DNA from: an uncultured Granulosicoccaceae bacterium | Lineage (GTDB): Bacteria; Pseudomonadota; Gammaproteobacteria; Granulosicoccales; Granulosicoccaceae | DNA: 64,000 nt | Assembly: GCA_937922675.1 (NCBI GenBank) | Contig: CALAJN010000009.1 | Span: 62,001 to 126,000 of the forward strand | Reading direction: 5' to 3' | Shown here: piece after piece, positions 1 through 64,000 of the stretch | Layout of the letters: every line of letters starts with the position of its first letter | Numbering within the stretch: position 1 is the stretch's first letter | Made by a program: the position numbers and the translations under genes | Notes under the pieces: model-generated | The model's database searches: none | The model's input: only the letters and a program-made list of their open reading frames with translations | Told to the model about the DNA's origin: nothing

Positions 1-372
1 GCGCGCCCGCTCCAGGCGACTCGGTGGAATGTCATCGGTGTTCATGGACCGAGAGAGATCAAAGAGCACCACCTCAGCGCGGCGTGCTTCTGATACCGGA
101 AGTTGTTGTTGTTCGAATACCGGGCCTGCGAGTACAACGACAACAAGACTCCAGATACCAAAGAGCACGTAACTGCAACCTTTACAGGCGTGCTGCTCTC
201 CCTCCAGCACATATGCCTGTAGTTGTGGATCTATCACCGCATTCCATCCTGCTGTACTACGACGGGCGGACCACCAACGAAACAAAGCAGCCACCAGGAG
301 CGGCACTAACGCCAACAGCCACCAGGGGCGTAGCCAGGTTACAGTCGTGAACATAATCTCAGGTGAAGTCAT
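1..372 (-). CDS. BatB-like VWA-domain membrane protein (partial, 3' end outside window)
   Basis: Reading leftward from an ATG at 372 there is an open frame of 124 codons that runs off the window. The product starts with a short N-terminus, a hydrophobic segment rich in Trp/Leu (about residues 13-31), a second hydrophobic segment (about 72-86), and then the beginning of a von Willebrand factor A domain with the MIDAS motif D-L-S-R-S-M (near residue 107). Its start overlaps the stop of the preceding VWA gene (TAATG), which indicates translational coupling. In Bat (Bacteroides aerotolerance)-type operons the second VWA protein is BatB, often with C-terminal TPR repeats; that part is not in the window. 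Function in the family is poorly defined (envelope stress, chaperone-like assembly with MoxR). Family call is firm; the BatB name is by position. Confidence 0.82.
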   Translation of the reverse strand, partial: MTSPEIMFTTVTWLRPWWLLALVPLLVAALFRWWSARRSTAGWNAVIDPQLQAYVLEGEQHACKGCSYVLFGIWSLVVVVLAGPVFEQQQLPVSEARRAEVVLFDLSRSMNTDDIPPSRLERAR

Positions 373-1388
373 TACAACACGACACCTGAATGACTGCGAC
401 GCCAAGCCCACAGTATGCTCAGCAACAGAGCAACGCTGAGCGGCCATACATGGAGTTCCTTGATTGGGCGCAAACGCTCCCCCGGCTCCTCGCTAGGTTC
501 AAGCTGATCTATCTGAGCGTAGACCGCAGCAAGATCATCACGATTGCGAGCGCGAAAATATTGCCCCCCTGTCGCCTCGGCCACGCCAGTTAACGTCGCT
601 TCATCAATTTCTTGCGCTCCACCCATCAGATCTATCAGTCCGCGCCGGCCATGCTCGCCACCGATACCTATGGTATAGATGCGTATTCCACTCTCGGCGG
701 CAAGCTCGGCCGCCTGCAAGGGCGCCAGACTTCCTGCGGAATTACGACCGTCGGTGAGCAACACCAACACTCGTGATGTCTCCTGTCGCTCTCGCAGTCG
801 CTTGACAGACAGTCCGATGGCATCTCCGATAGCGGTGGCATCCCCTGCCAAACCCGTCACCGCCTCCCCTACGAAATGCTGGACAGTCTCGTGATCCGAG
901 GTCAGTGGCGTTTGAACATAGGCAGATGAGCCGAATAAAATCAAACCAAGCCGGTCACTGCCCCGACCCTCGACAAACGCGCGTGCAACTTCTCGCACCA
1001 CTGCGATGCGAGTGGTACGCCGATTGCCACTGACAATATCAGCCGCTTCCATGCTGGGCGATATATCAATCGCCATCAACAGGTCACGCCCGTCACTGGC
1101 CACATCGATCGGTTCACCGAGTGCTTGCGGTCGTGCCGCAGCGAGTAGCAGTGCACACCACGTTGCCACAAGCAGCAGCACAGCCAGTCGATCCAGACGC
1201 CCGCCTTCATCGCCGTTGCCATCCATCGTGAAACGCGACAGATCAGGCACACGTAGCGCCAGACCACTCGCAACAGAGCGCGCAGGCGCAAAGCGATAGA
1301 CCAACAATGGCAGCGGCAAGGCGAGAAGAAACCAAGGCCAAACCCAGACCAGCTCTCCAACGATCAGCTTGTCCGCAAGACCCTGCAT
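372..1388 (-). CDS. BatA-like VWA-domain membrane protein
   Basis: A 338-residue protein with N-terminal hydrophobic segments (about residues 12-30 and 66-86), a von Willebrand factor A domain (about 100-290) with an intact MIDAS (D-I-S-P-S-M near residue 108, plus the later T and D positions, e.g. LLTDGRNSAG), and a C-terminal transmembrane helix followed by a short Arg-rich tail. This is the BatA layout: a membrane-anchored VWA domain facing the periplasm. It overlaps the upstream DUF4381 gene by one base (TGATG) and the downstream BatB start, so it is part of a tightly coupled MoxR-DUF58-DUF4381-VWA-VWA operon. MoxR ATPases are thought to act as chaperones on VWA partners through the metal site. 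Start ATG chosen because of the overlap. Confidence 0.88.
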   Translation of the reverse strand: MQGLADKLIVGELVWVWPWFLLALPLPLLVYRFAPARSVASGLALRVPDLSRFTMDGNGDEGGRLDRLAVLLLVATWCALLLAAARPQALGEPIDVASDGRDLLMAIDISPSMEAADIVSGNRRTTRIAVVREVARAFVEGRGSDRLGLILFGSSAYVQTPLTSDHETVQHFVGEAVTGLAGDATAIGDAIGLSVKRLRERQETSRVLVLLTDGRNSAGSLAPLQAAELAAESGIRIYTIGIGGEHGRRGLIDLMGGAQEIDEATLTGVAEATGGQYFRARNRDDLAAVYAQIDQLEPSEEPGERLRPIKELHVWPLSVALLLSILWAWRRSHSGVVL

Positions 1389-2071
1389 CAGGATGAGCTC
1401 ACCAACGACGCCCGTTGCCGATTGGCAACACCTCTGATCAGTAGCTCCAGAGCTGAGAGCAAGTCACCGAGGTCAGCGCTGCTGCACTGTGGGGACACCT
1501 GGTAGGGTCCGGCAGCCAGAAGGCGCCCTTGCCCGCTTGTGAACAGGTTGGTATCACCGGCCAACCGATCCAGCTCAGCCAGCCAGGCATAACCCGACAG
1601 GGGCGCAATCGCTGCTCTCGGTTCAGCGACAAGAGCGACGCGCCGAGCCAGCACTGACGCCTCGGCAAGGATGTCGCGGCGAGTGGCAATATCAAGCTCA
1701 AGCACAGGCTCGAGTACAGACTCAGTCTCCGGATATTGATTAGCCAATGGGGACTGCAAGCGCCCACGCAGCTCTGCTAGAGCAGATTCTGCTGATTCGG
1801 TCCAACTCAAGGCTAGGCGGTAGCGCGTGCGCTTGACAGACCATCGCCACAGCCGGGTTACCAGCAACACGAGCAGCAACGCACACGCCGCACTCAGCAC
1901 GTAAACCAGCAGGGATACACCGACAGCGGGTTGCTCAAGCGCAGCCAATGCACTGAGCAGGACTTCGGGGTCATCTGGCAACTCGGCCACAGGTAGCTCA
2001 TTTACGGCGATCTCGGCCGCGGGAAGATCAGCGCCTGTTTCGGCGGGCAACACCATGCCATTCTCACTCAC
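1388..2071 (-). CDS. DUF4381 family membrane protein
   Basis: A 227-residue protein with one strong transmembrane helix (about residues 56-76) after an acidic, Pro/Ala/Glu-rich N-terminal stretch, and a cytoplasmic-looking C-terminal half. Size, single helix and place between a DUF58 gene and a VWA gene match the DUF4381 family, whose members occur almost only in MoxR/Bat operons. The start codon is GTG and overlaps the DUF58 stop (GTGA), another sign of coupling. No catalytic motif is visible. Its role is presumably structural, as a membrane partner of the VWA proteins; this is inference from context. Confidence 0.75.
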   Translation of the reverse strand: MSENGMVLPAETGADLPAAEIAVNELPVAELPDDPEVLLSALAALEQPAVGVSLLVYVLSAACALLLVLLVTRLWRWSVKRTRYRLALSWTESAESALAELRGRLQSPLANQYPETESVLEPVLELDIATRRDILAEASVLARRVALVAEPRAAIAPLSGYAWLAELDRLAGDTNLFTSGQGRLLAAGPYQVSPQCSSADLGDLLSALELLIRGVANRQRASLVSSS

Positions 2072-3048
2072 GAAACCGCACGCCTGGCCGAAGGTGAATC
2101 TTCCTGTGGGACTACGGGCACCGTAGTACCAAGAACCGTACTTGCGTTATGAAGAAAATCTGCAGCCGTCGAAACCCTGACACAAAGATGCTGCCTGCGC
2201 GAGAACATGGTGTCGAGGCGAGCCACGTGTTCTGCATAGCGTTGCGCATGAGCACGACGCTCTGGCGCACTGCCGACAATTGCTCGCAGACCAGATCCGG
2301 TTGTGGTGTCACCAGCAGAACTCACCAGTGGCAAGCGCACATTGGGCAGCTCGCGCTCCACTGGATCAGTAATGTGCACCCCCAACACATCGTGTTGGGC
2401 CAAAGGACCACCCAGCACACGCGAGCAACGGTGATCTGCGTCAGCAAAATCACTGAATACACGCACGGCACTTCCACCATGCGCAACATTGGCTACGCGC
2501 TCCAGCGTCTTTGACAGCGTTACACCGGTACCACCAGGTATCCGGTTTTGACTGTGCATGACACTCTGGAACAGACGCATCAACCCGCGCCGACCTCCCT
2601 GAGGTCGAATCTCGGCATGCCAGTCATCAGAAAATACCACCCCACCGACTCGATCCTGTTGTGCAACCGCATACCATCCGACAAGGGCCGCCAGGCGTGA
2701 CGCGAGCACTGACTTGTAGCTGCCTTGTGTACCAAACCTCATTGCAGCCCTGAAATCAATGACCAGGTAGATCGGGCGCTCGCGCTCCTCCACAAACAAC
2801 TTGGTGTGAGCCTTGCCAGTGCGAGCGGTCACGTTCCAGTCTATGAGCCGGACATCATCGCCGGCCTGATACTCCCGCAGTTCAGCAAAGTCCAGCCCAC
2901 GACCCAGCTTGCGTGAGATGGACTCTCCAGATCGAGGCGCCGCAGAACGACGTCGTGTGAGCCGAGCAATGGCTGCCGCTTCACTGCGCAGTTGCACGAG
3001 CTCATCCAGCGACGTACTGGCAGGCGATGCAAAGCGCAACGCGGTCAC
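2068..3048 (-). CDS. DUF58 domain-containing protein
   Basis: A 326-residue soluble protein. The central block with G-x-G-L-D-F-A-E-L-R-E-Y-Q-x-G-D-D-V-R-x-I-D-W-N is the hallmark of DUF58 and is followed by a degenerate VWA-like fold. There is no signal peptide or transmembrane segment, unlike many longer DUF58 proteins that carry two N-terminal helices; the short form is usual in Gammaproteobacteria. It starts with GTG overlapping the MoxR stop by four bases. Together with MoxR and the VWA genes it forms a conserved unit; the molecular function of DUF58 is not established. Confidence 0.88.
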   Translation of the reverse strand: MTALRFASPASTSLDELVQLRSEAAAIARLTRRRSAAPRSGESISRKLGRGLDFAELREYQAGDDVRLIDWNVTARTGKAHTKLFVEERERPIYLVIDFRAAMRFGTQGSYKSVLASRLAALVGWYAVAQQDRVGGVVFSDDWHAEIRPQGGRRGLMRLFQSVMHSQNRIPGGTGVTLSKTLERVANVAHGGSAVRVFSDFADADHRCSRVLGGPLAQHDVLGVHITDPVERELPNVRLPLVSSAGDTTTGSGLRAIVGSAPERRAHAQRYAEHVARLDTMFSRRQHLCVRVSTAADFLHNASTVLGTTVPVVPQEDSPSARRAVS

Positions 3049-4046
3049 GGCACCGCCACCTGTTCAAGCAGCGCGTCGATGACCGTGTCGGCATCCACAC
3101 CATCAGCCTCGGCGTCAAAAGACAAAACCAAACGATGGCGCAGCACATCATGAGCAACGGCCTGCACGTCTGCTGGCGATACGTAGTCACGACCATCCAA
3201 CCAGGCAACTGCCCGTGAAGCAGAGTCCAGGGCTAGAGTGGCACGCGGGCTAGCGCCATAGTCAATCCAGCGACCGAGTGATGCGCTCAGCGATTCAGCC
3301 GCACGACTGGTTGTGACAAGCCGCACGATGTAGTCCTCGATATTGACCACCATATGTATGTCCAGCACTTCACGGCGCGCTGCAAACAAGGTGTTCATTG
3401 GAAGCTGAGTCAAGGCTGGCGCCTTGTCCGCGCGACGCCGCCCGGCAGAGTGATCTTCAGTCGCGGCCGCCTCACGCGCTTCGCGCCGCACCAGACGCAG
3501 AATTTCTGCTTCACGCGAGACATCCGGATAGCCAACACGAACATGCATCAAAAACCGATCCAGTTGGGCCTCGGGCAAAGGATAGGTTCCCTCCTGTTCT
3601 ATGGGATTCTGGGTTGCCATGACCATGAAGGGCGACGGCAGGGGGTAGGTCTCATGACCGACTGATATCTGTTGCTCTGCCATGGCTTCCAGCAGCGCAG
3701 ACTGCACCTTGGCAGGAGCTCGGTTGATTTCGTCAGCCAACACCAGATGATTGAAGAGCGGGCCCGGCTGAAAGACAAAGCTTGCATCCTGGGGCCGATA
3801 GACTTCGGTGCCCGTAAGGTCTGCTGGCAACAGATCCGGAGTGAATTGCACGCGCTGATAGTCCGCCTCCAGACGTTCGGCAAGCGCCTTGATGGCGCGT
3901 GTCTTGGCCAGCCCCGGCGCACCCTCGACAAGCAAATGTCCATCGACCAGCAACGCGACCAACAAGCGTTCAACCAGACGCTCCTGACCGATAACGGTCG
4001 CTTGCAGATCATCACGAAGTGCGGCAACAGCGGTCAGTGTGGTCAT
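3045..4046 (-). CDS. MoxR family AAA+ ATPase
   Basis: An AAA+ ATPase of about 333 residues. A Walker A-like G-A-P-G-L-A-K-T is at about residue 43, Walker B L-A-D-E-I-N-R-A is at about 106, and sensor 1 A-T-Q-N-P-I-E-Q-E-G-T-Y is at about 146; all are typical of MoxR. The ATG at 4046 is preferred over one 57 bases further upstream because the family starts close to this point and the upstream residues are Cys/Phe-rich and unlike MoxR. It leads the operon that continues through DUF58, DUF4381 and two VWA proteins. MoxR proteins are thought to help insert metals or fold VWA-containing partners. The 110-base gap to the upstream lipoprotein gene may carry the promoter, but I see no clear one. Confidence 0.93.
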   Translation of the reverse strand: MTTLTAVAALRDDLQATVIGQERLVERLLVALLVDGHLLVEGAPGLAKTRAIKALAERLEADYQRVQFTPDLLPADLTGTEVYRPQDASFVFQPGPLFNHLVLADEINRAPAKVQSALLEAMAEQQISVGHETYPLPSPFMVMATQNPIEQEGTYPLPEAQLDRFLMHVRVGYPDVSREAEILRLVRREAREAAATEDHSAGRRRADKAPALTQLPMNTLFAARREVLDIHMVVNIEDYIVRLVTTSRAAESLSASLGRWIDYGASPRATLALDSASRAVAWLDGRDYVSPADVQAVAHDVLRHRLVLSFDAEADGVDADTVIDALLEQVAVP

Positions 4047-4156
4047 CGTTGGTAAAAACAGGAAGCAGCTGTGACAACAAGATGCAGACTGGACATCAGG
4101 CAAATAGTTCGCGCAGGCAGGCGAGCCAGATCAGTGCAGACCAATCGTTCAAGGAG

Positions 4157-5425
4157 TTAGATCACAGTGATCGAGATCGTTTCGGTCTCCCCGTCCAGCT
4201 CAACCTCAATGGTCGTCGTTCCGGGGTTGATCGGTGTAATAAAGCCACTGCTGTCGACAACGACAATGCTGGAGTTCCTCGACGACCAATCAACATCATC
4301 AGACACGTCGTCATCCTCGTCATAACTACTGCCAGTTGACACCGCAAGCTGCAATCCTCCTCCGGTGAGCGCGATGGTCTGTGACTCGCCTTGCTCAAAA
4401 CTCAAACCATCATCAAGGTCACCTTCATCGTTGGAAGTGATCAACACGACCTGCCCCGTTGCGCGAAAGCCCGCGCAGGACGCTTCCACGCTGACCGTAC
4501 CTGCCTCGCCCGCGGTCAGGACACCACGATCAAAGCCCTCACTGCTTATCGTCGCGCTTCCTGTGCCATCGATCACCTCCCACTGCACGAAGTTGGTGAC
4601 AGCCCGGCGGGTTTCAACGCCGTCACGAACAAAGGTGCCACTCGCTGTGAGTTGGATCGTTTCGCCCTCTGCCACGGCGCGCGTGCCCTCCGGAAAAGTC
4701 AGCTCGGTCAGGGAGTCGGCAACGCTAACATCGAGCGTCTGACTGAACGCATCTGTACGCGCAGTCAGGCTCCGTGTGCCTGACACCGTGGGGATAAAAA
4801 AGATACCTCCCGGGTTGGCGACCGGACTGATCAACTCGCCAACATTCGACGCCTCAAGATTCCAGGTCACGTCGCTTAGTGCACGCTCGAGCCCACCGAC
4901 ACTGCCCACGGCGGCGTAGTTGGCACCGAGACAGACATCAAGTGCCGTATCACCGACGATACGCGTAATCCCGTCGAGCGCTGCACTTGAGACGATTACC
5001 TGAAGTGACGTCGCTTGCAGGCCACCAAACGCAAAATTGACGTCTACCATGCCATCGGCACGACCGGTGAGCAGGCCATCCCGATCAATCGCGGCCACGC
5101 TGGTGTCCGAGACGCTCCAGTTGCGGTCCTCAGCTTCAAGCTCAATTTGCACACCGGCTGTGCTGAACGCAGTAATACCCAACTGCACCTGCCCACCAAC
5201 CGCTACCGAAACAGGTGTCAATGTACCCGGAATGACTGACACATTAATGCGTCCCACATCGTTCTCGGCCGCTTCTGCCGCTTCGGTAAACGGTCGCTCG
5301 TCACCGGTGCAGGCACTGATCAGTAGAACAAGCGCCAGTCCCGCACCGAGCGCCGCTGTTTTCCTCGTTAGCGTACCTGTTACCGAACTGCACGCAACTG
5401 AGCCTGATCTTGCAGTGACGCTCAT
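4157..5425 (-). CDS. Big_2 (bacterial Ig-like) repeat lipoprotein
   Basis: A 422-residue exported protein. The N-terminus has a hydrophobic stretch ending in a lipobox (L-I-S-A-C near residues 35-39), so it should be a lipoprotein. The mature part is built of immunoglobulin-like beta domains: an N-terminal Big_2-like repeat (W-S-V-S-D-T-S-V-A-A-I-D-x-D-G-L-L-T-G), two further beta-rich segments, and a C-terminal Big_2 repeat (D-W-S-S-R-N-S-S-I-V-V-V-D). An acidic patch Y-D-E-D-D-D-V-S-D-D-V-D precedes the last repeat. The start overlaps the stop of the upstream beta-barrel gene (ATGA), so the two are coupled and may work together at the outer membrane. The exact function is unknown. Confidence 0.75.
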   Translation of the reverse strand: MSVTARSGSVACSSVTGTLTRKTAALGAGLALVLLISACTGDERPFTEAAEAAENDVGRINVSVIPGTLTPVSVAVGGQVQLGITAFSTAGVQIELEAEDRNWSVSDTSVAAIDRDGLLTGRADGMVDVNFAFGGLQATSLQVIVSSAALDGITRIVGDTALDVCLGANYAAVGSVGGLERALSDVTWNLEASNVGELISPVANPGGIFFIPTVSGTRSLTARTDAFSQTLDVSVADSLTELTFPEGTRAVAEGETIQLTASGTFVRDGVETRRAVTNFVQWEVIDGTGSATISSEGFDRGVLTAGEAGTVSVEASCAGFRATGQVVLITSNDEGDLDDGLSFEQGESQTIALTGGGLQLAVSTGSSYDEDDDVSDDVDWSSRNSSIVVVDSSGFITPINPGTTTIEVELDGETETISITVI

Positions 5426-6111
5426 CGTTGAGACACCCTGAGACCGAGCACCAGCGCATCGACGTCAAGCCCACCCTGGACAGCATACTTGCGGTACTCG
5501 GCAGTAATGGATAGCGACGGCAGGCGCGTCAAGCGCTGGACCAGCCCGATACTGAGGCGAGGGCCGCCAAAGTCGCCGTTCAACTCATCGCCGGCAACAG
5601 GCGGGGTTTCACGCTCCTGACGTGCAGAGAAGTTGGTGTAGCCCAGCAATACATACCCTGACAAACCCTCTCGGGGCGGCGATTCAAAGCGCAGGGCTGC
5701 GCCCACGCCGCGCTCATAGGCCAACTCATAGTCGTTGTCTTCGCCCGGCAATATCTCGCCATCCAGATGCAGCTCGAGCCCGATCCCTTCACGAAAGAAG
5801 AAGCCTGCCGAGACACCGCCAAACACCGGGTAGTACTCGAAGTTGCCCACATCAATTGCGCTCCCGGCGATAAATCCCTCTACATACGGCCGAAACTCGA
5901 AGCCTTCATCTGCCAGGGCGAGTGTGGGTACCAGCTGACTTGCAGCGATCAAGCTAGCGAGCAGACACAGCCGGTGTGATCGGGCAAGACACCGACGGGC
6001 GAACGCCAGGCTGACAAACGCAAGCCAGTAAGAGCTCAGGCGGATGGCAAGACCGTCTGGTGAGCAGGATGTTTGGTCGCGACAGTGCAAGACGCTGATA
6101 ACCTGTTTCAA
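5422..6111 (-). CDS. Putative outer-membrane beta-barrel protein
   Basis: A 229-residue protein with a long N-terminal region that ends in a signal-peptide-like stretch (hydrophobic core, then L-A-L-A-D near residue 67). It continues with alternating polar/hydrophobic strands, many Gly and Tyr, and ends in the motif L-G-L-R-V-S-Q-R. That pattern suggests a small outer-membrane barrel. No ATG exists in the early part of the frame; the annotated start is a TTG and a start further inside, nearer the signal peptide, is possible. It is translationally coupled to the Big_2 lipoprotein that follows. I do not recognise the family. Confidence 0.6.
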   Translation of the reverse strand: MKQVISVLHCRDQTSCSPDGLAIRLSSYWLAFVSLAFARRCLARSHRLCLLASLIAASQLVPTLALADEGFEFRPYVEGFIAGSAIDVGNFEYYPVFGGVSAGFFFREGIGLELHLDGEILPGEDNDYELAYERGVGAALRFESPPREGLSGYVLLGYTNFSARQERETPPVAGDELNGDFGGPRLSIGLVQRLTRLPSLSITAEYRKYAVQGGLDVDALVLGLRVSQR

Positions 6112-6151
6112 GTTGTCGGAAGACTAGCACCGCCGCGACAAAGGGGCGGGC

Positions 6152-7606
6152 TCAACCCGTTTTCAATGCGGCAAAGGCGTCCAGTGCGCGCTGCCGGCTC
6201 TGCTTCAGGTCGACCACGGGTGCTGGGTAGTCCAGTGCTGCCAATTCGGCCTCGGGCAAGGTCCAGGGCGCGTGAATGTGGCGCCGGCCAATGCCCTCAA
6301 GCTCCGGCACCCAGCGTTTTACATAATCGCCCTCACGGTCAAACTTCTCACCCTGCAGGACCGGGTTGAATACCCTGAAGAAGGGCGCTGCATCTGCGCC
6401 ACAACCGGCCGCCCATTGCCAACCAAAGGTGTTACTGGCGGCATCGGCGTCTACCAGGGTGTCGCGGAACCACGCCTCACCGCGTTGCCAAGGCACCAGC
6501 AGGTTCTTGACCAAAAACGACGCCACAACCATACGCACGCGGTTGTGCATCCAGCCGCTTGCGTACAGCTGTCGCATCCCGGCATCAACAATCGGCACGC
6601 CGGTCTGACCGCGACACCAGGCTGTAAACACCGTGTCCTGATCCTCTGCCCAGACAAAACGCTCAAAACGCCGATCCAGTGGCTGGTCAAGGGTGTGCGG
6701 GAAGTGATACAGCATGGCGTGCGCGAACTCGCGCCAGATCACCTCCTTGGCAAAGGTGTTCTCGCCCTCATCAAGATCCGCTACCTGTCTACCGCCGAAC
6801 AGTTGATGCAGGATCTGGCGAGCAGACAGCTCTCCGTGGTGCAAGGCGGGCGATAACATGGAGGTACCGTCCTGCCCTGGAAAATCGCGTGAGTCCTTGT
6901 ACGCACTCGCCGCACCTTGCTCCAGAAACGATTCCAGACGTTGCCCGGCGGCGGCCTCACCGACGTGCCAGCCTTGCATCATTTTACCTGGCCAATCCAG
7001 ATCAGGCAGCAGTTCGAGCGCATTCACGTCTACATGCCAACGATCATCGTCAAGCAAACTCGACGCCCCTGGCGCGCTCTGCCAATGCTCCAATTGCTCC
7101 GGTGCCGCCAATGGCTCACTCAGTCCATCGGCATCCAGTCGCGCCGCGACCTGACGCCAGTAGGGTGTGAATACACGGTAGGGAGTACCGTCTCCCTTGA
7201 GCACCTCCCAGGGCTCGTGGATAAGCCCAGCCTTGAAAGTGGCAGGTGACAACTTGGCAAACCGTGCCTTGATCGCCTTGTCGGTTTCAAGCGACTCCGG
7301 ATCGTAACGCCGGTTCCAGTAGAGACCGGTAGCACCTGTGGCTTCAACCAATGACTCCAGGATGGGCAAGGCCTCGCCCCTGGCCAGTACCAGTTGCGAG
7401 CCACGAGCCTCAAGCGCCTTGCCAAGTCGTTGCAAGGAGTGGTGCGTCCACACTCGACAAGCCTCGCCGATAGCGGCGGCATTGCGATCCCCCGGCTCGT
7501 CAATCCAGATCGGCAACACCTGCGCCCCCGAGGCGAGGGCTGCATGCAGCGCCGGGTTATCCGCCAGTCGCAGATCTTGCCGGAACCAGACGATAGCGAC
7601 CGTCAT
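6152..7606 (-). CDS. phrB: Deoxyribodipyrimidine photolyase (class I)
   Basis: A 484-residue flavoprotein that repairs cyclobutane pyrimidine dimers using blue light. It opens with V-W-F-R-Q-D-L-R-L-A-D-N-P-A-L, the photolyase N-terminal (antenna) domain, and carries the FAD-binding C-terminal domain with D-A-G-M-R-Q-L-Y-A-S-G-W-M-H-N-R and the N-T-F-G-W-Q-W block near residues 380-400. Length equals the family's usual one. The ATG at 7606 is chosen: it gives the canonical N-terminus and overlaps the stop of the upstream acetate kinase fusion by four bases (ATGA). Coupling of a DNA repair enzyme to acetate metabolism is odd and probably reflects operon packing. Confidence 0.95.
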   Translation of the reverse strand: MTVAIVWFRQDLRLADNPALHAALASGAQVLPIWIDEPGDRNAAAIGEACRVWTHHSLQRLGKALEARGSQLVLARGEALPILESLVEATGATGLYWNRRYDPESLETDKAIKARFAKLSPATFKAGLIHEPWEVLKGDGTPYRVFTPYWRQVAARLDADGLSEPLAAPEQLEHWQSAPGASSLLDDDRWHVDVNALELLPDLDWPGKMMQGWHVGEAAAGQRLESFLEQGAASAYKDSRDFPGQDGTSMLSPALHHGELSARQILHQLFGGRQVADLDEGENTFAKEVIWREFAHAMLYHFPHTLDQPLDRRFERFVWAEDQDTVFTAWCRGQTGVPIVDAGMRQLYASGWMHNRVRMVVASFLVKNLLVPWQRGEAWFRDTLVDADAASNTFGWQWAAGCGADAAPFFRVFNPVLQGEKFDREGDYVKRWVPELEGIGRRHIHAPWTLPEAELAALDYPAPVVDLKQSRQRALDAFAALKTG

Positions 7607-9462
7607 GTGGGTCTGCACGCGGATGCGCTGCTGCCAGGAGCAAGCTCTGCATGCGCATCAGCAACTCGCTCGAGCGCCGGCTCGTCATCAACATCTGTCT
7701 GCGCCAGCACACCCACGGCACCACGGCCGATCTCGGCGGCATTGGCCTCATCGGTATCGATATGCATCTCCAGTGCGTAACTGTCCTTCACACGAATGAG
7801 GACATCGCCAAAAACAAGGTCACGCGGACCTCCGACGATGGCTATCGATACTTCGTCGCGGTCACTCACACCAAAACGCGAGGCATCGTCAGGGTGCATA
7901 TGTATATGCCGACGCGCGCAGATCAAGCCCTCATCCAACGTCACAGTGCCAGCCGGTCCCTCCAGTGTAATGGGAGCAGAGCCTGCAACCTGACCCGAGT
8001 CACGCACGGGGGCATCGACACCAAGGCGGAATTCATCGGTACGAGCAATCTCGATCTGATCCACGGCGCGAAGGGGTCCCAGAACTCTGACCTTGTCGAT
8101 ACGAGCCCGCGGACCAATCAGGTTAACGCGTTCCTTGCAGGCAAACTGACCCGGTTGAGACAAGGGCTTGTCCGGAGTGGGAGTGGCCTCGGCGCCAAAC
8201 AAGGCGGCAAAGGTTTTTGCACTCAGGTGACAGTGCCGCGCACTGACCGCTATTGGTACAGATAGATTCCCCGGGGGTGGCTCACTTTGCTCGGTTTCCA
8301 ATACCTTGGCGACATGTCGCGCGATCATCAGCTCCTCGTTGCTGCGCACGACAAGCGCTTCTACACGGGAGCGCTCGGTGGTAATCCGGCGGAACTCACC
8401 ATCGCCGGGTTTACCAGCATCGCGATTTCGATCCAGATCCAGATGGACACCCAAAAACTCAAGCCGCTGGAGGATACGCGCACGCATCGCTGCACCGTTT
8501 TCACCAATGCCCCCGGTAAACACGATGGCATCCAGACCACCCATAGCAGCCGCATAGGCGCCGATGTATTTACGTACGCGATGCGCAAACACGTTGATCG
8601 CCAGTCGGGCGCGATCGTTGCCCGCTGCTGCCGCCTCCTCGATCTCACGCACATCACCGGACAAACCGGAGAGACCCGCGAGCCCGCTGCGACGATTGAG
8701 TAGATCCTCCAGCTCATCCACATCGAAGCCCGAGCGCAACAAGGCAAGCAAGGCACCGGCATCCACATCACCCGAACGCGTGCCCATCACCAGCCCTTCG
8801 AGCGGCGTCGCACCCATACTGGTCTCGGCTGAGCGCCCGTACTCCACCGCACAAGCGCTCGCACCGTTACCCAGGTGCAGGGTCACCAGCCGAAGATCTT
8901 GCAGTGGGCGCTGCAAGAAACCTGCGGCGACACCGCTGACGTACTCGTGCGACAGGCCGTGAAAGCCATAACGCTTTATGTCATGGTCACGAGCCACATC
9001 CTGATCAATCGCATAGGTAACCGCACGACGTGGCATACCGGCGTGAAACGCCGTGTCAAAGCTTGCGATCTGTGGCAGTGCGGGATCAATTTCGCTGACA
9101 GCACGTATGGCAGCGACCGCAAAGGGGTTATGCAGTGGCGCAACTGAAGCAGCCTCGTCAATCGCTGCGAGCACAGTATCATCTATACGTACGGGCACTA
9201 CCAGGTCGTTACCACCATGTACCACCCGATGCCCCACTGCTGCGAGCGCACGCTCACCAAGAACGCTTGCGACCTGATCAAGCACATCAGTGATCGCTGC
9301 TGCGTGATCGCGTGAGCCCTGACTGTTGAGACGCTCGTGATGTCCTTCGAGCAAGGCCGCCTGTGACTGACCGCCCCCCTGCTCTCCACGCGCCAGCGCC
9401 GCCAAATCGAAGACCGCAAATTTCACGCTGGACGAGCCGCAATTGAGAACGAGTACAAGCAT
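7603..9462 (-). CDS. Acetate kinase fused to a PduL-type phosphotransacylase
   Basis: A fusion protein of 619 residues. Residues 1 to about 390 are a full acetate kinase: N-C-G-S-S-S-V-K-F at 7-15, H-R-V-V-H-G-G near 78-84, F-D-T-A-F-H at 135-140, Y-G-F-H-G-L-S-H at 165-172, H-L-G-N-G-A-S at 196-202 and F-T-G-G-I-G-E-N at 315-322. After a Pro-rich linker (about 391-399) comes a PduL (phosphate propanoyltransferase) domain with S-A-R-H-C-H-L-S near 408 and R-H-I-H-M-H-P near 518, the expected zinc-binding histidines, and M-H-I-D-T-D-E-A-N-A-A close to the end. It would interconvert acetate and acetyl-CoA through acetyl phosphate in one polypeptide. The ATG at 9462 gives the canonical kinase N-terminus; a longer frame upstream crosses the csp terminator and is rejected. 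It shares four bases with the photolyase gene. Confidence 0.93.
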   Translation of the reverse strand: MLVLVLNCGSSSVKFAVFDLAALARGEQGGGQSQAALLEGHHERLNSQGSRDHAAAITDVLDQVASVLGERALAAVGHRVVHGGNDLVVPVRIDDTVLAAIDEAASVAPLHNPFAVAAIRAVSEIDPALPQIASFDTAFHAGMPRRAVTYAIDQDVARDHDIKRYGFHGLSHEYVSGVAAGFLQRPLQDLRLVTLHLGNGASACAVEYGRSAETSMGATPLEGLVMGTRSGDVDAGALLALLRSGFDVDELEDLLNRRSGLAGLSGLSGDVREIEEAAAAGNDRARLAINVFAHRVRKYIGAYAAAMGGLDAIVFTGGIGENGAAMRARILQRLEFLGVHLDLDRNRDAGKPGDGEFRRITTERSRVEALVVRSNEELMIARHVAKVLETEQSEPPPGNLSVPIAVSARHCHLSAKTFAALFGAEATPTPDKPLSQPGQFACKERVNLIGPRARIDKVRVLGPLRAVDQIEIARTDEFRLGVDAPVRDSGQVAGSAPITLEGPAGTVTLDEGLICARRHIHMHPDDASRFGVSDRDEVSIAIVGGPRDLVFGDVLIRVKDSYALEMHIDTDEANAAEIGRGAVGVLAQTDVDDEPALERVADAHAELAPGSSASACRPT

Positions 9463-9544
9463 CAGAGCTGAATTCCTTGTGCCTTGAAGAAGCGCTGTGC
9501 CGGATCCTTGATCACCAGAGGTTGGAGCGTCAAGAATCGGACAG

Positions 9545-9582
9545 ATAAAAACGCGAAAGCCCCACACAAGGCGGGGCTTTCG
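9545..9582 (-). terminator. Rho-independent terminator downstream of the cold-shock gene
   Basis: Perfect 10-bp inverted repeat (9554-9563 with 9573-9582, GAAAGCCCC-type arms) around a 9-base loop. On the minus strand it is followed by CGTTTTTATC, so it has a GC-rich stem plus a T run. It lies 75 bases after the cold-shock stop and before the acetate kinase start, separating the two transcription units. Confidence 0.85.
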
Positions 9583-9656
9583 TTCGGACGTATCGGCGAC
9601 TCGGTCAGAACCGGTGTAGCCGTGACCCGATCACTCGCGGGTCAGGAGGAAGGACT

Positions 9657-9860
9657 TCAGGCCGCAGTGACGTTGACTGCTGCCGGGCCCTTCTGACCCT
9701 GCTCGATGTCAAAAGTTACCTTTTGACCTTCATCGAGGGTCTTGTACCCATCACCATTGATAGCGGTGTGATGTACGAAAACATCCTTGCCACCATCTTC
9801 CGGAGCGATGAAGCCGAAGCCCTTCGCCGCGTCGAACCACTTGACTGTACCAGTACTCAA
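9657..9860 (-). CDS. Cold-shock protein (CspA family)
   Basis: A 67-residue single cold-shock domain with RNP1 (K-G-F-G-F-I) and RNP2 (D-V-F-V-H-H) motifs, ending in V-N-V-T-A-A. These proteins bind single-stranded RNA/DNA as chaperones. The frame is open further upstream, but the family begins M-S-T-G-T-V-K-W-F, which here requires a TTG start at 9860. An AGGG element sits 8 bases before that TTG, so I choose it. The upstream residues of the longer frame look like leader RNA rather than protein. It has its own terminator (9545-9582). CspA-type genes commonly have long structured 5' leaders; whether this one does cannot be told here. Confidence 0.92.
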
Positions 9861-10162
9861 AACAATAACCCTGTGTCTAAAAAACTGCTGTTTAAGACGG
9901 AGAACGCTGCTCACTGAGGGAGCTCCGGAGTGCAAGCCGATGACTGCCTCCACACAACTCCCTCGATGGACCAGATTTAACCTGTCCGTACGATCGGACC
10001 CTTGGCTCGCGCCAACAATCCTTGATGCAACCGAGAAAAACCTCGGCTACGACACCGAATATAGGGAGTTAGTCGCTCGAACACAAGCATCGTGCGTACG
10101 GTAATTCGGGCAATCGCGCGATCTTGAGCTACAATCCTCGCCCCTCGCGCACCCGGCACGGC
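9861..10162. other. Intergenic region between csp and avtA (divergent promoters expected)
   Basis: About 300 bases between two divergently read genes. It should hold the promoter and 5' leader of the cold-shock gene on the minus strand and the promoter of avtA on the plus strand. I see a short inverted repeat GTCCG-TACGAT-CGGAC at 9984-9999 and a GGAGCTCC palindrome near 9930, but no convincing -35/-10 pair and no further gene. Confidence 0.5.
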
Positions 10163-11470
10163 ATGCGATTCTCGGATTTCGGCTCGCGTTTTACCGGCGG
10201 CACCGGTACCGGCTCGCTCATGCGCGATCTCTCGAGGCTACCCACATTGCCAGCGGCTCACCCCGGTGTGTGCCGTCTCGGTGGCGGCAACCCGGCGCTG
10301 ATTCCGGCCGTGATGAGCCGCTATCGCCGCGCACTTGCCGATCTGGCCGAAAACCCGGCTCGATTCAACGACACCTTTGGCCGCTATTCCGGCCCCCAGG
10401 GTGACCCAGCGTTCATCGAGGCCTTGGGTCGCGTTCTCAAAGACGAACACGGCCTGAACGCAGGCCCCGACAATGTCCTGCTGACTAACGGCAGCCAGAA
10501 CGGGTTCCTGCAACTGTTCAACTTGTTCGGTGGCACCGCTGACAACGGCAAGTGTCGCCAAAAGATCCTGCTACCGCTCGCGCCCGAGTACATCGGTTAC
10601 GCCGACCAGGCGCTCGAACAGGATCTCTTTGTATCCCGGCGCCCGACTATCGACCGCCTGTCATCCTCACGGTTCAAGTACGGATTGGATCTCGAGGGAC
10701 TGGACACCCTCGAGGGTCTTGACCTCGAGCCAGAGGAGCATGTTGCCGCGGTGTGTGTTTCACGGCCGACCAACCCGACCGGCAACGTGTTGACCGACAA
10801 CGAGATGGCCGCCTTGGTCGAGCTCGCTGAGCAACGTGACATACCGCTGATCATCGACAATGCCTACGGCGCTCCTTTTCCTGACATCATTCACGTGCCG
10901 GCACGACTGCCCGACTCGCCCAATGTGGTGTTGACCATGAGTCTGTCAAAACTTGGCTTGCCGGGGGCGCGGGCGGGGATTATCGTCGCTCATGCCGACG
11001 TCATCGCAGCTCTGGCTGAAATGAACGCGGTCATGAACCTGGCACCTGTGGGTGTTGGCCCGGCCATGATGACCCCGCTGCTGGCAAGTGGCGAACTCAC
11101 ACGGATCGCCCAGCAGCAAATCCGCCCCTGGTACCGATCCAGGGCCACGCATGTGCTTGAACAGGTCGATGCACTGTTTGCTGACCTGCCCGTTCGTGCG
11201 CACCAGCATGATGGCGCTATATTTCTCTGGCTGTGGTTCGAGGGTTTGCCCATCAGCAGCCAGGAGTTCTACCAGCGACTGCACGCCGAGGGTGTTGTGG
11301 TCGTGTCAGGACATCACTTCTTCCCCGGACTGGCTGACGATCCGCAAGCACCGTGGCAGCATCGCCATGAGTGTCTGCGCATCAGCTTTGCGGGTGAGGA
11401 ATCAGAAGTTGCGCGCGGACTCGAGACGATTGCAGCACATGCGCACAGACTCTACGCTGGCGCAGGTTGA
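10163..11470 (+). CDS. avtA: Valine--pyruvate aminotransferase
   Basis: A 435-residue PLP-dependent aminotransferase (fold type I) that makes valine from 2-ketoisovalerate using alanine. It matches AvtA along its length: L-G-G-G-N-P-A near the N-terminus, N-G-S-Q-N-G-F, L-A-P-E-Y-I-G-Y-A-D, V-S-R-P-T-N-P-T-G-N, the I-D-N-A-Y-G block, the PLP lysine in S-L-S-K-L-G-L-P-G-A-R, and G-H-H-F-F-P-G-L near the end. The ATG at 10163 is chosen because AvtA proteins begin just before F-x-x-F-G-x-x-F-T; a start 39 bases upstream is less likely. Its role fits with ilvIHC elsewhere in the window, although it is not in their operon. Confidence 0.94.
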   Translation: MRFSDFGSRFTGGTGTGSLMRDLSRLPTLPAAHPGVCRLGGGNPALIPAVMSRYRRALADLAENPARFNDTFGRYSGPQGDPAFIEALGRVLKDEHGLNAGPDNVLLTNGSQNGFLQLFNLFGGTADNGKCRQKILLPLAPEYIGYADQALEQDLFVSRRPTIDRLSSSRFKYGLDLEGLDTLEGLDLEPEEHVAAVCVSRPTNPTGNVLTDNEMAALVELAEQRDIPLIIDNAYGAPFPDIIHVPARLPDSPNVVLTMSLSKLGLPGARAGIIVAHADVIAALAEMNAVMNLAPVGVGPAMMTPLLASGELTRIAQQQIRPWYRSRATHVLEQVDALFADLPVRAHQHDGAIFLWLWFEGLPISSQEFYQRLHAEGVVVVSGHHFFPGLADDPQAPWQHRHECLRISFAGEESEVARGLETIAAHAHRLYAGAG

Positions 11471-11514
11471 CACACCCTCTGCCCCTTACAAACATACCGA
11501 GTAAATACCGCTAG

Positions 11515-14274
11515 ATGGAAGACTTCGCCGTCGGTCAACGCTGGATAAGCGATACAGAGACCGATCTTGGGTTAGGCACGATCCTGGAGGTCGAGTTTCG
11601 CCAGATTGCCATCGTATTTCTTGCCACCGGTGACACACGCCGATATGCCAAAGAGACCGCGCCATTGACACGTGTGGTCTTTTCGGTGGGTGATTCGGTT
11701 ACCAGTCACGAGGGCTGGCAACTCTCTATCACAGCGCTTGAAGTCGATGAGGGTGTGGTTACCTACATCGGCAAGCGCAATGACACCGGTGAAACTGCTG
11801 CACTCGACGAAGGTGATCTTGACAACTTTCTGCGCTTTCGCACGCCGCGCGACCGCCTGTTTGCAGGACTAATCGACGGGCATCGCTGGTTCATGCTGCG
11901 TCGGGACGTGTTTACACACCGCGACCGCATTGCGCGATCACCCATACGTGGCCTGGAAGGCGCACGCGTCTCAGTGCTACCGCATCAGATGCATGTTGCC
12001 GTTGAGGCCTTGTCACGCCCCGCACCGCGTTTGTTGCTCGCTGATGAAGTTGGCCTTGGCAAGACCATCGAGGCTGGACTGATATTGCATGCACGTCTTG
12101 TTCGCCGTGAAATATCACGAGTGCTCATTGCCGTACCTGAGCCTCTGCTACATCAATGGTTGGTGGAGATGCTGCGCAAGTTCAATCTGCGCTTCGCCTT
12201 GTATGACGAAGAGCGCTTTGAAGCTGCCGTAGAGTCTGCACCCGATGGCAACCCTTTTCTCGCCGAGCAACTGGTGCTGCTCTCTACCAACACGCTGATC
12301 GATGATGCAGCCGGCCAGGATATCGGTGATGCAGCGATTGCCGCAGGTTTTGACATGATGGTGGTCGATGAAGCTCATCATCTTGAGGGGGAGACCTATG
12401 ATGTGGTCGAAGCACTTGCTGCCGTTGTGCCGTCAGTGCTGTTACTCACTGCAACCCCCGAGCAGCTAGGCAAAAGCGGACACTTCGCCCGCCTGCGCCT
12501 ACTTGACCCGGCGCGCTTCGATGATGAAGAGCGCTTTACCAAGGAGGAGGAAGGCTTTCAGGAGATTGCACGTATTGCCGGACAGCTGGACGATGCCAAT
12601 GCGCTTGATCCAGCAGAAATCGCTGAACTTGAGCGCGTACTCGACACCCAATTCAACGAGACAGACAAACGAACGCTTGGCTCTGACACGGCAATGGCGG
12701 CGAGCGACCTTCCCGCAAGACTCGTAGCACAACTTGTCGATCGCCACGGAACCGGACGACTGCTGTTTCGCAATACGCGTCGTGCAGTGCCGGGCTTTCC
12801 CAAACGGCAATATCACTCACACCGACTCGATGGCGACGGAGCGGACAGCGTGGCCGAGTGGCTGCTGGCGTTCATGGCAACCCGACGAACCGAGAAGACC
12901 TTGTTCATCGCATCGCGTCGAGAAACAATACTCGCGATTGCCGAGCAGCTGCGCTTGCTGGGCATCGACACCGCCCAATTTCACGAAGGCATGAGCATCG
13001 TGGAGAGGGATCGTGCTGCTGCATGGTTTGCCGATCCTGAAGACAATTGCCGACTCCTGCTGTGTTCAGAAATTGGTAGTGAGGGACGTAACTTTCAGTT
13101 TTTGCACACCCTGGTGACCATAGAATTGCCTGACACCCCCGATGTGCTTGAGCAACGTATCGGCCGGCTGGATCGCATAGGACAGGAGCATGATGTAGAG
13201 ATTCACGTACCCGTACACCCAGGAAGTCGAGACGCGCACCTGGCCCGCTGGTACCACGAGGGTCTCAATGCCTTCGAGACCCTCTGCAGAACGGGCAACG
13301 CCGTGCGTGATCAACTTGGGGACAGGCTTGCTAAAGCGATAGATAGTGAGCCGGAGACGCTGGACGCCGTAGTGGCAAGCTCGCAACAGTTGGCAACAGA
13401 GATTGCAGACACACTAGACAAGGGTCGGGACCGGCTGCTCGAGCTGAACTCGAACCGACCCGAGCGCATACAGGAACACCTCGACGCCTTTGCACGTGCT
13501 GACAGGGATTTCACGCTTGAGGACTTCATGGCCGGTATCTTTGATCGCTTTGGCGTAGAAGTCAACGAACAGAGCGGGGACTACTGGATCATTGCCCCTT
13601 CGGACAATATGCAGCTGGAGCGCTTCCCCCACCTGCCTGACGAAGGTCTGTCAATCACCTTTACGCGCTCGGTTGCATTGGCACGCGAAGACCTTGTATT
13701 CCTGACCTGGGATCATCCGATGGTCTCTGACTCGATGGATCTGATTCTCGATGAAGGCTTTGGACAAGCGGATTGCCAAGTCATCCGATCAGCGGATCTC
13801 ACGCCGGGACTTGCAGTCGTTGACGGCAGCTACGCGCTTGAGTGCGTAGCGCCACCCGCGCTCGGGCTGGAGCGTTTTTTACCTGCGCAGGTACAGTCTT
13901 GGCAAATAGGGCTGGACAAGGCTGACTGGACTGCTCGCTTTGAGACAATCAATATGGAGACAGCTCGTATCAAATACGATCGAAAGCAGCTACGTCAGGT
14001 GGCACGTCGAAACCGGACCGCCCTGGAAGAGTTGATTGATCTCACCGCACAATTGGCTGACCAGTCACTGCCAGCACTGGTAGACGAGGCGCGCGAGGCC
14101 GTCCTCGCCGAACACCACGAAGCACACTCACGTCTGTCCGCCCTGGCAAAGGTCAACCCTTCTGTCGACACCGCAGAACTTGCAGCACTCGACACGTTGC
14201 GTGATCAACGACTGGCCGCACTAGAGACAAGCCATGCCCGACCCGTATCGGTGCGCGTGCTGTTCAACAATTGA
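11515..14274 (+). CDS. rapA: RNA polymerase-associated protein RapA (SWI2/SNF2 ATPase)
   Basis: A 919-residue SWI2/SNF2-type ATPase that binds RNA polymerase and recycles it after transcription. The N-terminus (F-A-V-G-Q-R-W-I-S-D-T-E-T-D-L-G-L-G-T) is the RapA Tudor-like domain. Walker A lies in L-A-D-E-V-G-L-G-K-T (about residue 177), the DEAH box in V-V-D-E-A-H-H (about 282), motif III in L-L-T-A-T-P-E-Q-L-G, and motif VI in Q-R-I-G-R-L-D-R-I-G-Q (about 545). The C-terminal region has the RapA-specific spacer and coiled part. It is slightly shorter than the E. coli protein (968). It lies 44 bases after avtA and 11 bases before xthA, in the same direction. Confidence 0.96.
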   Translation: MEDFAVGQRWISDTETDLGLGTILEVEFRQIAIVFLATGDTRRYAKETAPLTRVVFSVGDSVTSHEGWQLSITALEVDEGVVTYIGKRNDTGETAALDEGDLDNFLRFRTPRDRLFAGLIDGHRWFMLRRDVFTHRDRIARSPIRGLEGARVSVLPHQMHVAVEALSRPAPRLLLADEVGLGKTIEAGLILHARLVRREISRVLIAVPEPLLHQWLVEMLRKFNLRFALYDEERFEAAVESAPDGNPFLAEQLVLLSTNTLIDDAAGQDIGDAAIAAGFDMMVVDEAHHLEGETYDVVEALAAVVPSVLLLTATPEQLGKSGHFARLRLLDPARFDDEERFTKEEEGFQEIARIAGQLDDANALDPAEIAELERVLDTQFNETDKRTLGSDTAMAASDLPARLVAQLVDRHGTGRLLFRNTRRAVPGFPKRQYHSHRLDGDGADSVAEWLLAFMATRRTEKTLFIASRRETILAIAEQLRLLGIDTAQFHEGMSIVERDRAAAWFADPEDNCRLLLCSEIGSEGRNFQFLHTLVTIELPDTPDVLEQRIGRLDRIGQEHDVEIHVPVHPGSRDAHLARWYHEGLNAFETLCRTGNAVRDQLGDRLAKAIDSEPETLDAVVASSQQLATEIADTLDKGRDRLLELNSNRPERIQEHLDAFARADRDFTLEDFMAGIFDRFGVEVNEQSGDYWIIAPSDNMQLERFPHLPDEGLSITFTRSVALAREDLVFLTWDHPMVSDSMDLILDEGFGQADCQVIRSADLTPGLAVVDGSYALECVAPPALGLERFLPAQVQSWQIGLDKADWTARFETINMETARIKYDRKQLRQVARRNRTALEELIDLTAQLADQSLPALVDEAREAVLAEHHEAHSRLSALAKVNPSVDTAELAALDTLRDQRLAALETSHARPVSVRVLFNN

Positions 14275-14285
14275 GGAACCGTGTG

Positions 14286-15104
14286 ATGAAAGTGGTCTCC
14301 TTCAATGTCAATAGCGTCCGCAAGCGTTTGCATCAGATCGCAGCCTTGACCGAGTCTTGCGCACCGGATGTCATCGGCTTGCAAGAAACCAAGGTAGTTG
14401 ATGCCGACTTTCCAGCCGAGGCACTCACAGAACTCGGCTATCACTCTGTATTTACGGGCCAGAAGACTCACTACGGTGTTGCCCTGCTCTCTCGCACACC
14501 GATAGAGGAGGTCAGCATGGGCTTCCCAGCGGATTCTGTGGATGCGCAAAAGCGCTTGATTTGCGGCACCGTCACCACCGCAGGCGGCACGCGTGTGCGC
14601 ATCATCAACGGCTACTTTCCTCAAGGTGAAAAGCGTGACCACCCAACCAAGTTCCCGGCCAAGCAACGCTTTTATGCAGATCTCATGGGGCTACTTGCCA
14701 ACGCGTGTGACCCACGCGAGCCACTGATTGTCATGGGGGACTTCAATGTTGCCCCTCTGGATGTGGATATCGGCATTGGTGAGGAGGGTCGAAAGCGTTG
14801 GCTACGCGCCGGTGCGACAAGTTTTCTGCCCGAAGAGCGAGAGTGGTTTCAGCACTTACTCGATTGGGGTCTATTTGACACCTATCGGGAAAAATACCCT
14901 CAGTCCACTGATCTTTTCAGCTGGTTTGACTATCGCAGCAAGGGCTTTGAACGTGAACCCAAACGCGGCTTGCGTATTGATCAGGTGTTGGCAACGAGTA
15001 TGCTGAATGATCGACTGCTCGATGCGGGCATCGAGTACGACATACGTGCCATGGAGAGCCCGTCGGATCATTGTCCGGTGTGGTCGAGCTTTGATCTGGA
15101 TTAG
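14286..15104 (+). CDS. xthA: Exodeoxyribonuclease III
   Basis: A 272-residue Mg-dependent AP endonuclease / 3'-5' exonuclease of base-excision repair. The exonuclease-endonuclease-phosphatase fold is clear: F-N-V-N-S-V-R at the N-terminus, L-Q-E-T-K near residue 38 (metal-binding Glu), N-G-Y-F-P-Q-G, G-D-F-N-V-A-P-L-D-V-D, and the C-terminal S-D-H-C-P-V with the catalytic His. The ATG at 14286 follows a GAGG element at 9 bases spacing; the frame opens slightly earlier. It follows rapA closely. A small inverted repeat GACCC-CGAAT-GGGTC about 35 bases after the stop may be a weak terminator. Confidence 0.95.
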   Translation: MKVVSFNVNSVRKRLHQIAALTESCAPDVIGLQETKVVDADFPAEALTELGYHSVFTGQKTHYGVALLSRTPIEEVSMGFPADSVDAQKRLICGTVTTAGGTRVRIINGYFPQGEKRDHPTKFPAKQRFYADLMGLLANACDPREPLIVMGDFNVAPLDVDIGIGEEGRKRWLRAGATSFLPEEREWFQHLLDWGLFDTYREKYPQSTDLFSWFDYRSKGFEREPKRGLRIDQVLATSMLNDRLLDAGIEYDIRAMESPSDHCPVWSSFDLD

Positions 15105-15172
15105 ATGTGCAGCGCCCACGACCCCGATGGGACATAATCAGACCCCGAATGGGTCGATCAGAAGCGCAATCC

Positions 15173-15787
15173 ATGAGTATTATCGGTTTTTCACGTTTGT
15201 TGACCCGTCTGTGTACTGCCAGCCTGTTAGCTTTACTGGCAAGCCATCAGGCTCACGCGCTGGACGATCAACGCACCGGCTTCATCATTGCCTTCGGCGG
15301 TGGTGGGCAGGTCACCAATCTGGCATTCGATTTTGACGGAACTGACGACTCCGAGGACGAATACTTCACCGGAGACGCCTACGGTGTTGCCTTGCAGCTC
15401 TCTATCGGCGGCGCTTTTACTGATCAATTTGCAATCACCGGCACCCATCAGGTCAGTCGCTATCGGGTTGATTCAGAGGAGCATTTCAGCTACCTGTTGG
15501 GCGTCACAGGTACCTACTGGGTTCGACCGACCCGTCCGTCAGTCTATCTGTCGGCCACCGCCGGCCGACTTTCCGTTCAAACCGACGCTTATGACACCAG
15601 TTTTTTTAATTTCGGCGACTCAGCTACCGGATATGCAGGCCGTTTTGCGGTAGGTTTCGAGTTTGCGAGTCGCTTGCACCTCGAGGGTGGTCTCACCATT
15701 GGCAAGAGCGACAACGGATTTGATCGCGATGGCCCGCGCCTGGAGTCAACCTCCGCGCAGCTGATCGCAAGTTTTGTGTGGTACTGA
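15173..15787 (+). CDS. Putative outer-membrane beta-barrel protein
   Basis: A 204-residue exported protein. The ATG at 15173 gives a standard signal peptide (basic n-region, hydrophobic core, H-A-H-A/L-D cleavage near residue 29). The mature part has regular amphipathic strands with Gly and aromatic residues and ends in I-A-S-F-V-W-Y, an aromatic C-terminus typical of outer-membrane barrels. The acidic stretch D-G-T-D-D-S-E-D-E-Y after the second strand may be a surface loop. The family is not recognised; it resembles OmpW/OmpX-sized barrels in length only. It lies immediately before the TSP3-like gene in the same direction. Confidence 0.65.
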   Translation: MSIIGFSRLLTRLCTASLLALLASHQAHALDDQRTGFIIAFGGGGQVTNLAFDFDGTDDSEDEYFTGDAYGVALQLSIGGAFTDQFAITGTHQVSRYRVDSEEHFSYLLGVTGTYWVRPTRPSVYLSATAGRLSVQTDAYDTSFFNFGDSATGYAGRFAVGFEFASRLHLEGGLTIGKSDNGFDRDGPRLESTSAQLIASFVWY

Positions 15788-15831
15788 GATATCACGACCC
15801 GATTGCAGCAGTACAAAATGGAACGCAGGTT

Positions 15832-17412
15832 ATGAGCAAGAAAACAGGCAACATCGATGGGTTGACGCTAAAGCCTCTGCTGCACGGTCTGCTGGCGAGC
15901 CTGCCAAAGGCACCTGCTTATCCACTCCCTTGCAGGGCCCTGCCGCTCGTGCTGGCATCGACACTTGCCACCTCCGTGATCGCCTCTCCAGCCCTCGCGC
16001 ACGTCTCAGGCCTTGACTCCGATGCCGATGGCATCCCTGATTCTGTCGAAATTGCCAATGCCGCCAGCGGCGGGGATAGCGACGGCGACGGCACTCCGGA
16101 TTACCTGGATTCAGACTCGGACAACGACACCATTCCTGACTCACTCGAAGGTACCGTAGACACGGACGGTGACGGCAGCCCCGACTACATTGATCCGGAC
16201 GCGGACGGCGATACCATCCCTGACAGCGTTGAGGCGGGCTCGAGTAGCAGCTCACTAACAGACACCGATGCGGATGGCGTACCGGATTTTCTGGACACCG
16301 ACTCGGATGCGGACGGCACGCCGGACTCGACAGAGGCTGGTGTCGATCCGGCTAATCCTGCTGACACCGACGGCAATGGCGTGCCGGATTTCCAGCAACC
16401 CGATGAAGGCGGCGGTGAACCGGCTGTAACGGACGCTGATGGGGACGGAATCTCGGATGCCGATGAATTGGCCAACGCTCGCAATGGTGGAGACAGCGAC
16501 ACCGACGGAGTCCCGGATCAGATGGATCTGGATTCTGACAATGACGGCATAGCGGACGCGGTTGAATCAGGCGTCGACAGCGATGGCGATGGCGTACCGA
16601 ACTACCTCGATCTGGATTCAGACAACGACGGCCTGACCGACGCCTTCGAGACACATGGTCTGGACTCCGATGGCGATGGACGGGTCGATGGGTTTGTTGA
16701 TGCCAACAACGACGGTTTTGATGATCAGCAGGCGCAAAACACCGTCGCACCCATCGATACTGACAATGACGGCTTTGCCGACTATCTGGATCTGGATTCG
16801 GACAATGATGGTTTGTCTGATGTGTTCGAGTCATCCGGTGTCGCACTGGATGCCAACGGCGACGGACTCATTGACGACCTGACCGACACCAACAACGACG
16901 GACTGGTTGACGCGGTTATTCCGAACAGCGTTCTGGATACTGACGGCGATGGGATAGCCAACCACCGAGATCTGGACAGTGACGGAGACGGTATCTCTGA
17001 TCTGGCTGAAGTGGGTGGCGACGACCAGAACAACGACGGCATGGTCGATATCTCAGGCGATGCGCCGGCAAACGGTTTTCAGCCCTTCACCGTTGATGGG
17101 GCGGCCGGCGACACCACCAATCTGCCCGACGCCGATGGCAACTCGGTACCTGATATTCTCGAGTTCGATGATGCCGCTGATCCGGTAGTGGAAGGAGACG
17201 GCGATACTGACACCCCGATCGTCAGAACCGGCCTTGACGGCAACACCTTTGGGTGCAGCATAGTGACAGGCTCCGGCTCCAAGGACCCTGTATTGCCGGG
17301 GCTTGCATTGTTGGCTGGCTTGGCGCTGATGCTCCGGTCGAGACTTGGTTTGCGTCCGGGTTTGCGTCCGGGTTTGCACACTGGGTCACGTCCCGGGCAG
17401 CGCTCCAGATAG
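15832..17412 (+). CDS. TSP3-like calcium-repeat surface protein with C-terminal sorting-like tail
   Basis: A 526-residue exported, very acidic protein. A long N-terminal region ends in a signal-like stretch (hydrophobic core, S-P-A-L-A-H). The body (about residues 60-470) consists of many repeats of the type D-x-D-x-D-G-x-x-D, e.g. D-S-D-N-D-G-I and D-T-D-G-D-G, the thrombospondin type 3 pattern that binds calcium. The C-terminus has a single Cys (G-C-S-I), then D-P-V-L-P-G, a hydrophobic helix and an Arg-rich end. That three-part tail resembles the JDVT-CTERM/MYXO-CTERM/GlyGly-CTERM class of sorting signals. The ATG at 15832 is preferred over a start 54 bases upstream. It is probably displayed at the cell surface; partner unknown. 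Confidence 0.82.
   Translation: MSKKTGNIDGLTLKPLLHGLLASLPKAPAYPLPCRALPLVLASTLATSVIASPALAHVSGLDSDADGIPDSVEIANAASGGDSDGDGTPDYLDSDSDNDTIPDSLEGTVDTDGDGSPDYIDPDADGDTIPDSVEAGSSSSSLTDTDADGVPDFLDTDSDADGTPDSTEAGVDPANPADTDGNGVPDFQQPDEGGGEPAVTDADGDGISDADELANARNGGDSDTDGVPDQMDLDSDNDGIADAVESGVDSDGDGVPNYLDLDSDNDGLTDAFETHGLDSDGDGRVDGFVDANNDGFDDQQAQNTVAPIDTDNDGFADYLDLDSDNDGLSDVFESSGVALDANGDGLIDDLTDTNNDGLVDAVIPNSVLDTDGDGIANHRDLDSDGDGISDLAEVGGDDQNNDGMVDISGDAPANGFQPFTVDGAAGDTTNLPDADGNSVPDILEFDDAADPVVEGDGDTDTPIVRTGLDGNTFGCSIVTGSGSKDPVLPGLALLAGLALMLRSRLGLRPGLRPGLHTGSRPGQRSR
16012..17200 (+). repeat. Degenerate tandem repeats encoding D-x-D-x-D-G calcium motifs
   Basis: Within the TSP3-like gene the DNA repeats imperfectly with units built on gat/gac and ggc codons (for example GATCTGGATTCNGACAA recurring near 16526, 16612 and 16790). 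The repetition reflects the protein repeat rather than a separate element. Confidence 0.8.
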
Positions 17413-17497
17413 TAGCGTGCCGCGATGCGTGAATGACACCACCGCGGCCCTCGCAGCATCTGTGTCGCGACGCCCTCCTACGTACGCTGCTTGATGC

Positions 17498-18481
17498 TCA
17501 TGCCACTTGCAGACTCACATCGTTGAAGACTGCTTCGCGCTCACGAGCGCTTGGTGCCTTGAGTGCTGCATCAACCCGTTCACGGGTTAGATGAGCCGCG
17601 AAGCGCTCAATAAAGTCATACATGTAGGGGCGCAGGTTCCGGCGCGGACGCATGCCGATATGTGTGGTACTGGGTAGAAACAAGTGCGAGCCATCGAGCG
17701 CTACCAGATCTTTTTCATCATCTTCTTCAAACGCCATTGCGGCAATCAAGCCCACGCCGAGCCCTGTACGCACGTACGTCTTGATGACATCCGCATCAAC
17801 TGCTGTGAGCACAACCTTAGGCTCTAGCCCCGCGTCGAGAAAAGCGCGGTCAAGTATCGAGCGTCCGGTAAACGCGAAGGTATAGGTGATCAGTGGCCAG
17901 GCAGAGAGTGCCTCAAGCGTTAGCGCCTCGGAGCGAGCAAGCGTCTCAAGCTCATGCCCCTTTGGCACGATCACAGCACGATGCCACCGGGCACAGGGCA
18001 TGAGTACGAGCCCCTGATAGTGATGCATGCCTTCGGTGGCGATCACAAAATCCACCTCACCCGACTGCGCCATGGCAGCCATTTGTTCAGGCGTTCCCTG
18101 GTGCAGGTGCAGGTTAACGCGTGGCCAAGCCTCGCCAAAAGCTTGAATGATGGAAGGCAGTACATAACGCGCCTGGGTATGGGTGGTTGCGAGCCTGAGG
18201 TCTCCGGCCTCCGGATCCGCGTACTGTCGACCCGCATCGCGAATGTCCTCGCAACCTGCGAGTACACGCTCGGCGATGCTGATGATCGCTTGCCCGGCAG
18301 GTGTTACCGAGGCCATCTGCCGCCCGGCACGTTCAAACAACGGGACGCCGAGCTCCTCCTCAAGCTGACGAATCTGCTTGCTGACACCCGGCTGTGAGGT
18401 GTGCAAGGCAAGTGCGGTCTCCGACACGTTGAGATCGTGTCGCACCATCGTCACGATGCATCGAAGCTGTTGCAACTTCAC
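17498..18481 (-). CDS. cysB: CysB-type LysR transcriptional regulator
   Basis: A 327-residue LysR-family regulator closely matching CysB. It has an N-terminal winged helix-turn-helix (M-K-L-Q-Q-L-R, then L-H-T-S-Q-P-G-V-S-K-Q-I-R-Q-L-E-E-E-L-G) and a ligand-binding domain with the CysB signature T-T-H-T-Q-A-R-Y near residue 100, F-A-F-T-G-R-S near 202 and T-A-V-D-A-D-V-I-K-T-Y-V-R near 225. CysB senses N-acetylserine/O-acetylserine and sulphide and activates sulphur assimilation genes. The start is GTG. It is convergent with the TSP3-like gene and lies 12 bases downstream of the ferredoxin-NADP reductase gene, which may be cotranscribed with it. Confidence 0.92.
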   Translation of the reverse strand: MKLQQLRCIVTMVRHDLNVSETALALHTSQPGVSKQIRQLEEELGVPLFERAGRQMASVTPAGQAIISIAERVLAGCEDIRDAGRQYADPEAGDLRLATTHTQARYVLPSIIQAFGEAWPRVNLHLHQGTPEQMAAMAQSGEVDFVIATEGMHHYQGLVLMPCARWHRAVIVPKGHELETLARSEALTLEALSAWPLITYTFAFTGRSILDRAFLDAGLEPKVVLTAVDADVIKTYVRTGLGVGLIAAMAFEEDDEKDLVALDGSHLFLPSTTHIGMRPRRNLRPYMYDFIERFAAHLTRERVDAALKAPSAREREAVFNDVSLQVA

Positions 18482-18493
18482 ACGGAAAAGGTC

Positions 18494-19525
18494 TCAGTCA
18501 CTGACGCCAAGCCGCTCGTGCATGAGTGGGCTCGTCGTGGTGTATTGCAGGTTGACCTTCTTGTCGGGCTCAAACCGATGCTTGATGGCAAACGCCGCGA
18601 GCGCCGCTTCATGGAACCCGGACAGGATCAGCTTTTTCTTGCCTGGATAGGTATTGATATCGCCGATCGCGTAGATGCCCGGCACCGAGGTCTCGAAGGT
18701 GGATTGATCGATAGTCACAAGCTTGCGCTCTAGCGCCAGATCCCAGTTTTCGACCGGCCCCAATTTGGGTGACAAACCAAAGAAGACCAACAAGTCATCG
18801 ACGGGCAGGTCGATCACGCTCTTTTGCTCGTCGCGCAAGGTGAAGCTCATGTGGGTCAGGCGACCGTCGGTCTCGGTGAAGCTGCTGGCCTGCCCGTAGA
18901 GGATGCGAACCTTGCCGGCCTCTGCCATTGCCTCAAGCTTCTGCACGGATGCATCAGCTGCACGAAAGCGCTCAGTACGATTGACGAGTGTCAGACTCGC
19001 CGCCGACTCGGCTAGCTCGAGCGCCCAGTCGAGCGCAGAATCCCCGCCGCCGAGCAACACGATATTCTTGCCGGCGTGCTGTTTTGGATCGCGCACGCGG
19101 TAGAGCAACTGATCGCCCTCAAAACGATCGATGCCCTCCAACCGCAAACGCACCGGTGTGAATGATCCAGCACCGGCGGCAATGATGACCGAGCGACACT
19201 CGAATTGCGTGCCTGTTGATGTGGTCAGGCGGAAGTCCAGATCGCCGCGCTTCTCAAGCGATTCGACAGTCTGCTCCAGATGCACCACCGGCTCGAACGG
19301 TGCAATCTGGCGCTCAAGATTGTCGATCAGTTGCTGGCCAGTGCACTCCGGTACGGCCGGGATATCAAAGATCGGCTTGTCAGGGTAGAGCTCGGAGCAC
19401 TGCCCACCGGTCTGTGGCAGGGCATCCACGATATGCGCCCGGATGCCCTGCAGTCCGAGTTCGAACACCTGAAACAGGCCTGTCGGCCCGGCGCCGATGA
19501 TGACGACGTCGGTCTTGATGGTCAT
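18494..19525 (-). CDS. Ferredoxin--NADP reductase, thioredoxin-reductase-like (YumC type)
   Basis: A 343-residue FAD/NADPH oxidoreductase of the thioredoxin reductase fold. The FAD-binding G-A-G-P-T-G-L-F is at about residue 11, the NADPH-binding L-G-G-G-D-S-A-L-D is near 153, and the C-terminal G-D-I-N-T-Y-P-G-K-K block is the second FAD contact. There is no C-x-x-C redox pair, which separates it from real thioredoxin reductase and fits the type 2 ferredoxin-NADP reductases (B. subtilis YumC). The family reduces ferredoxin or flavodoxin with NADPH. Position just upstream of cysB suggests a link to reductive sulphur assimilation, but that is inference. Confidence 0.9.
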   Translation of the reverse strand: MTIKTDVVIIGAGPTGLFQVFELGLQGIRAHIVDALPQTGGQCSELYPDKPIFDIPAVPECTGQQLIDNLERQIAPFEPVVHLEQTVESLEKRGDLDFRLTTSTGTQFECRSVIIAAGAGSFTPVRLRLEGIDRFEGDQLLYRVRDPKQHAGKNIVLLGGGDSALDWALELAESAASLTLVNRTERFRAADASVQKLEAMAEAGKVRILYGQASSFTETDGRLTHMSFTLRDEQKSVIDLPVDDLLVFFGLSPKLGPVENWDLALERKLVTIDQSTFETSVPGIYAIGDINTYPGKKKLILSGFHEAALAAFAIKHRFEPDKKVNLQYTTTSPLMHERLGVSD

Positions 19526-19586
19526 GAATGGGGCTCACCAGAAATCGTTGCCCCAAGAGTATCAGTGACGGCTGGATCAGTGACCG

Positions 19587-20228
19587 CTAGAGGAAAAAGC
19601 GATAACCAACGCCAGGGTTAAAGTCGCCGTCAAATATCTCAGCGCCAAAGAAGAACTGCCCATTGCCAAGGTTCATATAAAGACCACCACCCACAACCGG
19701 ATCCAGATCAGTATCAGAGTTGTCGGTCCCGTCGTTGATGCGCACCAAAAGACCCGCGTTAGCGAACCAGTTCAAGGGGGTATTGGCGATGGCGTTCTTG
19801 CCGGAGACTAGAAATTCAAAGCCTACGGTGAAGACGTCTCGTTCAAAGGACGCGCTGTCGGCCGTGTAGTAGTTCAGAGTCGGCTTCATACCAATATCGA
19901 CAGCAGAAGAGATTCGCTGATTTGGCAGAAAAATGAAGGCTCCACCACCAATGGAGAATCCGTCGGCCCCGCCAAGTGCGTCGTCGACAGTCGCAATATT
20001 GGCAAAGCCTGTCACGTTTGAACTCACCGCGAAATTGAAACGGGCACCGAGCAACCTGGAAAAATCGATGTCCTGCACACCGACTTCAATTGAGCGCTGC
20101 GACGTATCGCCTGGGTCAGCGGAGCGGCCATTCAAAAATCCATTGATGTCGGCGCTAGCGGGGAAGCTGGCGACGAGTGCGATCGCTCCGGCGAGTACTG
20201 GAGATATCAGCGAACGACGTAGGTTCAT
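19587..20228 (-). CDS. Small exported beta-rich envelope protein of unknown family
   Basis: A 213-residue protein. The ATG at 20228 is preceded by AAAGGA at 7 bases spacing and gives a standard signal peptide (M-N-L-R-R-S, hydrophobic core, F-P-A-S-A-D near residue 25), so the longer upstream frame is rejected. The mature part is Gly/Asn/Phe-rich with alternating strands and ends G-V-G-Y-R-F-F-L, an aromatic C-terminus typical of outer-membrane barrels. D-G-T-D-N-S-D-T-D-L-D could be a loop or metal site. I do not recognise a family; a small outer-membrane barrel is likely. Confidence 0.68.
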   Translation of the reverse strand: MNLRRSLISPVLAGAIALVASFPASADINGFLNGRSADPGDTSQRSIEVGVQDIDFSRLLGARFNFAVSSNVTGFANIATVDDALGGADGFSIGGGAFIFLPNQRISSAVDIGMKPTLNYYTADSASFERDVFTVGFEFLVSGKNAIANTPLNWFANAGLLVRINDGTDNSDTDLDPVVGGGLYMNLGNGQFFFGAEIFDGDFNPGVGYRFFL

Positions 20229-20424
20229 GTCAAATTCCTTTAGAACAGAGGTATGAAACACCGGGATAGCCCAGGTCATGGCGGGAAGTCTCGCACGATG
20301 CGTTACGATGAACAACAGAGTTGTGCGCCGACAAAACGATTGGCCGGGGCTTGGAGCAAGGCCGGGTGAGGCCACGATCAGGGCTTGGCGAGAGCGACGC
20401 CGAACTTCCGTCACCAAGCGCGCC

Positions 20425-22011
20425 TCAGTTGAACACCTGCTCACGCGTTGCCAGAAATTCGACATCCGGCCAACGCTCCTGGCTCATTTGCAGGTTAACT
20501 CGTGTTGGCGCAAGGTACACCAGTTCATCAGCGTGATCGAGTGACAGCTGCGCATCCAGCTTTCTCTTGAAATCCGCCAACATTTTCTCATCTGCACAAC
20601 GGATCCAGCGCGCCTGCTGCACGTTCACGGTCTCGAACTGACACTCCACCTTGTACTCATCGCGCAGTCGCTGGGCGACCACTTCAAACTGCAGGATTCC
20701 CACAGCACCAAGTATCAAGTCGTTTGAGACCATCGGCTTGAACAATTGGGTAGCGCCCTCCTCGCACAACTGTGACAAACCCTTTTGCAGAGCCTTCATC
20801 TTGAGAGGATCCTTGAGCACAGCGCGCCGAAACAGTTCAGGTGCAAAATTGGGAATCCCGGTAAACGCGAGTTCCTCGCCTACCGTGAAGGTATCGCCAA
20901 TACGAATCGTGCCGTGGTTGTGCAAACCAATGATATCGCCAGCGAAGGCCTCCTCGACATGTCCACGGTCACTGGCGAGAAAGGTCAATGCATCAGCAAA
21001 GCGCACGTCTTTTTCCAACCGTACATGCCGCGCCTTCATGCCCTTTTGATACTTGCCCGAGCAAATACGCACAAAAGCCACACGGTCGCGATGCTGGGGG
21101 TCCATGTTCGCCTGGATTTTGAAGGCAAAGCCTGTGAACTTCGACTCAGTGGGCTCGACCTCACGCGTGACCGTTGCTCGCGGCTGCGGTGCTGGCGCAT
21201 ATTGCGCAAAACCGTCAAGCAACTCGGATACGCCAAAGTTGTTGATCGCCGAACCGAAATACACGGGCGTCAGCTCCCCCGCCCGATAAGCATCGATGTC
21301 AAAGGTGTGACAGGCGCCTTGCACCAACTCTATCTCCTCGCGTAGCTCTGTCGCCATGTCGCCAAGGATCTCGTCGAGCTTGGGACTATCAAGCCCATTT
21401 ACTGTCTCCCCCTCCTGGATCTTTCCGCCATGGGTTGGGGAATAGAAATGCACCGTGCCGTCGTGAAGGTGATAAACACCCTTGAAGCGCTTGCCCATAC
21501 CGATCGGCCAGGTCACAGGCGCACAGCGAATGTTGAGCATCTGTTCAACTTCGTCCATCAACTCGATCGGGTCTCGCCCCTCGCGGTCGAGTTTGTTGAT
21601 GAAGGTCATCACCGGCGTGGTGCGTAAACGGCACACGTCCATGAGTTTCTCGGTACGCGTCTCCACACCCTTGGCTACATCAATGACCATCAAGGCGGAA
21701 TCCACCGCAGTCAATGTGCGGTAGGTATCTTCGGAGAAGTCCTCGTGGCCGGGTGTGTCGAGCAGGTTCATGATTCGGTCGCGATACGGGAACTGCATGA
21801 CAGAGGATGTGACCGAGATGCCGCGCTCCTTCTCCATCGCCATCCAATCCGAGGTGGCGTGGCGCGCGGCCTTGCGTCCCTTGACTGTCCCGGCCAACTG
21901 AATAGCACCGCCGAACAAGAGCAGTTTTTCAGTCAGTGTGGTCTTGCCAGCGTCGGGGTGCGAGATGATCGCGAAGGTACGCCGTCGCGTGATCTCGTTG
22001 TCGAATTCCAT
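20425..22011 (-). CDS. prfC: Peptide chain release factor 3
   Basis: A 528-residue translational GTPase that removes RF1/RF2 from the ribosome after termination. G1 is [10 protein letters not shown]3 is D-T-P-G-H-E-D-F, G4 is N-K-L-D-R-E, and the full elongation-factor-like domain set follows, with [10 protein letters not shown]-x-x-E-Y in domain III. Length equals that of E. coli RF3. The ATG at 22011 matches the family start (E-F-D-N-E-I[11 protein letters not shown]); an upstream start overlapping the rimI stop is possible. It is the last gene of the ilvC-modF-pssA-holD-rimI-prfC series. Confidence 0.96.
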
Positions 22012-22025
22012 CAGATACGGGTGAT

Positions 22026-22490
22026 CTAGAGTGCACAAGCCATCACGATGGCGTCTTCGCGCCCGCGGTGACTGTCATAGTAACCGGGTCGCAGTCCGAC
22101 CTCGTTAAATCCTGCTGCAAGGTACATATCCTGTGCTCGTGGGTTTGACGGTCGCACTTCGAGAAACATCGTACCCGCACCAGCACTTCGGCCAATTAGC
22201 ATCAGATGCTCCAGCAGCTGTCGACCGAGGCCTCGGTGCTGCCAGTTCTGATCGATGCACAGGTTGAGTATGTGTGCCTCGTCAGCTGCCACCTGCAGGA
22301 CCCCGTGCCCGATCAGCTCCGCTCCGATGTACACGCAGCGACACTGGTAGCCGGCCTTGACGCAATCCCGGAAAATACCGTCCGTCCAGGGAAAGTCATA
22401 GTTGCGCCGCTCCACGATCCCGACTTGCACAACATCGCGAACACGCATTGGCACAAAGTCAGCAGTCAGTGAGTCCAAACGAGCCTTCAT
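22026..22490 (-). CDS. rimI: Ribosomal protein S18-alanine N-acetyltransferase
   Basis: A 154-residue GNAT acetyltransferase. The acetyl-CoA loop is [13 protein letters not shown] near residue 87, followed by F-L-E-V-R-P-S-N-x-x-A-Q-D-M-Y-x-x-A-G-F, the RimI signature. RimI acetylates the N-terminal alanine of S18 and also has wider activity in some species. It follows the HolD-like gene by 10 bases, the same order as holD-rimI in E. coli, and precedes prfC. Confidence 0.92.
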
Positions 22491-22500
22491 CGCCAGCGAC

Positions 22501-23211
22501 TCAAGCCTGTACTGAGGGCGACAGCGAGGCTCGCAAAGCCTTCAACACCTGCCATGCGCCTCGCTTTTCAAGCGGATAGGCCAGCAAGCGCTCGGGGTGA
22601 GCTACCCGAAAACCTGGCACTGTAGCCCCTGCACTCGACAGCGTGAATTGGGTGGCCTGCTCTTCACTGCCAGAAGCCACTTCGTGACTTAACCACAGTA
22701 CGCCCAGGTGCGAAGGCCCAAGTAGATCCGACACTCTCACAGACTCGCCGCCCCGTGCCTCTGTCGCTACCACGCACAAGGAGAAGTCCGCGCGCCCTAG
22801 ATCGATAGCCCGAAGCATCAGCATCAGCAGCTCGTTGGCCTCAGCGGATAGCGCTGATCCCACAGACTCAGCGGATGATTCAACCACGATAAGCAAGCGG
22901 GCCTCGGTCGATCCAATGCTGGTAACTCGTTGACCTGCCTGATCGAACGACACAAGACGGCGATTGCCCGGGGTGTCATCAACAGCCAGCGGCTCAGTCG
23001 CAACGAGCGATTCCACAAGCCCCGACGTTGGAGAGGCCTGCCCCTGGCGCTGGACCCAGGGCACCAGCCCCATACGCTGCATCATGTCCAGCTGATCGAG
23101 CGTATAGCTGGCACGGGTTGTTGACATGGCAGCTGCCCGCCCGGCTGATGTCATTGCTGTCGTCGTTTGAACGTCATCTGCGATCGGGCGCAACTCGTCA
23201 GCCACGCGCAT
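22501..23211 (-). CDS. Probable HolD-like protein (DNA polymerase III psi-type)
   Basis: About 236 residues. Two parts point to HolD: an N-terminal Y-T-L-D-Q-L-D-M-M-Q-R-M-G-L-V-P-W-V (compare L-Q-Q-L-G-I-x-x-W in HolD) and a C-terminal H-P-E-R-L-L-A-Y-P-L-E-K-R-G-A-W-Q-V-L resembling the S-P-x-L-x-x-L-x-x-N-P-x-x-R-x-x-L-W ending of HolD. The middle L-L-I-V-V-E-S and L-M-L-M-L-R-A-I-D-L segments fit the alpha/beta fold shared with uracil-DNA-glycosylase-like proteins. HolD links the clamp loader to SSB through HolC. Place upstream of rimI is as in E. coli. The start is uncertain: 23211 (AAAGG nearby, short overlap with pssA), 23283 or 23127, the last being closest to the homologous part. The protein is longer than E. 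coli HolD (137). Confidence 0.6.
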   Translation of the reverse strand: MRVADELRPIADDVQTTTAMTSAGRAAAMSTTRASYTLDQLDMMQRMGLVPWVQRQGQASPTSGLVESLVATEPLAVDDTPGNRRLVSFDQAGQRVTSIGSTEARLLIVVESSAESVGSALSAEANELLMLMLRAIDLGRADFSLCVVATEARGGESVRVSDLLGPSHLGVLWLSHEVASGSEEQATQFTLSSAGATVPGFRVAHPERLLAYPLEKRGAWQVLKALRASLSPSVQA

Positions 23212-24022
23212 CGGCCTTTGTGCGCTTGCGCCAACGACTCCAGCCGGACCAGGCCGGACCAGAGGCTGCGTAGGCCGTGCCAAGAATCAGGATCATCTTG
23301 GCAGGATCAATGGCGGTAGTCAGCATCACCAACACAAGTGCCAGCAAGACAGCGAACGGGACTCTGCGGCGCTGCCCGATGTCCTTGAAGCTGTAGTACG
23401 CAAAGTTACTGACCATGAGCAATGCCGTGGCCAGTGTCATCACCAGCACCACAGGTACGATGTCGGTGCCCGCGATACCCAGATCCGTACATACCCAGAC
23501 CAGGGTGGCGAGGATTACACCCGCTGTGGGACAAGCAAGGCCCTGAAAGAAGCGCTTGTCGGCGGTGCCCACAGCGACGTTGAAGCGCGCCAGACGCAAG
23601 GCACAACAAGCGGTGAATACAAAGGCGATAACCCAGCCCAGCTGCCCCCACTGAGCTTCCTGGAGGCTCGACAATGACCAGGTGTACACCAGAAACGCAG
23701 GTGCAAGGCCAAAGGACACCATATCGGACATGCTGTCGTATTCAGCCCCGAACGGCGTTGTGGTGTTGGTCATGCGGGCCACGCGACCATCAAACCCGTC
23801 CAGCACAGCGGCCGTAACGATAGCGATGCCAGCCATCTTGTAGTTGCCCCCGTAGGCAGCCACGATGCCATAGAAGCCTGCCAGCATTGCCGCGGTAGTG
23901 AACAGATTAGGGAGCAGGTAGATGCTGCGAGAGCGCCCCGTCCCGACCGCCATGCCAGTGACTGGCAGACTCTGATCTACTTGCGCAGCATCAGTCGACA
24001 CGTTTTTCTCATCTATCGCCAT
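23198..24022 (-). CDS. pssA: CDP-diacylglycerol--serine O-phosphatidyltransferase
   Basis: A 274-residue integral membrane enzyme that makes phosphatidylserine, the precursor of phosphatidylethanolamine. The CDP-alcohol phosphotransferase motif D-G-x-x-A-R-x8-G-x3-D-x3-D is present and complete (D-G-R-V-A-R ... F-G-A-E-Y-D-S-M-S-D, about residues 79-101). About seven hydrophobic helices follow. This is the membrane-bound type II PssA, not the peripheral E. coli type I enzyme. It usually follows ilvC in Gammaproteobacteria; here modF lies between them. Confidence 0.94.
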   Translation of the reverse strand: MAIDEKNVSTDAAQVDQSLPVTGMAVGTGRSRSIYLLPNLFTTAAMLAGFYGIVAAYGGNYKMAGIAIVTAAVLDGFDGRVARMTNTTTPFGAEYDSMSDMVSFGLAPAFLVYTWSLSSLQEAQWGQLGWVIAFVFTACCALRLARFNVAVGTADKRFFQGLACPTAGVILATLVWVCTDLGIAGTDIVPVVLVMTLATALLMVSNFAYYSFKDIGQRRRVPFAVLLALVLVMLTTAIDPAKMILILGTAYAASGPAWSGWSRWRKRTKADARG

Positions 24023-24067
24023 GGCGCCAGTCTATCGCAGGCAATGGCAGACGTCGGGCTCTGTCGT

Positions 24068-25501
24068 CTATTCAGCTGACGACACCTCAGAGCCGCTCAG
24101 CTCGAGCATATGCTCGATGCCGGCAATGCGGTCAGCAGCGTGGTGGTTGACGTAGAGAACCGTTGTCTCGCTTCCCGCACAGATGCGCTCTATCAGTGCG
24201 ATGACCAACTGACGGTTCACGTCGTCCAGCCCTAGACAGGGCTCATCGAGGATCAATAGTGGCGGATGCTTGACCATGGCACGCGCGATCAACACCAGAC
24301 GTTGATCGCCATAGGACAATTGATTGAACGGCTTGTCGGCACGCTCACTCATGCCGAGCAACTCAAGCCAGGCATCAGCGATGCGCCGTTGCTCGTCAGT
24401 GGCTTTTGTATACAGCCCGATACTGTCATGAAACCCGGATACGACAACATTCCGCAGACCGGTGCCAACCCTGTATTCCCACTGCAGAGCAGTAGACACA
24501 TATCCGATGTAGCGCTTGATCTCCCAGATGCTCTCACCTGAGCCACGTCGATAGCCAAACGCCATGATATCGTTGACATAGCATTGCGGATGGTCACCCG
24601 TTATCAGTGATAACAACCCGGTCTTGCCACTGCCATTTGGCCCTGACAACTGCCAGTGCTCGCCACGTTCTATGCGCCAATCAATACCTTCAAAAATCAC
24701 TGTGTCGCCATAACGAATGGTCGCGTTATTGAGCTGCACCAGGGGCTGAGTAGGGTCGAGTACCGGTAGCCGATCGACTGAGTCAGGTGGTGGGATCTGT
24801 AGATCACTCATCTTCAAGTGCAAGAGCTGACTCACGTCAGCCCACGCTGCCTGATCACTTCGACTGACACGGGACTGCAGCTGCCCATCATCTACCCAGG
24901 CGAGGTCGGTGACAAAGCCTGGCGTCTCGCTCATGCGATTGAGTACGAGAACGATAGTTACCTGCTTCGACAGCTGTTCAAGGTAGTCGCCAAGCTGCTC
25001 TTGAGTTGCGGCGTCCAGGCCATCAAAAGGCTCATCCAGGATCAGCAGATCCGGGCGGCTGGACATGGCTCGCACGATCATCAGCTTGCGTGTCTCACCG
25101 GTCGAGAGTTTGCGAAAAGCGCGATCGAGCAGCTTCTCCAGGCCAAAGGCGACGACCAGATCCATCGCGAGAGCAGCATCGCAGCCGTCATCGAACACCA
25201 TCTCACGCACCGGCGTCCCTTCCGAGATCACATCGAGTATGTCTGCATCGTCCTTGCGCCGTTCGGCTTCGATCAGCTCGGCCTGCGCCTCGTAAGACAC
25301 AAGAGCCACGCGCGCCGGAAGCCCATCAATGCTCCCGGCTGTGTAATCACCAAAGCCTGCGAGCACAGCAGCCAGTGCGGACTTGCCCGCACCGTTGGCA
25401 CCAAGCAACAACCAATGCTCACCGTGTGCTAGCTGCCAGTCGATCTCGTGAAGCTGAAAACGTCCATCGAAGTCAACTGACAGCCCATCGAGCCGTATCA
25501 C
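24068..25501 (-). CDS. modF: ModF-like tandem ABC ATPase
   Basis: A 477-residue protein of two fused ABC ATPase domains without membrane parts. Domain 1 has Walker A G-A-N-G-A-G-K-S (about residue 34), signature L-S-T-G-E-T-R-K, Walker B L-L-I-L-D-E-P-F-D-G-L-D. Domain 2 has G-P-N-G-S-G-K-T (about 289), L-S-Y-G-D-Q-R-L and L-L-I-L-D-E-P-C-L-G-L-D. The linker blocks G-Y-R-R-G-S-G-E-S-I-W-E-I-K and F-D-G-L-D-A-A-T match E. coli ModF (PhrA), linked to molybdate or photorepair by name but of unproven function. The start is GTG placed directly after the ilvC stop (TGAGTG), so translation is probably coupled to ilvC. Confidence 0.88.
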   Translation of the reverse strand: MIRLDGLSVDFDGRFQLHEIDWQLAHGEHWLLLGANGAGKSALAAVLAGFGDYTAGSIDGLPARVALVSYEAQAELIEAERRKDDADILDVISEGTPVREMVFDDGCDAALAMDLVVAFGLEKLLDRAFRKLSTGETRKLMIVRAMSSRPDLLILDEPFDGLDAATQEQLGDYLEQLSKQVTIVLVLNRMSETPGFVTDLAWVDDGQLQSRVSRSDQAAWADVSQLLHLKMSDLQIPPPDSVDRLPVLDPTQPLVQLNNATIRYGDTVIFEGIDWRIERGEHWQLSGPNGSGKTGLLSLITGDHPQCYVNDIMAFGYRRGSGESIWEIKRYIGYVSTALQWEYRVGTGLRNVVVSGFHDSIGLYTKATDEQRRIADAWLELLGMSERADKPFNQLSYGDQRLVLIARAMVKHPPLLILDEPCLGLDDVNRQLVIALIERICAGSETTVLYVNHHAADRIAGIEHMLELSGSEVSSAE

Positions 25502-26974
25502 TCAGACAATTCGCTTCATGTCTGACATGTAGCCACGTAGCTCAGCGCCGATCTTCTCTACCGGGTGCTCACGCAGTGCAGTATTGACTTCAATCAGGCG
25601 CGCATTGTCCACACCGAGATCGTTCAACTGCAGACCCCGACCGATGACATCACTCTTGACCGTCTTCATGAAATCAGCCAACAAGGGAACACAGGCGTGG
25701 TTATACAGATAACAACCATATTCTGCGGTATCCGAGATCGTCGCGTTCATTTCATAGAGTTTCTTGCGCGCGATCGTGTTAGCAATAAGCGGTGTCTCGT
25801 GCAGTGATTCGTAGTAGGCGGACTCTGCGATGATCCCCGCCGCTGTCATGGTCTCGAAGGCAAGCTCAACCCCGGCCTTGACCATTGCCACCATCAATAT
25901 GCCATTGTCAAAATACTCTTGCTCGCTGATCTCTACGTCACCGGCGGGTGTTTTCTCGTAGGCAGTCTCGGCAGTGTCAGCCCGCCATCCGAGCAGCTGT
26001 GCATCATCATTGGCCCAATCAGCCATCATGGTGCTGGAGAAAGTGCCGTCCATGATCTCGTCCTGATGCTTTTGATACAGAGGACGCATGATGTCCTTCA
26101 TCTGTTCGGCAAGTTCAAATGCGCGAATCTTGGCCGGGTTGGACAGTCTGTCCATCATGTGGGTGACACCACCGTACTTGAGCGCTTCGGTGGTGGTCTC
26201 CCAACCGTACTGGATGAGCTTGGAGGCATAGCCCGCGTCCACACCCTCTTCGATCATCTTGTCAAAGCACAAGAGCGACCCCGTCTGCAACATACCGCAA
26301 AGTATGGTTTGCTCCCCCATCAGATCAGACTTGACTTCAGCGATGAAGGAAGACTGCAGCACGCCTGCCTTGTGACCACCGGTACCGACGGCATAGGCCT
26401 TGGCAAGCGCCAGGCCCTCGCCCTTCGGATCATTGTCCTCGTGAACCGCGATCAGCGTTGGCACCCCGAAACCGCGTACGTATTCAGCGCGCACCTCAGA
26501 GCCCGGGCACTTTGGGGCGACCATGATGACGGTTAGATCTTCACGAACCTGCATGCCCTCTTCCACGATGTTGAACCCATGTGAATAGGACAGACAAGCG
26601 CCTTGCTTCATCAACGGCATGATGGCGTTGACCACTGCGGTGTGCTGCTTGTCCGGAGTCAGATTAAGGACAATGTCTGCCGTCGGGATCAATTCCTCAT
26701 AGGTGCCGACAGTGAAGCCGTTCTCTGTTGCGTTCTTCCAGGACTGACGTTTCTCTGCAATGGCTTCTGCGCGCAGGGTGTACGAGACGTCCAAACCACT
26801 ATCGCGCAGATTGAGACCTTGATTCAGGCCCTGGGCGCCGCAGCCCACCACGACCATCTTCTTGCCTCGTAGCGCCTCCACCCCATCGTCAAATTCATTC
26901 AGGTGCATGAATCGGCACTTCGCTAGCTCCTCGACCTGCAAACGTAGCGGGAGGGTGTTGAAGTAGTTGGCCAT
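25502..26974 (-). CDS. ilvC: Ketol-acid reductoisomerase (class II)
   Basis: A 490-residue enzyme of valine/isoleucine synthesis that isomerises and reduces acetolactate with NADPH and Mg. The N-terminus M-A-N-Y-F-N-T-L and the Rossmann [12 protein letters not shown] match E. coli IlvC, the long class II form. The Mg-binding block C-P-G-S-E-V-R-x-E-Y and the duplicated C-terminal knotted domain are present. The ATG at 26974 gives the canonical N-terminus. The gene is 1.8 kb away from its usual operon mates ilvIH, separated by a Kelch-protein gene on the other strand. Confidence 0.97.
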
Positions 26975-27342
26975 ACAGGTATCTCGGTCGACTATCAAAA
27001 TGGGTTGACTTTATGCGCCCGCGACCAATGACCTGGAGCGAGCAGACAAGCGTGAGCGCGATCAGGCAACACATCCCGGCCTCAAAAGCACCCTGGCCGG
27101 AGCCGCGAGAAGCCGCTTGTTGAGCCGCAAGGCGAGCCTGCGCAGCCGGCAATCCTACCTCGCAGCCGACGAGCCGTCCATCAAGCCCCGGATCTGCTGC
27201 CAGAGCGTGCACAGCTCACGAGCGGCCACACGGGTTCAAAACTCTGAATCAGCTCACATAAGACAGAAAGACAGCACGATTAGCTTCCGGATTTTGCCGG
27301 CGCCAGCCGACACAGTCTATTCCAGCTTTTCGTTCGACCTGC
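26975..27342. other. Divergent intergenic region between ilvC and the Kelch gene
   Basis: About 370 bases between a minus-strand and a plus-strand start. It should hold promoters for both genes. I see no Shine-Dalgarno of note before ilvC, no convincing -35/-10 pair, no leader peptide rich in Leu/Val/Ile and no further gene. Short open frames here look like noise. Confidence 0.5.
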
Positions 27343-28755
27343 ATGCCTCCTTCACTACTGGGTTTTTCCAATACTGCCGTGAGACACAACGACCGTTCAA
27401 TTCGCTGCATATCACTGCTTGTCGGCGCTGCCATAGCCAGCCTTGCCAATGTCGAGCTTGCCACGGCTGCCGACTGGGAATCCCTGCAACCGGCTTCACA
27501 CCCGCGCTCCGAAGGCACATTGATCAAGCATGGCGGCCACATCTTTCACTTGAATGGCTTTGATGCCGATATCGATATCCAGAATTCGGTTGAGCGATTC
27601 AACATCGCCACCGGTCAGTGGCAGACCGTGGCAGAAACCACTGATGCACCCGGCTTTCCGACGGCGCTTACACACAACGGCACTGTGGTCGTCGACGACG
27701 AAGCCTGGCTTATCGGCGGACGTGTCGGAGACCATCCAGGCCGTGTGACCGACCGAATCGTGATCCTGGATCTGGCGTCACACACGTGGCGAGAAGGACC
27801 CGAGCTGCCGGTGCCCTTCGCTGGCGGTGGCGCAGCGCTTGTGGATCGAAAAATTCATGTATTCGGCGGGCTCGACAACAGAGCACGTTGCGACGTTGAT
27901 ACCCACCTCAGGTACGACCTCGACAACCCCAGTGCAGGTTGGCAGGACATCAGCAACAGCGCCCCCTTTCCGATGCCGCGTAACCACTTCGCGACCGTCG
28001 TTCTCGACGATCTGATCTACGCGATTGGCGGACAGATTGGGCACGACCAATGTGACGCGCTCGAAGTGCAGCGGCTGCAAACACCCTTTGTGCATGTGTA
28101 TGACCCTGCAATCAATGACTGGGATCAGTTGGAAAACCTGCCTTGGTCGCAATCGCATGCCGAACCTTCAACCTTCGCTCACGAAGGACTTATCTGGTCT
28201 GTTGGCGGTCTGGTTCAAGGCGACCGAGTGCTGAGTTACGACCCTGCCGATGATGAATGGACATGGCGCCAGGATCTGGAATTGCCCACCAGACTGCTTG
28301 CGCCCGGTGCACGAATCCTGGGTGGAAACCGCTTGCACGTGTTCGGTGGAGGCGCACCTGATGTACGGGACCCCCGCACCGAGACCTGGGTAACCGTCGT
28401 GCCCGAGCTGGACGAGGAGCCCGTCGAAGAGCCCGTCGAAGAGCCCGTCGAGGAGACCGTCGAAGAGACCGTCGAAGAGACCGTCGACAGCCCCTTCACC
28501 GTGACGGTTGATCCGTCCGAACAAGACAACACCGTCGAAGCGTCCGAGGTGATTGACAATGCAAACAGCTCGGTCTCGATACCCGTCACCGACAATCAGG
28601 TGGCAAGGCCGAAGTCGGGCGGTGGTGCAGCGACAATCTGGTTCATGGCGCTTGTGCTCACAGCGGGCATTTCGCGTTGTTTCAGGGCCGGCCGTGTCGC
28701 TTCTGCGCTTGCATTCGCGGTGCGCTCCAAAACCCGGGACACGGCCGGCGACTAG
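27343..28755 (+). CDS. Exported Kelch-repeat protein with acidic linker and C-terminal hydrophobic tail
   Basis: A 470-residue protein. An N-terminal signal-like region (hydrophobic core about residues 22-38, A-T-A-A-D near 43) precedes a six-bladed-type Kelch propeller (about 50-345), with repeats containing G-G and W at regular spacing (I-G-G-R-V-G, V-F-G-G-L-D, I-G-G-Q-I-G, V-G-G-L-V-Q, V-F-G-G-G-A). A linker of E-P-V-E and E-T-V-E units (about 358-382) follows, then a short region and a tail of G-G-G, one hydrophobic helix and Arg residues. That ending resembles GlyGly-CTERM-type sorting signals. Alternative start: a GTG 38 bases inside. The gene is on the opposite strand inside the ilv/pss cluster. 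Function unknown; extracellular propeller. Confidence 0.85.
   Translation: MPPSLLGFSNTAVRHNDRSIRCISLLVGAAIASLANVELATAADWESLQPASHPRSEGTLIKHGGHIFHLNGFDADIDIQNSVERFNIATGQWQTVAETTDAPGFPTALTHNGTVVVDDEAWLIGGRVGDHPGRVTDRIVILDLASHTWREGPELPVPFAGGGAALVDRKIHVFGGLDNRARCDVDTHLRYDLDNPSAGWQDISNSAPFPMPRNHFATVVLDDLIYAIGGQIGHDQCDALEVQRLQTPFVHVYDPAINDWDQLENLPWSQSHAEPSTFAHEGLIWSVGGLVQGDRVLSYDPADDEWTWRQDLELPTRLLAPGARILGGNRLHVFGGGAPDVRDPRTETWVTVVPELDEEPVEEPVEEPVEETVEETVEETVDSPFTVTVDPSEQDNTVEASEVIDNANSSVSIPVTDNQVARPKSGGGAATIWFMALVLTAGISRCFRAGRVASALAFAVRSKTRDTAGD
28417..28488 (+). repeat. Six tandem 12-bp units (E-P/T-V-E linker)
   Basis: Six near-identical units GAG(CCC/ACC)GTCGA(A/G/C) lie in frame. The first three encode E-P-V-E, the last three E-T-V-E/D. 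Such short in-frame repeats can change in copy number by slippage and alter linker length. Confidence 0.93.
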
Positions 28756-28764
28756 TCAACTGCG

Positions 28765-29259
28765 CTACACGCGCAGCGCCTTGTCTCCTCTCGCGATCCC
28801 GGTAGCACCGGAGCGCACCACCTCGATGACATTGTCACGATTTACCGCATCGAGAAATGCCGTGAGTTTTTGATCATCCCCGGTGAGCTCTATGACGTAG
28901 CTGGTCTCGGTGACATCCAGCACGCGCCCGCGAAAGATATCGGTCAAACGTTTGATCTCTTCACGGCCTGATTCAACAGCTCGCACCTTGACGAGCATGA
29001 TCTCGCGCTCGATGAAATGCACTTCGGTCAAGTCTGTCAATCGAATTACATCAACGAGTTTGTTCAGCTGTTTAATGATTTGCTCAACCACCCGCTCGGT
29101 ACCACTGGTAGTGATGGTCATGCGCGATAGTGTCGGATCATGAGTCGGCGCAACCGTCAGCGACTCGATGTTATAGCCGCGTGCACTGAACAATCCCGAT
29201 ACGCGCGACAAGGCACCTGACTCGTTCTCCAGCAGTACAGAAATAACATGCCTCATCAC
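28765..29259 (-). CDS. ilvH: Acetolactate synthase small (regulatory) subunit
   Basis: A 164-residue regulatory subunit with an N-terminal ACT domain: V-L-L-E-N-E-S-G-A-L-S-R-V-S-G-L-F, then R-G-Y-N-I-E-S-L-T-V-A-P. The C-terminal half matches IlvH (V-E-S-G-R-E-E-I near residue 95). It confers valine feedback on the large subunit. The ATG at 29259 overlaps the ilvI stop (ATGA); the second ATG (29256) would match the E. coli start equally well. Its 3' end is only 9 bases from the convergent Kelch gene, with no terminator in between. Confidence 0.95.
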   Translation of the reverse strand: MMRHVISVLLENESGALSRVSGLFSARGYNIESLTVAPTHDPTLSRMTITTSGTERVVEQIIKQLNKLVDVIRLTDLTEVHFIEREIMLVKVRAVESGREEIKRLTDIFRGRVLDVTETSYVIELTGDDQKLTAFLDAVNRDNVIEVVRSGATGIARGDKALRV

Positions 29260-30974
29260 GCAAGCTCCCGTGCCGGGTTCAAGCGCATCTCGTGATGCCC
29301 CTTACCCGCCTCGATCATCGGGTACACATTTTCTGATTGGTCAGTCTGAAAGTCCATGAACACCAATCGGTCACGCATGCCAAACGCTTCTTTCATTGCT
29401 CCGTCAACATCAGCAGGATTTTCTATCCTCATGCCTACATGCCCGTAGCTCTCGGTAAGCTTCACAAAATCCGGCAAGGCATCCATGTAGGAATGCGAGT
29501 AGCGCTTTTCATAGCTGAACTCCTGCCATTGCCGGACCATGCCCATGTAGCGGTTGTTCAAGCACACCACCTTGACCGGCAAGTTGTATTGCAAACAGGT
29601 TGAGAGCTCCTGAATACACATTTGTATGCTTGCCTCACCTGTAATGCAGGCAACCATTTCGTCGGGGAAAGCGAGCTGCACACCAATGGCTGCAGGCAAA
29701 CCAAAACCCATGGTTCCAAGACCACCGGAATTGATCCAACGCCGCGGCTTGTCAAAACCATAGTACTGAGCGGCCCACATCTGATGCTGACCGACATCAG
29801 AGGTTATGTAGGCATCACCTCCGGTGACCCTGTGCAAAGCCTCGACAACGCTCTGAGGCTTGATCAGCTCCGAGCTCTTTTCATAAGCCAGACAATCGCT
29901 TTCCTGCAAATCACGCAACCGCTTCCACCACACAGCCAGCGCCTCCGCGTCTGGGCGACGATCGGTTTCTCTGAGCAGCTTGATCATGGCTTCGAGCACT
30001 TGCCCTACGTGTCCGACTATGGGCACATCGACGGTCACGGTCTTGGAGATTGACGCTGGATCCACATCAACGTGCACGATCTTCGCATTCGGGCAGAAAC
30101 TTGCCGTCTCACCGGTCACCCGATCATCAAAACGAGCTCCAATAGCGATGAGGACGTCGCACTCATGCATCCCGATGTTGGCCTCAACAGTGCCATGCAT
30201 TCCGAGCATGCCGAGGTTCTGCTTGTCAGAGGCGGGATAGGCGCCAAGCCCCATCAAGGTCTGGGTGATCGGGTAGCCGAGCTCACGCGTGAAATCGATC
30301 AGCTGCTCGGCAGCTTCGCCAAGTACCACCCCCCCGCCTGAGTAGATCATCGGACGCTTTGCAGACAGAATGAGATCCACCGCTTTTCTGATCTGGCCAG
30401 GGTGACCCTGCACGGCCGGCGCATAGGAGCGCATGCTGATCTCCTTCGGGTAGACGAACGGCACCTTGACGCCAGGTGTAGTGAAGTCCTTGGGTATATC
30501 AACGACCACTGGGCCAGGACGACCTGTGGTTGCCACGTGAAAGGCCTTTTTCAGTGTCGTCGCAAAGTTCTCGAGTGAGTCGACCAGAAAGTTGTGCTTT
30601 ACGCATGGGCGCGTGATGCCCACGCAGTCCACTTCCTGGAAGGCATCCGAACCGATGAAGCGACTCTGCACCTGACCCGACAAGACGACCATGGGTATTG
30701 AGTCCATGAACGCTGTTGCTATACCGGTTACGGCATTGGTGGCTCCAGGGCCGGATGTGACCAGAACAACCCCGGGTTTGCCAGTCGCCCGTGCGTAACC
30801 GTCGGCCGCATGCGTGGCCCCTTGCTCGTGTCGCACAAGAATGTGCTTGACCGAGTTTTGCTCATACAAGGCATCGTAGATATGCAGTACCGCGCCGCCC
30901 GGATAGCCGAAGATAAACTCGACCCCCTCTTCTTTCAGCGCTTCGATCAGGATTTCGCCGCCCGATAATTCCAT
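29256..30974 (-). CDS. ilvI: Acetolactate synthase large (catalytic) subunit
   Basis: A 572-residue ThDP-dependent enzyme, first committed step of branched-chain amino-acid synthesis. The N-terminal F-G-Y-P-G-G-A-V-L with catalytic Glu in V-R-H-E-Q-G-A, the FAD-associated middle domain, and the ThDP motif G-E-A-S-I-Q-M ... N-N-R-Y-M-G-M-V-R-Q-W-Q near residue 450-480 are intact; note GEAS where many enzymes have GDGS/GDAS. The ATG at 30974 gives M-E-L-S-G-G-E-I, matching the family; a start at 31013 is possible. It forms ilvI-ilvH. Confidence 0.95.
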   Translation of the reverse strand: MELSGGEILIEALKEEGVEFIFGYPGGAVLHIYDALYEQNSVKHILVRHEQGATHAADGYARATGKPGVVLVTSGPGATNAVTGIATAFMDSIPMVVLSGQVQSRFIGSDAFQEVDCVGITRPCVKHNFLVDSLENFATTLKKAFHVATTGRPGPVVVDIPKDFTTPGVKVPFVYPKEISMRSYAPAVQGHPGQIRKAVDLILSAKRPMIYSGGGVVLGEAAEQLIDFTRELGYPITQTLMGLGAYPASDKQNLGMLGMHGTVEANIGMHECDVLIAIGARFDDRVTGETASFCPNAKIVHVDVDPASISKTVTVDVPIVGHVGQVLEAMIKLLRETDRRPDAEALAVWWKRLRDLQESDCLAYEKSSELIKPQSVVEALHRVTGGDAYITSDVGQHQMWAAQYYGFDKPRRWINSGGLGTMGFGLPAAIGVQLAFPDEMVACITGEASIQMCIQELSTCLQYNLPVKVVCLNNRYMGMVRQWQEFSYEKRYSHSYMDALPDFVKLTESYGHVGMRIENPADVDGAMKEAFGMRDRLVFMDFQTDQSENVYPMIEAGKGHHEMRLNPARELA

Positions 30975-31539
30975 GGTGCTAGTCTCTCGCGCGCCGGGAC
31001 ACGTCATCCTCATCTAGCCCCGATGGCATTGGCAGGATCCGCTTGCAGGCGCTATGGATTGTGTGAGTAGACGCCAATCCGCCCGATCATCGGACCCCCG
31101 ATCATCAAGCCTAGTGACGCATGAATGTTCGCGAAGGTGGCTCACGGCATTGCCTACGATCCGCAATTGCAGGTGGATCGAGAGCACGAATCTCGGGGCA
31201 TTGGACGGGTGCGGTTGGTCCGTCGTTACAGTCTCGCGCGCCGGTAGCGTCGAGCTGCCTGAGATTCTGCCGCGGGGCCTGATCGTGTCGTCCCCTCAAC
31301 GCCCCGAGTATAACCAATCGTCACGCTGTAAAGCGACGGTACGGCGGCTTGTCACAGGCTCCGTGATAGATTGTCACGGAGTGCGCACTATTCTTGCAAA
31401 CATAGTTCTCCCGTTGCCGACCCATTGCCTGGACGCCTGCTCACCTGAGCACCCGGGACCGGTAGCAAATACGATTTGATCGCCACGTTCAACAGCCCGC
31501 TTGCCGTATTCAAGAACTCAAGCAGTACGTAGAGCCGCG
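30975..31539. other. Divergent intergenic region between ilvI and the M48 protease
   Basis: About 560 bases with no supported gene. It must hold promoters for ilvIH (minus) and the protease (plus). I see a direct repeat of CCGATCATC (near 31083 and 31099) and one good inverted repeat (31359-31381, listed separately). Open frames at 31054-31479 (plus) and 31388-31714 (minus) lack any family resemblance and one overlaps the protease gene, so they are not called. Confidence 0.5.
31359..31381. promoter_or_regulatory. Inverted repeat, possible operator or hairpin
   Basis: CTCCGTGA and TCACGGAG form a perfect 8-bp inverted repeat around 7 bases. There is no T run, so it is not a classical terminator. 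It lies about 160 bases before the protease start and 385 before ilvI, so it could be a regulator site for either gene. Confidence 0.4.
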
Positions 31540-33006
31540 ATGCGACGTGGCGCTCGTGGTCATCTTCGCGTGACGGCGGCGTTGCGTTGCGCCCTGAGCG
31601 CTGTCGTGGCTCTGTTCCTTTTTCTACCTGCGTCGGCACAACAGAACCTGCCGACCATGGGTGAGCCGGCCGACAGCGCACTCTCGCCGGTTGAGGAGCA
31701 ACAACTCGGTGCACAGTTCATGCGGCAGATTCGGGCTCGTTTGCCACTCGTGCGCGACACCGAGATCGGCGAGTACATCCAAACATTGGGCGAACGTCTC
31801 GCCTTTGCTTCCGGACGTGGAAGCGAGGCCTCGTTCACGTTCTTTGTCATCGATGACCCGGCGGTCAATGCCTTTGCCATACCGGGTGGTTACATCGGTG
31901 TTTATGTCGGTCTGGTTGAAGCGATGGCGAAAGAGGAGCAACTCGCAGGTGTTCTCGCTCATGAAGTTGCCCACGTGACCCAGCGCCATCATGCACGCGC
32001 TTTTGCAACAGGCCAGCGCGCCTCTCTGAATACAGCCGCCGCCGTCATGGCGGCCATCTTGATCGGCGCAGCCTCGCCAGAGGCCGGACAGGCCGCTCTT
32101 GCAGCAGGACTGGCAGCAACCCAACAACGCGCGATCAATTTCACGCGTGCAAATGAGGTAGAGGCCGACCGTATCGGTATAGAAATACTCGCCAATGCGC
32201 AGTTTGATCCCAGCGCGATGGCGGAGTCCTTCACGATTTTGCGACGTAAGAACAATCTCAACACTTCAGGTCTGCAACTGGAATATCTGCGCACCCACCC
32301 ATTGGACGACAACCGCATAGCAGAAGCTCGGGATCGCGCCGATGGCTTGCCGGAAAAAACCCGCAGCGTGGCGGTGGACTACGCCTTGTTCAGGGCTCGC
32401 CTGGCAGTGCTGACAGCTGAGGACGAGGCCGCCCTCACGCGCGCGTACACCGCTCAGGCTCAACGAAACCCCGATGCCGAGAGCCGTTACGCACTCGCCT
32501 TGCTAGCCTTGCGCGCCAATCAACTCGACGAGGCTGACGCCCAACTGGATGCCTTGCCGCCGCGTGTTCAGAGACACCTTATGGTCAGGCTTCTGCGAAG
32601 CGACGTACTCGTCGCGAAAGGCGAATCGGGTACCTCAGCCAAGTTGCTCGAGGAACTCGATGCCCTGAACCCTGGCCGATACTCCATTGTTGAACGTCGA
32701 CTACAGGGCTTGCAAAAAGCTCGACGCGCCGGCGCCGCCGAAGACATCGTCAATCGCTATCTTCGCGATGTGGATGCGCCCAATCCGCTTGCGTGGCGCA
32801 ATTTGGCAGCAATTCGGCAACGCATGGGTGATACCGCTGGCAGTCACGAGGCATTGGCTGATTACTTCGAGGCTCTGGATGAACTAGAGCGCGCACAAGG
32901 CCAACTAGAGTTGGCCTTGCGCCACGTTCCAACGGCCTCTCAGGACGAGCTGAGACTGCGTGCCAGCCTCAAGGCCATCAAGGACCGGATCGGTCGGCGC
33001 GGCTAA
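31540..33006 (+). CDS. BepA-like periplasmic M48 metalloprotease with TPR domain
   Basis: A 488-residue exported protease. Signal peptide to about residue 33 (A-S-A/Q-Q), M48 domain with zinc motif H-E-V-A-H at 141-145 and the third ligand in N-E-V-E-A-D-R-I-G near 203, then a TPR-rich C-terminal half (Ala/Leu/Arg helices from about 290). This matches BepA (YfgC), which helps assemble or degrade LptD and other outer-membrane proteins. The ATG at 31540 is chosen over a TTG 39 bases upstream because it gives a normal signal peptide. It is convergent with pckA. Confidence 0.9.
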   Translation: MRRGARGHLRVTAALRCALSAVVALFLFLPASAQQNLPTMGEPADSALSPVEEQQLGAQFMRQIRARLPLVRDTEIGEYIQTLGERLAFASGRGSEASFTFFVIDDPAVNAFAIPGGYIGVYVGLVEAMAKEEQLAGVLAHEVAHVTQRHHARAFATGQRASLNTAAAVMAAILIGAASPEAGQAALAAGLAATQQRAINFTRANEVEADRIGIEILANAQFDPSAMAESFTILRRKNNLNTSGLQLEYLRTHPLDDNRIAEARDRADGLPEKTRSVAVDYALFRARLAVLTAEDEAALTRAYTAQAQRNPDAESRYALALLALRANQLDEADAQLDALPPRVQRHLMVRLLRSDVLVAKGESGTSAKLLEELDALNPGRYSIVERRLQGLQKARRAGAAEDIVNRYLRDVDAPNPLAWRNLAAIRQRMGDTAGSHEALADYFEALDELERAQGQLELALRHVPTASQDELRLRASLKAIKDRIGRRG

Positions 33007-33025
33007 GCGGCCCGCGCCGGTTCAC

Positions 33026-34666
33026 TCAGTCTGTTGCGTGTGGTCCGGCTGCCACCAGGGCTTTGCCGGTATCGGTGTCGGTGTACTGCTCAAAATTCTC
33101 GATGAACAGATTGGCCAGAGTGCGTGCCTTGCCTTCCCACTCGGACGCTTCGTCATAGCTTGCTAGCGGATCCAGCAACCGTGAATCAACACCCGGCAGT
33201 GCTGTGGGCACGTTCAATCCAAAGATCGGTACTTCTGTTGTCTCGGCATCGTCTATCGAGCCATCAAGGATCGCGTCGATGATCGCCCGGGTCGCTTTGA
33301 TCGAAATGCGTTTACCACTGCCATTCCACCCGGTATTGACGAGGTAGGCCTTCGCACCTGAGGCAGCCATGCGCTTGCCCAGCTCTGCAGCGTAAGTCGT
33401 TGGGTGCAGGCTCAGAAAGGCCTTGCCAAAGCAGGCCGAGAACGTCGGCTGAGGGCTGGTGACACCCAGCTCTGTGCCTGCGAGCTTAGCGGTGAAGCCA
33501 GACAGGAAATGGTATTGCGCCTGCTCCTCGGTCAACACGGACACCGCTGGCAACACACCAAAGGCATCCGCTGTGAGAAATATGACATTGTTCGCGTGAC
33601 CGGCGCGTGATATCGGCTTGGCGATGTTCTCGATGTGATTGATCGGGTAGCTGACACGGGTGTTCTGTGTCTTGCTGCCATCGCTGAAATCAACACTGCC
33701 GTCGTCGCGCACGACAACATTCTCAAGCAGCGCATCACGACGAATTGCGCCATAAATCTCGGGCTCCGCCTCGGCTGACAGATCAATGGTCTTGGCGTAA
33801 CAGCCGCCTTCAAAATTGAAAACGCCATCATCATCCCAGCCGTGCTCATCATCACCGATCAAGCGTCGCTTTGGATCCGTTGACAGGGTGGTCTTGCCGG
33901 TGCCAGACAACCCGAAAAAAACGGCGGCATCACCCTTCTCTCCTACATTCGCTGAACAGTGCATCGACGCAATGCCCTGCAGAGGAAGCAGGAAATTCAT
34001 GTACGAGAACAAGCCTTTCTTCATTTCACCGCCGTACCAGGTACCGCCGATCAATTGCATCTTCTCGGTGAAGTTAAACGCCACAAAATTCTCCGAATTC
34101 ATGCCGTGACGCGCGTAGTCAGCATTGGTTACGCTGGCGGCATTCATGACTACAAAGTCCGGCTCGAAGGTCGCAAGCTCATCCACACTTGGCCGGATGA
34201 ACATGTTGGTCACGAAGTGCGCCTGCCAGGCGACCTCTGTGACAAAACGCACGCCAAGGCGTGTGCCTTCATTGGCTCCACAGTAAGCATCAACGACAAA
34301 CAGGCGTTTGCCCGTCAAGTGCGTCGTGACCAAGGCCTTGAGATCCGCCCATACCGCTTCGCTGATCGGCTTGTTATCGTTGCGGGCTTCATCACCTGCC
34401 CACCATAGGGTGTCGCGAGTGAGCGCATCCTCGACAATGTACTTGTCCTTGGGACTGCGCCCTGTGAACGCGCCGGTATCAACGGCTACAGCACCACTGG
34501 TGGTAAGCGTGCAGCGCTCGCGTTCAGACAAACCTGCTGCCGTCTCCTCCGCAAATAACTGCTCGTAGTCTGGGTTGTAGATCACTTCTGCAACATCGGC
34601 GATGCCATGTGCAGACAGGTCGATCGGAGAGGCAAATTCAGTAAAAGCGCGAGCCGGCAAATTCAT
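33026..34666 (-). CDS. pckA: Phosphoenolpyruvate carboxykinase (ATP)
   Basis: A 546-residue gluconeogenic enzyme that converts oxaloacetate to PEP with ATP. P-loop [13 protein letters not shown] near residue 250, the metal/substrate block L-I-G-D-D-E-H-G-W, and R-S-P-K-D-K-Y-I-V near 64 are typical. The ATG at 34666 has an AGGGAG element 8 bases upstream; a longer frame starting 75 bases further is rejected. It ends 20 bases from the convergent protease gene. A candidate promoter lies at 34854-34884. Confidence 0.96.
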
Positions 34667-34853
34667 CGAGGCAACTCCCTGGTCTTGGTAGTAGTGTCTT
34701 GGCAGAGTGGCCGGAAACACACCGTTCAGCACAGCAAACATCGCTGCCCTGTACAGGTGTTATCGGCTGGGACATCCAGGACTATACGCCGGATTTGCTG
34801 AAAGGCAACAAGAGGCCGTGCACAAATATCCTTCAAAAACAGTAACTTGCGAT

Positions 34854-34884
34854 ATTATGGAGTGTTTTTTGTAGTTTGACTACA
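34854..34884 (-). promoter_or_regulatory. Candidate sigma-70 promoter with overlapping palindrome, upstream of pckA
   Basis: Minus strand: TAGTCA (34877-34882) and CATAAT (34854-34859) separated by 17 bases, 4/6 and 5/6 matches to consensus. The palindrome TGTAG-TTTGA-CTACA (34870-34884) overlaps the -35 box and could be an operator. The site is about 190 bases before the pckA start. Confidence 0.4.
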
Positions 34885-35161
34885 TATGTTGCACACTGAA
34901 AATCCTCGCAACAACACGGGCTTAGGGAGACAGCACTGCTGCTGCCAAGACTCTTCACGTCACCGCCTGCACTTTCGTGAACACCGTTGGTAGTTTCAGT
35001 TCCCTTGTTTTTCTGCGATATCGGTAACGAAACGAGCCGCAATACAGGCAGAGACAAGACTCTATCAGGCATGTGTTGAGTGCAAAACGGCGGTACCCGG
35101 GCTTACACACCGGTCGCAACGTTTTGGGTGCCGACGTCATTGAATCATCGACTGAACGGGC

Positions 35162-35211
35162 CCCGCATCCTCAGGGGCCAGCGGATGCGGGACAAGCCTA
35201 TCGCTTGTCCC
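35162..35211 (-). terminator. Two overlapping hairpins downstream of the OmpA-family lipoprotein gene
   Basis: Arms CCCGCATCC (35162-35170) and GGATGCGGG (35183-35191) form one stem; GGGACAAGC (35189-35197) and GCTTGTCCC (35203-35211) form another. They share three bases at 35189-35191, so only one can form fully at a time. They begin 41 bases after the stop of the minus-strand gene. No T run follows, so it could be a factor-dependent terminator or a 3' stabilising structure. Confidence 0.5.
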
Positions 35212-35252
35212 ACATCTGCCAGTGTCGTGCTTGTCCTTCTTCGGTCTTGTAA

Positions 35253-36416
35253 CTACTCGACGATAGAGAATTCGACGCGTCGATTTTGAGCACGGCCTTC
35301 ACGAGTTGCATTGCTCGTCATCGGCTGAGATTCTCCAAACGCGCGTGGCTTGAGTCGTGTTGCCGCCACATTTCGAGTGACAAGGTAACGCGCTACGGAG
35401 ATGGCCCGTTGACGCGACAACTCCAGGTTAGATCGAGCATCACCGCTGTTGTCGGTGTGTGCATCGATTCTGACGCTGATATCCGGATAGTCGCCCAGAA
35501 CTGAAGCAACATTGTCGAGTACTCCTTGAGCACCGGCGGTCAGTTGCGCACTGCCCGATTCAAAGTTGACACCTGCGATCACACCACCGAAGACATCACA
35601 TCCTGTGTCATCCACAGGAATACCCGGGCCCGTGTCCAAACATTGATCAACCGTATCGAATACGCCGTCACTGTCTCCGTCCAGCGGTGCTGAAGCCGGT
35701 TCAGGCTTCACTGGTGCTGCCTCAACCTTGGGAGCCTTGGGCTCTTCCATGACTTTCTCAACCGGCTTTTCCACTCGCTTTTCAACCGGCTTTCGCGCCG
35801 TCACAGGTGAGTGATCTACGTCGCCGAAGCGATAGACAAGGCCCAACTGCGCGTAGCGCGCATCAGTATCGTGGCCGACGATTTCTCCACGCAAGCCCAG
35901 GCCATTGCGAAAGCCGTATTCAAGACCCAGACCTGCGAGCAGATGTACGTCGTTTACCTGTTCAAACTCTACCTCTGAATCATTATCCAGAGTGCCAGCA
36001 CCCAGCCGACCAAACACGGAAAAACCTTCGCGACGCGAGCGCTTGTCCCGATTGTTCAATCCGTAAAGCAGCGCACTCACGCTGTAGGTCAGGTAGTCCA
36101 GATCTTCGTTCTCAGCCCCTGCTACAGCGAGTTCAGCAGCACCAAGTGATGCAGCCGTACCTTCAATCGAAAACCGGTTGCTGATGTCATAACCGATCGC
36201 AAGGCTGCCACCGGCGCTGATGTCTTCATCGACGGAAACAGTTTCCACATCGTCAGCATCAGGCTCGAGCTGACTGACAAGGACACCACCGCCGACGTAG
36301 AAACGACCGTCAAAGTCGTCTTTTTGATTTGCTGTCTTGGTAGATCCGCAGGCTGCGAGCAGAAGGCTGGCGCTGCATAGACCTGTTACTAGCGAGCTTT
36401 TATGTTTGATATTCAA
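35253..36416 (-). CDS. OmpA-family lipoprotein with N-terminal barrel and calcium-like linker
   Basis: A 387-residue lipoprotein (lipobox L-L-A-A-C, Cys at 23). Residues about 37-215 look like an OmpA-type eight-stranded barrel (R-F-Y-V-G-G-G-V-L at the start, G-L-V-Y-R-F-G at the end). A Pro/Glu/Lys/Val linker (V-E-K-P-V-E-K) follows, then D-G-D-S-D-G-V-F-D-T-V-D-Q-C-L-D-T, and a C-terminal OmpA/MotB peptidoglycan-binding domain (about 280-387: V-N-F-E-S-G-S, D-A-H-T-D-N-S-G, N-R-R-V-E-F). The start is TTG with an AAGGG element upstream. It is a paralogue of the next gene upstream. It would link outer membrane and cell wall. Confidence 0.87.
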   Translation of the reverse strand: MNIKHKSSLVTGLCSASLLLAACGSTKTANQKDDFDGRFYVGGGVLVSQLEPDADDVETVSVDEDISAGGSLAIGYDISNRFSIEGTAASLGAAELAVAGAENEDLDYLTYSVSALLYGLNNRDKRSRREGFSVFGRLGAGTLDNDSEVEFEQVNDVHLLAGLGLEYGFRNGLGLRGEIVGHDTDARYAQLGLVYRFGDVDHSPVTARKPVEKRVEKPVEKVMEEPKAPKVEAAPVKPEPASAPLDGDSDGVFDTVDQCLDTGPGIPVDDTGCDVFGGVIAGVNFESGSAQLTAGAQGVLDNVASVLGDYPDISVRIDAHTDNSGDARSNLELSRQRAISVARYLVTRNVAATRLKPRAFGESQPMTSNATREGRAQNRRVEFSIVE

Positions 36417-36590
36417 CGTATTCGTCCCTTTCGGTCCCGTGGGATGCCGCCAGCTGTGACCGAACTGTCGCAGCCTTGCGCAGCACAGAGCGTAGACCCC
36501 GTATCGACAGGTGTCGAGAAATGTTGACCCTGATGACGACTACTGACAACGGCGACGTGAGTCGGTGGCCCCACAATCGCCGGGGTGACG

Positions 36591-38609
36591 TCAACGGATC
36601 AGTCTGACTTCAACACGCCTGTTGCGAGCACGATCTGACTCGGTCATGTTCTGCACGAGCGGCAAACCGTCACCATACCCTTCCGCGCGAAGCCGCTCGA
36701 CAGCAATGCCTGCCTCAACCAATGCATCAACGACCCTCTGGGCACGCTGTTGAGACAACTTGAGATTCGCGTCCCTTTCACCGGTGTTGTCCGTGTGTGC
36801 CATAACGGCAATGTGCGCAGATGGGTGTCGGTTCATTGCTCGCCGGATGCGCTCAACCGCCGCTCTGCCGGACTCGCTGAGTTCATCCGAGCCTGAGGCA
36901 AAGCCAAGCCCATCGATAACCCCTGTAGCGCTGAAGCCTGCCAAAAACCCTTGCGCAGGCAACGTGGAGGGCCTGAGGCCATTGATCGGCGGTACGCCGC
37001 CAGCAGGCATTGCGCTGACAGCCGCACCAAGAGCTGGCGCATCTGACTGCGTATCTGCACTGGCATCTGCCACGTCGGTGTTGGACACAGGTTTAACGGC
37101 TTCGACAGGTGAGCTCTTCGCAGTCCCACTGCCAGACGCAATACCCAACTCAACATCAGAGTCCTGTTCAAGTGCATCCTGGGCTGTCTTGGACAATGGG
37201 TACTGCCAGACATTGCTGCGCGCCTGTTGCTCCTCTATCACGTCCTTGTCCAGATTAGCGAGTGTGACAAGTTGGATACGTCTATTGCGACTGCGCCCCT
37301 CCGGCGTGCGATTGCTCACCAGCGGTTGAGACTCACCCATACCGCGGCCCTGCAGCTGAATCTCAGGCACACCGTTGACACGCAGGTACCAGACAACGGC
37401 TTCGGCGCGTCGTGATGACAAACCTAGATTGTCATCTGCCGATCCTCGTGAATCAGTGTGGCCGCGGACCTCGATACGCACCTCGGGAAAAGCCTGCAGC
37501 TTGGCAACGATATGATCAAGTGCAGCGCGTGACCGTGCGTTCAGCTTGGTGGAGCCACGATCAAATACGACATCACCAAGTACTGCATCGAACAATCCGC
37601 ATCCCTTGTCGTCCACAGTGACACCACGCGCGGTGTCAAGACAGGCATCGTCGGCATCAACCACACTGTCTCCGTCACTATCGTTGGCATTGATGGAGGC
37701 AGCGGTGGCGACGCGCATCGTCGGTACATCCTCGGCTGCGGGCGTCAAGGTCGAGTCAACAACTGCCGCGTTTGTACGGCCCTGTTGGCTGCCAAAGCGC
37801 TTTGAAGGCACGACAGAGCGGCCGCCATCAACGACGTAGGTCTCGTCTGTCTCCAAGGCCGGTTTAGCCGAATCGGCAATCAGGTTGCCCAACTGCCTCG
37901 GTGAACGACCAAAACGATAAACAACGTTCAAGCCAAAAAATGTCGCCTCGCTGGAGAAACGTGTGATCTCGCCGCGCACACCTACACCATTATCAAACCC
38001 GTACTCCGCGCCAAGACCCAATACCGGACCGGTCGTCCCGCGATCCAGCGTGATTACTTGCGAGGCCTTGGATACCTGCGCAACACCGAAACGCCCATAC
38101 GCACTCCAGCCCTCACGCCGAGAGCGCAGCTGTACCCCATTAAGCCCGTACACCAGTGCGCTTAACGATACCGCTGAAAAAGAAACATCAGCAGGCGCGC
38201 CACTTAATCCGGCAGTTCCCAGGACGGAACTTTCTATTTCAACAGCCAGCAGGTTATGTATGTCGGCACCAATGCGCAGTTGCGACCCGTTGTCGCCGCC
38301 GTCATCAACCGAAAACACAGTGCCGCTGGTGTCAGGATCGAGGCTTGATGCGCCAAAGCCTACACCCGCATAGACGCGGCTGCGAAAGGAAGGATCATTA
38401 GCCGGAAGCTGAAACCCGGGTGCGGCAAGCGACACCGGGATATGGGAAAACAGACCCAGCGCCAACCCAAGAGAAGTGCCCAGAACCGGTAGACGAAACG
38501 TTTTCGTTGCGCCTCGTGGTGCCGCACTTGCTGCTACCACAACGGCGTCGCTACACGGGATGTTGACTGAATCCTTAGGCATTGACTTACTCGATGACTC
38601 TATACCCAT
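36591..38609 (-). CDS. OmpA-family barrel protein with two OmpA C-terminal domains
   Basis: A 672-residue protein. An N-terminal extension of about 45 residues precedes a signal-like segment ending S-L-A-A-P. A barrel domain (about 75-235, ending V-V-Y-R-F-G) is followed by a variable linker and D-S-D-G-D-S-V-V-D-A-D-D-A-C-L-D-T. Then come two OmpA-like domains: the first about 345-455 (V-V-F-D-R-G-S, R-G-H-T-D-S-R-G, N-R-R-I-Q-L) and the second about 560-672 (G-F-A-S-G-S, M-A-H-T-D-N-T-G, N-R-R-V-E-V-R). Both keep the Asp and Arg that bind diaminopimelate. The start could also be the internal ATG at 38582. It is a tandem paralogue of the 35253-36416 gene. Confidence 0.85.
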   Translation of the reverse strand: MGIESSSKSMPKDSVNIPCSDAVVVAASAAPRGATKTFRLPVLGTSLGLALGLFSHIPVSLAAPGFQLPANDPSFRSRVYAGVGFGASSLDPDTSGTVFSVDDGGDNGSQLRIGADIHNLLAVEIESSVLGTAGLSGAPADVSFSAVSLSALVYGLNGVQLRSRREGWSAYGRFGVAQVSKASQVITLDRGTTGPVLGLGAEYGFDNGVGVRGEITRFSSEATFFGLNVVYRFGRSPRQLGNLIADSAKPALETDETYVVDGGRSVVPSKRFGSQQGRTNAAVVDSTLTPAAEDVPTMRVATAASINANDSDGDSVVDADDACLDTARGVTVDDKGCGLFDAVLGDVVFDRGSTKLNARSRAALDHIVAKLQAFPEVRIEVRGHTDSRGSADDNLGLSSRRAEAVVWYLRVNGVPEIQLQGRGMGESQPLVSNRTPEGRSRNRRIQLVTLANLDKDVIEEQQARSNVWQYPLSKTAQDALEQDSDVELGIASGSGTAKSSPVEAVKPVSNTDVADASADTQSDAPALGAAVSAMPAGGVPPINGLRPSTLPAQGFLAGFSATGVIDGLGFASGSDELSESGRAAVERIRRAMNRHPSAHIAVMAHTDNTGERDANLKLSQQRAQRVVDALVEAGIAVERLRAEGYGDGLPLVQNMTESDRARNRRVEVRLIR

Positions 38610-39145
38610 TCGGGCGGCTAGGCCGGTGCTGCAAATATCGAACCGCTGATAGGACGCTCTCGCAAGGTAAAACGCGAACTAGCTAACAAAATGTGAGTTT
38701 GCGTGCGCCAGTGACTAGCGGTTTCATCGCACAGCCAGGGTTGGCAACCGTGTGTGGGGGCATCACCGACACAAAACGGTTTCCGAGTAGTGGCGTCGCG
38801 CGTGGCTGAAAGCGCCAAAGCGCCCATACCAGCCAACCTGAGGCCAGCACACTGCGGGTCGCCAGGAGGAATAGTGCAGCCTTGGGCCACCGCGGGCGTG
38901 GGTGGAGATACGATTGAGCGCTGAGGTGGCAAGCGGCGCATCAACCAGTCGGCAGGCGCATACGGCAAAAAGAAGAGCCATCCCTGGCTCACTCAGCATC
39001 CATGCTTGCAAATACCACTTGGAGGAGGTTTGCGAACGAGTTCAAACTTTCGCCCGCCCGCATAGTTAATACCCACACGGTTTGTCTGTCAATTTTTGTT
39101 ACGCACATTCGGTGTTTTTGAGGTTACCCGTGGCCCGGAGCACTG
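38610..39145. other. Intergenic region upstream of the double-OmpA gene
   Basis: About 535 bases. Two minus-strand open frames here (38618-38992, 38763-39011) are composition noise, with no family resemblance or ribosome-binding site. An imperfect palindrome lies at 39028-39047 (GTTT..GAAC-GA-GTTCAAAC). I see no clear promoter and no RNA gene. Confidence 0.5.
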
Positions 39146-39793
39146 TTAGTCGCGGGCATGTGCAGCCACCCGATGACGTCTCCAGAGCACTGCCGCCAGT
39201 ATCAAAGAGACGACAAACAGTACCGCCGCAACAACGAGTTCGGTCTGTGAGCCAACAGCAACGCCACTACCGACCAATGCAAAGATCAGCAATTGCGGGA
39301 TATACCCAATCGCTGAAGCTCCTAGAAACACGGGCAAACGCAGCCCAATGACGCCGGCGGCGAGATTTGTCGTGAGATTGGTCCCCAGCGGCTGCAGGCG
39401 CATAGCGATAATTTTCATGGCGGTATCGCCACGCGTTGCCCGGCGCAACCAGTCGACCTGCTTTTCGAAATGGCGATTGACAGGCCCGGCGAGAAACCAC
39501 CTCGCCGCCAGGACCGTCAAAGTGCAGCCGCCGACTGCCGCCAGCAGGGACAGAAACAAACCGGGCACCAAGCCATACGCATAACCCGCCACACCGGCGA
39601 TCAGCTGACGCGGAAAACCCACCGACGTGGCCAGCACACCAAAGATCAAAAATGCAAGAGCGCCGGCGAGGCCGTTGCCCGCCAGACTCTGGCGCCAGAC
39701 ACCAAGCGGTAGGTATTCAGAAACAAAGCTTGTTGCGAGCACTATCGCGACCAGGCCGACGATCGCGAGAGTCATGATCAGATTGCGCGGCAT
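39146..39793 (-). CDS. TVP38/TMEM64 (VTT domain, DedA-like) membrane protein
   Basis: A 215-residue inner-membrane protein with about five to six hydrophobic segments. The central G-F-P-R-Q-L-I-A-G-V-A-G-Y-A-Y-G and the later R-L-Q-P-L-G-T-N-L-T-T-N-L-A-A-G-V are the VTT/SNARE-associated motifs with the characteristic Arg and Asn. Members include flippase-like proteins for phospholipids or undecaprenyl phosphate, but the role of this subgroup is not known. It ends in a short His/Arg tail. Confidence 0.85.
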   Translation of the reverse strand: MPRNLIMTLAIVGLVAIVLATSFVSEYLPLGVWRQSLAGNGLAGALAFLIFGVLATSVGFPRQLIAGVAGYAYGLVPGLFLSLLAAVGGCTLTVLAARWFLAGPVNRHFEKQVDWLRRATRGDTAMKIIAMRLQPLGTNLTTNLAAGVIGLRLPVFLGASAIGYIPQLLIFALVGSGVAVGSQTELVVAAVLFVVSLILAAVLWRRHRVAAHARD

Positions 39794-39860
39794 CAGGCAC
39801 CCCGACGATATTTTTTGGTGCTACCCGTACGCAGAGAATTGTCTGACACAAATGTCAGGC

Positions 39861-39885
39861 ACAAAAAAGGCCCTCGATGGGGCCT
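39861..39885 (-). terminator. Rho-independent terminator after tRNA-Lys
   Basis: On the minus strand AGGCCC-CATCGA-GGGCCT is followed by TTTTTTG. The arms are at 39868-39873 and 39880-39885, the T run at 39862-39867. It lies about 25 bases after the tRNA 3' end and ends the tol-pal-tRNA transcription unit. Confidence 0.85.
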
Positions 39886-39910
39886 GGTTGAACGTGCTGA
39901 GCGGGATAGA

Positions 39911-39986
39911 TGGTGGGGCGTGCTGGGTTCGAACCAGCGACCACCTGATTAAAAGTCAGATGCTCTACCAACTGAGCTAACGCCCC
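39911..39986 (-). tRNA. tRNA-Lys (anticodon TTT)
   Basis: 76 bases including an encoded CCA. The acceptor stem pairs GGGGCGT with ACGCCCC; the D-arm has AGCTCAGTTGGTAGAGC; the anticodon loop has CTTTTAA; the T-arm has GGTTCGAACC. It lies immediately after cpoB at the end of tol-pal, as in E. coli and Pseudomonas. Confidence 0.98.
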
Positions 39987-40116
39987 CCGACAACCAACAA
40001 TGACCAATGCAACCGTTGTGACTTTCCGCGTCCCGGTCAGCTCTCGCTGCCGGGGCCGCATGATATCGCATGCGCGGCTGAGCGTCAGCACACGCACGCA
40101 TTATTGCGCTTTCAGA

Positions 40117-41073
40117 TCAAACCCCTTCCCGATCCATCTGCTGAAGGCGCTTGCGAGCGAGCACCGCTGCAGATCGACCTGGAAACTGATCACGGACTTG
40201 CTCCAGAACCGGGCGTGCCTCGGCATAGCGCCCCTGCTCGTAGAGAGAGAAACCGATCTTCAACTGCGCATCCGGGACCTTGGTACTGGTGGGGAACCGC
40301 TCGCTCACCTGCTGAAAATTGGCGATCGCCTCATCAAAGCGCCGCTCGGCGTACATGGCTTCGCCCTTCCAGTACCAGGCATTGAATGAGTAGGGGCCTG
40401 CCGGATACTCTTCCAGAAATGCGTCGAACTGTACGACAGCTTCGGTGTGTTGACCTCGCGCAAGCAGATCATAGGCCTGTGTATACGCCGCCTTTTCGGC
40501 TTGTGTGGCATTGGAGCGGACCTGCACCGGCGTATTCGAGGGCCGACTTCGCTCACTGACAAAGACACCAGCTGACGAGCCGCCGGTCGCACCGCTACCC
40601 ACACCGCTACCTTGGCTTCGACCATTGCCATCCGGATCATTGAAAGCCCCGGTGGTCTCATCCAGCACCCCGCCTTCCAGGGCATCTTCATCAAGACCCT
40701 CGAAGACGACGCCATCCTCGCCGAACAGGCTTCCAGATTGAGCAGACTCTTCGAGCTGGGTTAGTCGGGTATCAGCATCCTCGTACAAACTGCGGTTGCG
40801 ACGCGTGAGAATCGCCATATCATTATTCAGCTTTTCGATCTCGCCGCGCAGCTGCCGCAACTCGCGTTGCAGGCTGTCTACGCGCTGCAGTTGCTCAAGC
40901 AATGACTGATCAAGGACTCGCTCAACACGAGCCAAGCGTGAATCCACCTCAGCTATGGTCGTCTGCGCGGCGGCCGTGGCCGACAAGGTAAGGCTTGCGG
41001 CCGTACAGATGAGCAGCGCTCCAGCACTGAGCATCACTCTGCCAAAACAGCCAACGAGGCGTGGAACAGCCAT
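40117..41073 (-). CDS. cpoB: CpoB (YbgF), Tol-Pal associated periplasmic TPR protein
   Basis: A 318-residue periplasmic protein. Signal peptide to about residue 36 (A-T-A-A-A/Q), an N-terminal coiled coil (about 40-100, used for trimerisation), a Gly/Ser-rich linker, and C-terminal TPR repeats (A-Y-x-x-A-Y-D-L-L near 190, then P-A-G-P-Y-S-F-N-A-W-Y-W-K-G-E). CpoB couples Tol activity to PBP1B. The ATG at 41073 leaves 4 bases after the pal stop; a start at 41100 overlapping pal is possible. Last protein gene of the tol-pal operon. Confidence 0.94.
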   Translation of the reverse strand: MAVPRLVGCFGRVMLSAGALLICTAASLTLSATAAAQTTIAEVDSRLARVERVLDQSLLEQLQRVDSLQRELRQLRGEIEKLNNDMAILTRRNRSLYEDADTRLTQLEESAQSGSLFGEDGVVFEGLDEDALEGGVLDETTGAFNDPDGNGRSQGSGVGSGATGGSSAGVFVSERSRPSNTPVQVRSNATQAEKAAYTQAYDLLARGQHTEAVVQFDAFLEEYPAGPYSFNAWYWKGEAMYAERRFDEAIANFQQVSERFPTSTKVPDAQLKIGFSLYEQGRYAEARPVLEQVRDQFPGRSAAVLARKRLQQMDREGV

Positions 41074-41077
41074 AGGC

Positions 41078-41641
41078 TCAGTTCTGAATCGCATCTTCAT
41101 AGATGATATTCACGCGTCGATTCTTGGCCCAGGCACTGATGTTGTGCGCCTCATCCACGGGCAACTCCTCTCCGTAGCTGACGGTGCGAACTTGCGCGGA
41201 GCTCACACCCTGCAGCTGGAGCATGCGAGCGACCGTTTTTGCACGCGCCTCACCAAGCGCAATATTGTATTCGCGAGTGCCGCGCTCATCCGTATGCCCT
41301 TCGAGTCGCACACGCCCGGCGGGAGTCTGTGCAAGGTAGCGTCCGTGCTCAGCCACAATCGCAAGGTACTCAGACCGAAGCTCGGCCTCATCGTAGTCAA
41401 AGTAAATCACGCGCTCGACAGGCGCCTGTCCGGAGATCGATCCAGGGTCCAGCGCCTGTCCGTCGAGCGCACCGTCGATGGTTACCGGCGTCACACTTGG
41501 CGTCGGGATGACGCCCGGATCAAGCGCTGTGTCACGCGTATCTCCGCTGCTACCGCAAGCCGCCAAAAGCACCACAGCAAAACCCGGAGCACTGAGCTTG
41601 CCGATCACATCAAGGAGTTTGTGCCGGTTCATCGTTTGCAT
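41078..41641 (-). CDS. pal: Peptidoglycan-associated lipoprotein Pal
   Basis: A 187-residue outer-membrane lipoprotein (lipobox L-L-A-A-C, Cys at 29) with an OmpA-like peptidoglycan-binding domain: V-I-Y-F-D-Y-D-E-A-E-L near 90, E-G-H-T-D-E-R-G-T near 125, and N-R-R-V-N-I-I-Y near the end. Pal links the outer membrane to the wall and to TolB. The first ATG has AAAGGA 8 bases upstream. It follows tolB by 64 bases. Confidence 0.96.
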   Translation of the reverse strand: MQTMNRHKLLDVIGKLSAPGFAVVLLAACGSSGDTRDTALDPGVIPTPSVTPVTIDGALDGQALDPGSISGQAPVERVIYFDYDEAELRSEYLAIVAEHGRYLAQTPAGRVRLEGHTDERGTREYNIALGEARAKTVARMLQLQGVSSAQVRTVSYGEELPVDEAHNISAWAKNRRVNIIYEDAIQN

Positions 41642-41705
41642 CGTGTAAGTCCTTTAGGTGTGGTGTGCAGACGTGGCGAGTCGGACTGCCTGAAACGTCT
41701 GTAAG

Positions 41706-43067
41706 TCAACGTGCGTAGGGCGACCACGCAGGTTCTCGAACATTGCCACCGTCATCAAGCGACAGACTTTGCACAACGGCACCGTCCACAGAGACAGCAC
41801 CCAGCGTACCGCGCCCCTCTTTCTCGGTGGCATACAAGATCATTTGCCCATTCGGCGAAAAACTCGGTGATTCGTCGATGGTGCCCTGCGTCAGTGTCTG
41901 AAATAAACCGGACGCACGATCAATGGTCGCGATCTGAAAACCCGCCCCTCCGTTGTGTACAAAGGCGATTGTGCTGCCGTCTGGAGAGACGCTGGGGTCT
42001 GAGTTGTAATTACCTTCAAAGGTGATCCGGCTCGGTCTGCCACCGGTTGCCGGTACCTCGTAGAGCTGAGGCCCACCGCTCCTGTCAGACGTGAATACCA
42101 GAGTGTCGTTGTCAGCCCAGACTGGCTCGGTATCAATTGCGCTGCTGTCGGTTACCGGAGACAGCTTACGGCTGTCAATATCGAGCACGTAGATGTTGAG
42201 CTCGCCCGAATACGACAAGGCCAATGCCAGGCGAGTGCCATCGGGTGAAAAACTCGGCGCACCATTGATCCCGTCGCGCGCAATCACCTTTACCCGAGTG
42301 CCCTCCTCCTTGTCCTGAATGTAGATCGCCGAGTTCAAGCGACCTTCAAAGGAGACATAAGCGATACGCACGCCATCCGGTGCCCAGGCAGGCGACAAAA
42401 TCGGATACGGCGAGGTAAGCATCGCCTGGGAATTCAAGCCATCCGCATCAGCCAACTGCAGCTTGTAGGTGCGGTTACCGACCCGACCGCTTGCCGAGAC
42501 AAAGGCGATCTCGGTGTTGAATGCGCCACTGATACCGAGTATCTCCTCATAGACGGCATCGGCAATCTGATGGGCTGCGCTGCGCATGGACTGCTCGCTG
42601 ACTTGAAAGCTGAGCCCCTTCATCAGACTCTGCCGCAGCACGTCGAAGAGTTGAAACTCGATCACGTAACCTGCGCTGCCGTTGGGGCGCATGCCACCAA
42701 TCACGATGAAGTCTGCGCCGGTCAGACGCCAGTTGGCGTAGAGCGGCACGTCTCCACTAACCGGGGTAGCCACCAGATCCTGACGATTGAGCGGCGCAAA
42801 ATTGCCGCTGCGCTGCAGGTCTGCAGCCACGATAGCCGCAATGTCTTCGGGTGCCTCCCCTGCCGCACTCCAACCGAAGGGAACAATCGCAATAGGAATG
42901 GCATTGTCCGCGCCTTGCGTGATCTCGATTTCAATGACCGCCGCAGCAGGTCTGGCCATGAATGGCGTCAGCACGACCAACACCAATAGTGCAGGCACCA
43001 GCGAGCGCAACCGACACAGTGTCAGGGCGAGCCAGTTCATGCTGTCATTCAGGTTGTGTGCGTTCAC
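41706..43067 (-). CDS. tolB: Tol-Pal system protein TolB
   Basis: A 453-residue periplasmic beta-propeller protein. Signal peptide (hydrophobic core, R-P-A-A-A near residue 43), N-terminal domain with I-A-I-V-P-F-G-W, and six WD40-like (PD40) repeats with F-S-P-D-G, W-A-P-D-G and F-S-P-N-G motifs. TolB binds Pal and the colicin/Tol machinery. The start is a GTG at 43067 or an ATG at 43040; both keep the signal peptide. It follows tolA by 20 bases. Confidence 0.96.
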   Translation of the reverse strand: MNAHNLNDSMNWLALTLCRLRSLVPALLVLVVLTPFMARPAAAVIEIEITQGADNAIPIAIVPFGWSAAGEAPEDIAAIVAADLQRSGNFAPLNRQDLVATPVSGDVPLYANWRLTGADFIVIGGMRPNGSAGYVIEFQLFDVLRQSLMKGLSFQVSEQSMRSAAHQIADAVYEEILGISGAFNTEIAFVSASGRVGNRTYKLQLADADGLNSQAMLTSPYPILSPAWAPDGVRIAYVSFEGRLNSAIYIQDKEEGTRVKVIARDGINGAPSFSPDGTRLALALSYSGELNIYVLDIDSRKLSPVTDSSAIDTEPVWADNDTLVFTSDRSGGPQLYEVPATGGRPSRITFEGNYNSDPSVSPDGSTIAFVHNGGAGFQIATIDRASGLFQTLTQGTIDESPSFSPNGQMILYATEKEGRGTLGAVSVDGAVVQSLSLDDGGNVREPAWSPYAR

Positions 43068-43087
43068 GTCTTGTCTCTAAAAACGGC

Positions 43088-44722
43088 TCAGCTCGGGCGA
43101 AAGAAGAACCGAACCTGTCGCTCGAAGATAGCTCGATCTGGGGCCGACGGTAAGGGGGAAGATGCCCATACAGCATTGGCGACCGATGTGCGCACTGCGG
43201 GGCTGTCGCCCTTGTCGCAACTTTCCACGTTCACAGCAAGCACAGTCCCATCAGTACCCTGCGTGACAAACACCGTGCAGTCGATGTCCCGAGCGCCGGG
43301 TGGCTTGTTCCAGTTGCGCTCTATCCGCTGTCTGATCGCTGCAAAGTAGCGCCCTTGCAACTGGCGCAGTTGCCGTTGCCTCTGAAGGGCAAGCCGGCGC
43401 TCCTGTTCGGCCTCAGCTTCAGCCTGACGCGCCGCCGCAGCCTCAGCAATTCGCCTCTGCTCGGCCTGCTCGGCCTGCCGCGCTGCTCGCTCTCGAGCCT
43501 GGCGGGCTTCCTCGGCCGCGGCAGCTTCGGCCGCGGCCTTCTCCTCCGCAGCGGCTTTTTCTGCTGCCAGACGTGCCTCTTCTTCAGCCGCTGCACGCGC
43601 TTCGGCCTCCTCTGCCGCCTTGCGTCGCGCTTCCTCGGCAGCCTCGTCAGCAGCCTTCCGAGCGGCCTCATCGGCCTGTCGCTGTTGTTCGGCAGCCTCT
43701 GCCTCAGCGCGTGCTGCCGCTTCGCGCTCACGGGCAGCGGCCGCTTCGGCTTCTTGCTCGGCTGCCCTGGCGCGTTCCTGCGCGGCCTCCTCGCGAGCCT
43801 GCTCCGCTTCACGACGCGCGTCTTCCGCCTCGGCAGCCATGCGCGCACGCTCGATTTCAGCGGCGCGCTGTTCGGCAGCGCGTTGCTCTTCGAGGGCACG
43901 CTGTCGTGCTTGCTCTGCTTCGGCACGCTCAGCTTCTATACGCTGGCGGTCTGCTTCCGCAGCGCGTGCCTGCTCTTCCAGACGTGCCTTTTCCTCAGCC
44001 GCTTGCGCCCGCTCTTCAGCGGCGACGCGTGCCTCCTCTTGCAGTCGCCGGGTACGCTCTTCGTTCTCACGCCGCTCGGCAGCCAAACGCTCTCGTTCAA
44101 TATCTGCCTCAGCGCGCGCCCGCTCGATTCTCTCGGTTTCTTGCTCGACCCGCTGTTGCGCCTCGGTAATCCGCTGTTGCTCACGCTCACGCTCCGCGCG
44201 CAAGCGAGCCAGTTCGGCCTCGCGCTCGGCAATCTGACGCTCGCTGAGCGAGGCCTCTTGTTCGCGTAGAGCGCGTATCTGCTCCTGTTCGGTCTCCGCT
44301 CGTGCGCGTTGCAACTCGCGTTGCTGTTCAAGTTGGGTGGCCTCGATCTGCAGAGCCTTTATCCGCTCTCGCTCGGCCTCGGACTCCTGCCGTTGCTGCT
44401 CGGTCAAGGCTTCTGCTTGCTGAAGACGGTTTTCAGCATCCTGACGAGCCTGCTGCAGAGAATCGAGCGTTGCCTGCAGCGCTGCCTCTTCAGCGGCTGC
44501 GGCCTCGGCCTTGGCTTGCTCCAGAGCCTCAAGGCGCTGCATCTCCTCCTGGATGGCGGCCTCGCTAACCGCGACCGCCTGTATCGGTGCTGTATCCGAG
44601 ATCTGCAAACCGGGTGCATCGGCCCGACTTTTCAATTGCACGATCAGCGCACCCACGATACCCGCGTGCAACAGGACCGAGAGCACGATCGCGAGCGGGT
44701 AGCGCTTGAGTATCGTCAGCAC
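43088..44722 (-). CDS. tolA: Tol-Pal system protein TolA
   Basis: A 544-residue inner-membrane protein that spans the periplasm and transmits energy from TolQR to Pal/TolB. The N-terminal helix (about 8-30) carries the S-x3-H-x6-L-type face for TolQR (S-V-L-L-H-A-G-I-V-G-A-L). Residues about 60-440 are a very long Ala/Glu/Arg/Gln-rich helical domain. The C-terminal domain III (about 450-544) has R-Y-F-A-A-I-R-Q-R-I-E-R-N-W, the C-T-V-F-V-T pairing Cys and the A-I-F-E-R-Q-V-R-F-F-F-R-P end. The helical domain is longer than in E. coli TolA (421 total). The start is GTG, 10 bases after tolR. Confidence 0.95.
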   Translation of the reverse strand: MLTILKRYPLAIVLSVLLHAGIVGALIVQLKSRADAPGLQISDTAPIQAVAVSEAAIQEEMQRLEALEQAKAEAAAAEEAALQATLDSLQQARQDAENRLQQAEALTEQQRQESEAERERIKALQIEATQLEQQRELQRARAETEQEQIRALREQEASLSERQIAEREAELARLRAEREREQQRITEAQQRVEQETERIERARAEADIERERLAAERRENEERTRRLQEEARVAAEERAQAAEEKARLEEQARAAEADRQRIEAERAEAEQARQRALEEQRAAEQRAAEIERARMAAEAEDARREAEQAREEAAQERARAAEQEAEAAAAREREAAARAEAEAAEQQRQADEAARKAADEAAEEARRKAAEEAEARAAAEEEARLAAEKAAAEEKAAAEAAAAEEARQARERAARQAEQAEQRRIAEAAAARQAEAEAEQERRLALQRQRQLRQLQGRYFAAIRQRIERNWNKPPGARDIDCTVFVTQGTDGTVLAVNVESCDKGDSPAVRTSVANAVWASSPLPSAPDRAIFERQVRFFFRPS

Positions 44723-44732
44723 GCTGCAGCGC

Positions 44733-45182
44733 TCAGTTGGCCGGCTCGGACATCAGGCCGATCTCGGGTGCACCGGAGATCTGCAGTGTGACCATAGCTT
44801 GCATGATGTCGCCGTATTCAACGGCTGCATCGCCTGCCACCAGAACACGTCGCGTGGGACTGCGCCGCAACACAGCGCTCGCGAGACGCTGAACCTCCTC
44901 ACGCGACTTGGAAGACTCGGGGTCCTCTCCGACATTCAGGTACCACTCACCGTTGCTATCCACCGACAGGATCAAGGGCTCTTCGGACTCTCCGGCATCC
45001 GCGATGGGCGTGGCATTGGCATCCGGAAGATCAATCTCAACACCGGTCCGCAACAAGGGGGCAGTGATCATGAAGATCACCAACAGCACCAGCATCACGT
45101 CGATGTAGGGTACGACGTTGATCTCGGCAACCTGACGGCGCACGCGACGGCCATTTCCGCGGCCACGGTGTATCCGGGCCAT
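44733..45182 (-). CDS. tolR: Tol-Pal system protein TolR
   Basis: A 149-residue ExbD/TolR protein: N-terminal basic region, one transmembrane helix with the proton-carrying Asp (I-N-V-V-P-Y-I-D-V-M-L-V-L-L, Asp at 28), and a periplasmic domain with D-L-P-x-A. It forms the proton-driven stator with TolQ. It starts 33 bases after tolQ. Confidence 0.96.
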   Translation of the reverse strand: MARIHRGRGNGRRVRRQVAEINVVPYIDVMLVLLVIFMITAPLLRTGVEIDLPDANATPIADAGESEEPLILSVDSNGEWYLNVGEDPESSKSREEVQRLASAVLRRSPTRRVLVAGDAAVEYGDIMQAMVTLQISGAPEIGLMSEPAN

Positions 45183-45215
45183 AGCCTCAGTACACCTCCC
45201 TGTCAGGACGACGCG

Positions 45216-45914
45216 TCATGCAGCCTCCACATCCTGGGAGCTGCGTTTGATCGCCTGACGTTGCAACACCGTCGAAAACTCCTCGGAGAAATTCTCGTAA
45301 CGGTTGAGCAAACGATCCACATCGGTGGAAAATCGGTTGTAGAAGATCACCGCTGGTATCGCTGCGAACAGACCGATGGCTGTCGCTATCAGCGCCTCCG
45401 CTATGCCGGGTGCGACCATGGCAAGGGTTGCCTGCTGGACGTTACCAAGTGCGGTAAACGAATTCATGATTCCCCAAACGGTACCGAACAGGCCGATGTA
45501 AGGACTGATAGAACCCACCGTTGCAAGAAACGGCAGGTGCTGCTCGATCAGATCGGCCTCACGCGAGACCGCAATACGCATGGCGCGACCAGAACCGTCC
45601 ATGATGATCTCGTCGCTACGCGTCTTGCGGCGCAGCCGGCCAAACTCGCTAAAGCCTGCCTCGAATATCCGCTCCAGGCCGGACAAGGTGCCGCGACGCA
45701 TCGTGAGTTGCGAGTAGGTGCCGGAGATATCGGACGAGCCCCAGAAATCTTCCTCGAAGTCTTCGGCATCAAGGCGCGCACGCCGCAGTTGCAGGGACTT
45801 GCCAAGAATGAGTGCCCAGGACAATACCGAGGCAAGGACCAGTATCACCATCACCCCCTGGACCACCGGGCTGGCGTTCAGGACCAGGTCTACCATCGAA
45901 AGCTCAGCAGTCAT
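45216..45914 (-). CDS. tolQ: Tol-Pal system protein TolQ
   Basis: A 232-residue ExbB/MotA-type protein with three transmembrane helices (about 18-38, 135-155, 170-192). The block P-Y-I-G-L-F-G-T-V-W-G-I-M is the family signature. It forms the proton channel of the Tol motor with TolR. Its start lies 11 bases inside the end of ybgC, so the two are coupled. Confidence 0.96.
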   Translation of the reverse strand: MTAELSMVDLVLNASPVVQGVMVILVLASVLSWALILGKSLQLRRARLDAEDFEEDFWGSSDISGTYSQLTMRRGTLSGLERIFEAGFSEFGRLRRKTRSDEIIMDGSGRAMRIAVSREADLIEQHLPFLATVGSISPYIGLFGTVWGIMNSFTALGNVQQATLAMVAPGIAEALIATAIGLFAAIPAVIFYNRFSTDVDRLLNRYENFSEEFSTVLQRQAIKRSSQDVEAA

Positions 45915-46362
45915 TGGAGGCCGCCCCTGTATTCAGTTTTGGCTTGATCACGGATGTGTTGTTGTATGCATGTACGGCAGAGGCGACATCGTCCGGGATA
46001 CCCACTGGCTGTCCCGTATCAGCATTGATGCATGCCAGTCTGACGGTGGCGTCAACGACCCGTTGCTCGCCGCGCATGATCGGTTGTTGGCAGGTGAAAC
46101 TGGCACGCTTGATAGCAGTTATGTTGGCGAAAACGAGCAGTTCATCCTCCAGTCGCGCCGGTGCGAGGTAGTCAACCCGGATCGAGCGTACGACAAACAA
46201 ACGTCGCTGGCGATCCTGCAGATCGCCCAGTGCAACCCCGCACGCCCGCAAAAACTCGGTACGGGCCCGCTCCATGTACCGCAGGTAGTTGGCATAAAAC
46301 ACCACTCCGCCAGCATCAGTGTCTTCGATATAGACGCGCATGCGCGTCGAGAAATCCCGCAT
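45904..46362 (-). CDS. ybgC: Acyl-CoA thioesterase YbgC
   Basis: A 152-residue hot-dog-fold thioesterase. The YbgC motif V-Y-I-E-D-T-D-A-G-G-V-V-F-Y-A-N-Y near residue 10-26 carries the catalytic Asp, and R-A-R-T-E-F-L-R follows. It hydrolyses acyl-CoA or acyl-ACP and is the usual first gene of the tol-pal operon. A GATAAT hexamer ends 5 bases before the ATG; no good -35 is seen, so I do not call a promoter. Confidence 0.95.
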   Translation of the reverse strand: MRDFSTRMRVYIEDTDAGGVVFYANYLRYMERARTEFLRACGVALGDLQDRQRRLFVVRSIRVDYLAPARLEDELLVFANITAIKRASFTCQQPIMRGEQRVVDATVRLACINADTGQPVGIPDDVASAVHAYNNTSVIKPKLNTGAASNDC

Positions 46363-46507
46363 ACCCGATTATCGCAGACCGCGGCCCTCAATAGCGCAAC
46401 CGAGGGACTCAAGGTTCGTAACCGATGGTGACACACGGTGACGGTATTCCGCCATCAACGTGCACTTTCGGCTCTTTGTGCATCTGTTTGCAGACCGTTG
46501 ACCAGCA

Positions 46508-47578
46508 CTACCGAACGGTAGCGTCCCTGTGATTATCAATGGCCGGTTCAGTCGCAGAGCCCTGCGGATTAACCAGACCGAAATGGCTGTAGGCATGATT
46601 TGTGGCCACCCGGCCGCGTGGCGTGCGCATGATCAGACCCTGTTGGATCAGGTAGGGCTCAACGACTTCCTCTAGCGTTCCTGTCTCCTCGGACAAGGCC
46701 GCACCGAGGTTATCAATCCCGACAGGCCCTCCGCCAAACTTCTCGATAACCGCCGAGAGCAGGCGCCTGTCCATGCTGTCGAGCCCAAGCCTGTCAACCT
46801 TGAGAAGATTCAGCGCCTCGTCGGCGACGGTGTCAGTGATCAATCCGTCGGCACGAATCTCGGCGTAGTCGCGCACACGCCGGAGCAGGCGATTGGCAAT
46901 CCGCGGCGTGCCACGCGCGCGCCGGGCGATCTGTAGCGCCCCACCGGTATCCATGCGAACCTCCAACAGTCGCGCCGAACGCTCGACAATGCCTGCCAGA
47001 TCTTCAACGGCATAGAAGTCAAGCCGTTGGACGATGCCAAAGCGATCGCGCAGCGGTGCTGTCAGAAGACCTGCGCGAGTTGTGGCGCCGATAAGGGTGA
47101 ACGGAGGCAAATCGATCTTGAAGGAGCGAGCCGTCGAGCCTTCGCCCGTCATGATGTCAATTTGGTAGTCCTCCATTGCAGGATAGAGAACCTCCTCGAC
47201 CAGAGCGCTCATCCGATGGATTTCATCGATAAACAGCACGTCATGGGACTCGAGACTGGTCAGGATCGCGGCAAGATCACCCGGGCGCTCCAGCACCGGA
47301 CCTGAGGTATGCACGATGCGAACATCGAGTTCGTTGGCGACAATATTGGCAAGCGTGGTCTTGCCAAGCCCCGGTGGGCCAAACACCAACAGATGATCGA
47401 GCGCCTCGGCGCGACGGCGAGCCGCCTCGATAAACAGGCCAAGTTGTTCGGTGACCGCAGGCTGGCCGTGGTAATCGGCAAGACGCTTGGGGCGCATGGC
47501 GCGCTCCTGCGCGTCTTCCGGGCGCGCACTGCCCGCAATGAGCCGATCCTCGGGTGCGCTAGCCTCGGAGGCAGACAT
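46508..47578 (-). CDS. ruvB: Holliday junction branch migration ATPase RuvB
   Basis: A 356-residue AAA+ motor. Walker A G-P-P-G-L-G-K-T at about residue 70, Walker B L-F-I-D-E-I-H-R near 121, sensor region [10 protein letters not shown], and a C-terminal winged helix with [10 protein letters not shown]-x-H-F-G. The C-terminal tail is about 10-20 residues longer than usual. RuvB drives branch migration with RuvA. It is the last ruv gene, 37 bases after ruvA; an A-rich run precedes its start. Confidence 0.97.
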
Positions 47579-47615
47579 GGGCTTCTCGTGTTGGTGAAAA
47601 AAAAGTGAGAACCGA

Positions 47616-48212
47616 TCACTTGGCAGCGAGTCGCAATGCTGCCCGTATCAGTTCCTCGACACTGTGCCCGTCGTCCGGCACCTTGTCGAGCAGACGCTTG
47701 ACCTCATTCCCCTTGTATCCCAATGCCGCTAGAGCCTCCTCTGCTTGAGCGCGACTGGAGCCCGATACCTGAGCAGAGCTTGATGCCCCAGGCAAGGAGC
47801 CCACATTCAGCTTGGCTACGCGGTCATGCATTTCCACCACCAGTCGCTCGGCAGTTTTCTTGCCGATGCCAGGCACTCTGACCAGCGTGTCGACGTCCTT
47901 GTTGTCGAGGCTGGCAAGAAAATCCTCAACACTCAAACCAGACAAGATAGATAATGCAACTTTGGCACCTACACCACTGACCTTGAGGAGCTCGCGAAAC
48001 AGGGTTCGCTCAAGTTTTGTACTGAAGCCGTACAGCAGCTGAGCATCTTCACGTACCAACAGATGGGTATGCAAGTTCACCTGCTCGCCTGCTTTTGGCA
48101 AGGTGTAGAAGGTGGACATCGGTGCGTCGATCTCATACCCGACACCGCCTGCATCCACCAACAGTGATGGCGGTGCCTTTTCAAGCAAGGTACCGCTGAT
48201 ACGTCCAATCAT
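47616..48212 (-). CDS. ruvA: Holliday junction DNA-binding subunit RuvA
   Basis: A 198-residue protein. N-terminal OB fold M-I-G-R-I-S-G-T-L, two helix-hairpin-helix motifs ([12 protein letters not shown] near 72, [12 protein letters not shown] near 107), and a C-terminal domain III that binds RuvB. The ATG at 48212 is chosen because the family starts M-I-G-R; the longer upstream frame overlaps ruvC. It follows ruvC by 8 bases. Confidence 0.97.
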
Positions 48213-48220
48213 TGTTTTGT

Positions 48221-48799
48221 CTATCGTCTCAAACCACGGCCGCGTGTCTTGCGACGCACGGGCAAACGAGACACTGTGCCACCTCTGGCATCGTTGGCAC
48301 CAGCGGCAGCGGCATAGCCACGCGAATGCGCATGACATAGCGCAATGGCCAGGCCATCCGCCGCATCATTCTGAAGCCTGCCGCTCAATTCGAGCATATG
48401 CTTGACCATGGTTTGCACGCGATCCTTGTCAGCGGATCCTGACCCTGTCACCACCTGCTTGACCGAACGGGCAGCGTATTCGGACACCTCAATGGAGTGC
48501 GTGACGACCGCCGTTATCGCAGCCCCACGGGCCTGACCGAGTTTCAAGGCTGACATCGCGTTGTTGGACAGAAACACCTGCTCTACCGCTGCTTCAACCG
48601 GATGCCACTCGTGTACCACTGCGGTGATGGCCGTGTGTATGAAGCCAAGCTTCTCGGCAAACGTGTTGCCAACCACGCGAATGTGGCCGTGCGCCAGATG
48701 AAAACTGCGCACACCGTCTGTCTCGATCACGCCATAGCCTGTGATGACCGAACCCGGATCAATGCCGATGACTCTTACCAGAGCGTTTGCCGTGCTCAT
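48221..48799 (-). CDS. ruvC: Holliday junction resolvase RuvC
   Basis: A 192-residue endonuclease that cuts Holliday junctions. The RNase H-like acidic residues are present: Asp in I-G-I-D-P-G-S near residue 14, Glu in A-V-E-Q-V-F, and the Asp residues in N-D-A-A-D-G-L-A-I-A. The ATG at 48799 is the family-like start; upstream residues of the longer frame do not match. The C-terminus is a short Arg/Lys-rich extension (R-L-P-V-R-R-K-T-R-G-R-G). It begins 13 bases after yebC. Confidence 0.95.
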   Translation of the reverse strand: MSTANALVRVIGIDPGSVITGYGVIETDGVRSFHLAHGHIRVVGNTFAEKLGFIHTAITAVVHEWHPVEAAVEQVFLSNNAMSALKLGQARGAAITAVVTHSIEVSEYAARSVKQVVTGSGSADKDRVQTMVKHMLELSGRLQNDAADGLAIALCHAHSRGYAAAAGANDARGGTVSRLPVRRKTRGRGLRR

Positions 48800-48812
48800 G
48801 TGGCCTGGCAAA

Positions 48813-49550
48813 TCACCCGTAGGCTTCAGCTGGAATCTCTGCGTTGGACCAGACGTTCTGTACGTCGTCGATGTCCTCCAGCGCGTCAATCAGTTTAAGC
48901 AGCTTGCTGCCTTGTTCACTATCAAGCTCAACCTCGGTCGATGCGCGCATGGTGACCTCGGAGTGCTCCGGCTCAAAGCCTGCAGCAGTCATGGCCTCCT
49001 TGACATCCACAAAATGCTCCTCGGTGGTCAGCACTTCGATAGACCCATCATCGCTTGTGACAACATCATCGGCTCCGGACTCCAGCGCTGCCTCCATGAT
49101 GCTGTCCTCATCACTGCCGGCGGCGTAAGCAAGGATGCCCTGTTTTTCAAACAGGTAGGCAACCGATCCCTGCGCCCCCATGTTGCCACCGTATTTACTG
49201 AAGGCATGCTTGACGTCGGAGACCGTACGGTTCTTGTTGTCGGTCATCGTATCGACCATGATCGCAACGCCGTTGACGCCGTAGCCTTCATAGCGATTTT
49301 CCTCATAGACGACATCGTCGAGCTCGCCTGCGCCCTTCTTGATCGCACGCTCGATCGTGTCCTTGGTCATGTTGCCGCCAAGGGCCTTGTCAACCGCCAA
49401 CCGCAGCCGAGGATTGGACGCGAGATCCGAGCCCCCCATCTTGGCCGCAACCGTGATCTCGCGGATAAATTTGGTGAACAGCTTGCCGCGTTTCGCGTCT
49501 TGCGCGTTCTTGCGGTGCTGGATGTTGGCCCATTTACTGTGACCGGCCAT
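48813..49550 (-). CDS. yebC: YebC/PmpR family protein (TACO1-like)
   Basis: A 245-residue protein with the canonical start [14 protein letters not shown] and the acidic C-terminal region. YebC proteins were described as transcription regulators and, more recently, as translation factors that relieve stalling at proline stretches. It lies directly upstream of ruvC, its normal neighbour. Confidence 0.96.
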
Positions 49551-49785
49551 CGTTGAATCTCATCGGTTGGGATCTGTCGGCAGACGCCAGATCAAGTAGG
49601 GATCAGCCCGGCAGGTTAGTACGATGACGCGGCTGCGGCAACAAGGCTCACCGAGGCATCAGGGCGCGACCGACTGGCTGCACCGGGAAAAGCTGGTAGT
49701 ATTTCCAGTATAGGCGTACCAGAACGATTCTGCTCGGCGCCGCGCTCAGCCGACCGGAGCGCTGGACCATGATCGCGCGCGTCGC

Positions 49786-50421
49786 TCACTCAAAACCGCC
49801 AGTGTCGAGAAAGCGCGCACACAAATCAGCACAGCGCCTTGAAAACAGCATGGTCGAGTGTGACTGGGGGATCGCCACCGCGTCCGTCGCCGAGTCCTCC
49901 AGTGTCTCGCTGGCAGCGACTACACCGTCGTTATCGTCACCTGAGCGAAAGAGAATTTGCGACACACCAAACGCACCCCTGCCGTTTATGATGCCTAGCG
50001 GCTGCTCACCGCTCCAACCCGGCGCCCCACCCAGGAGTCCTGACTCCACACTTCGACCCAGCAAGGGACGCAACACCTTGATCGCGTGCATTTGGCGCGC
50101 AACATCGCTGCCACGAACCGGCGACCCCAGCAGCACGACCCGGGCAATTGGCAGCTGAGGATAGCGCTCCAGCAAATGCATGGTCACGATGCCGCCGAGG
50201 CTATGCGCCACGATATGTACGCGCTCGCACTCACGGGTTCCGATCACCCGCTCAAGCTCGCGCGCCAACGCATCAGCATTCTCTGCCGGTGACTGGCTCA
50301 AAAAGGCATAGTTGAACTCACGCGTGGAAAACCCGCGCTCTCTCAGACGCTTACCGAGCAAGCGCATGACCAGCCCGTGCATCCAGATGCCATGGATCAG
50401 AAAGACCGTCTCGCGGCTCAT
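49786..50421 (-). CDS. Alpha/beta hydrolase (lipase/esterase-like)
   Basis: A 211-residue cytoplasmic alpha/beta hydrolase. H-G-I-W near residue 10 forms the oxyanion loop, the nucleophile Ser74 lies in A-H-S-L-G-G, and D-G-V-V near 165 and S-H-S-T-M near 187 supply likely Asp and His. The small size and lack of a lid resemble the YheT-like/LipT or PGAP1-like esterases. No signal peptide. The start overlaps the nudB stop (ATGA). Substrate unknown. The 235 bases between it and yebC hold no gene. Confidence 0.85.
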   Translation of the reverse strand: MSRETVFLIHGIWMHGLVMRLLGKRLRERGFSTREFNYAFLSQSPAENADALARELERVIGTRECERVHIVAHSLGGIVTMHLLERYPQLPIARVVLLGSPVRGSDVARQMHAIKVLRPLLGRSVESGLLGGAPGWSGEQPLGIINGRGAFGVSQILFRSGDDNDGVVAASETLEDSATDAVAIPQSHSTMLFSRRCADLCARFLDTGGFE

Positions 50422-50858
50422 ACGTAGCGCCTTACCGCCGCCTGGTTGGTAGGCGAGCCCAATGCGCTCAACGCGGGCTCACGCTCAAGCCAGGCGTAGC
50501 GCAGATGCTCTGTCGGATCGAGCCGCACTTCTACACGCTGTGCCAGCTCGAGGGTAAACACGTATTCGCGATTCGTTGTAACCTCGGGTGCGTAACGGGA
50601 ACGCCATGGCTCGCGAATCGCAAAGTCACTGTAGTGGTGACGATCGAGCGGTTCGGCGACGATGCCGGTCTCCTCCTGCAATTCACGTCGTGCTGCGGCA
50701 AACGGTGTCTCGCCCACCTCCAGGCCCCCGGTTACAGACTGCCAGAAGCCGACGGGGTTGACGCGCTCGAGCACGAGGACTTCTCCGGCGCGGGTCGAGA
50801 CCACGACCAGTATCGACTCTGGTCGCCGCCACACCGGTACCGCACCATTTTCACTCAC
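50418..50858 (-). CDS. nudB: Dihydroneopterin triphosphate diphosphatase
   Basis: A 146-residue Nudix hydrolase with a full Nudix box at about residues 44-66 (G-G-L-E-V-G-E-T ... R-E-L-Q-E-E-T-G-I). It matches NudB, which removes pyrophosphate from dihydroneopterin triphosphate in folate synthesis, in length, context and the R-R-P-E-S-I-L-V-V-V start. The start is GTG and overlaps the stop of the coiled-coil gene. In E. coli the order is aspS-nudB-yebC-ruvC; here two extra genes are interleaved. Confidence 0.9.
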   Translation of the reverse strand: MSENGAVPVWRRPESILVVVSTRAGEVLVLERVNPVGFWQSVTGGLEVGETPFAAARRELQEETGIVAEPLDRHHYSDFAIREPWRSRYAPEVTTNREYVFTLELAQRVEVRLDPTEHLRYAWLEREPALSALGSPTNQAAVRRYV

Positions 50859-52897
50859 GAATGAGCGGACTCCCGGTATTTTTTCTCGTACTCACGTCTG
50901 GCACCGCCAATCCAGTCATCACGCTCTATGCGGCCGGGGAAGGTATTTATTTCAGCGGCCACGCGGGAGATATCGTCCTGTGTAAAAGCGGTGATCTGTT
51001 GGAAACTCGTGATGCCCAGTTCGTTGAGGATCTGCTCCATCACCGGGCCTATGCCCTTGATCATCTTCAAATCATCACGTTCATGCGGCGGCGTGAACAA
51101 GGGGGCTCTGGTGCGTCGCTCTGACGATTGAGCTGCAGGCGCGGATGGTGTAGGCGTGGATGCCTCGACCTTTGGTGCAGACTTTGGTGCACGCTTTGGT
51201 GCAGGCTCTGGCTCGCGTGACGCTTCCACCAAGCGTTGCTCCAGCTCGACGATCCGCTGATTTCGACCCTGCAACTCGCTTTCAAGCTCAGCCAAACGCG
51301 CACTGTCGCTCTGTTCATGTGCGCCAGAGTCGTGCGCTTCAGAGTAAGGCTCATTTTGCTCGATGCTGGCAGCACGATTAGCTGCTGATGCACGTTCACT
51401 CTCCAGTGCTGCAAGCTCACTGCGCACCCGCCGCAATTCGAGATCGGTGCTACCCGCCTTGGCAGCCCTGGCCTCCGCCTCACTCAACGAGCTGCTCAGT
51501 TCGTTGACCCGGATACGAGTTGCCTCAAGTTCTGCCGACACACGATGCAGGCTGTCTGCGTCCTGTTGAACCGACTGAGCTGAACTTTCAAGTGTCACGA
51601 TGTGTTGCTCAAGCTCAGACACCCGTTGCTCTGCTTCCTGCACACGGCTCGAGGCGTCTGCCTCCGCTCTTCGCAACTGCTCTTCCAACTGTTCTTCACG
51701 GCGCTCATGCTCGCTACTCGCTGTAGCCAGTGCGATCTCGGCCTCTGCCAGCGCTTTCCTTGACTCGGTGCTGCGCACGGCCTCTTCTTTGAGCGTGAGC
51801 ATGGAAGCCTCATCGGCTCGCACGGATTCGATAAGCTCATCGCGCTCGCGCCGCGCTTGATCACGCTCTCGCTCAGCCGATGTCAACCGCGATTCCAGTC
51901 GTGCCTGCTGCGCCAGCTGTTGCTCTTGCTCTTGCTCCAGGCGCTCAAGCACCTCCAGATGTGCACCACGTAGCTGCTCTTCGATACGCCGGCGCTCGTC
52001 GAGTTCTTCGGTACGCACTAGCTCAGCCTGAGCCAGCTTGTCTTGCAAGTCGACGACGTGCGCTGCCTCATCGCGCAATGTGACGATGGTGGCATCGCGA
52101 TCGCGCACCGCCCCAATCTGCTGATCCCGTTCTCGCAGCGCCTGATCACGCTCCTTCTCGACAGTGCTCAGCCGCGCCTCCAGCGTGCGCCGCTGTGCAT
52201 GATGGTTTTGCCGCTCGTACTCAAGGTGCTCGGCAGTGATCAGGTTTTCGCCGGCTGCTGAGACTGTTTGCCCCGGCTGCACACCGGGCGCTTCAGTAGT
52301 ACGGCCACGCACAGACCCGGGCACAGCGTCGCCTCGCACTGCTGTCGCGATAACCTCGGCAGAACGTGCTGACTGTGCATTGACGGTATCGTCCAGACGG
52401 CTGACAGCTGGCGCTTGCTCGGCCTTGTCATCCAGCGGATGTGCCTCGCGCTGTTGCGTGCGCGCAACCTGATTGACCTCAACGATGCGTTTGAGCTCAT
52501 CACTGCCACGGGCCAGTTCGACATCAAGTAGTGAACGCGTTTGCCCGGTATTCGCCTTGGCCTCAGCGCCCGTCACTGCATTGGTGTGTGCGTCATCCGT
52601 CGCGACTTGACCTCGGTTGCCTTGATCATCGCCGAGGGCATTCAAGACAGCCGCGCCCTCAGTGCCAGACTCGGACCTTATAGCCGCAGCAAGACGGGGC
52701 GCATGCAGCTCGCCAGCGGCATGCTCGCGTTGCGCGATAGCCGCCCCGGATTCATGCTCCTCGTGAACGCGACGGCTCTCATCGAGCTCCTCATCGAGCT
52801 CTCTGTTAGACGGCCGACGCTTGCCCAACCAGAGGCCAAGCCAGCCAACCAGAAGCAGCGCGAGGAATACAAGCACCTGTGAGAGTGTCATATCCAT
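50855..52897 (-). CDS. Membrane-anchored coiled-coil protein with C-terminal helix-hairpin-helix domain
   Basis: A 680-residue protein. Residues about 5-22 are one transmembrane helix; about 25-580 are Glu/Arg/Gln/Ala-rich and predicted by eye to be largely coiled coil with heptad-like spacing; about 585-610 is a Pro/Ala/Lys linker. The last about 65 residues hold a helix-hairpin-helix-like domain: L-K-M-I-K-G-I-G-P-V-M-E-Q-I-L-N-E-L-G-I, then F-P-G-R-I-E-R-D-D-W. This C-terminal domain occurs in various proteins with NADH dehydrogenase or ribosomal neighbours and can bind DNA or protein. The ATG at 52897 has GGAG 7 bases upstream; the frame opens at 52924. It lies inside the aspS-nudB block. 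Function unknown. Confidence 0.8.
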   Translation of the reverse strand: MDMTLSQVLVFLALLLVGWLGLWLGKRRPSNRELDEELDESRRVHEEHESGAAIAQREHAAGELHAPRLAAAIRSESGTEGAAVLNALGDDQGNRGQVATDDAHTNAVTGAEAKANTGQTRSLLDVELARGSDELKRIVEVNQVARTQQREAHPLDDKAEQAPAVSRLDDTVNAQSARSAEVIATAVRGDAVPGSVRGRTTEAPGVQPGQTVSAAGENLITAEHLEYERQNHHAQRRTLEARLSTVEKERDQALRERDQQIGAVRDRDATIVTLRDEAAHVVDLQDKLAQAELVRTEELDERRRIEEQLRGAHLEVLERLEQEQEQQLAQQARLESRLTSAERERDQARRERDELIESVRADEASMLTLKEEAVRSTESRKALAEAEIALATASSEHERREEQLEEQLRRAEADASSRVQEAEQRVSELEQHIVTLESSAQSVQQDADSLHRVSAELEATRIRVNELSSSLSEAEARAAKAGSTDLELRRVRSELAALESERASAANRAASIEQNEPYSEAHDSGAHEQSDSARLAELESELQGRNQRIVELEQRLVEASREPEPAPKRAPKSAPKVEASTPTPSAPAAQSSERRTRAPLFTPPHERDDLKMIKGIGPVMEQILNELGITSFQQITAFTQDDISRVAAEINTFPGRIERDDWIGGARREYEKKYRESAHS

Positions 52898-52996
52898 ACC
52901 CGGTCTCCAGTGACAAGGAATCACAGCCGTGACCCCAGAGACTAACGGGTATATGTGTTTTCAAGGGTTTTAACAAGTAATAGACACAGTTTGTCA

Positions 52997-53014
52997 CCCT
53001 GAGAATTGTCAGGG
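52997..53014. terminator. Short hairpin between aspS and the coiled-coil gene
   Basis: CCCTGA-GAATTG-TCAGGG is a perfect 6-bp inverted repeat, 28 bases after the aspS stop. No T run follows on the minus strand, so it is at best a weak or factor-dependent terminator. Confidence 0.35.
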
Positions 53015-53041
53015 ATGTGCCTACCACATGAACGTCTGTGC

Positions 53042-54835
53042 TCAGCTCGATGTTGTTGGTTTTGCCCGAACGCGCAAGGACAGCTCCTTGAGCTGACGCT
53101 CGGAGACATTGCTCGGAGCGCTGGTCAGCAGACAACTGGCGCTTTGGGTCTTGGGAAAAGCCATGACATCCCGAATGCTGTCAGCGCCTGTCATCAGCAT
53201 GACCAATCGATCCAGCCCAAAGGCAATACCGCCATGAGGCGGTGCTCCGTACTTCAAGGCATCGAGCAGAAAGCCGAACTTGTCACGCGCCTCCTGCTCG
53301 CCGATGCCAAGCACATCCAGGGCTTTTTGCTGCATGTCGCTGGAGTGAATACGAATCGAACCACCGCCGACCTCGGTGCCATTGAGTACCATATCGTAGG
53401 CACGCGACAAGACAGCCCCCGGGTCTCTGTCAAGCTGTGCTGTCCACTCGTCGATGTCGGTCGCAACAGGAGCTGTGAAGGGGTGATGAAGTGCCTGCCA
53501 ACGATCTTCACGCTCGTCATGTTCAAACATGGGGAAGTCCACAACCCAAAGTGGACGCCAGCCTTCAGCGACGAGCCCCAGATCCTCACCCACCTTGCAA
53601 CGCAGGGCGCCGAGCGCGGCTTCAACCACGCCTGCCTTGTCGGCCCCGAAGAAGACGAGATCCCCATCCTCGGCACCGACACGCTGCATGATCGCGTCTA
53701 GCACATCGGCAGGGAAGAACTTGACGATCGGTGACTGCAGACCATCAACACCCTTGGTCAGTTCATTGACCTTGATGTAGGCGAGACCCTTGGCCCCGTA
53801 GCGACCCACAAACTCGGTGTAGACATCGATCTCCTTGCGCGAGAGCTTGCCACCGCCGGGGACGCGCAACGCTGCGACTCGACCTTTGGGGTCTTTGGCA
53901 GGTGCGGCAAACACCTTGAAATCCACGCTTTCGCACACGTCGGCCACTTCGACCAGCTCCAGCGGAATCCGCAGATCAGGCTTGTCAGAGCCATAGCGCA
54001 GCATCGCCTCGGCGTAGCTCATGCGCGGGAAGGAGGCGTCAAGATCCACATCCAGCGCGTTCTTGAACAGCGTGCGCACGATGCCTTCCATGAAATCGGT
54101 AATGGTGTTTTCATCGACAAAGCTCATCTCGATATCGAGTTGGCTGAACTCCGGCTGCCGATCGGCGCGCAGATCCTCATCACGAAAACAGCGAGCCACC
54201 TGATAGTAGCGGTCGATACCACCCATCATCAGCAATTGCTTGAACAGCTGCGGCGACTGCGGTAGCGCGAAGAAGTCACCCGGATGTGTCCGGCTGGGCA
54301 CTAGATAGTCACGTGCACCTTCGGGGGTGGCACGGGTCAACATAGGGGTCTCCACTTCGATGAAGCCCTCGGCTTCGAGCGCATCACGCAGCGACCGAAT
54401 CACCCGCGCGCGCAGGCGCAGGCGCTCCTGCATCTCGGGCCTTCGCAGATCGACGTAGCGATACCGCAGCCGATTCTCCTCGGAGACATTTTCGTCATCA
54501 AGCTGAAATGGCGGAGTCTCACTGCGATTGAGGATCTCGAGCTCGTGCCCGAGCACCTCGACAGCACCTGTTGGCAGATCCGGGTTGACCGTGCCCTCGG
54601 GACGATCTCGCACCACACCCTTGATGCGCAGCACAAACTCGTTACGCACCTGCTCTGCCAGTGCAAAGGTCTCGGCCCGATCCGGGTCGAACACGATCTG
54701 CACGAGCCCCGTGTGATCGCGGAGATCAATGAAGATCACCCCGCCGTGGTCACGGCGACGATGAACCCAGCCACAGAATGTGACCGATTCGCCAAGGTGG
54801 TCGGTGTTGACCGCCCCACAGGGGTGAGAACGCAT
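53042..54835 (-). CDS. aspS: Aspartyl-tRNA synthetase
   Basis: A 597-residue class II synthetase. N-terminal anticodon-binding OB domain ([19 protein letters not shown]), motif 1 around E-V-E-T-P-M-L-T, motif 2 [18 protein letters not shown] insertion domain, and motif 3 G-I-A-F-G-L-D-R-L. The ATG at 54835 matches the family start (M-R-S-H-P-C-G); the frame stays open far upstream, overlapping the divergent adenosine kinase gene, and that part is rejected. Bacterial-type enzyme; no Gln/Asn extension. Confidence 0.97.
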
Positions 54836-54999
54836 GCGTATTGAAACCAATATCGGAAAACCCGTCATTGTAGAGCCTTCCAGCGCACCCACCATGGATA
54901 ATGCGCACAGGCGCGCAAAGAAACCGTCGACACACCTGCTGAACGCAGGTTTCAATCCCAGCCTCATTCGCAGTTTCACCCCAGCTTCAAAGGAAACAC

Positions 55000-55995
55000 A
55001 TGTCCCGCTATCACGTGTATGGCGTCGGTAATGCCCTGGTCGATCTCGAATTCGAGGTCCCCGAGGCCATGCTTGGCACCCTCGCCGTCGACAAGGGCCT
55101 GATGACCCTGATTGACGAGGACCGACATCACGCCCTGCTCGCAGGACTCTCTGCGATCGAAGCACGTCCCTGTGGTGGCGGCTCGGCTGCCAACACCATG
55201 ACCGCCATCGCCCAGCTCGGTGGCAAGGCCTACTACTCCTGCAAGGTGGCCAACGATTTTGAAGGGCGTTTCTTCATCGATGATCTGAGCGCAAATGGTC
55301 TGGAGACCAACCTCACAGGCGCTGCCCTCGAGGACGGTGTGACCGGCAAGTGCATCGTGCTGGTCACCCCGGATGCTGAACGCAGCATGAGCACGCACCT
55401 TGGAATCACATCCAGCCTCTCCGTTGCGCAGCTCGACGAGGAGGCCGTTCGTGATGCAGACCACGTGTACCTCGAGGGCTACCCCGTGACAGAGACAAAT
55501 GCGCGCGCAGCGCTCATTCGCGTACGCGATGTGGCACGAGCCGCCAAGGTGCCTGTTGCCCTGACGCTATCGGATGTGAACATGGTGCGCTTCTTTGGCG
55601 ATGGTTTACGCGAGATCATTGGCGATGGACTCGACATGATCTTTGCCAATGAAGATGAAGCCATGTTGATGACCGAAGCGAGTGATATCGCGGGCTGTGT
55701 GGAGGCCATGAAGCCGCTTGCCAAACGTTTTGCGATCACCCGCGGTGCCGAGGGCGCTGTGCTCTTCGATGGCCACCAGACCATCGAGATTCCCGCTGAC
55801 AAGGTCACACCGGTCGATTCCAACGGCGCCGGGGACATCTACGCCGGTGCCTTTCTCTATGCACTGACGCAAGGGCGCTCGTTTGAAGCCTGCGGCGAGC
55901 TGGCAGCCGATGCAGCGCGCGAATTGATCTTGAGCTTTGGTGCCCGCCTGCCAGCAGATACCCTGCGAGCGGTCGGCCAGCGTCACACAGCCTGA
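55000..55995 (+). CDS. Adenosine kinase (PfkB family)
   Basis: A 331-residue ribokinase-family sugar kinase. G-N-A-L-V-D near residue 10, [10 protein letters not shown] at 57-66, and the C-terminal [13 protein letters not shown] with the catalytic Asp near 276 are intact. The pattern fits adenosine kinase rather than ribokinase or fructokinase. It phosphorylates adenosine to AMP. The ATG is preceded by AAAGGA. It is divergent from aspS and 8 bases before the rhomboid gene. Confidence 0.9.
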
Positions 55996-56003
55996 GCGGT
56001 CCC

Positions 56004-56666
56004 ATGTTTGGAATAACCCAACTCGAGCGTTCGCCAGTCACCGCCGTGCTGGTGCTGATCATTGGCCTGTGCTTTCTCGGCCAGCAGGCGGTTCCTGGCA
56101 CGCTTGAGCAACTCGGTGTGTTGTACGGACCCAATGTGGCGGGCGGCGAATGGTGGCGGCTGCTCAGCTGGGGCTTTTTGCACGGTGGTTGGATGCACGT
56201 GGGCTTCAACGGTTTTCTGTTGTTCGCCCTGGGCCCACAACTTGAACGCGCCTTTGGCAGCGCTCGGTTTGCGATCCTCTACTTCGGCTCCTTGTTTGGT
56301 GGCGCGCTGGCGGTCATGGCGTTTGACTGGTCACAACCGACCCTCGGCGCATCGGGTGCGGTGCTCGGCATCGCAGCCGCACTTGCCATTGCCTTGTGGT
56401 TGCGCGGAGCGGACTTGCGCGAGACACCCGCTTTCGGTCTGGTTCTGATGAACCTCGCATTACCTCTTGTGTTGCCAGGCATCTCCTTCTGGGGGCATCT
56501 GGGAGGGGCGTTGGCGGGTGCTGCCCTGGCCTACCTGGTTACCCGTGGCGCACGACCATCGCCGGCGCTACCCACGGCTCCTGCCAGTGTGTTGAGTTTT
56601 GGGGCCGGAGCTGTATTGGCGCTGGCGGCCCTGTCGGTACTGGCCGCACAAATGCTCGCGCGCTGA
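56004..56666 (+). CDS. Rhomboid family intramembrane serine protease
   Basis: A 220-residue membrane protein with six to seven helices. The catalytic Ser117 is in G-A-S-G (115-118), the His165 in G-H-L-G-G, and the upstream H-G-G-W-M-H-V-G-F-N (60-69) gives the conserved His/Asn of the oxyanion site. It cleaves transmembrane segments. It is of generic rhomboid type; whether it could act as a rhombosortase on the sorting-like tails elsewhere in the window is untested. It is probably cotranscribed with adenosine kinase. Confidence 0.93.
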   Translation: MFGITQLERSPVTAVLVLIIGLCFLGQQAVPGTLEQLGVLYGPNVAGGEWWRLLSWGFLHGGWMHVGFNGFLLFALGPQLERAFGSARFAILYFGSLFGGALAVMAFDWSQPTLGASGAVLGIAAALAIALWLRGADLRETPAFGLVLMNLALPLVLPGISFWGHLGGALAGAALAYLVTRGARPSPALPTAPASVLSFGAGAVLALAALSVLAAQMLAR

Positions 56667-56684
56667 TTCCCTGCGGATGACTCT

Positions 56685-57203
56685 CTAGCGCCGGTAGCGC
56701 AAGACGAGCAACCCGACCGCGGTGAATACCACTGACAATCCCCCCGTCAAAGCGATCAGTCCCCAACGCAGTTGTGGAAAGAGAACACTGTCGCTCGGAT
56801 CATCAGGGTTGACGAGTACCGTGATGTCTCTTTGACGTAGCAACGCGTCCTGCAGACGCTGCAGGGTGACATGGTGCCAGTCACCCATGTTGTCGCTACC
56901 GCCGTGCAGACCGACACGTGTCCCGGTGTAGGCGACCCCGGCAACCGAATAACGGTACTCGGCCTGCACTTGATACACCTGCGAGCCCCCACCCTCTTGA
57001 GCCCTGCTTGTCTCCAGCCACGCGATGAGTACCTGAGCCGGATACTCATCCCAGCCCAGCATCTGTTGTGACTGCAACCACGGGCGCGCCACGCTGAACA
57101 CGAAAATCGTGAGCCCGATGACGCAGAAGAGCGCGCCCATGAGACAGCTCGAGCGCGATTTCCCTGACCTGCCTCGAATCACCGCCCACCAGCGAAAAGC
57201 CAT
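56685..57203 (-). CDS. DUF3592 membrane protein
   Basis: A 172-residue protein with two transmembrane helices (about 24-44 and 148-168) flanking a beta-rich extracytoplasmic domain: Y-Q-V-Q-A-E-Y-R-Y-S-V-A-G-V-A-Y-T-G-T-R and the V-L-V-N-P-D-D-P-S-D-S-V-L block, both typical of DUF3592. Function of the family is unknown. It is convergent with the rhomboid gene and divergent from the ABC importer operon. Confidence 0.85.
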   Translation of the reverse strand: MAFRWWAVIRGRSGKSRSSCLMGALFCVIGLTIFVFSVARPWLQSQQMLGWDEYPAQVLIAWLETSRAQEGGGSQVYQVQAEYRYSVAGVAYTGTRVGLHGGSDNMGDWHHVTLQRLQDALLRQRDITVLVNPDDPSDSVLFPQLRWGLIALTGGLSVVFTAVGLLVLRYRR

Positions 57204-57212
57204 GTGCTCCGT

Positions 57213-57241
57213 TTGAGTTCCTGACCCCGTTTAGGCATATT
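57213..57241 (+). promoter_or_regulatory. Candidate sigma-70 promoter of the ABC importer operon
   Basis: TTGAGT (57213-57218) and CATATT (57236-57241) separated by 17 bases, four of six matches each. The start codon is 40 bases downstream, and GGAGAGGAG gives a strong ribosome-binding site. No operator repeat is obvious and no regulator gene is adjacent. Confidence 0.42.
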
Positions 57242-57280
57242 GCCATCTCGTACCACCCACTTGGAGAGGAGAACGTAGCC

Positions 57281-58621
57281 ATGTTTACAAGAACCGCACT
57301 CGCTACGAGTGTCGCCATAGCCTTGTTTTCAAGCGCAAGCTTTGCCGAGGAGCTTCGCTTCTGGACCACTGAAGAGCAGCCAGAGCGTCTGGCAAAGCAG
57401 GAGGAGATGGCAGCCGCCTTCGCCGAAGCGTCCGGTCATACCGTGGAGGTCATACCGGTCACAGAAACTGATCTGGGCACCCGCGCCACAGCCGCATTTG
57501 CAGCTGGCGACCTGCCGGATGTCATCTATCACCCCCTGCAGTACGCCCTGCCCTGGGCCGAAGCCGGCATCCTCGATACCGACGCGGCTTCCGATGTTGT
57601 TGAAGAACTGGGAGTGGATACCTTTGCGCCCGGGGCGTTGTCCATGGCCGCAGTCGATGGAGGCTACGCAAGCGTGCCGGTCGACGGTTGGACGCAGATG
57701 CTTGTCTATCGCAAGGATCTGTTTGAAGAGGCGGGTCTTGAGCCGCCAAGCTCGTACGATAACGTGCTCGCAGCGATTGACGCACTGCACTCACCGCCCG
57801 ACATGTACGGCTTTGTGGCGGCTACCAAGATCGATGAGAACTTCATGTCGCAGGTACTCGAGCATGTCTTTCTCGCCAATGGCGTATCCATCGTGAATGC
57901 AGACGGTGTAGCCACGCTTGAGGAAGGCCCCACGCTGGAAGTACTCGACTTCTACAAGGCAATTGCTGAAGCCTCACCTCCGGGGGAGTTGTACTGGGAT
58001 CAGTCTCGTACCCTGTATTTCTCAGGCAACGCGGCCATGATCATCTGGTCTCCCTTCATCCTCGATGAACTTGCAGGACTGCGGGACGCAGCACCACCGA
58101 CCATCACCGACGACCCGACCTCCAGCGAGTTAGCCTCCCGCACCGGAATTGTCACCAACTTTGCTGGCCCGAGCAACGCTGACGGTGCCGCCTGGGGAGA
58201 CATGCGCTACTTCGGGATCACAGGTGATGCAGCAACAGACGCTGCCATGGAATTTGTACAGTACTCCATGGGCGAAGGTTATGAGTCGACCCTGTCCATC
58301 GCACCGGAAGGCAAGTTTCCGACGCGCCGTGGCACCGCTGACAACCCCTCCGAGTTCACCGACCTGTGGGCGACCCTGCCCGTCGGGGTTGACCGCAAGG
58401 CACCTTTGGGGGACCTCTATGCCGAGGACATGATCGCCGAGATTGTCGGTGGCCTCGATGTCGCGCAACGCTGGGGTGTGGAGGAAGGCCAGCTCGCATT
58501 GGCATCCAAGATCATCAACAGTCAGGTCATCAATCGCGTGGTACGCGAGTTCATTGACGGCGACATTGAAGGTGCTGCCGCTGTCGCTGCTCTGAACGAG
58601 GCCATTGGCTCGGTCGAGTAA
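57281..58621 (+). CDS. Carbohydrate ABC transporter substrate-binding protein (family 1)
   Basis: A 446-residue periplasmic binding protein. Signal peptide to about residue 22 (S-F-A/E-E). The two-lobed MalE-like fold is shown by E-L-R-F-W-T-T-E-E-Q, D-L-P-D-V-I-Y-H near 80, W-T-Q-M-L-V-Y-R-K-D-L-F-E-E-A-G near 140, and the central N-A-A-M-I-I-W-S-P near 250. It is the first gene of an importer operon with two permeases, a GH63-like hydrolase and an ATPase. The hydrolase suggests a glucosyl- or mannosyl-glycerate/glycerol type ligand; this is inference. Confidence 0.93.
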   Translation: MFTRTALATSVAIALFSSASFAEELRFWTTEEQPERLAKQEEMAAAFAEASGHTVEVIPVTETDLGTRATAAFAAGDLPDVIYHPLQYALPWAEAGILDTDAASDVVEELGVDTFAPGALSMAAVDGGYASVPVDGWTQMLVYRKDLFEEAGLEPPSSYDNVLAAIDALHSPPDMYGFVAATKIDENFMSQVLEHVFLANGVSIVNADGVATLEEGPTLEVLDFYKAIAEASPPGELYWDQSRTLYFSGNAAMIIWSPFILDELAGLRDAAPPTITDDPTSSELASRTGIVTNFAGPSNADGAAWGDMRYFGITGDAATDAAMEFVQYSMGEGYESTLSIAPEGKFPTRRGTADNPSEFTDLWATLPVGVDRKAPLGDLYAEDMIAEIVGGLDVAQRWGVEEGQLALASKIINSQVINRVVREFIDGDIEGAAAVAALNEAIGSVE

Positions 58622-58654
58622 GTCTGGCTGGGTAGCAGGTCGACTCACGCCCTG

Positions 58655-59929
58655 ATGGCAATGGCAATGCCGCCACCAGAGCCGTCCAGCGCTGTAGATG
58701 CGTCTGTGCCCCCTCGGGGGCACGGACCTTTGGCGCGCGGCGAGGCACGAGTTGCCTGGGCGCTGCTGGCTCCCACCTTGTTGATTGTCGCCACGGTGGT
58801 TGTTTTGCCGCTGCTGGCGATCTTCTGGATTAGCGTCAAACCTGTCCAATTGTCAGACCTTCGCGCACCGGAGCTGGTGGTGCGCGAAGATCTGCGCGGT
58901 TCACCTGAAGCGGTCGGCGATGAAGGTGTCTGGCGCTTTCGGCTGAGAAACTCATCCCCTGACCGCGAGATCGCCGATGTCAGCTTCGAGGATGTGATTC
59001 CCGTGGCCCTGAAGCTCGGCGAGTTGCCCGAGGCATGTGCCGCGAGCGGCAGCACACTCACCTGCAGTTACGGCGATGTACCCGGTGGTTGGCGCGAGCG
59101 CATTCAAATCCCGATCACGGTAGCGGCTGAACTTGATGGCTCAGTCAAGGACACACTCCCGGTGATCACAGCCACCGCCTCGTCGGTGCTCACAGATGGC
59201 ACATTCACGTTTGAGAACTTTGCTCGCGTGTTCGATAGTGACGAGTTCATCGGAGTGATGGGTGTGACTCTGTTCTACACCGTGTTCGGCACTATTGGCG
59301 CCATCGTGATGGGCCTGTTTGCCGCCCTTCTTCTCGATCGCTCATTCAAGGGTCAGGGCATCTTGCGCGGCTTGTACCTCTTTCCCTATGTAGCCCCGGT
59401 AATCGCCGTGGCCTTTGCATGGATCATCTTGTTTGATCCCTTCTCGGGCAGTGCCAATGCCTTGCTGATACGCATGGGCGTGACCGATGAGGCGATCAAC
59501 TTCTTCGGTCAGAAACCATTGGCGCTGATCAGTGTGACCGTGTTCGAGATCTGGCGTTATTTTCCACTCTCGTTCCTGTTCATCCTCGCGCGTATGCAAT
59601 CCATACCCACTGACATCTATGAGGCGGCCGACATGGATGGCGCATCCCCGTTTCAACAGTTTGCCTGGTTATCGCTACCTCAGTTGCTCGGCATACTGTC
59701 AGTACTGTTCCTGTTGCGCTTCATCTGGACCTTCAACAAGTTCGATGACATCTTTCTGCTGACCGGGGGCAATGCCGGTACTCGCACGCTAACGGTCAAC
59801 GTCTACGAACAGGCGTTTGCCATCTCCAATATTGGTGCGGGAGCCGCTGTTGCCGTCGTGATCTTTGTCTGCCTGTTGCTGTTCTCCGCATTCTTCTTTC
59901 GCTTCATCAGTCGCGAGGAAGGCCTGTGA
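58655..59929 (+). CDS. ABC transporter permease (MalF-like) with inserted periplasmic Ig-like domain
   Basis: A 424-residue permease. The first helix (about 34-58) is followed by a periplasmic insertion of about 120 residues (about 60-178) that resembles the DUF11 beta domain (R-F-R-L-R-N-S-S, then V-S-F-E-D-V-I-P and S-T-L-T-C-S-Y-G-D-V-P-G-G). The remaining helices form the MalF core with the EAA loop E-A-A-D-M-D-G-A-S-P-F near 323 that contacts the ATPase. The start is one of three close Met codons; a TTG at 58730 is an alternative. A perfect inverted repeat lies in its first 25 codons. The stop overlaps the next permease start. Confidence 0.9.
   Translation: MAMAMPPPEPSSAVDASVPPRGHGPLARGEARVAWALLAPTLLIVATVVVLPLLAIFWISVKPVQLSDLRAPELVVREDLRGSPEAVGDEGVWRFRLRNSSPDREIADVSFEDVIPVALKLGELPEACAASGSTLTCSYGDVPGGWRERIQIPITVAAELDGSVKDTLPVITATASSVLTDGTFTFENFARVFDSDEFIGVMGVTLFYTVFGTIGAIVMGLFAALLLDRSFKGQGILRGLYLFPYVAPVIAVAFAWIILFDPFSGSANALLIRMGVTDEAINFFGQKPLALISVTVFEIWRYFPLSFLFILARMQSIPTDIYEAADMDGASPFQQFAWLSLPQLLGILSVLFLLRFIWTFNKFDDIFLLTGGNAGTRTLTVNVYEQAFAISNIGAGAAVAVVIFVCLLLFSAFFFRFISREEGL
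58706..58723. repeat. Perfect inverted repeat near the start of the first permease gene
   Basis: GTGCCCCC-TC-GGGGGCAC, 8-bp arms around 2 bases, about 85 bases after the stop of the binding-protein gene. Hairpins here often protect the binding-protein mRNA and lower permease expression. Confidence 0.75.
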
Positions 59930-61185
59930 GCTCGCCTGCAAGCTCGCCCGTGAGCTCGCCCGTGAGCTCGCCAGCAGGCTCACCAGCGGCCTTTTTGCGA
60001 CACGGGACTGTGACCGCCGCGTTGCTTGGGGCCGCATGGCTAATCACCCTTTCGGTAACGGTCGCTGTGGCGATGTCCTTCGCCACTGGTGCGGCCTTTC
60101 GGCCAAACCTCTTGTGGTCCCTGGTCTGGGGTGCAACGGCCGGAGTTGCACTTCTACATCTCCGGTACACCTCCGTCATAGCTGCCGCACTGATAGCCGC
60201 GACACTCTGGGAACCCTTGTCGCCAATGCCCATGCAGGCCACGCCAACGGTACTGGTGATCGGTGCAGGCTGCCTGATTGTTGGCTTTGTCTGGGCCATG
60301 CACAACACGCTGGCAGGCCTTGGCACCGGTGCCAACAATCGACATACATTCGAAGCTGCCGTGATCCGCTTCCTGACAGGCTTTGGCTATCTGTTTTTTA
60401 CCGCAATCGTTGCCATCCCCTTCTGGGTGATGCTGATGACCTCGTTCAAAAATCGTGCAGAGCTTGTGGCCAATCCGCTCGATTTCTCACTGGACTTGTC
60501 CAAGGGTGCGGATCTGTTTCGTTCCTATGAAGAGCTGTTCACACAGTTCAACTTTGGCACCTACCTCGCCAACAGCTTCCTCATCTCGGTGGCAACAGTG
60601 TTGCTGACACTGCTGTTTGCCATACCGGGAGCCTATGCGGTAGCGCGCTTGCGCTTCTCGGGCCGCGCCGCCTTCAGTCGTGGCATTCTGTTGATCTACA
60701 TGGTGCCGATGATCGTGCTGGCCTTGCCCATCTACATCGCCTTTTCGGTGACCGGGCTCAGAAACTCCATAGCCGGCATCCTGATGATCTACCCGGTGAC
60801 CACAATTCCTGTCGCGCTCTACATGCTGCAAGGCTATTTCCGAGGTTTGCCAGCAGAAGTTGAGGAAGCGGGCTTGATGGACGGACTCAATCGCCTGCAA
60901 GTGATCTGGAAAATCACACTACCCTTGTCGCTACCAGCGCTGGCATCAGTGTCCTTGTATGTCTTCATGATCGCCTGGAATGAGTTTCTGCTCGCCTTCA
61001 TGCTGCTCGATGATCCCTCGACCTTCACATTGACTCGCGGCATCGCATCGCTCGACTCCTCGGAAGTGCCGCGCCAACACCTGATGGCAGGATCGGTTAT
61101 CGCGACAGTACCCGTCATGGCCCTGTTTCTCGGGCTGGAACGCTTCATGACTCGCGGCCTTGCTGCAGGCTCGGTCAAGGGATAA
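59926..61185 (+). CDS. ABC transporter permease (MalG-like) with N-terminal extension
   Basis: A 419-residue permease, longer than the usual about 280. It starts with GTG overlapping the previous stop (GTGA). Residues 2-20 are S-S-P-repeat; about 27-126 hold four extra hydrophobic segments; the typical MalG core begins near 150 and has the EAA loop E-E-A-G-L-M-D-G-L-N near 315. The C-terminus A-A-G-S-V-K-G is the standard ending of the family. It pairs with the preceding permease. The function of the extra helices is unknown. Confidence 0.9.
   Translation: MSSPASSPVSSPVSSPAGSPAAFLRHGTVTAALLGAAWLITLSVTVAVAMSFATGAAFRPNLLWSLVWGATAGVALLHLRYTSVIAAALIAATLWEPLSPMPMQATPTVLVIGAGCLIVGFVWAMHNTLAGLGTGANNRHTFEAAVIRFLTGFGYLFFTAIVAIPFWVMLMTSFKNRAELVANPLDFSLDLSKGADLFRSYEELFTQFNFGTYLANSFLISVATVLLTLLFAIPGAYAVARLRFSGRAAFSRGILLIYMVPMIVLALPIYIAFSVTGLRNSIAGILMIYPVTTIPVALYMLQGYFRGLPAEVEEAGLMDGLNRLQVIWKITLPLSLPALASVSLYVFMIAWNEFLLAFMLLDDPSTFTLTRGIASLDSSEVPRQHLMAGSVIATVPVMALFLGLERFMTRGLAAGSVKG
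59929..59988 (+). repeat. Five tandem 12-bp units (S-S-P repeat) at the permease start
   Basis: Units of the form AGCTCGCC(C/T/A)G(T/C)(G/A), the second and third identical, the last diverged (GGCTCACCAGCG). They encode S-S-P-V/A repeats at the N-terminus of the second permease. Confidence 0.9.
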
Positions 61186-61188
61186 AAG

Positions 61189-62439
61189 ATGAACCCGGAT
61201 CTGGACGAACGCGCGCGCGCCATTCTTGTCGCAAATGATCGAGGGGGATACACCATCCCCACAGCCGGTCTGTATCCCTACCAATGGAACTGGGATTCGG
61301 CGCTGGCCGCCTGGGGATTCTCCAGCTTCGACATTGACCGCGCGTGGACAGAGCTTGAGACCCTGTTGGACGGTCAGTGGGACAGCGGCATGGTCCCGCA
61401 CATACTGTTTCGTGCGCATGACCCGAGCTACTTTCCGGGGCCAGATGTCTGGTCAAGCGGCACAACACCATCGAGCTCTGGCATTACGCAACCGCCGGTT
61501 GCCGCCAGTATGGCTCGCCTTGTCTGGGAGGCCGACATTGATCAGGGTCGCGCACGAGTTGCCAAACTCTTCCCTAAATTACAAACATGGCACCGATGGT
61601 TCATGCAACACCGGGTACGAGAGGGGGCTGTCGCCGTCACCCACCCCTGGGAGAGTGGGCGCGACAACTGCCCGGATTGGGACATCGGTATGGCGGCTAT
61701 CGACGGCTCGGGTGTTGGACCCTATGAGCGACGCGACACCGGCCACGTGGATCCATCCATGCGCCCAACCAGGGAACAATACGATCGCTTTCTGACGATT
61801 CTCTACTGGGGGCGCAACGTGGCATGGGATGCCGAACGCATCATGGCAGACGGGCCATTTCTTATGGCAGACCCGGGCACGCACTTCATTCTCATGCGAG
61901 CCAACGAAGATCTTGCCTGGATGGCGCGGCAGCTTGGCGAGGATGACAAGGAAATAATGGACTGGCAGTCGATATTGAAAGGTGGCTGTGATTTCATCTG
62001 GAATGAGGCGCTGGGCGCTTATGACGCTCGCGATATGCGTAGTGGCGCGTTTGCGGGAGTTCTGGGCTCCGGTGCCATGCTTGCCTATTATGCAGACGCT
62101 GCACGTCCTGCTCTTGATGCTCACTTGATGCGTAGCTGGGATGCCGTGCGCTACGGCCTGCCCTCCTCGGACCCGGAGGCTGCCCACTTTGATCCGCGAC
62201 GCTACTGGCGCGGACCCGCGTGGCCATTTCTCAATGCTTTGATCGCACGCGGCCTTGCCATGTCCGGCAAGCAACAGCTCGCCGAACGCCTGCGGCGCGA
62301 AACAGCAGAGGCCATCGAGCAAGGCGGGTTCAGCGAGTATTTTGATCCCATTGACGGCACGCCTTGCGGCGGTCCGGATTTCACCTGGACCGCCGCCATC
62401 TGGCTGACCTGGGCGGGACTCGGTCCAACCCCATCCTGA
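61189..62439 (+). CDS. GH63-like glycoside hydrolase (mannosylglycerate/glucosylglycerate hydrolase type)
   Basis: A 416-residue cytoplasmic (alpha/alpha)6-barrel protein without a signal peptide. Motifs follow the MgH/GgH branch of GH63: Y-Q-W-N-W-D-S near residue 31 and W-E-S-G-R-D-N-C-P-D-W-D at 154-165, with the likely catalytic Asp159. Later come Y-W-R-G-P-A-W-P-F-L-N near 340, and the E-Y-F-D-P block near 383 with the likely second acid. Known members split mannosylglycerate or glucosylglycerate to sugar and glycerate. It lies between permease and ATPase of an importer, so it probably acts on the imported solute. Trehalase-like activity is the alternative. Confidence 0.82.
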   Translation: MNPDLDERARAILVANDRGGYTIPTAGLYPYQWNWDSALAAWGFSSFDIDRAWTELETLLDGQWDSGMVPHILFRAHDPSYFPGPDVWSSGTTPSSSGITQPPVAASMARLVWEADIDQGRARVAKLFPKLQTWHRWFMQHRVREGAVAVTHPWESGRDNCPDWDIGMAAIDGSGVGPYERRDTGHVDPSMRPTREQYDRFLTILYWGRNVAWDAERIMADGPFLMADPGTHFILMRANEDLAWMARQLGEDDKEIMDWQSILKGGCDFIWNEALGAYDARDMRSGAFAGVLGSGAMLAYYADAARPALDAHLMRSWDAVRYGLPSSDPEAAHFDPRRYWRGPAWPFLNALIARGLAMSGKQQLAERLRRETAEAIEQGGFSEYFDPIDGTPCGGPDFTWTAAIWLTWAGLGPTPS

Positions 62440-62452
62440 TGAGTAGACACTG

Positions 62453-63478
62453 ATGGCTTCACTGGAATTGATCGGTGCCGAGAAGTGGTTCGGCGATCTA
62501 CAAGTGATCAGAGGCGTGAATCTCGCCATCAACGAGGGCGAGTTCGTGATCTTTGTCGGGCCCTCCGGCTGTGGAAAATCCACATTGCTGCGCATGATCG
62601 CAGGGCTCGAGGAAACCTCGCGCGGACAGATCATGGTCGACGGTCGCGATGCCACAGCCGAGCCGCCTTCACAACGCGGTCTTGCCATGGTCTTTCAGTC
62701 CTACGCCCTGTATCCGCACCTGTCGGTACGCGAGAACGTCGGCTTCCCACTCAAGGCTGCAGGCGTAGAGCGCGCCGAGATAGACCGACGTGTCAATGAG
62801 GCAAGCCTTGTCCTGAAACTTGACGACTATCTGGACAGAAGACCCAAGGATCTTTCCGGCGGTCAGCGTCAGCGAGTGGCCATCGGACGGTGCATCGTGC
62901 GCGAGCCTGCCGCTTTTCTGTTTGATGAGCCACTGTCGAATCTGGATGCCGCACTGCGCGTTGAGATGCGCTACGAAATTGCCAAACTTCACCGCACCCT
63001 GGCGGCCACGATGGTGTACGTCACCCACGATCAGGTTGAAGCGATGACGCTGGCAGATCGCATTGTTGTACTCGATGGCGGGCGCATTGCACAAGTTGGC
63101 ACTCCACGCCAACTCTACGAGTCACCCAGCAATCTGTTTGTTGCGCAATTCATCGGCTCACCCAGCATGAACGTGTTTGATGCCGCGGCCGTACCCTCCA
63201 TAAATGCCCCCGCCGCAGCCGTCAAACTCGGAATCAGACCCGAGGCCTTGAGTATCGGCGCTGTCGACCAAGGCCCTATCGCCGCTCAGATAGACGTGCT
63301 CGAATACCTCGGTGCCGACACCTATGTCATCGTTGATGCGGGCAAGGCCGGGCGCATGACGGTGCGCGTCGTCGGGCCGGTGGAGCTCAGAACCGGCGAG
63401 AACGTGTCCTTGTCATTCGAGCCAAACGCCCTGCACGCCTTCGATGCTCAGGGGCATCGGCTTAACTCGGCGCTTTGA
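62453..63478 (+). CDS. ABC transporter ATP-binding protein (MalK/UgpC-like)
   Basis: A 341-residue ATPase with C-terminal regulatory (TOBE/OB) domain. Walker A G-P-S-G-C-G-K-S near residue 37, Q-loop F-Q-S-Y-A-L-Y-P-H, signature L-S-G-G-Q-R-Q-R near 135, Walker B L-F-D-E-P-L-S-N-L-D, and H-switch V-T-H-D. The C-terminal half (from about 240) includes L-G-I-R-P-E, as in CUT1 sugar importers. It completes the importer; such ATPases may also serve other importers. Confidence 0.94.
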   Translation: MASLELIGAEKWFGDLQVIRGVNLAINEGEFVIFVGPSGCGKSTLLRMIAGLEETSRGQIMVDGRDATAEPPSQRGLAMVFQSYALYPHLSVRENVGFPLKAAGVERAEIDRRVNEASLVLKLDDYLDRRPKDLSGGQRQRVAIGRCIVREPAAFLFDEPLSNLDAALRVEMRYEIAKLHRTLAATMVYVTHDQVEAMTLADRIVVLDGGRIAQVGTPRQLYESPSNLFVAQFIGSPSMNVFDAAAVPSINAPAAAVKLGIRPEALSIGAVDQGPIAAQIDVLEYLGADTYVIVDAGKAGRMTVRVVGPVELRTGENVSLSFEPNALHAFDAQGHRLNSAL

Positions 63479-63487
63479 CTCGCTGCT

Positions 63488-64000
63488 CTAGCTGGGAGCC
63501 TTGGGTGCCTTTTGATACAAGGGCATGACCAGGGCCGCGTAGCGCGTCAGATCTGCAATTCGTGTCTCTGGCGAAGGGTGCGTCGACAAGAATTCAGGCT
63601 GGCTGCGCGCGCCGGTGGCAGCGCCCATTTTTCGCCAGACATTTATGGCTGCTCGCGGGTCGTAACCAGCTCGCGCCATCAACTCCACGCCAACCCGATC
63701 CGCTTCTGTCTCGTGTGTGCGACTGTTCTTCATCGCAAAAGTTGAGTTGTAGGCGAGCTGTGCCATCGCCTGCGTATTTCCACCGATGCCGGCCAAGGTG
63801 CCACCCACACCGACCAATAGCTGCAGTGTGGCAGCCTCCGATGCACGTTCGCGCGAGTGCTCACGCAAGGCGTGCGCAATCTCATGACCCATGATCGCAG
63901 CGATTTCAGCATCGGTCAGTTTCAGCTTGTTGATGATGCCGGAATAGAAGGCAATCTTGCCCCCGGGCATGGCCCAGGCATTGAGCTGATCCGACTCGAT
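63488..64000 (-). CDS. M48 family metalloprotease (partial, 5' end outside window)
   Basis: An open frame of 171 codons that enters from the right edge and stops at 63488. The zinc motif H-E-I-A-H and the third ligand in H-E-T-E-A-D-R-V-G (about 60 residues later) show an M48 peptidase. E-S-D-Q-L-N-A-W-A-M-P-G-G-K upstream matches the YcaL/LoiP type (G-G-K-I-A-F-Y-S-G). It ends in a short Lys/Pro tail. Family members are periplasmic lipoproteins or secreted proteases; the N-terminus is not visible. Convergent with the ABC ATPase gene, 9 bases apart. Confidence 0.92.
   Translation of the reverse strand: MESDQLNAWAMPGGKIAFYSGIINKLKLTDAEIAAIMGHEIAHALREHSRERASEAATLQLLVGVGGTLAGIGGNTQAMAQLAYNSTFAMKNSRTHETEADRVGVELMARAGYDPRAAINVWRKMGAATGARSQPEFLSTHPSPETRIADLTRYAALVMPLYQKAPKAPS

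Follow-up and report, generated by a model that had tools for sequence, protein, structure and literature searches.

A membrane-anchored coiled-coil protein with a C-terminal helix-hairpin-helix domain in a Granulosicoccaceae bacterium: a candidate membrane-to-nucleoid tether

We describe P0001, a protein encoded in a 64,000-nucleotide stretch of DNA (the window) from an uncultured Granulosicoccaceae bacterium, as one example of a widespread architectural class that combines an N-terminal transmembrane (TM) helix, a rod and a C-terminal helix-hairpin-helix (HhH) domain, and for which we found no described function in the literature searched. Judged from sequence, the domain that ends P0001 is one add-on domain that also ends ribosomal, respiratory, transport, granule and membrane proteins in several phyla. 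Homology between this domain and the C-terminal end of the granule protein PhaH makes a DNA tether our preferred explanation: P0001 may be a membrane-anchored cytoplasmic protein that keeps the chromosome or nucleoid near the membrane, a reading to which we give an even chance.

Architecture and genomic setting of P0001

The architecture set out in the original prediction, namely a membrane helix, a coiled coil and a C-terminal HhH domain, is upheld by AlphaFold2 models, heptad shuffling tests and profile matches (Table 1). The full-length AlphaFold2 model was built on a 7-sequence alignment and reached a mean pLDDT of 65, and for this reason only secondary structure was taken from it. The membrane helix is directly followed by KRR (residues 26-28), which by the positive-inside rule would place the rest of P0001 in the cytoplasm. 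The model has low-confidence stretches at residues 80-116 and 145-220, and hydrophobic heptad periodicity is absent from residues 28-224, where 655 of 1000 shuffles reach the observed value. The rod is modelled as an unbroken helix over residues 225-481, with mean pLDDT in ten-residue blocks of 76-92 across 241-440 and 59-72 at the ends, followed by helices at 486-514 and 527-560. Heptad periodicity was matched by 1 of 1000 shuffles for residues 225-481 and by 6 of 1000 for 225-560, and these shuffling results together indicate a coiled coil beyond chance, but one that starts only around residue 225. The linker behind it carries a net charge of +4 over residues 560-600. That such proteins in general share a basic, histone-like linker was considered and discarded: P0001 and several of the long-coil relatives do have a basic one, but the average over 73 OmpA-paired proteins is acidic (-4.1).

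Table 1. Features of P0001 and neighbouring genes, in window coordinates
Feature	Position	Strand	Basis and remarks
P0001, TM-coiled-coil-HhH gene	50855..52897	-	Open reading frame, ATG at 52897, stop ends at 50855, 680 aa
N-terminal membrane helix, residues 5-25	52823..52885	-	AlphaFold2 model and sequence
Residues 29-224	52226..52813	-	Low-confidence helices 31-74 and 113-147, elsewhere no structure; no heptad periodicity
Coiled-coil rod, residues 225-560	51218..52225	-	AlphaFold2 and heptad test
Disordered Pro/Ala linker, residues 561-605	51083..51217	-	PKRAPKSAPK and RRTR patches; pLDDT mostly below 50
HhH domain, residues 606-670 (about)	50888..51082	-	Hairpin G615-I-G617-P-V-M-E621; motif R656-I-E-R659-D-D-W662
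P0001/nudB overlap	50855..50858	-	4 nt, spans the nudB start
nudB (dihydroneopterin triphosphate diphosphatase)	50418..50858	-	Downstream of P0001; start at 50858; NCBIfam PRK09438 above cut-off
aspS	53042..54868	-	Upstream of P0001; NCBIfam above cut-off
yebC, ruvC, ruvA, ruvB block	46508..49550	-	NCBIfam above cut-offs (ruvC TIGR00228); context only, no tie to function

The four-base overlap with nudB was likewise borne out, and 144 nt separate P0001's start codon from aspS, for which we picked a start codon within a longer open reading frame. A 211-aa open reading frame in the nudB/yebC/ruvCAB surroundings is read as a hydrolase and has no NCBIfam match at 1e-10. A scan for sigma-70-like promoters between positions 50700 and 53200 returned none and was uninformative. 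The neighbouring genes for tRNA charging and recombination had also been taken as a clue to function, and this part of the original prediction has to be given up. A nudB match is present in 24 of the 39 genomes compared, 20 of the same genus and 4 of other families, and an HhH gene lies between aspS and nudB in only two of those 20 (G000, the window's own genome, and G003); the remaining 18 and the 4 from other families have aspS directly before nudB, with a largest gap of 472 nt (L074). An operon logic joining aspS, nudB and the ruv genes was therefore rejected as a clue to function, and the placement of P0001 at this site is incidental. Such occupancy implies that the function at this site is dispensable or covered by another paralogue. 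The two filled sites resemble each other most at the HhH end, which is 66-72% identical between G003 and P0001 (72% over query residues 3-77) against 35% for the whole alignment of 388 residues, as expected from a spacer with a functional tip; the N-terminus is 57% identical over 21 residues.

A second site may point to where P0001 came from. In five relatives (G013, G015, G017, G020 and G022), a gene for a long-coil HhH protein, 528 to 1675 residues in length, follows trypsin/PDZ and FAD monooxygenase genes, named by Pfam in one of the five genomes, while G000 and G003 have the monooxygenase gene with no HhH gene behind it. From gene order, the empty site makes it likely that P0001 was relocated from the monooxygenase locus rather than transferred, although the domain tree gives a different grouping: over 81 columns it joins P0001 with its G003 counterpart and L105 (87/83) and sets four of the five monooxygenase-locus proteins apart (85/81). 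L105, next to P0001 in this tree, comes from another gammaproteobacterial MAG, where it is paired with OmpA. Coil length varies among relatives; the L039 coil contains a 102-bp, 34-residue tandem repeat, and none was found in the L041 coil. The rapid divergence of the coil, the sparse occupancy of the aspS-nudB site and the empty monooxygenase site in G000 and G003 would all suit a paralogue that was relocated or transferred and then retained by chance, drifting as an accessory copy without a strong role. The open reading frame is intact, however, and the identity retained at both ends in G003 argues against such drift, which we regard as very unlikely.

At the monooxygenase locus of G015, G020, G022 and G017, a giant TM-coil-OmpA gene (truncated at the contig end in G017) is found a few genes upstream of the long-coil HhH gene; G000 has one close to its monooxygenase gene. 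It was not accepted as a partner of the long-coil HhH protein: its OmpA end finds matches of at least 59% identity, in open frames of up to 1759 aa, in 27 of 36 family genomes, and many of these genomes gave no long-coil HhH protein in our searches.

The C-terminal domain and its relatives

Modelled alone, the C-terminal 86 residues of P0001 are all-helical (pLDDT 90.6, pTM 0.79), and the predicted fold is of the HhH type. The domain carries, in C-terminal position, the DDL..I.G(I/V)GP..E..L hairpin and the GRI.RD.W motif that together form the signature of the add-on domain. Pfam HHH_5 scores 19.6 bits on the P0001 domain alone, below the gathering score of 27, which some relatives clear (38.3, 28.9, 34.4 and 36.4 bits). 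Among NCBIfam models, the domain matches the C-termini of NuoE (3e-19), L21 (1.7e-15), PhaH (8.5e-13) and S2 (3.5e-12), all below the whole-protein cut-offs of the models. The solved chains that share the domain by sequence are NuoE 9wqv (E 6.3e-13) and protein-O 8yy9 (E 6.4e-11), and the next matches among solved structures are DNA polymerase IV-type chains at E ~5e-4 or weaker. Models and chains of ribosomal S13 and archaeal L32e give weak sequence matches.

HhH-type folds include both DNA binders and protein binders, and the C-terminal repeats of NusA belong to the latter. Structure alignment brought up both kinds: the N-terminal domain of RadA gave the best Z score (7.3), with Hel308 at 5.8 and Pol iota at up to 5.7, and the NusA C-terminal repeats reached scores comparable to that of RadA (4mtn Z 7.3, 1wcn 5.9). 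SAM domains were also among the fold matches. All these Z scores lie below 8, and a Foldseek search with the domain gave no match at E ≤ 0.001, the best being E 0.34. The RadA/Rad51 N-terminal and NusA C-terminal domains align with that of P0001 at Z of about 5 to 7.3, but P0001 has, as we read its sequence, a FPGRIERDxW motif in place of their second hairpin.

The first hairpin is altered as well. In classical DNA-binding HhH domains, the residues after GhG are K/R/T and then a small one, an example being GIGKKTA in the RuvA of the window, and P0001 instead reads GIGPVME. Across 211 instances of the domain, lysine occupies the first position after GhG in 1% and the second in 18%, and glutamate fills the classical alanine column in 92%. 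The conserved set is D-D, E, R, R, W, corresponding to D608, D609, E621, R656, R659 and W662 in P0001. Net charge was rejected as an argument for or against DNA binding: the core of the P0001 domain carries -4 and class means run from -2.3 to +0.4, but the HhH control from RuvA reaches only +1, so that charge does not discriminate and leaves the matter undecided.

The closest functional precedent is PhaH of Caulobacter, whose N-terminus, according to a 2025 review, binds PHB granules while its HhH domain binds DNA nonspecifically; the review adds that loss of phaH leaves the granules disorganised (PMC13052382). The P0001 domain aligns to positions 170-230 of the 234 in the PhaH model NF045508 (E 8.5e-13), and the C-terminal HhH domains of the two proteins are homologous, whereas PhaH is a granule protein and the N-terminal part of P0001 is a membrane helix with a coiled coil; P0001 scores 51.3 bits against the equivalog cut-off of 250. 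Among 14 control genomes the PhaH model found matches in two, Caulobacter vibrioides and Methanocaldococcus jannaschii, and exceeded its cut-off in one, presumably Caulobacter. P0001 lacks the nuclease part of COG3743 'H3TH', which we take to be the CDD name for this domain family. A paper on PHA synthases mentions, as data not shown, COG3743 in one PhaC2 and a histone-H1-like match in another (PMC8686332).

Other known systems share parts of this build. Protein-O of the Dinoroseobacter RC-LH1 complex (8yy9) resembles P0001 in joining a membrane part, a linker and the same domain, but its membrane part has two helices and is bound to RC-LH1, and the protein has no coiled coil; only residues 8-59 are traced in the map. 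The extension of NuoE (9wqv) is by sequence the same C-terminal domain. RocS of Streptococcus pneumoniae, by its published description, is similar in outline, with membrane contact, a coiled coil and a DNA-binding end; that end is N-terminal, in reversed order relative to P0001, and the RocS helix is amphipathic rather than membrane-spanning. Further papers cited are PMC12079452, PMC11500499 and PMC10434189.

Carriers of the domain and pairing with OmpA-family genes

The domain occurs in 37 of 57 relatives: in every one of the 36 family genomes, to which the window's genome belongs, and in a single one of the remaining 21. It was found in 85 of 299 genomes of the window's phylum, Pseudomonadota, these being the window's own genome, three same-class genomes of one genus and otherwise members of other classes, and, with the centre genome counted in each case, in 12 of 118 genomes of the phylum of G352 (Aquimarina) and 7 of 149 of that of G353 (Acidimicrobiales). 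The phyletic spread of the architecture, to which the original prediction had looked, proved broad, with TM-rod-HhH proteins in several phyla. The window's genome has three carriers: P0001, a 448-residue TM-HhH protein and a PntA/AlaDh-type fusion. A Pfam survey of 40 Pseudomonadota loci, picked among the matches listed, yielded 47 HhH open reading frames, including 13 NuoE-type thioredoxin-like ferredoxins, 9 L21, 4 S2 and 2 ABC ATPases; LivG-like ATPases are among the carriers of the C-terminal domain. HhH-motif models apart, none of the 15 families in these 47 frames is a DNA-processing family. Loci from Bacteroidota add L27, L17, S1 and an NrfD-type membrane subunit, one carrier from Actinomycetota is the ATP synthase gamma subunit (AtpG), a PHB depolymerase also carries the domain, and a phasin-like carrier matches TIGR01837 at E 1.3e-18 but with 67 bits against a cut-off of 94.7.

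Most of these carriers, from the NuoE-type, L21, S2 and ABC ATPase proteins to L27, L17, S1, NrfD-type, AtpG and the PntA/AlaDh-type fusion of the window's genome, are parts of large assemblies. This raises the main rival to a DNA tether, in which the HhH domain serves protein docking or self-association and P0001 gathers at the membrane those cytoplasmic assemblies, such as ribosomes and transhydrogenase, that bear this domain too. The loss of the classical DNA-contact residues alongside conservation of D-D, E, R, R and W, and the presence of NusA repeats and SAM domains among the fold matches, would be in keeping with it. Against this, the conserved residues may be structural, and PhaH, the sole member for which we found a reported ligand, binds DNA according to the review (PMC13052382); we see protein docking as possible, with the balance tilted against it. 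A further alternative, that the domain binds RNA or ribosomes and P0001 keeps ribosomes or mRNA by the membrane, draws on the frequency of ribosomal proteins among carriers and on the weak S13 and L32e matches. It accommodates poorly the Complex I, ATP synthase, NrfD-type and PHA-granule carriers, and we consider it unlikely.

Many genes for TM-HhH proteins have an OmpA-domain gene directly upstream on the same strand. Among the best 80 loci, 4 of which lie at a contig edge, this was so in 56 of the 76 evaluable, with the other 20 non-adjacent; when 14 Granulosicoccaceae/Granulosicoccus records are set aside, 52 of 63 evaluable loci are paired. Record titles of the best hits name Bacteroidota, Acidimicrobiia, Nitrospira, Bryobacterales and Alphaproteobacteria, together with one Oceanobacillus label that we distrust. 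Pfam OmpA matches at E ≤ 0.01 in all 56 partners and in the one of the window's genome, and BON in 12 of these 57. Of the 56, 53 have within their first 120 residues a hydrophobic 19-mer (mean of at least 1.2), which may be a membrane anchor or a signal peptide; a contig end truncates two of the three that lack it. With 20 OmpA matches in the 3.63 Mb of the window's genome as a yardstick, chance alone would be expected to give adjacency in roughly 1% of cases at most.

The frequency of pairing depends on the sample. An earlier set of 19 loci, mostly from the top of the list of matches, gave 5 of 5 (protein-O-like L216 omitted), and the wider Pseudomonadota sample (40 loci, among the matches listed) gave 3 of 11, a count that omits the protein-O-like genes L297, L300, L314 (beside nuoE) and L323 (by sequence). 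In Bacteroidota, 10 of 12 were paired, or 9 of 11 when the centre genome, selected for carrying the gene, is left aside. Of the 7 positive Actinomycetota genomes, pairing was seen in L367 within its stretch and in the centre genome (via L112), with stretches from others too short to judge. Pairing as a universal feature was accordingly rejected, given the 3 of 11 and the origin of the 56 of 76 in best-scoring loci. P0001 itself has the predicted build of a paired protein, with N-terminal helix, rod/linker and C-terminal HhH domain, and no OmpA neighbour, the upstream gene being aspS. A paralogue in the window's genome (L050:8871-10217) does follow a BON-OmpA gene (BON E 0.001, below its cut-off) and is succeeded by hydrolase and ABC transporter genes. 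We found no description of the OmpA and TM-HhH pair in the open-licence literature searched, where one paper naming both tabulates them separately.

A possible link between membrane and nucleoid

The idea of a DNA or nucleoid tether, put forward in the original prediction alongside the neighbourhood clue, survives that clue by way of homology to the PhaH C-terminus. In this tether model, the N-terminal helix would fix P0001 in the inner membrane with the remainder in the cytoplasm, and the coiled coil would oligomerise and serve as a rod or spacer, reaching ~50 nm if residues 225-560 form one straight coil. The HhH tip, of the PhaH kind, would bind DNA weakly and irrespective of sequence, and several copies together might then hold the nucleoid or DNA-bound complexes close to the membrane. 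Where a TM-rod-HhH gene follows an OmpA-family gene, as many do, the OmpA product would grip peptidoglycan. The architecture, the homology to PhaH, the fold matches to RadA, Hel308 and Pol iota, the better conservation of the HhH end in G003, and the wide spread of TM-rod-HhH proteins and their frequent place behind an OmpA gene speak for a tether; the altered hairpin, the NusA fold match, the list of carriers, the missing OmpA neighbour and the occupancy of the site in 2 of 20 genomes speak against it.

More speculatively, the domain might be a nucleoid-docking tag shared across phyla and carried by ribosomal, respiratory and granule proteins, with OmpA-paired TM-rod-HhH proteins forming a wall-to-chromosome link and P0001 an unpaired, rod-extended version; we hold this broader scheme to be tentative, and rather doubtful as a whole. 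In our judgement it is largely open how the chromosome is physically attached to the envelope, and what sets the position of ribosomes, respiratory complexes and granules with respect to it. If one small domain docks these structures, ~65 removable residues would make the question directly testable. The OmpA and TM-HhH pair is a concrete candidate for a link between wall and nucleoid in several phyla, and one docking domain on many assemblies, together with this pair, would be worth more than P0001 alone.

Carriers of the HhH domain

The C-terminal helix-hairpin-helix (HhH) domain of the window protein recurs on other proteins, among them an ATP synthase gamma subunit and, in the window's own genome (G000), a transhydrogenase alpha/alanine dehydrogenase-type protein whose terminal HhH copy is divergent (Table). 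In Bacteroidota, the terminal domain is carried by ribosomal proteins L27, L17 and S1 and by an NrfD-type membrane subunit (loci L354, L356, L345, L343, L340, L349 and L359); Pfam was run on L354, L345, L343 and L340, while L356, L349 and L359 were named by sequence likeness. Multiple copies also occur within one protein: two in tandem in L21-like proteins of Granulosicoccaceae relatives (L085, L086, L087 and L088, their L21-like start named by sequence likeness), and three within a single transmembrane protein in L094 and L135.

OmpA-family genes and their neighbours

The gene row around the TM-HhH paralogue of G000 (membrane helix, variable rod or linker, HhH end) is repeated, from BON-OmpA to ABC-2 permease, in several relatives. 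Elsewhere, the OmpA gene is flanked on its other side by a second, weakly matching HhH protein with a membrane helix, forming an HhH-OmpA-HhH triplet. Within the window, a protein with two OmpA domains adjoins a second OmpA protein. The giant OmpA-family protein of G000 starts with an N-terminal hydrophobic helix and finishes with a MotB-like OmpA end, and the very long segment between them looks like coiled coil from its sequence; the OmpA end has matches at ≥59% identity in 27 of the 36 family genomes, in open frames of up to 1759 aa.

Table. Coordinates of HhH and OmpA features
Feature	Location	Strand	Source
BON-OmpA, TM-HhH, alpha/beta hydrolase, ABC ATPase, ABC-2 permease genes, one row	L050:8124-13839		G000:C4
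Triplet HhH proteins, weakly matching, 268-286 aa, membrane helix	L047:7404-8264; L109:5272-6087; L119:2263-3069		
Two-OmpA-domain protein, 672 aa	36591-38609	-	window
Second OmpA protein	35253-36416		window
AlaDh_PNT-domain protein, HhH end	L051:8110-9738		G000:C14
ATP synthase gamma subunit, C-terminal HhH	L362:403-1725		Actinomycetota genome
Giant OmpA-family protein, ~1340 aa	L258:2442-6467		G000:C7
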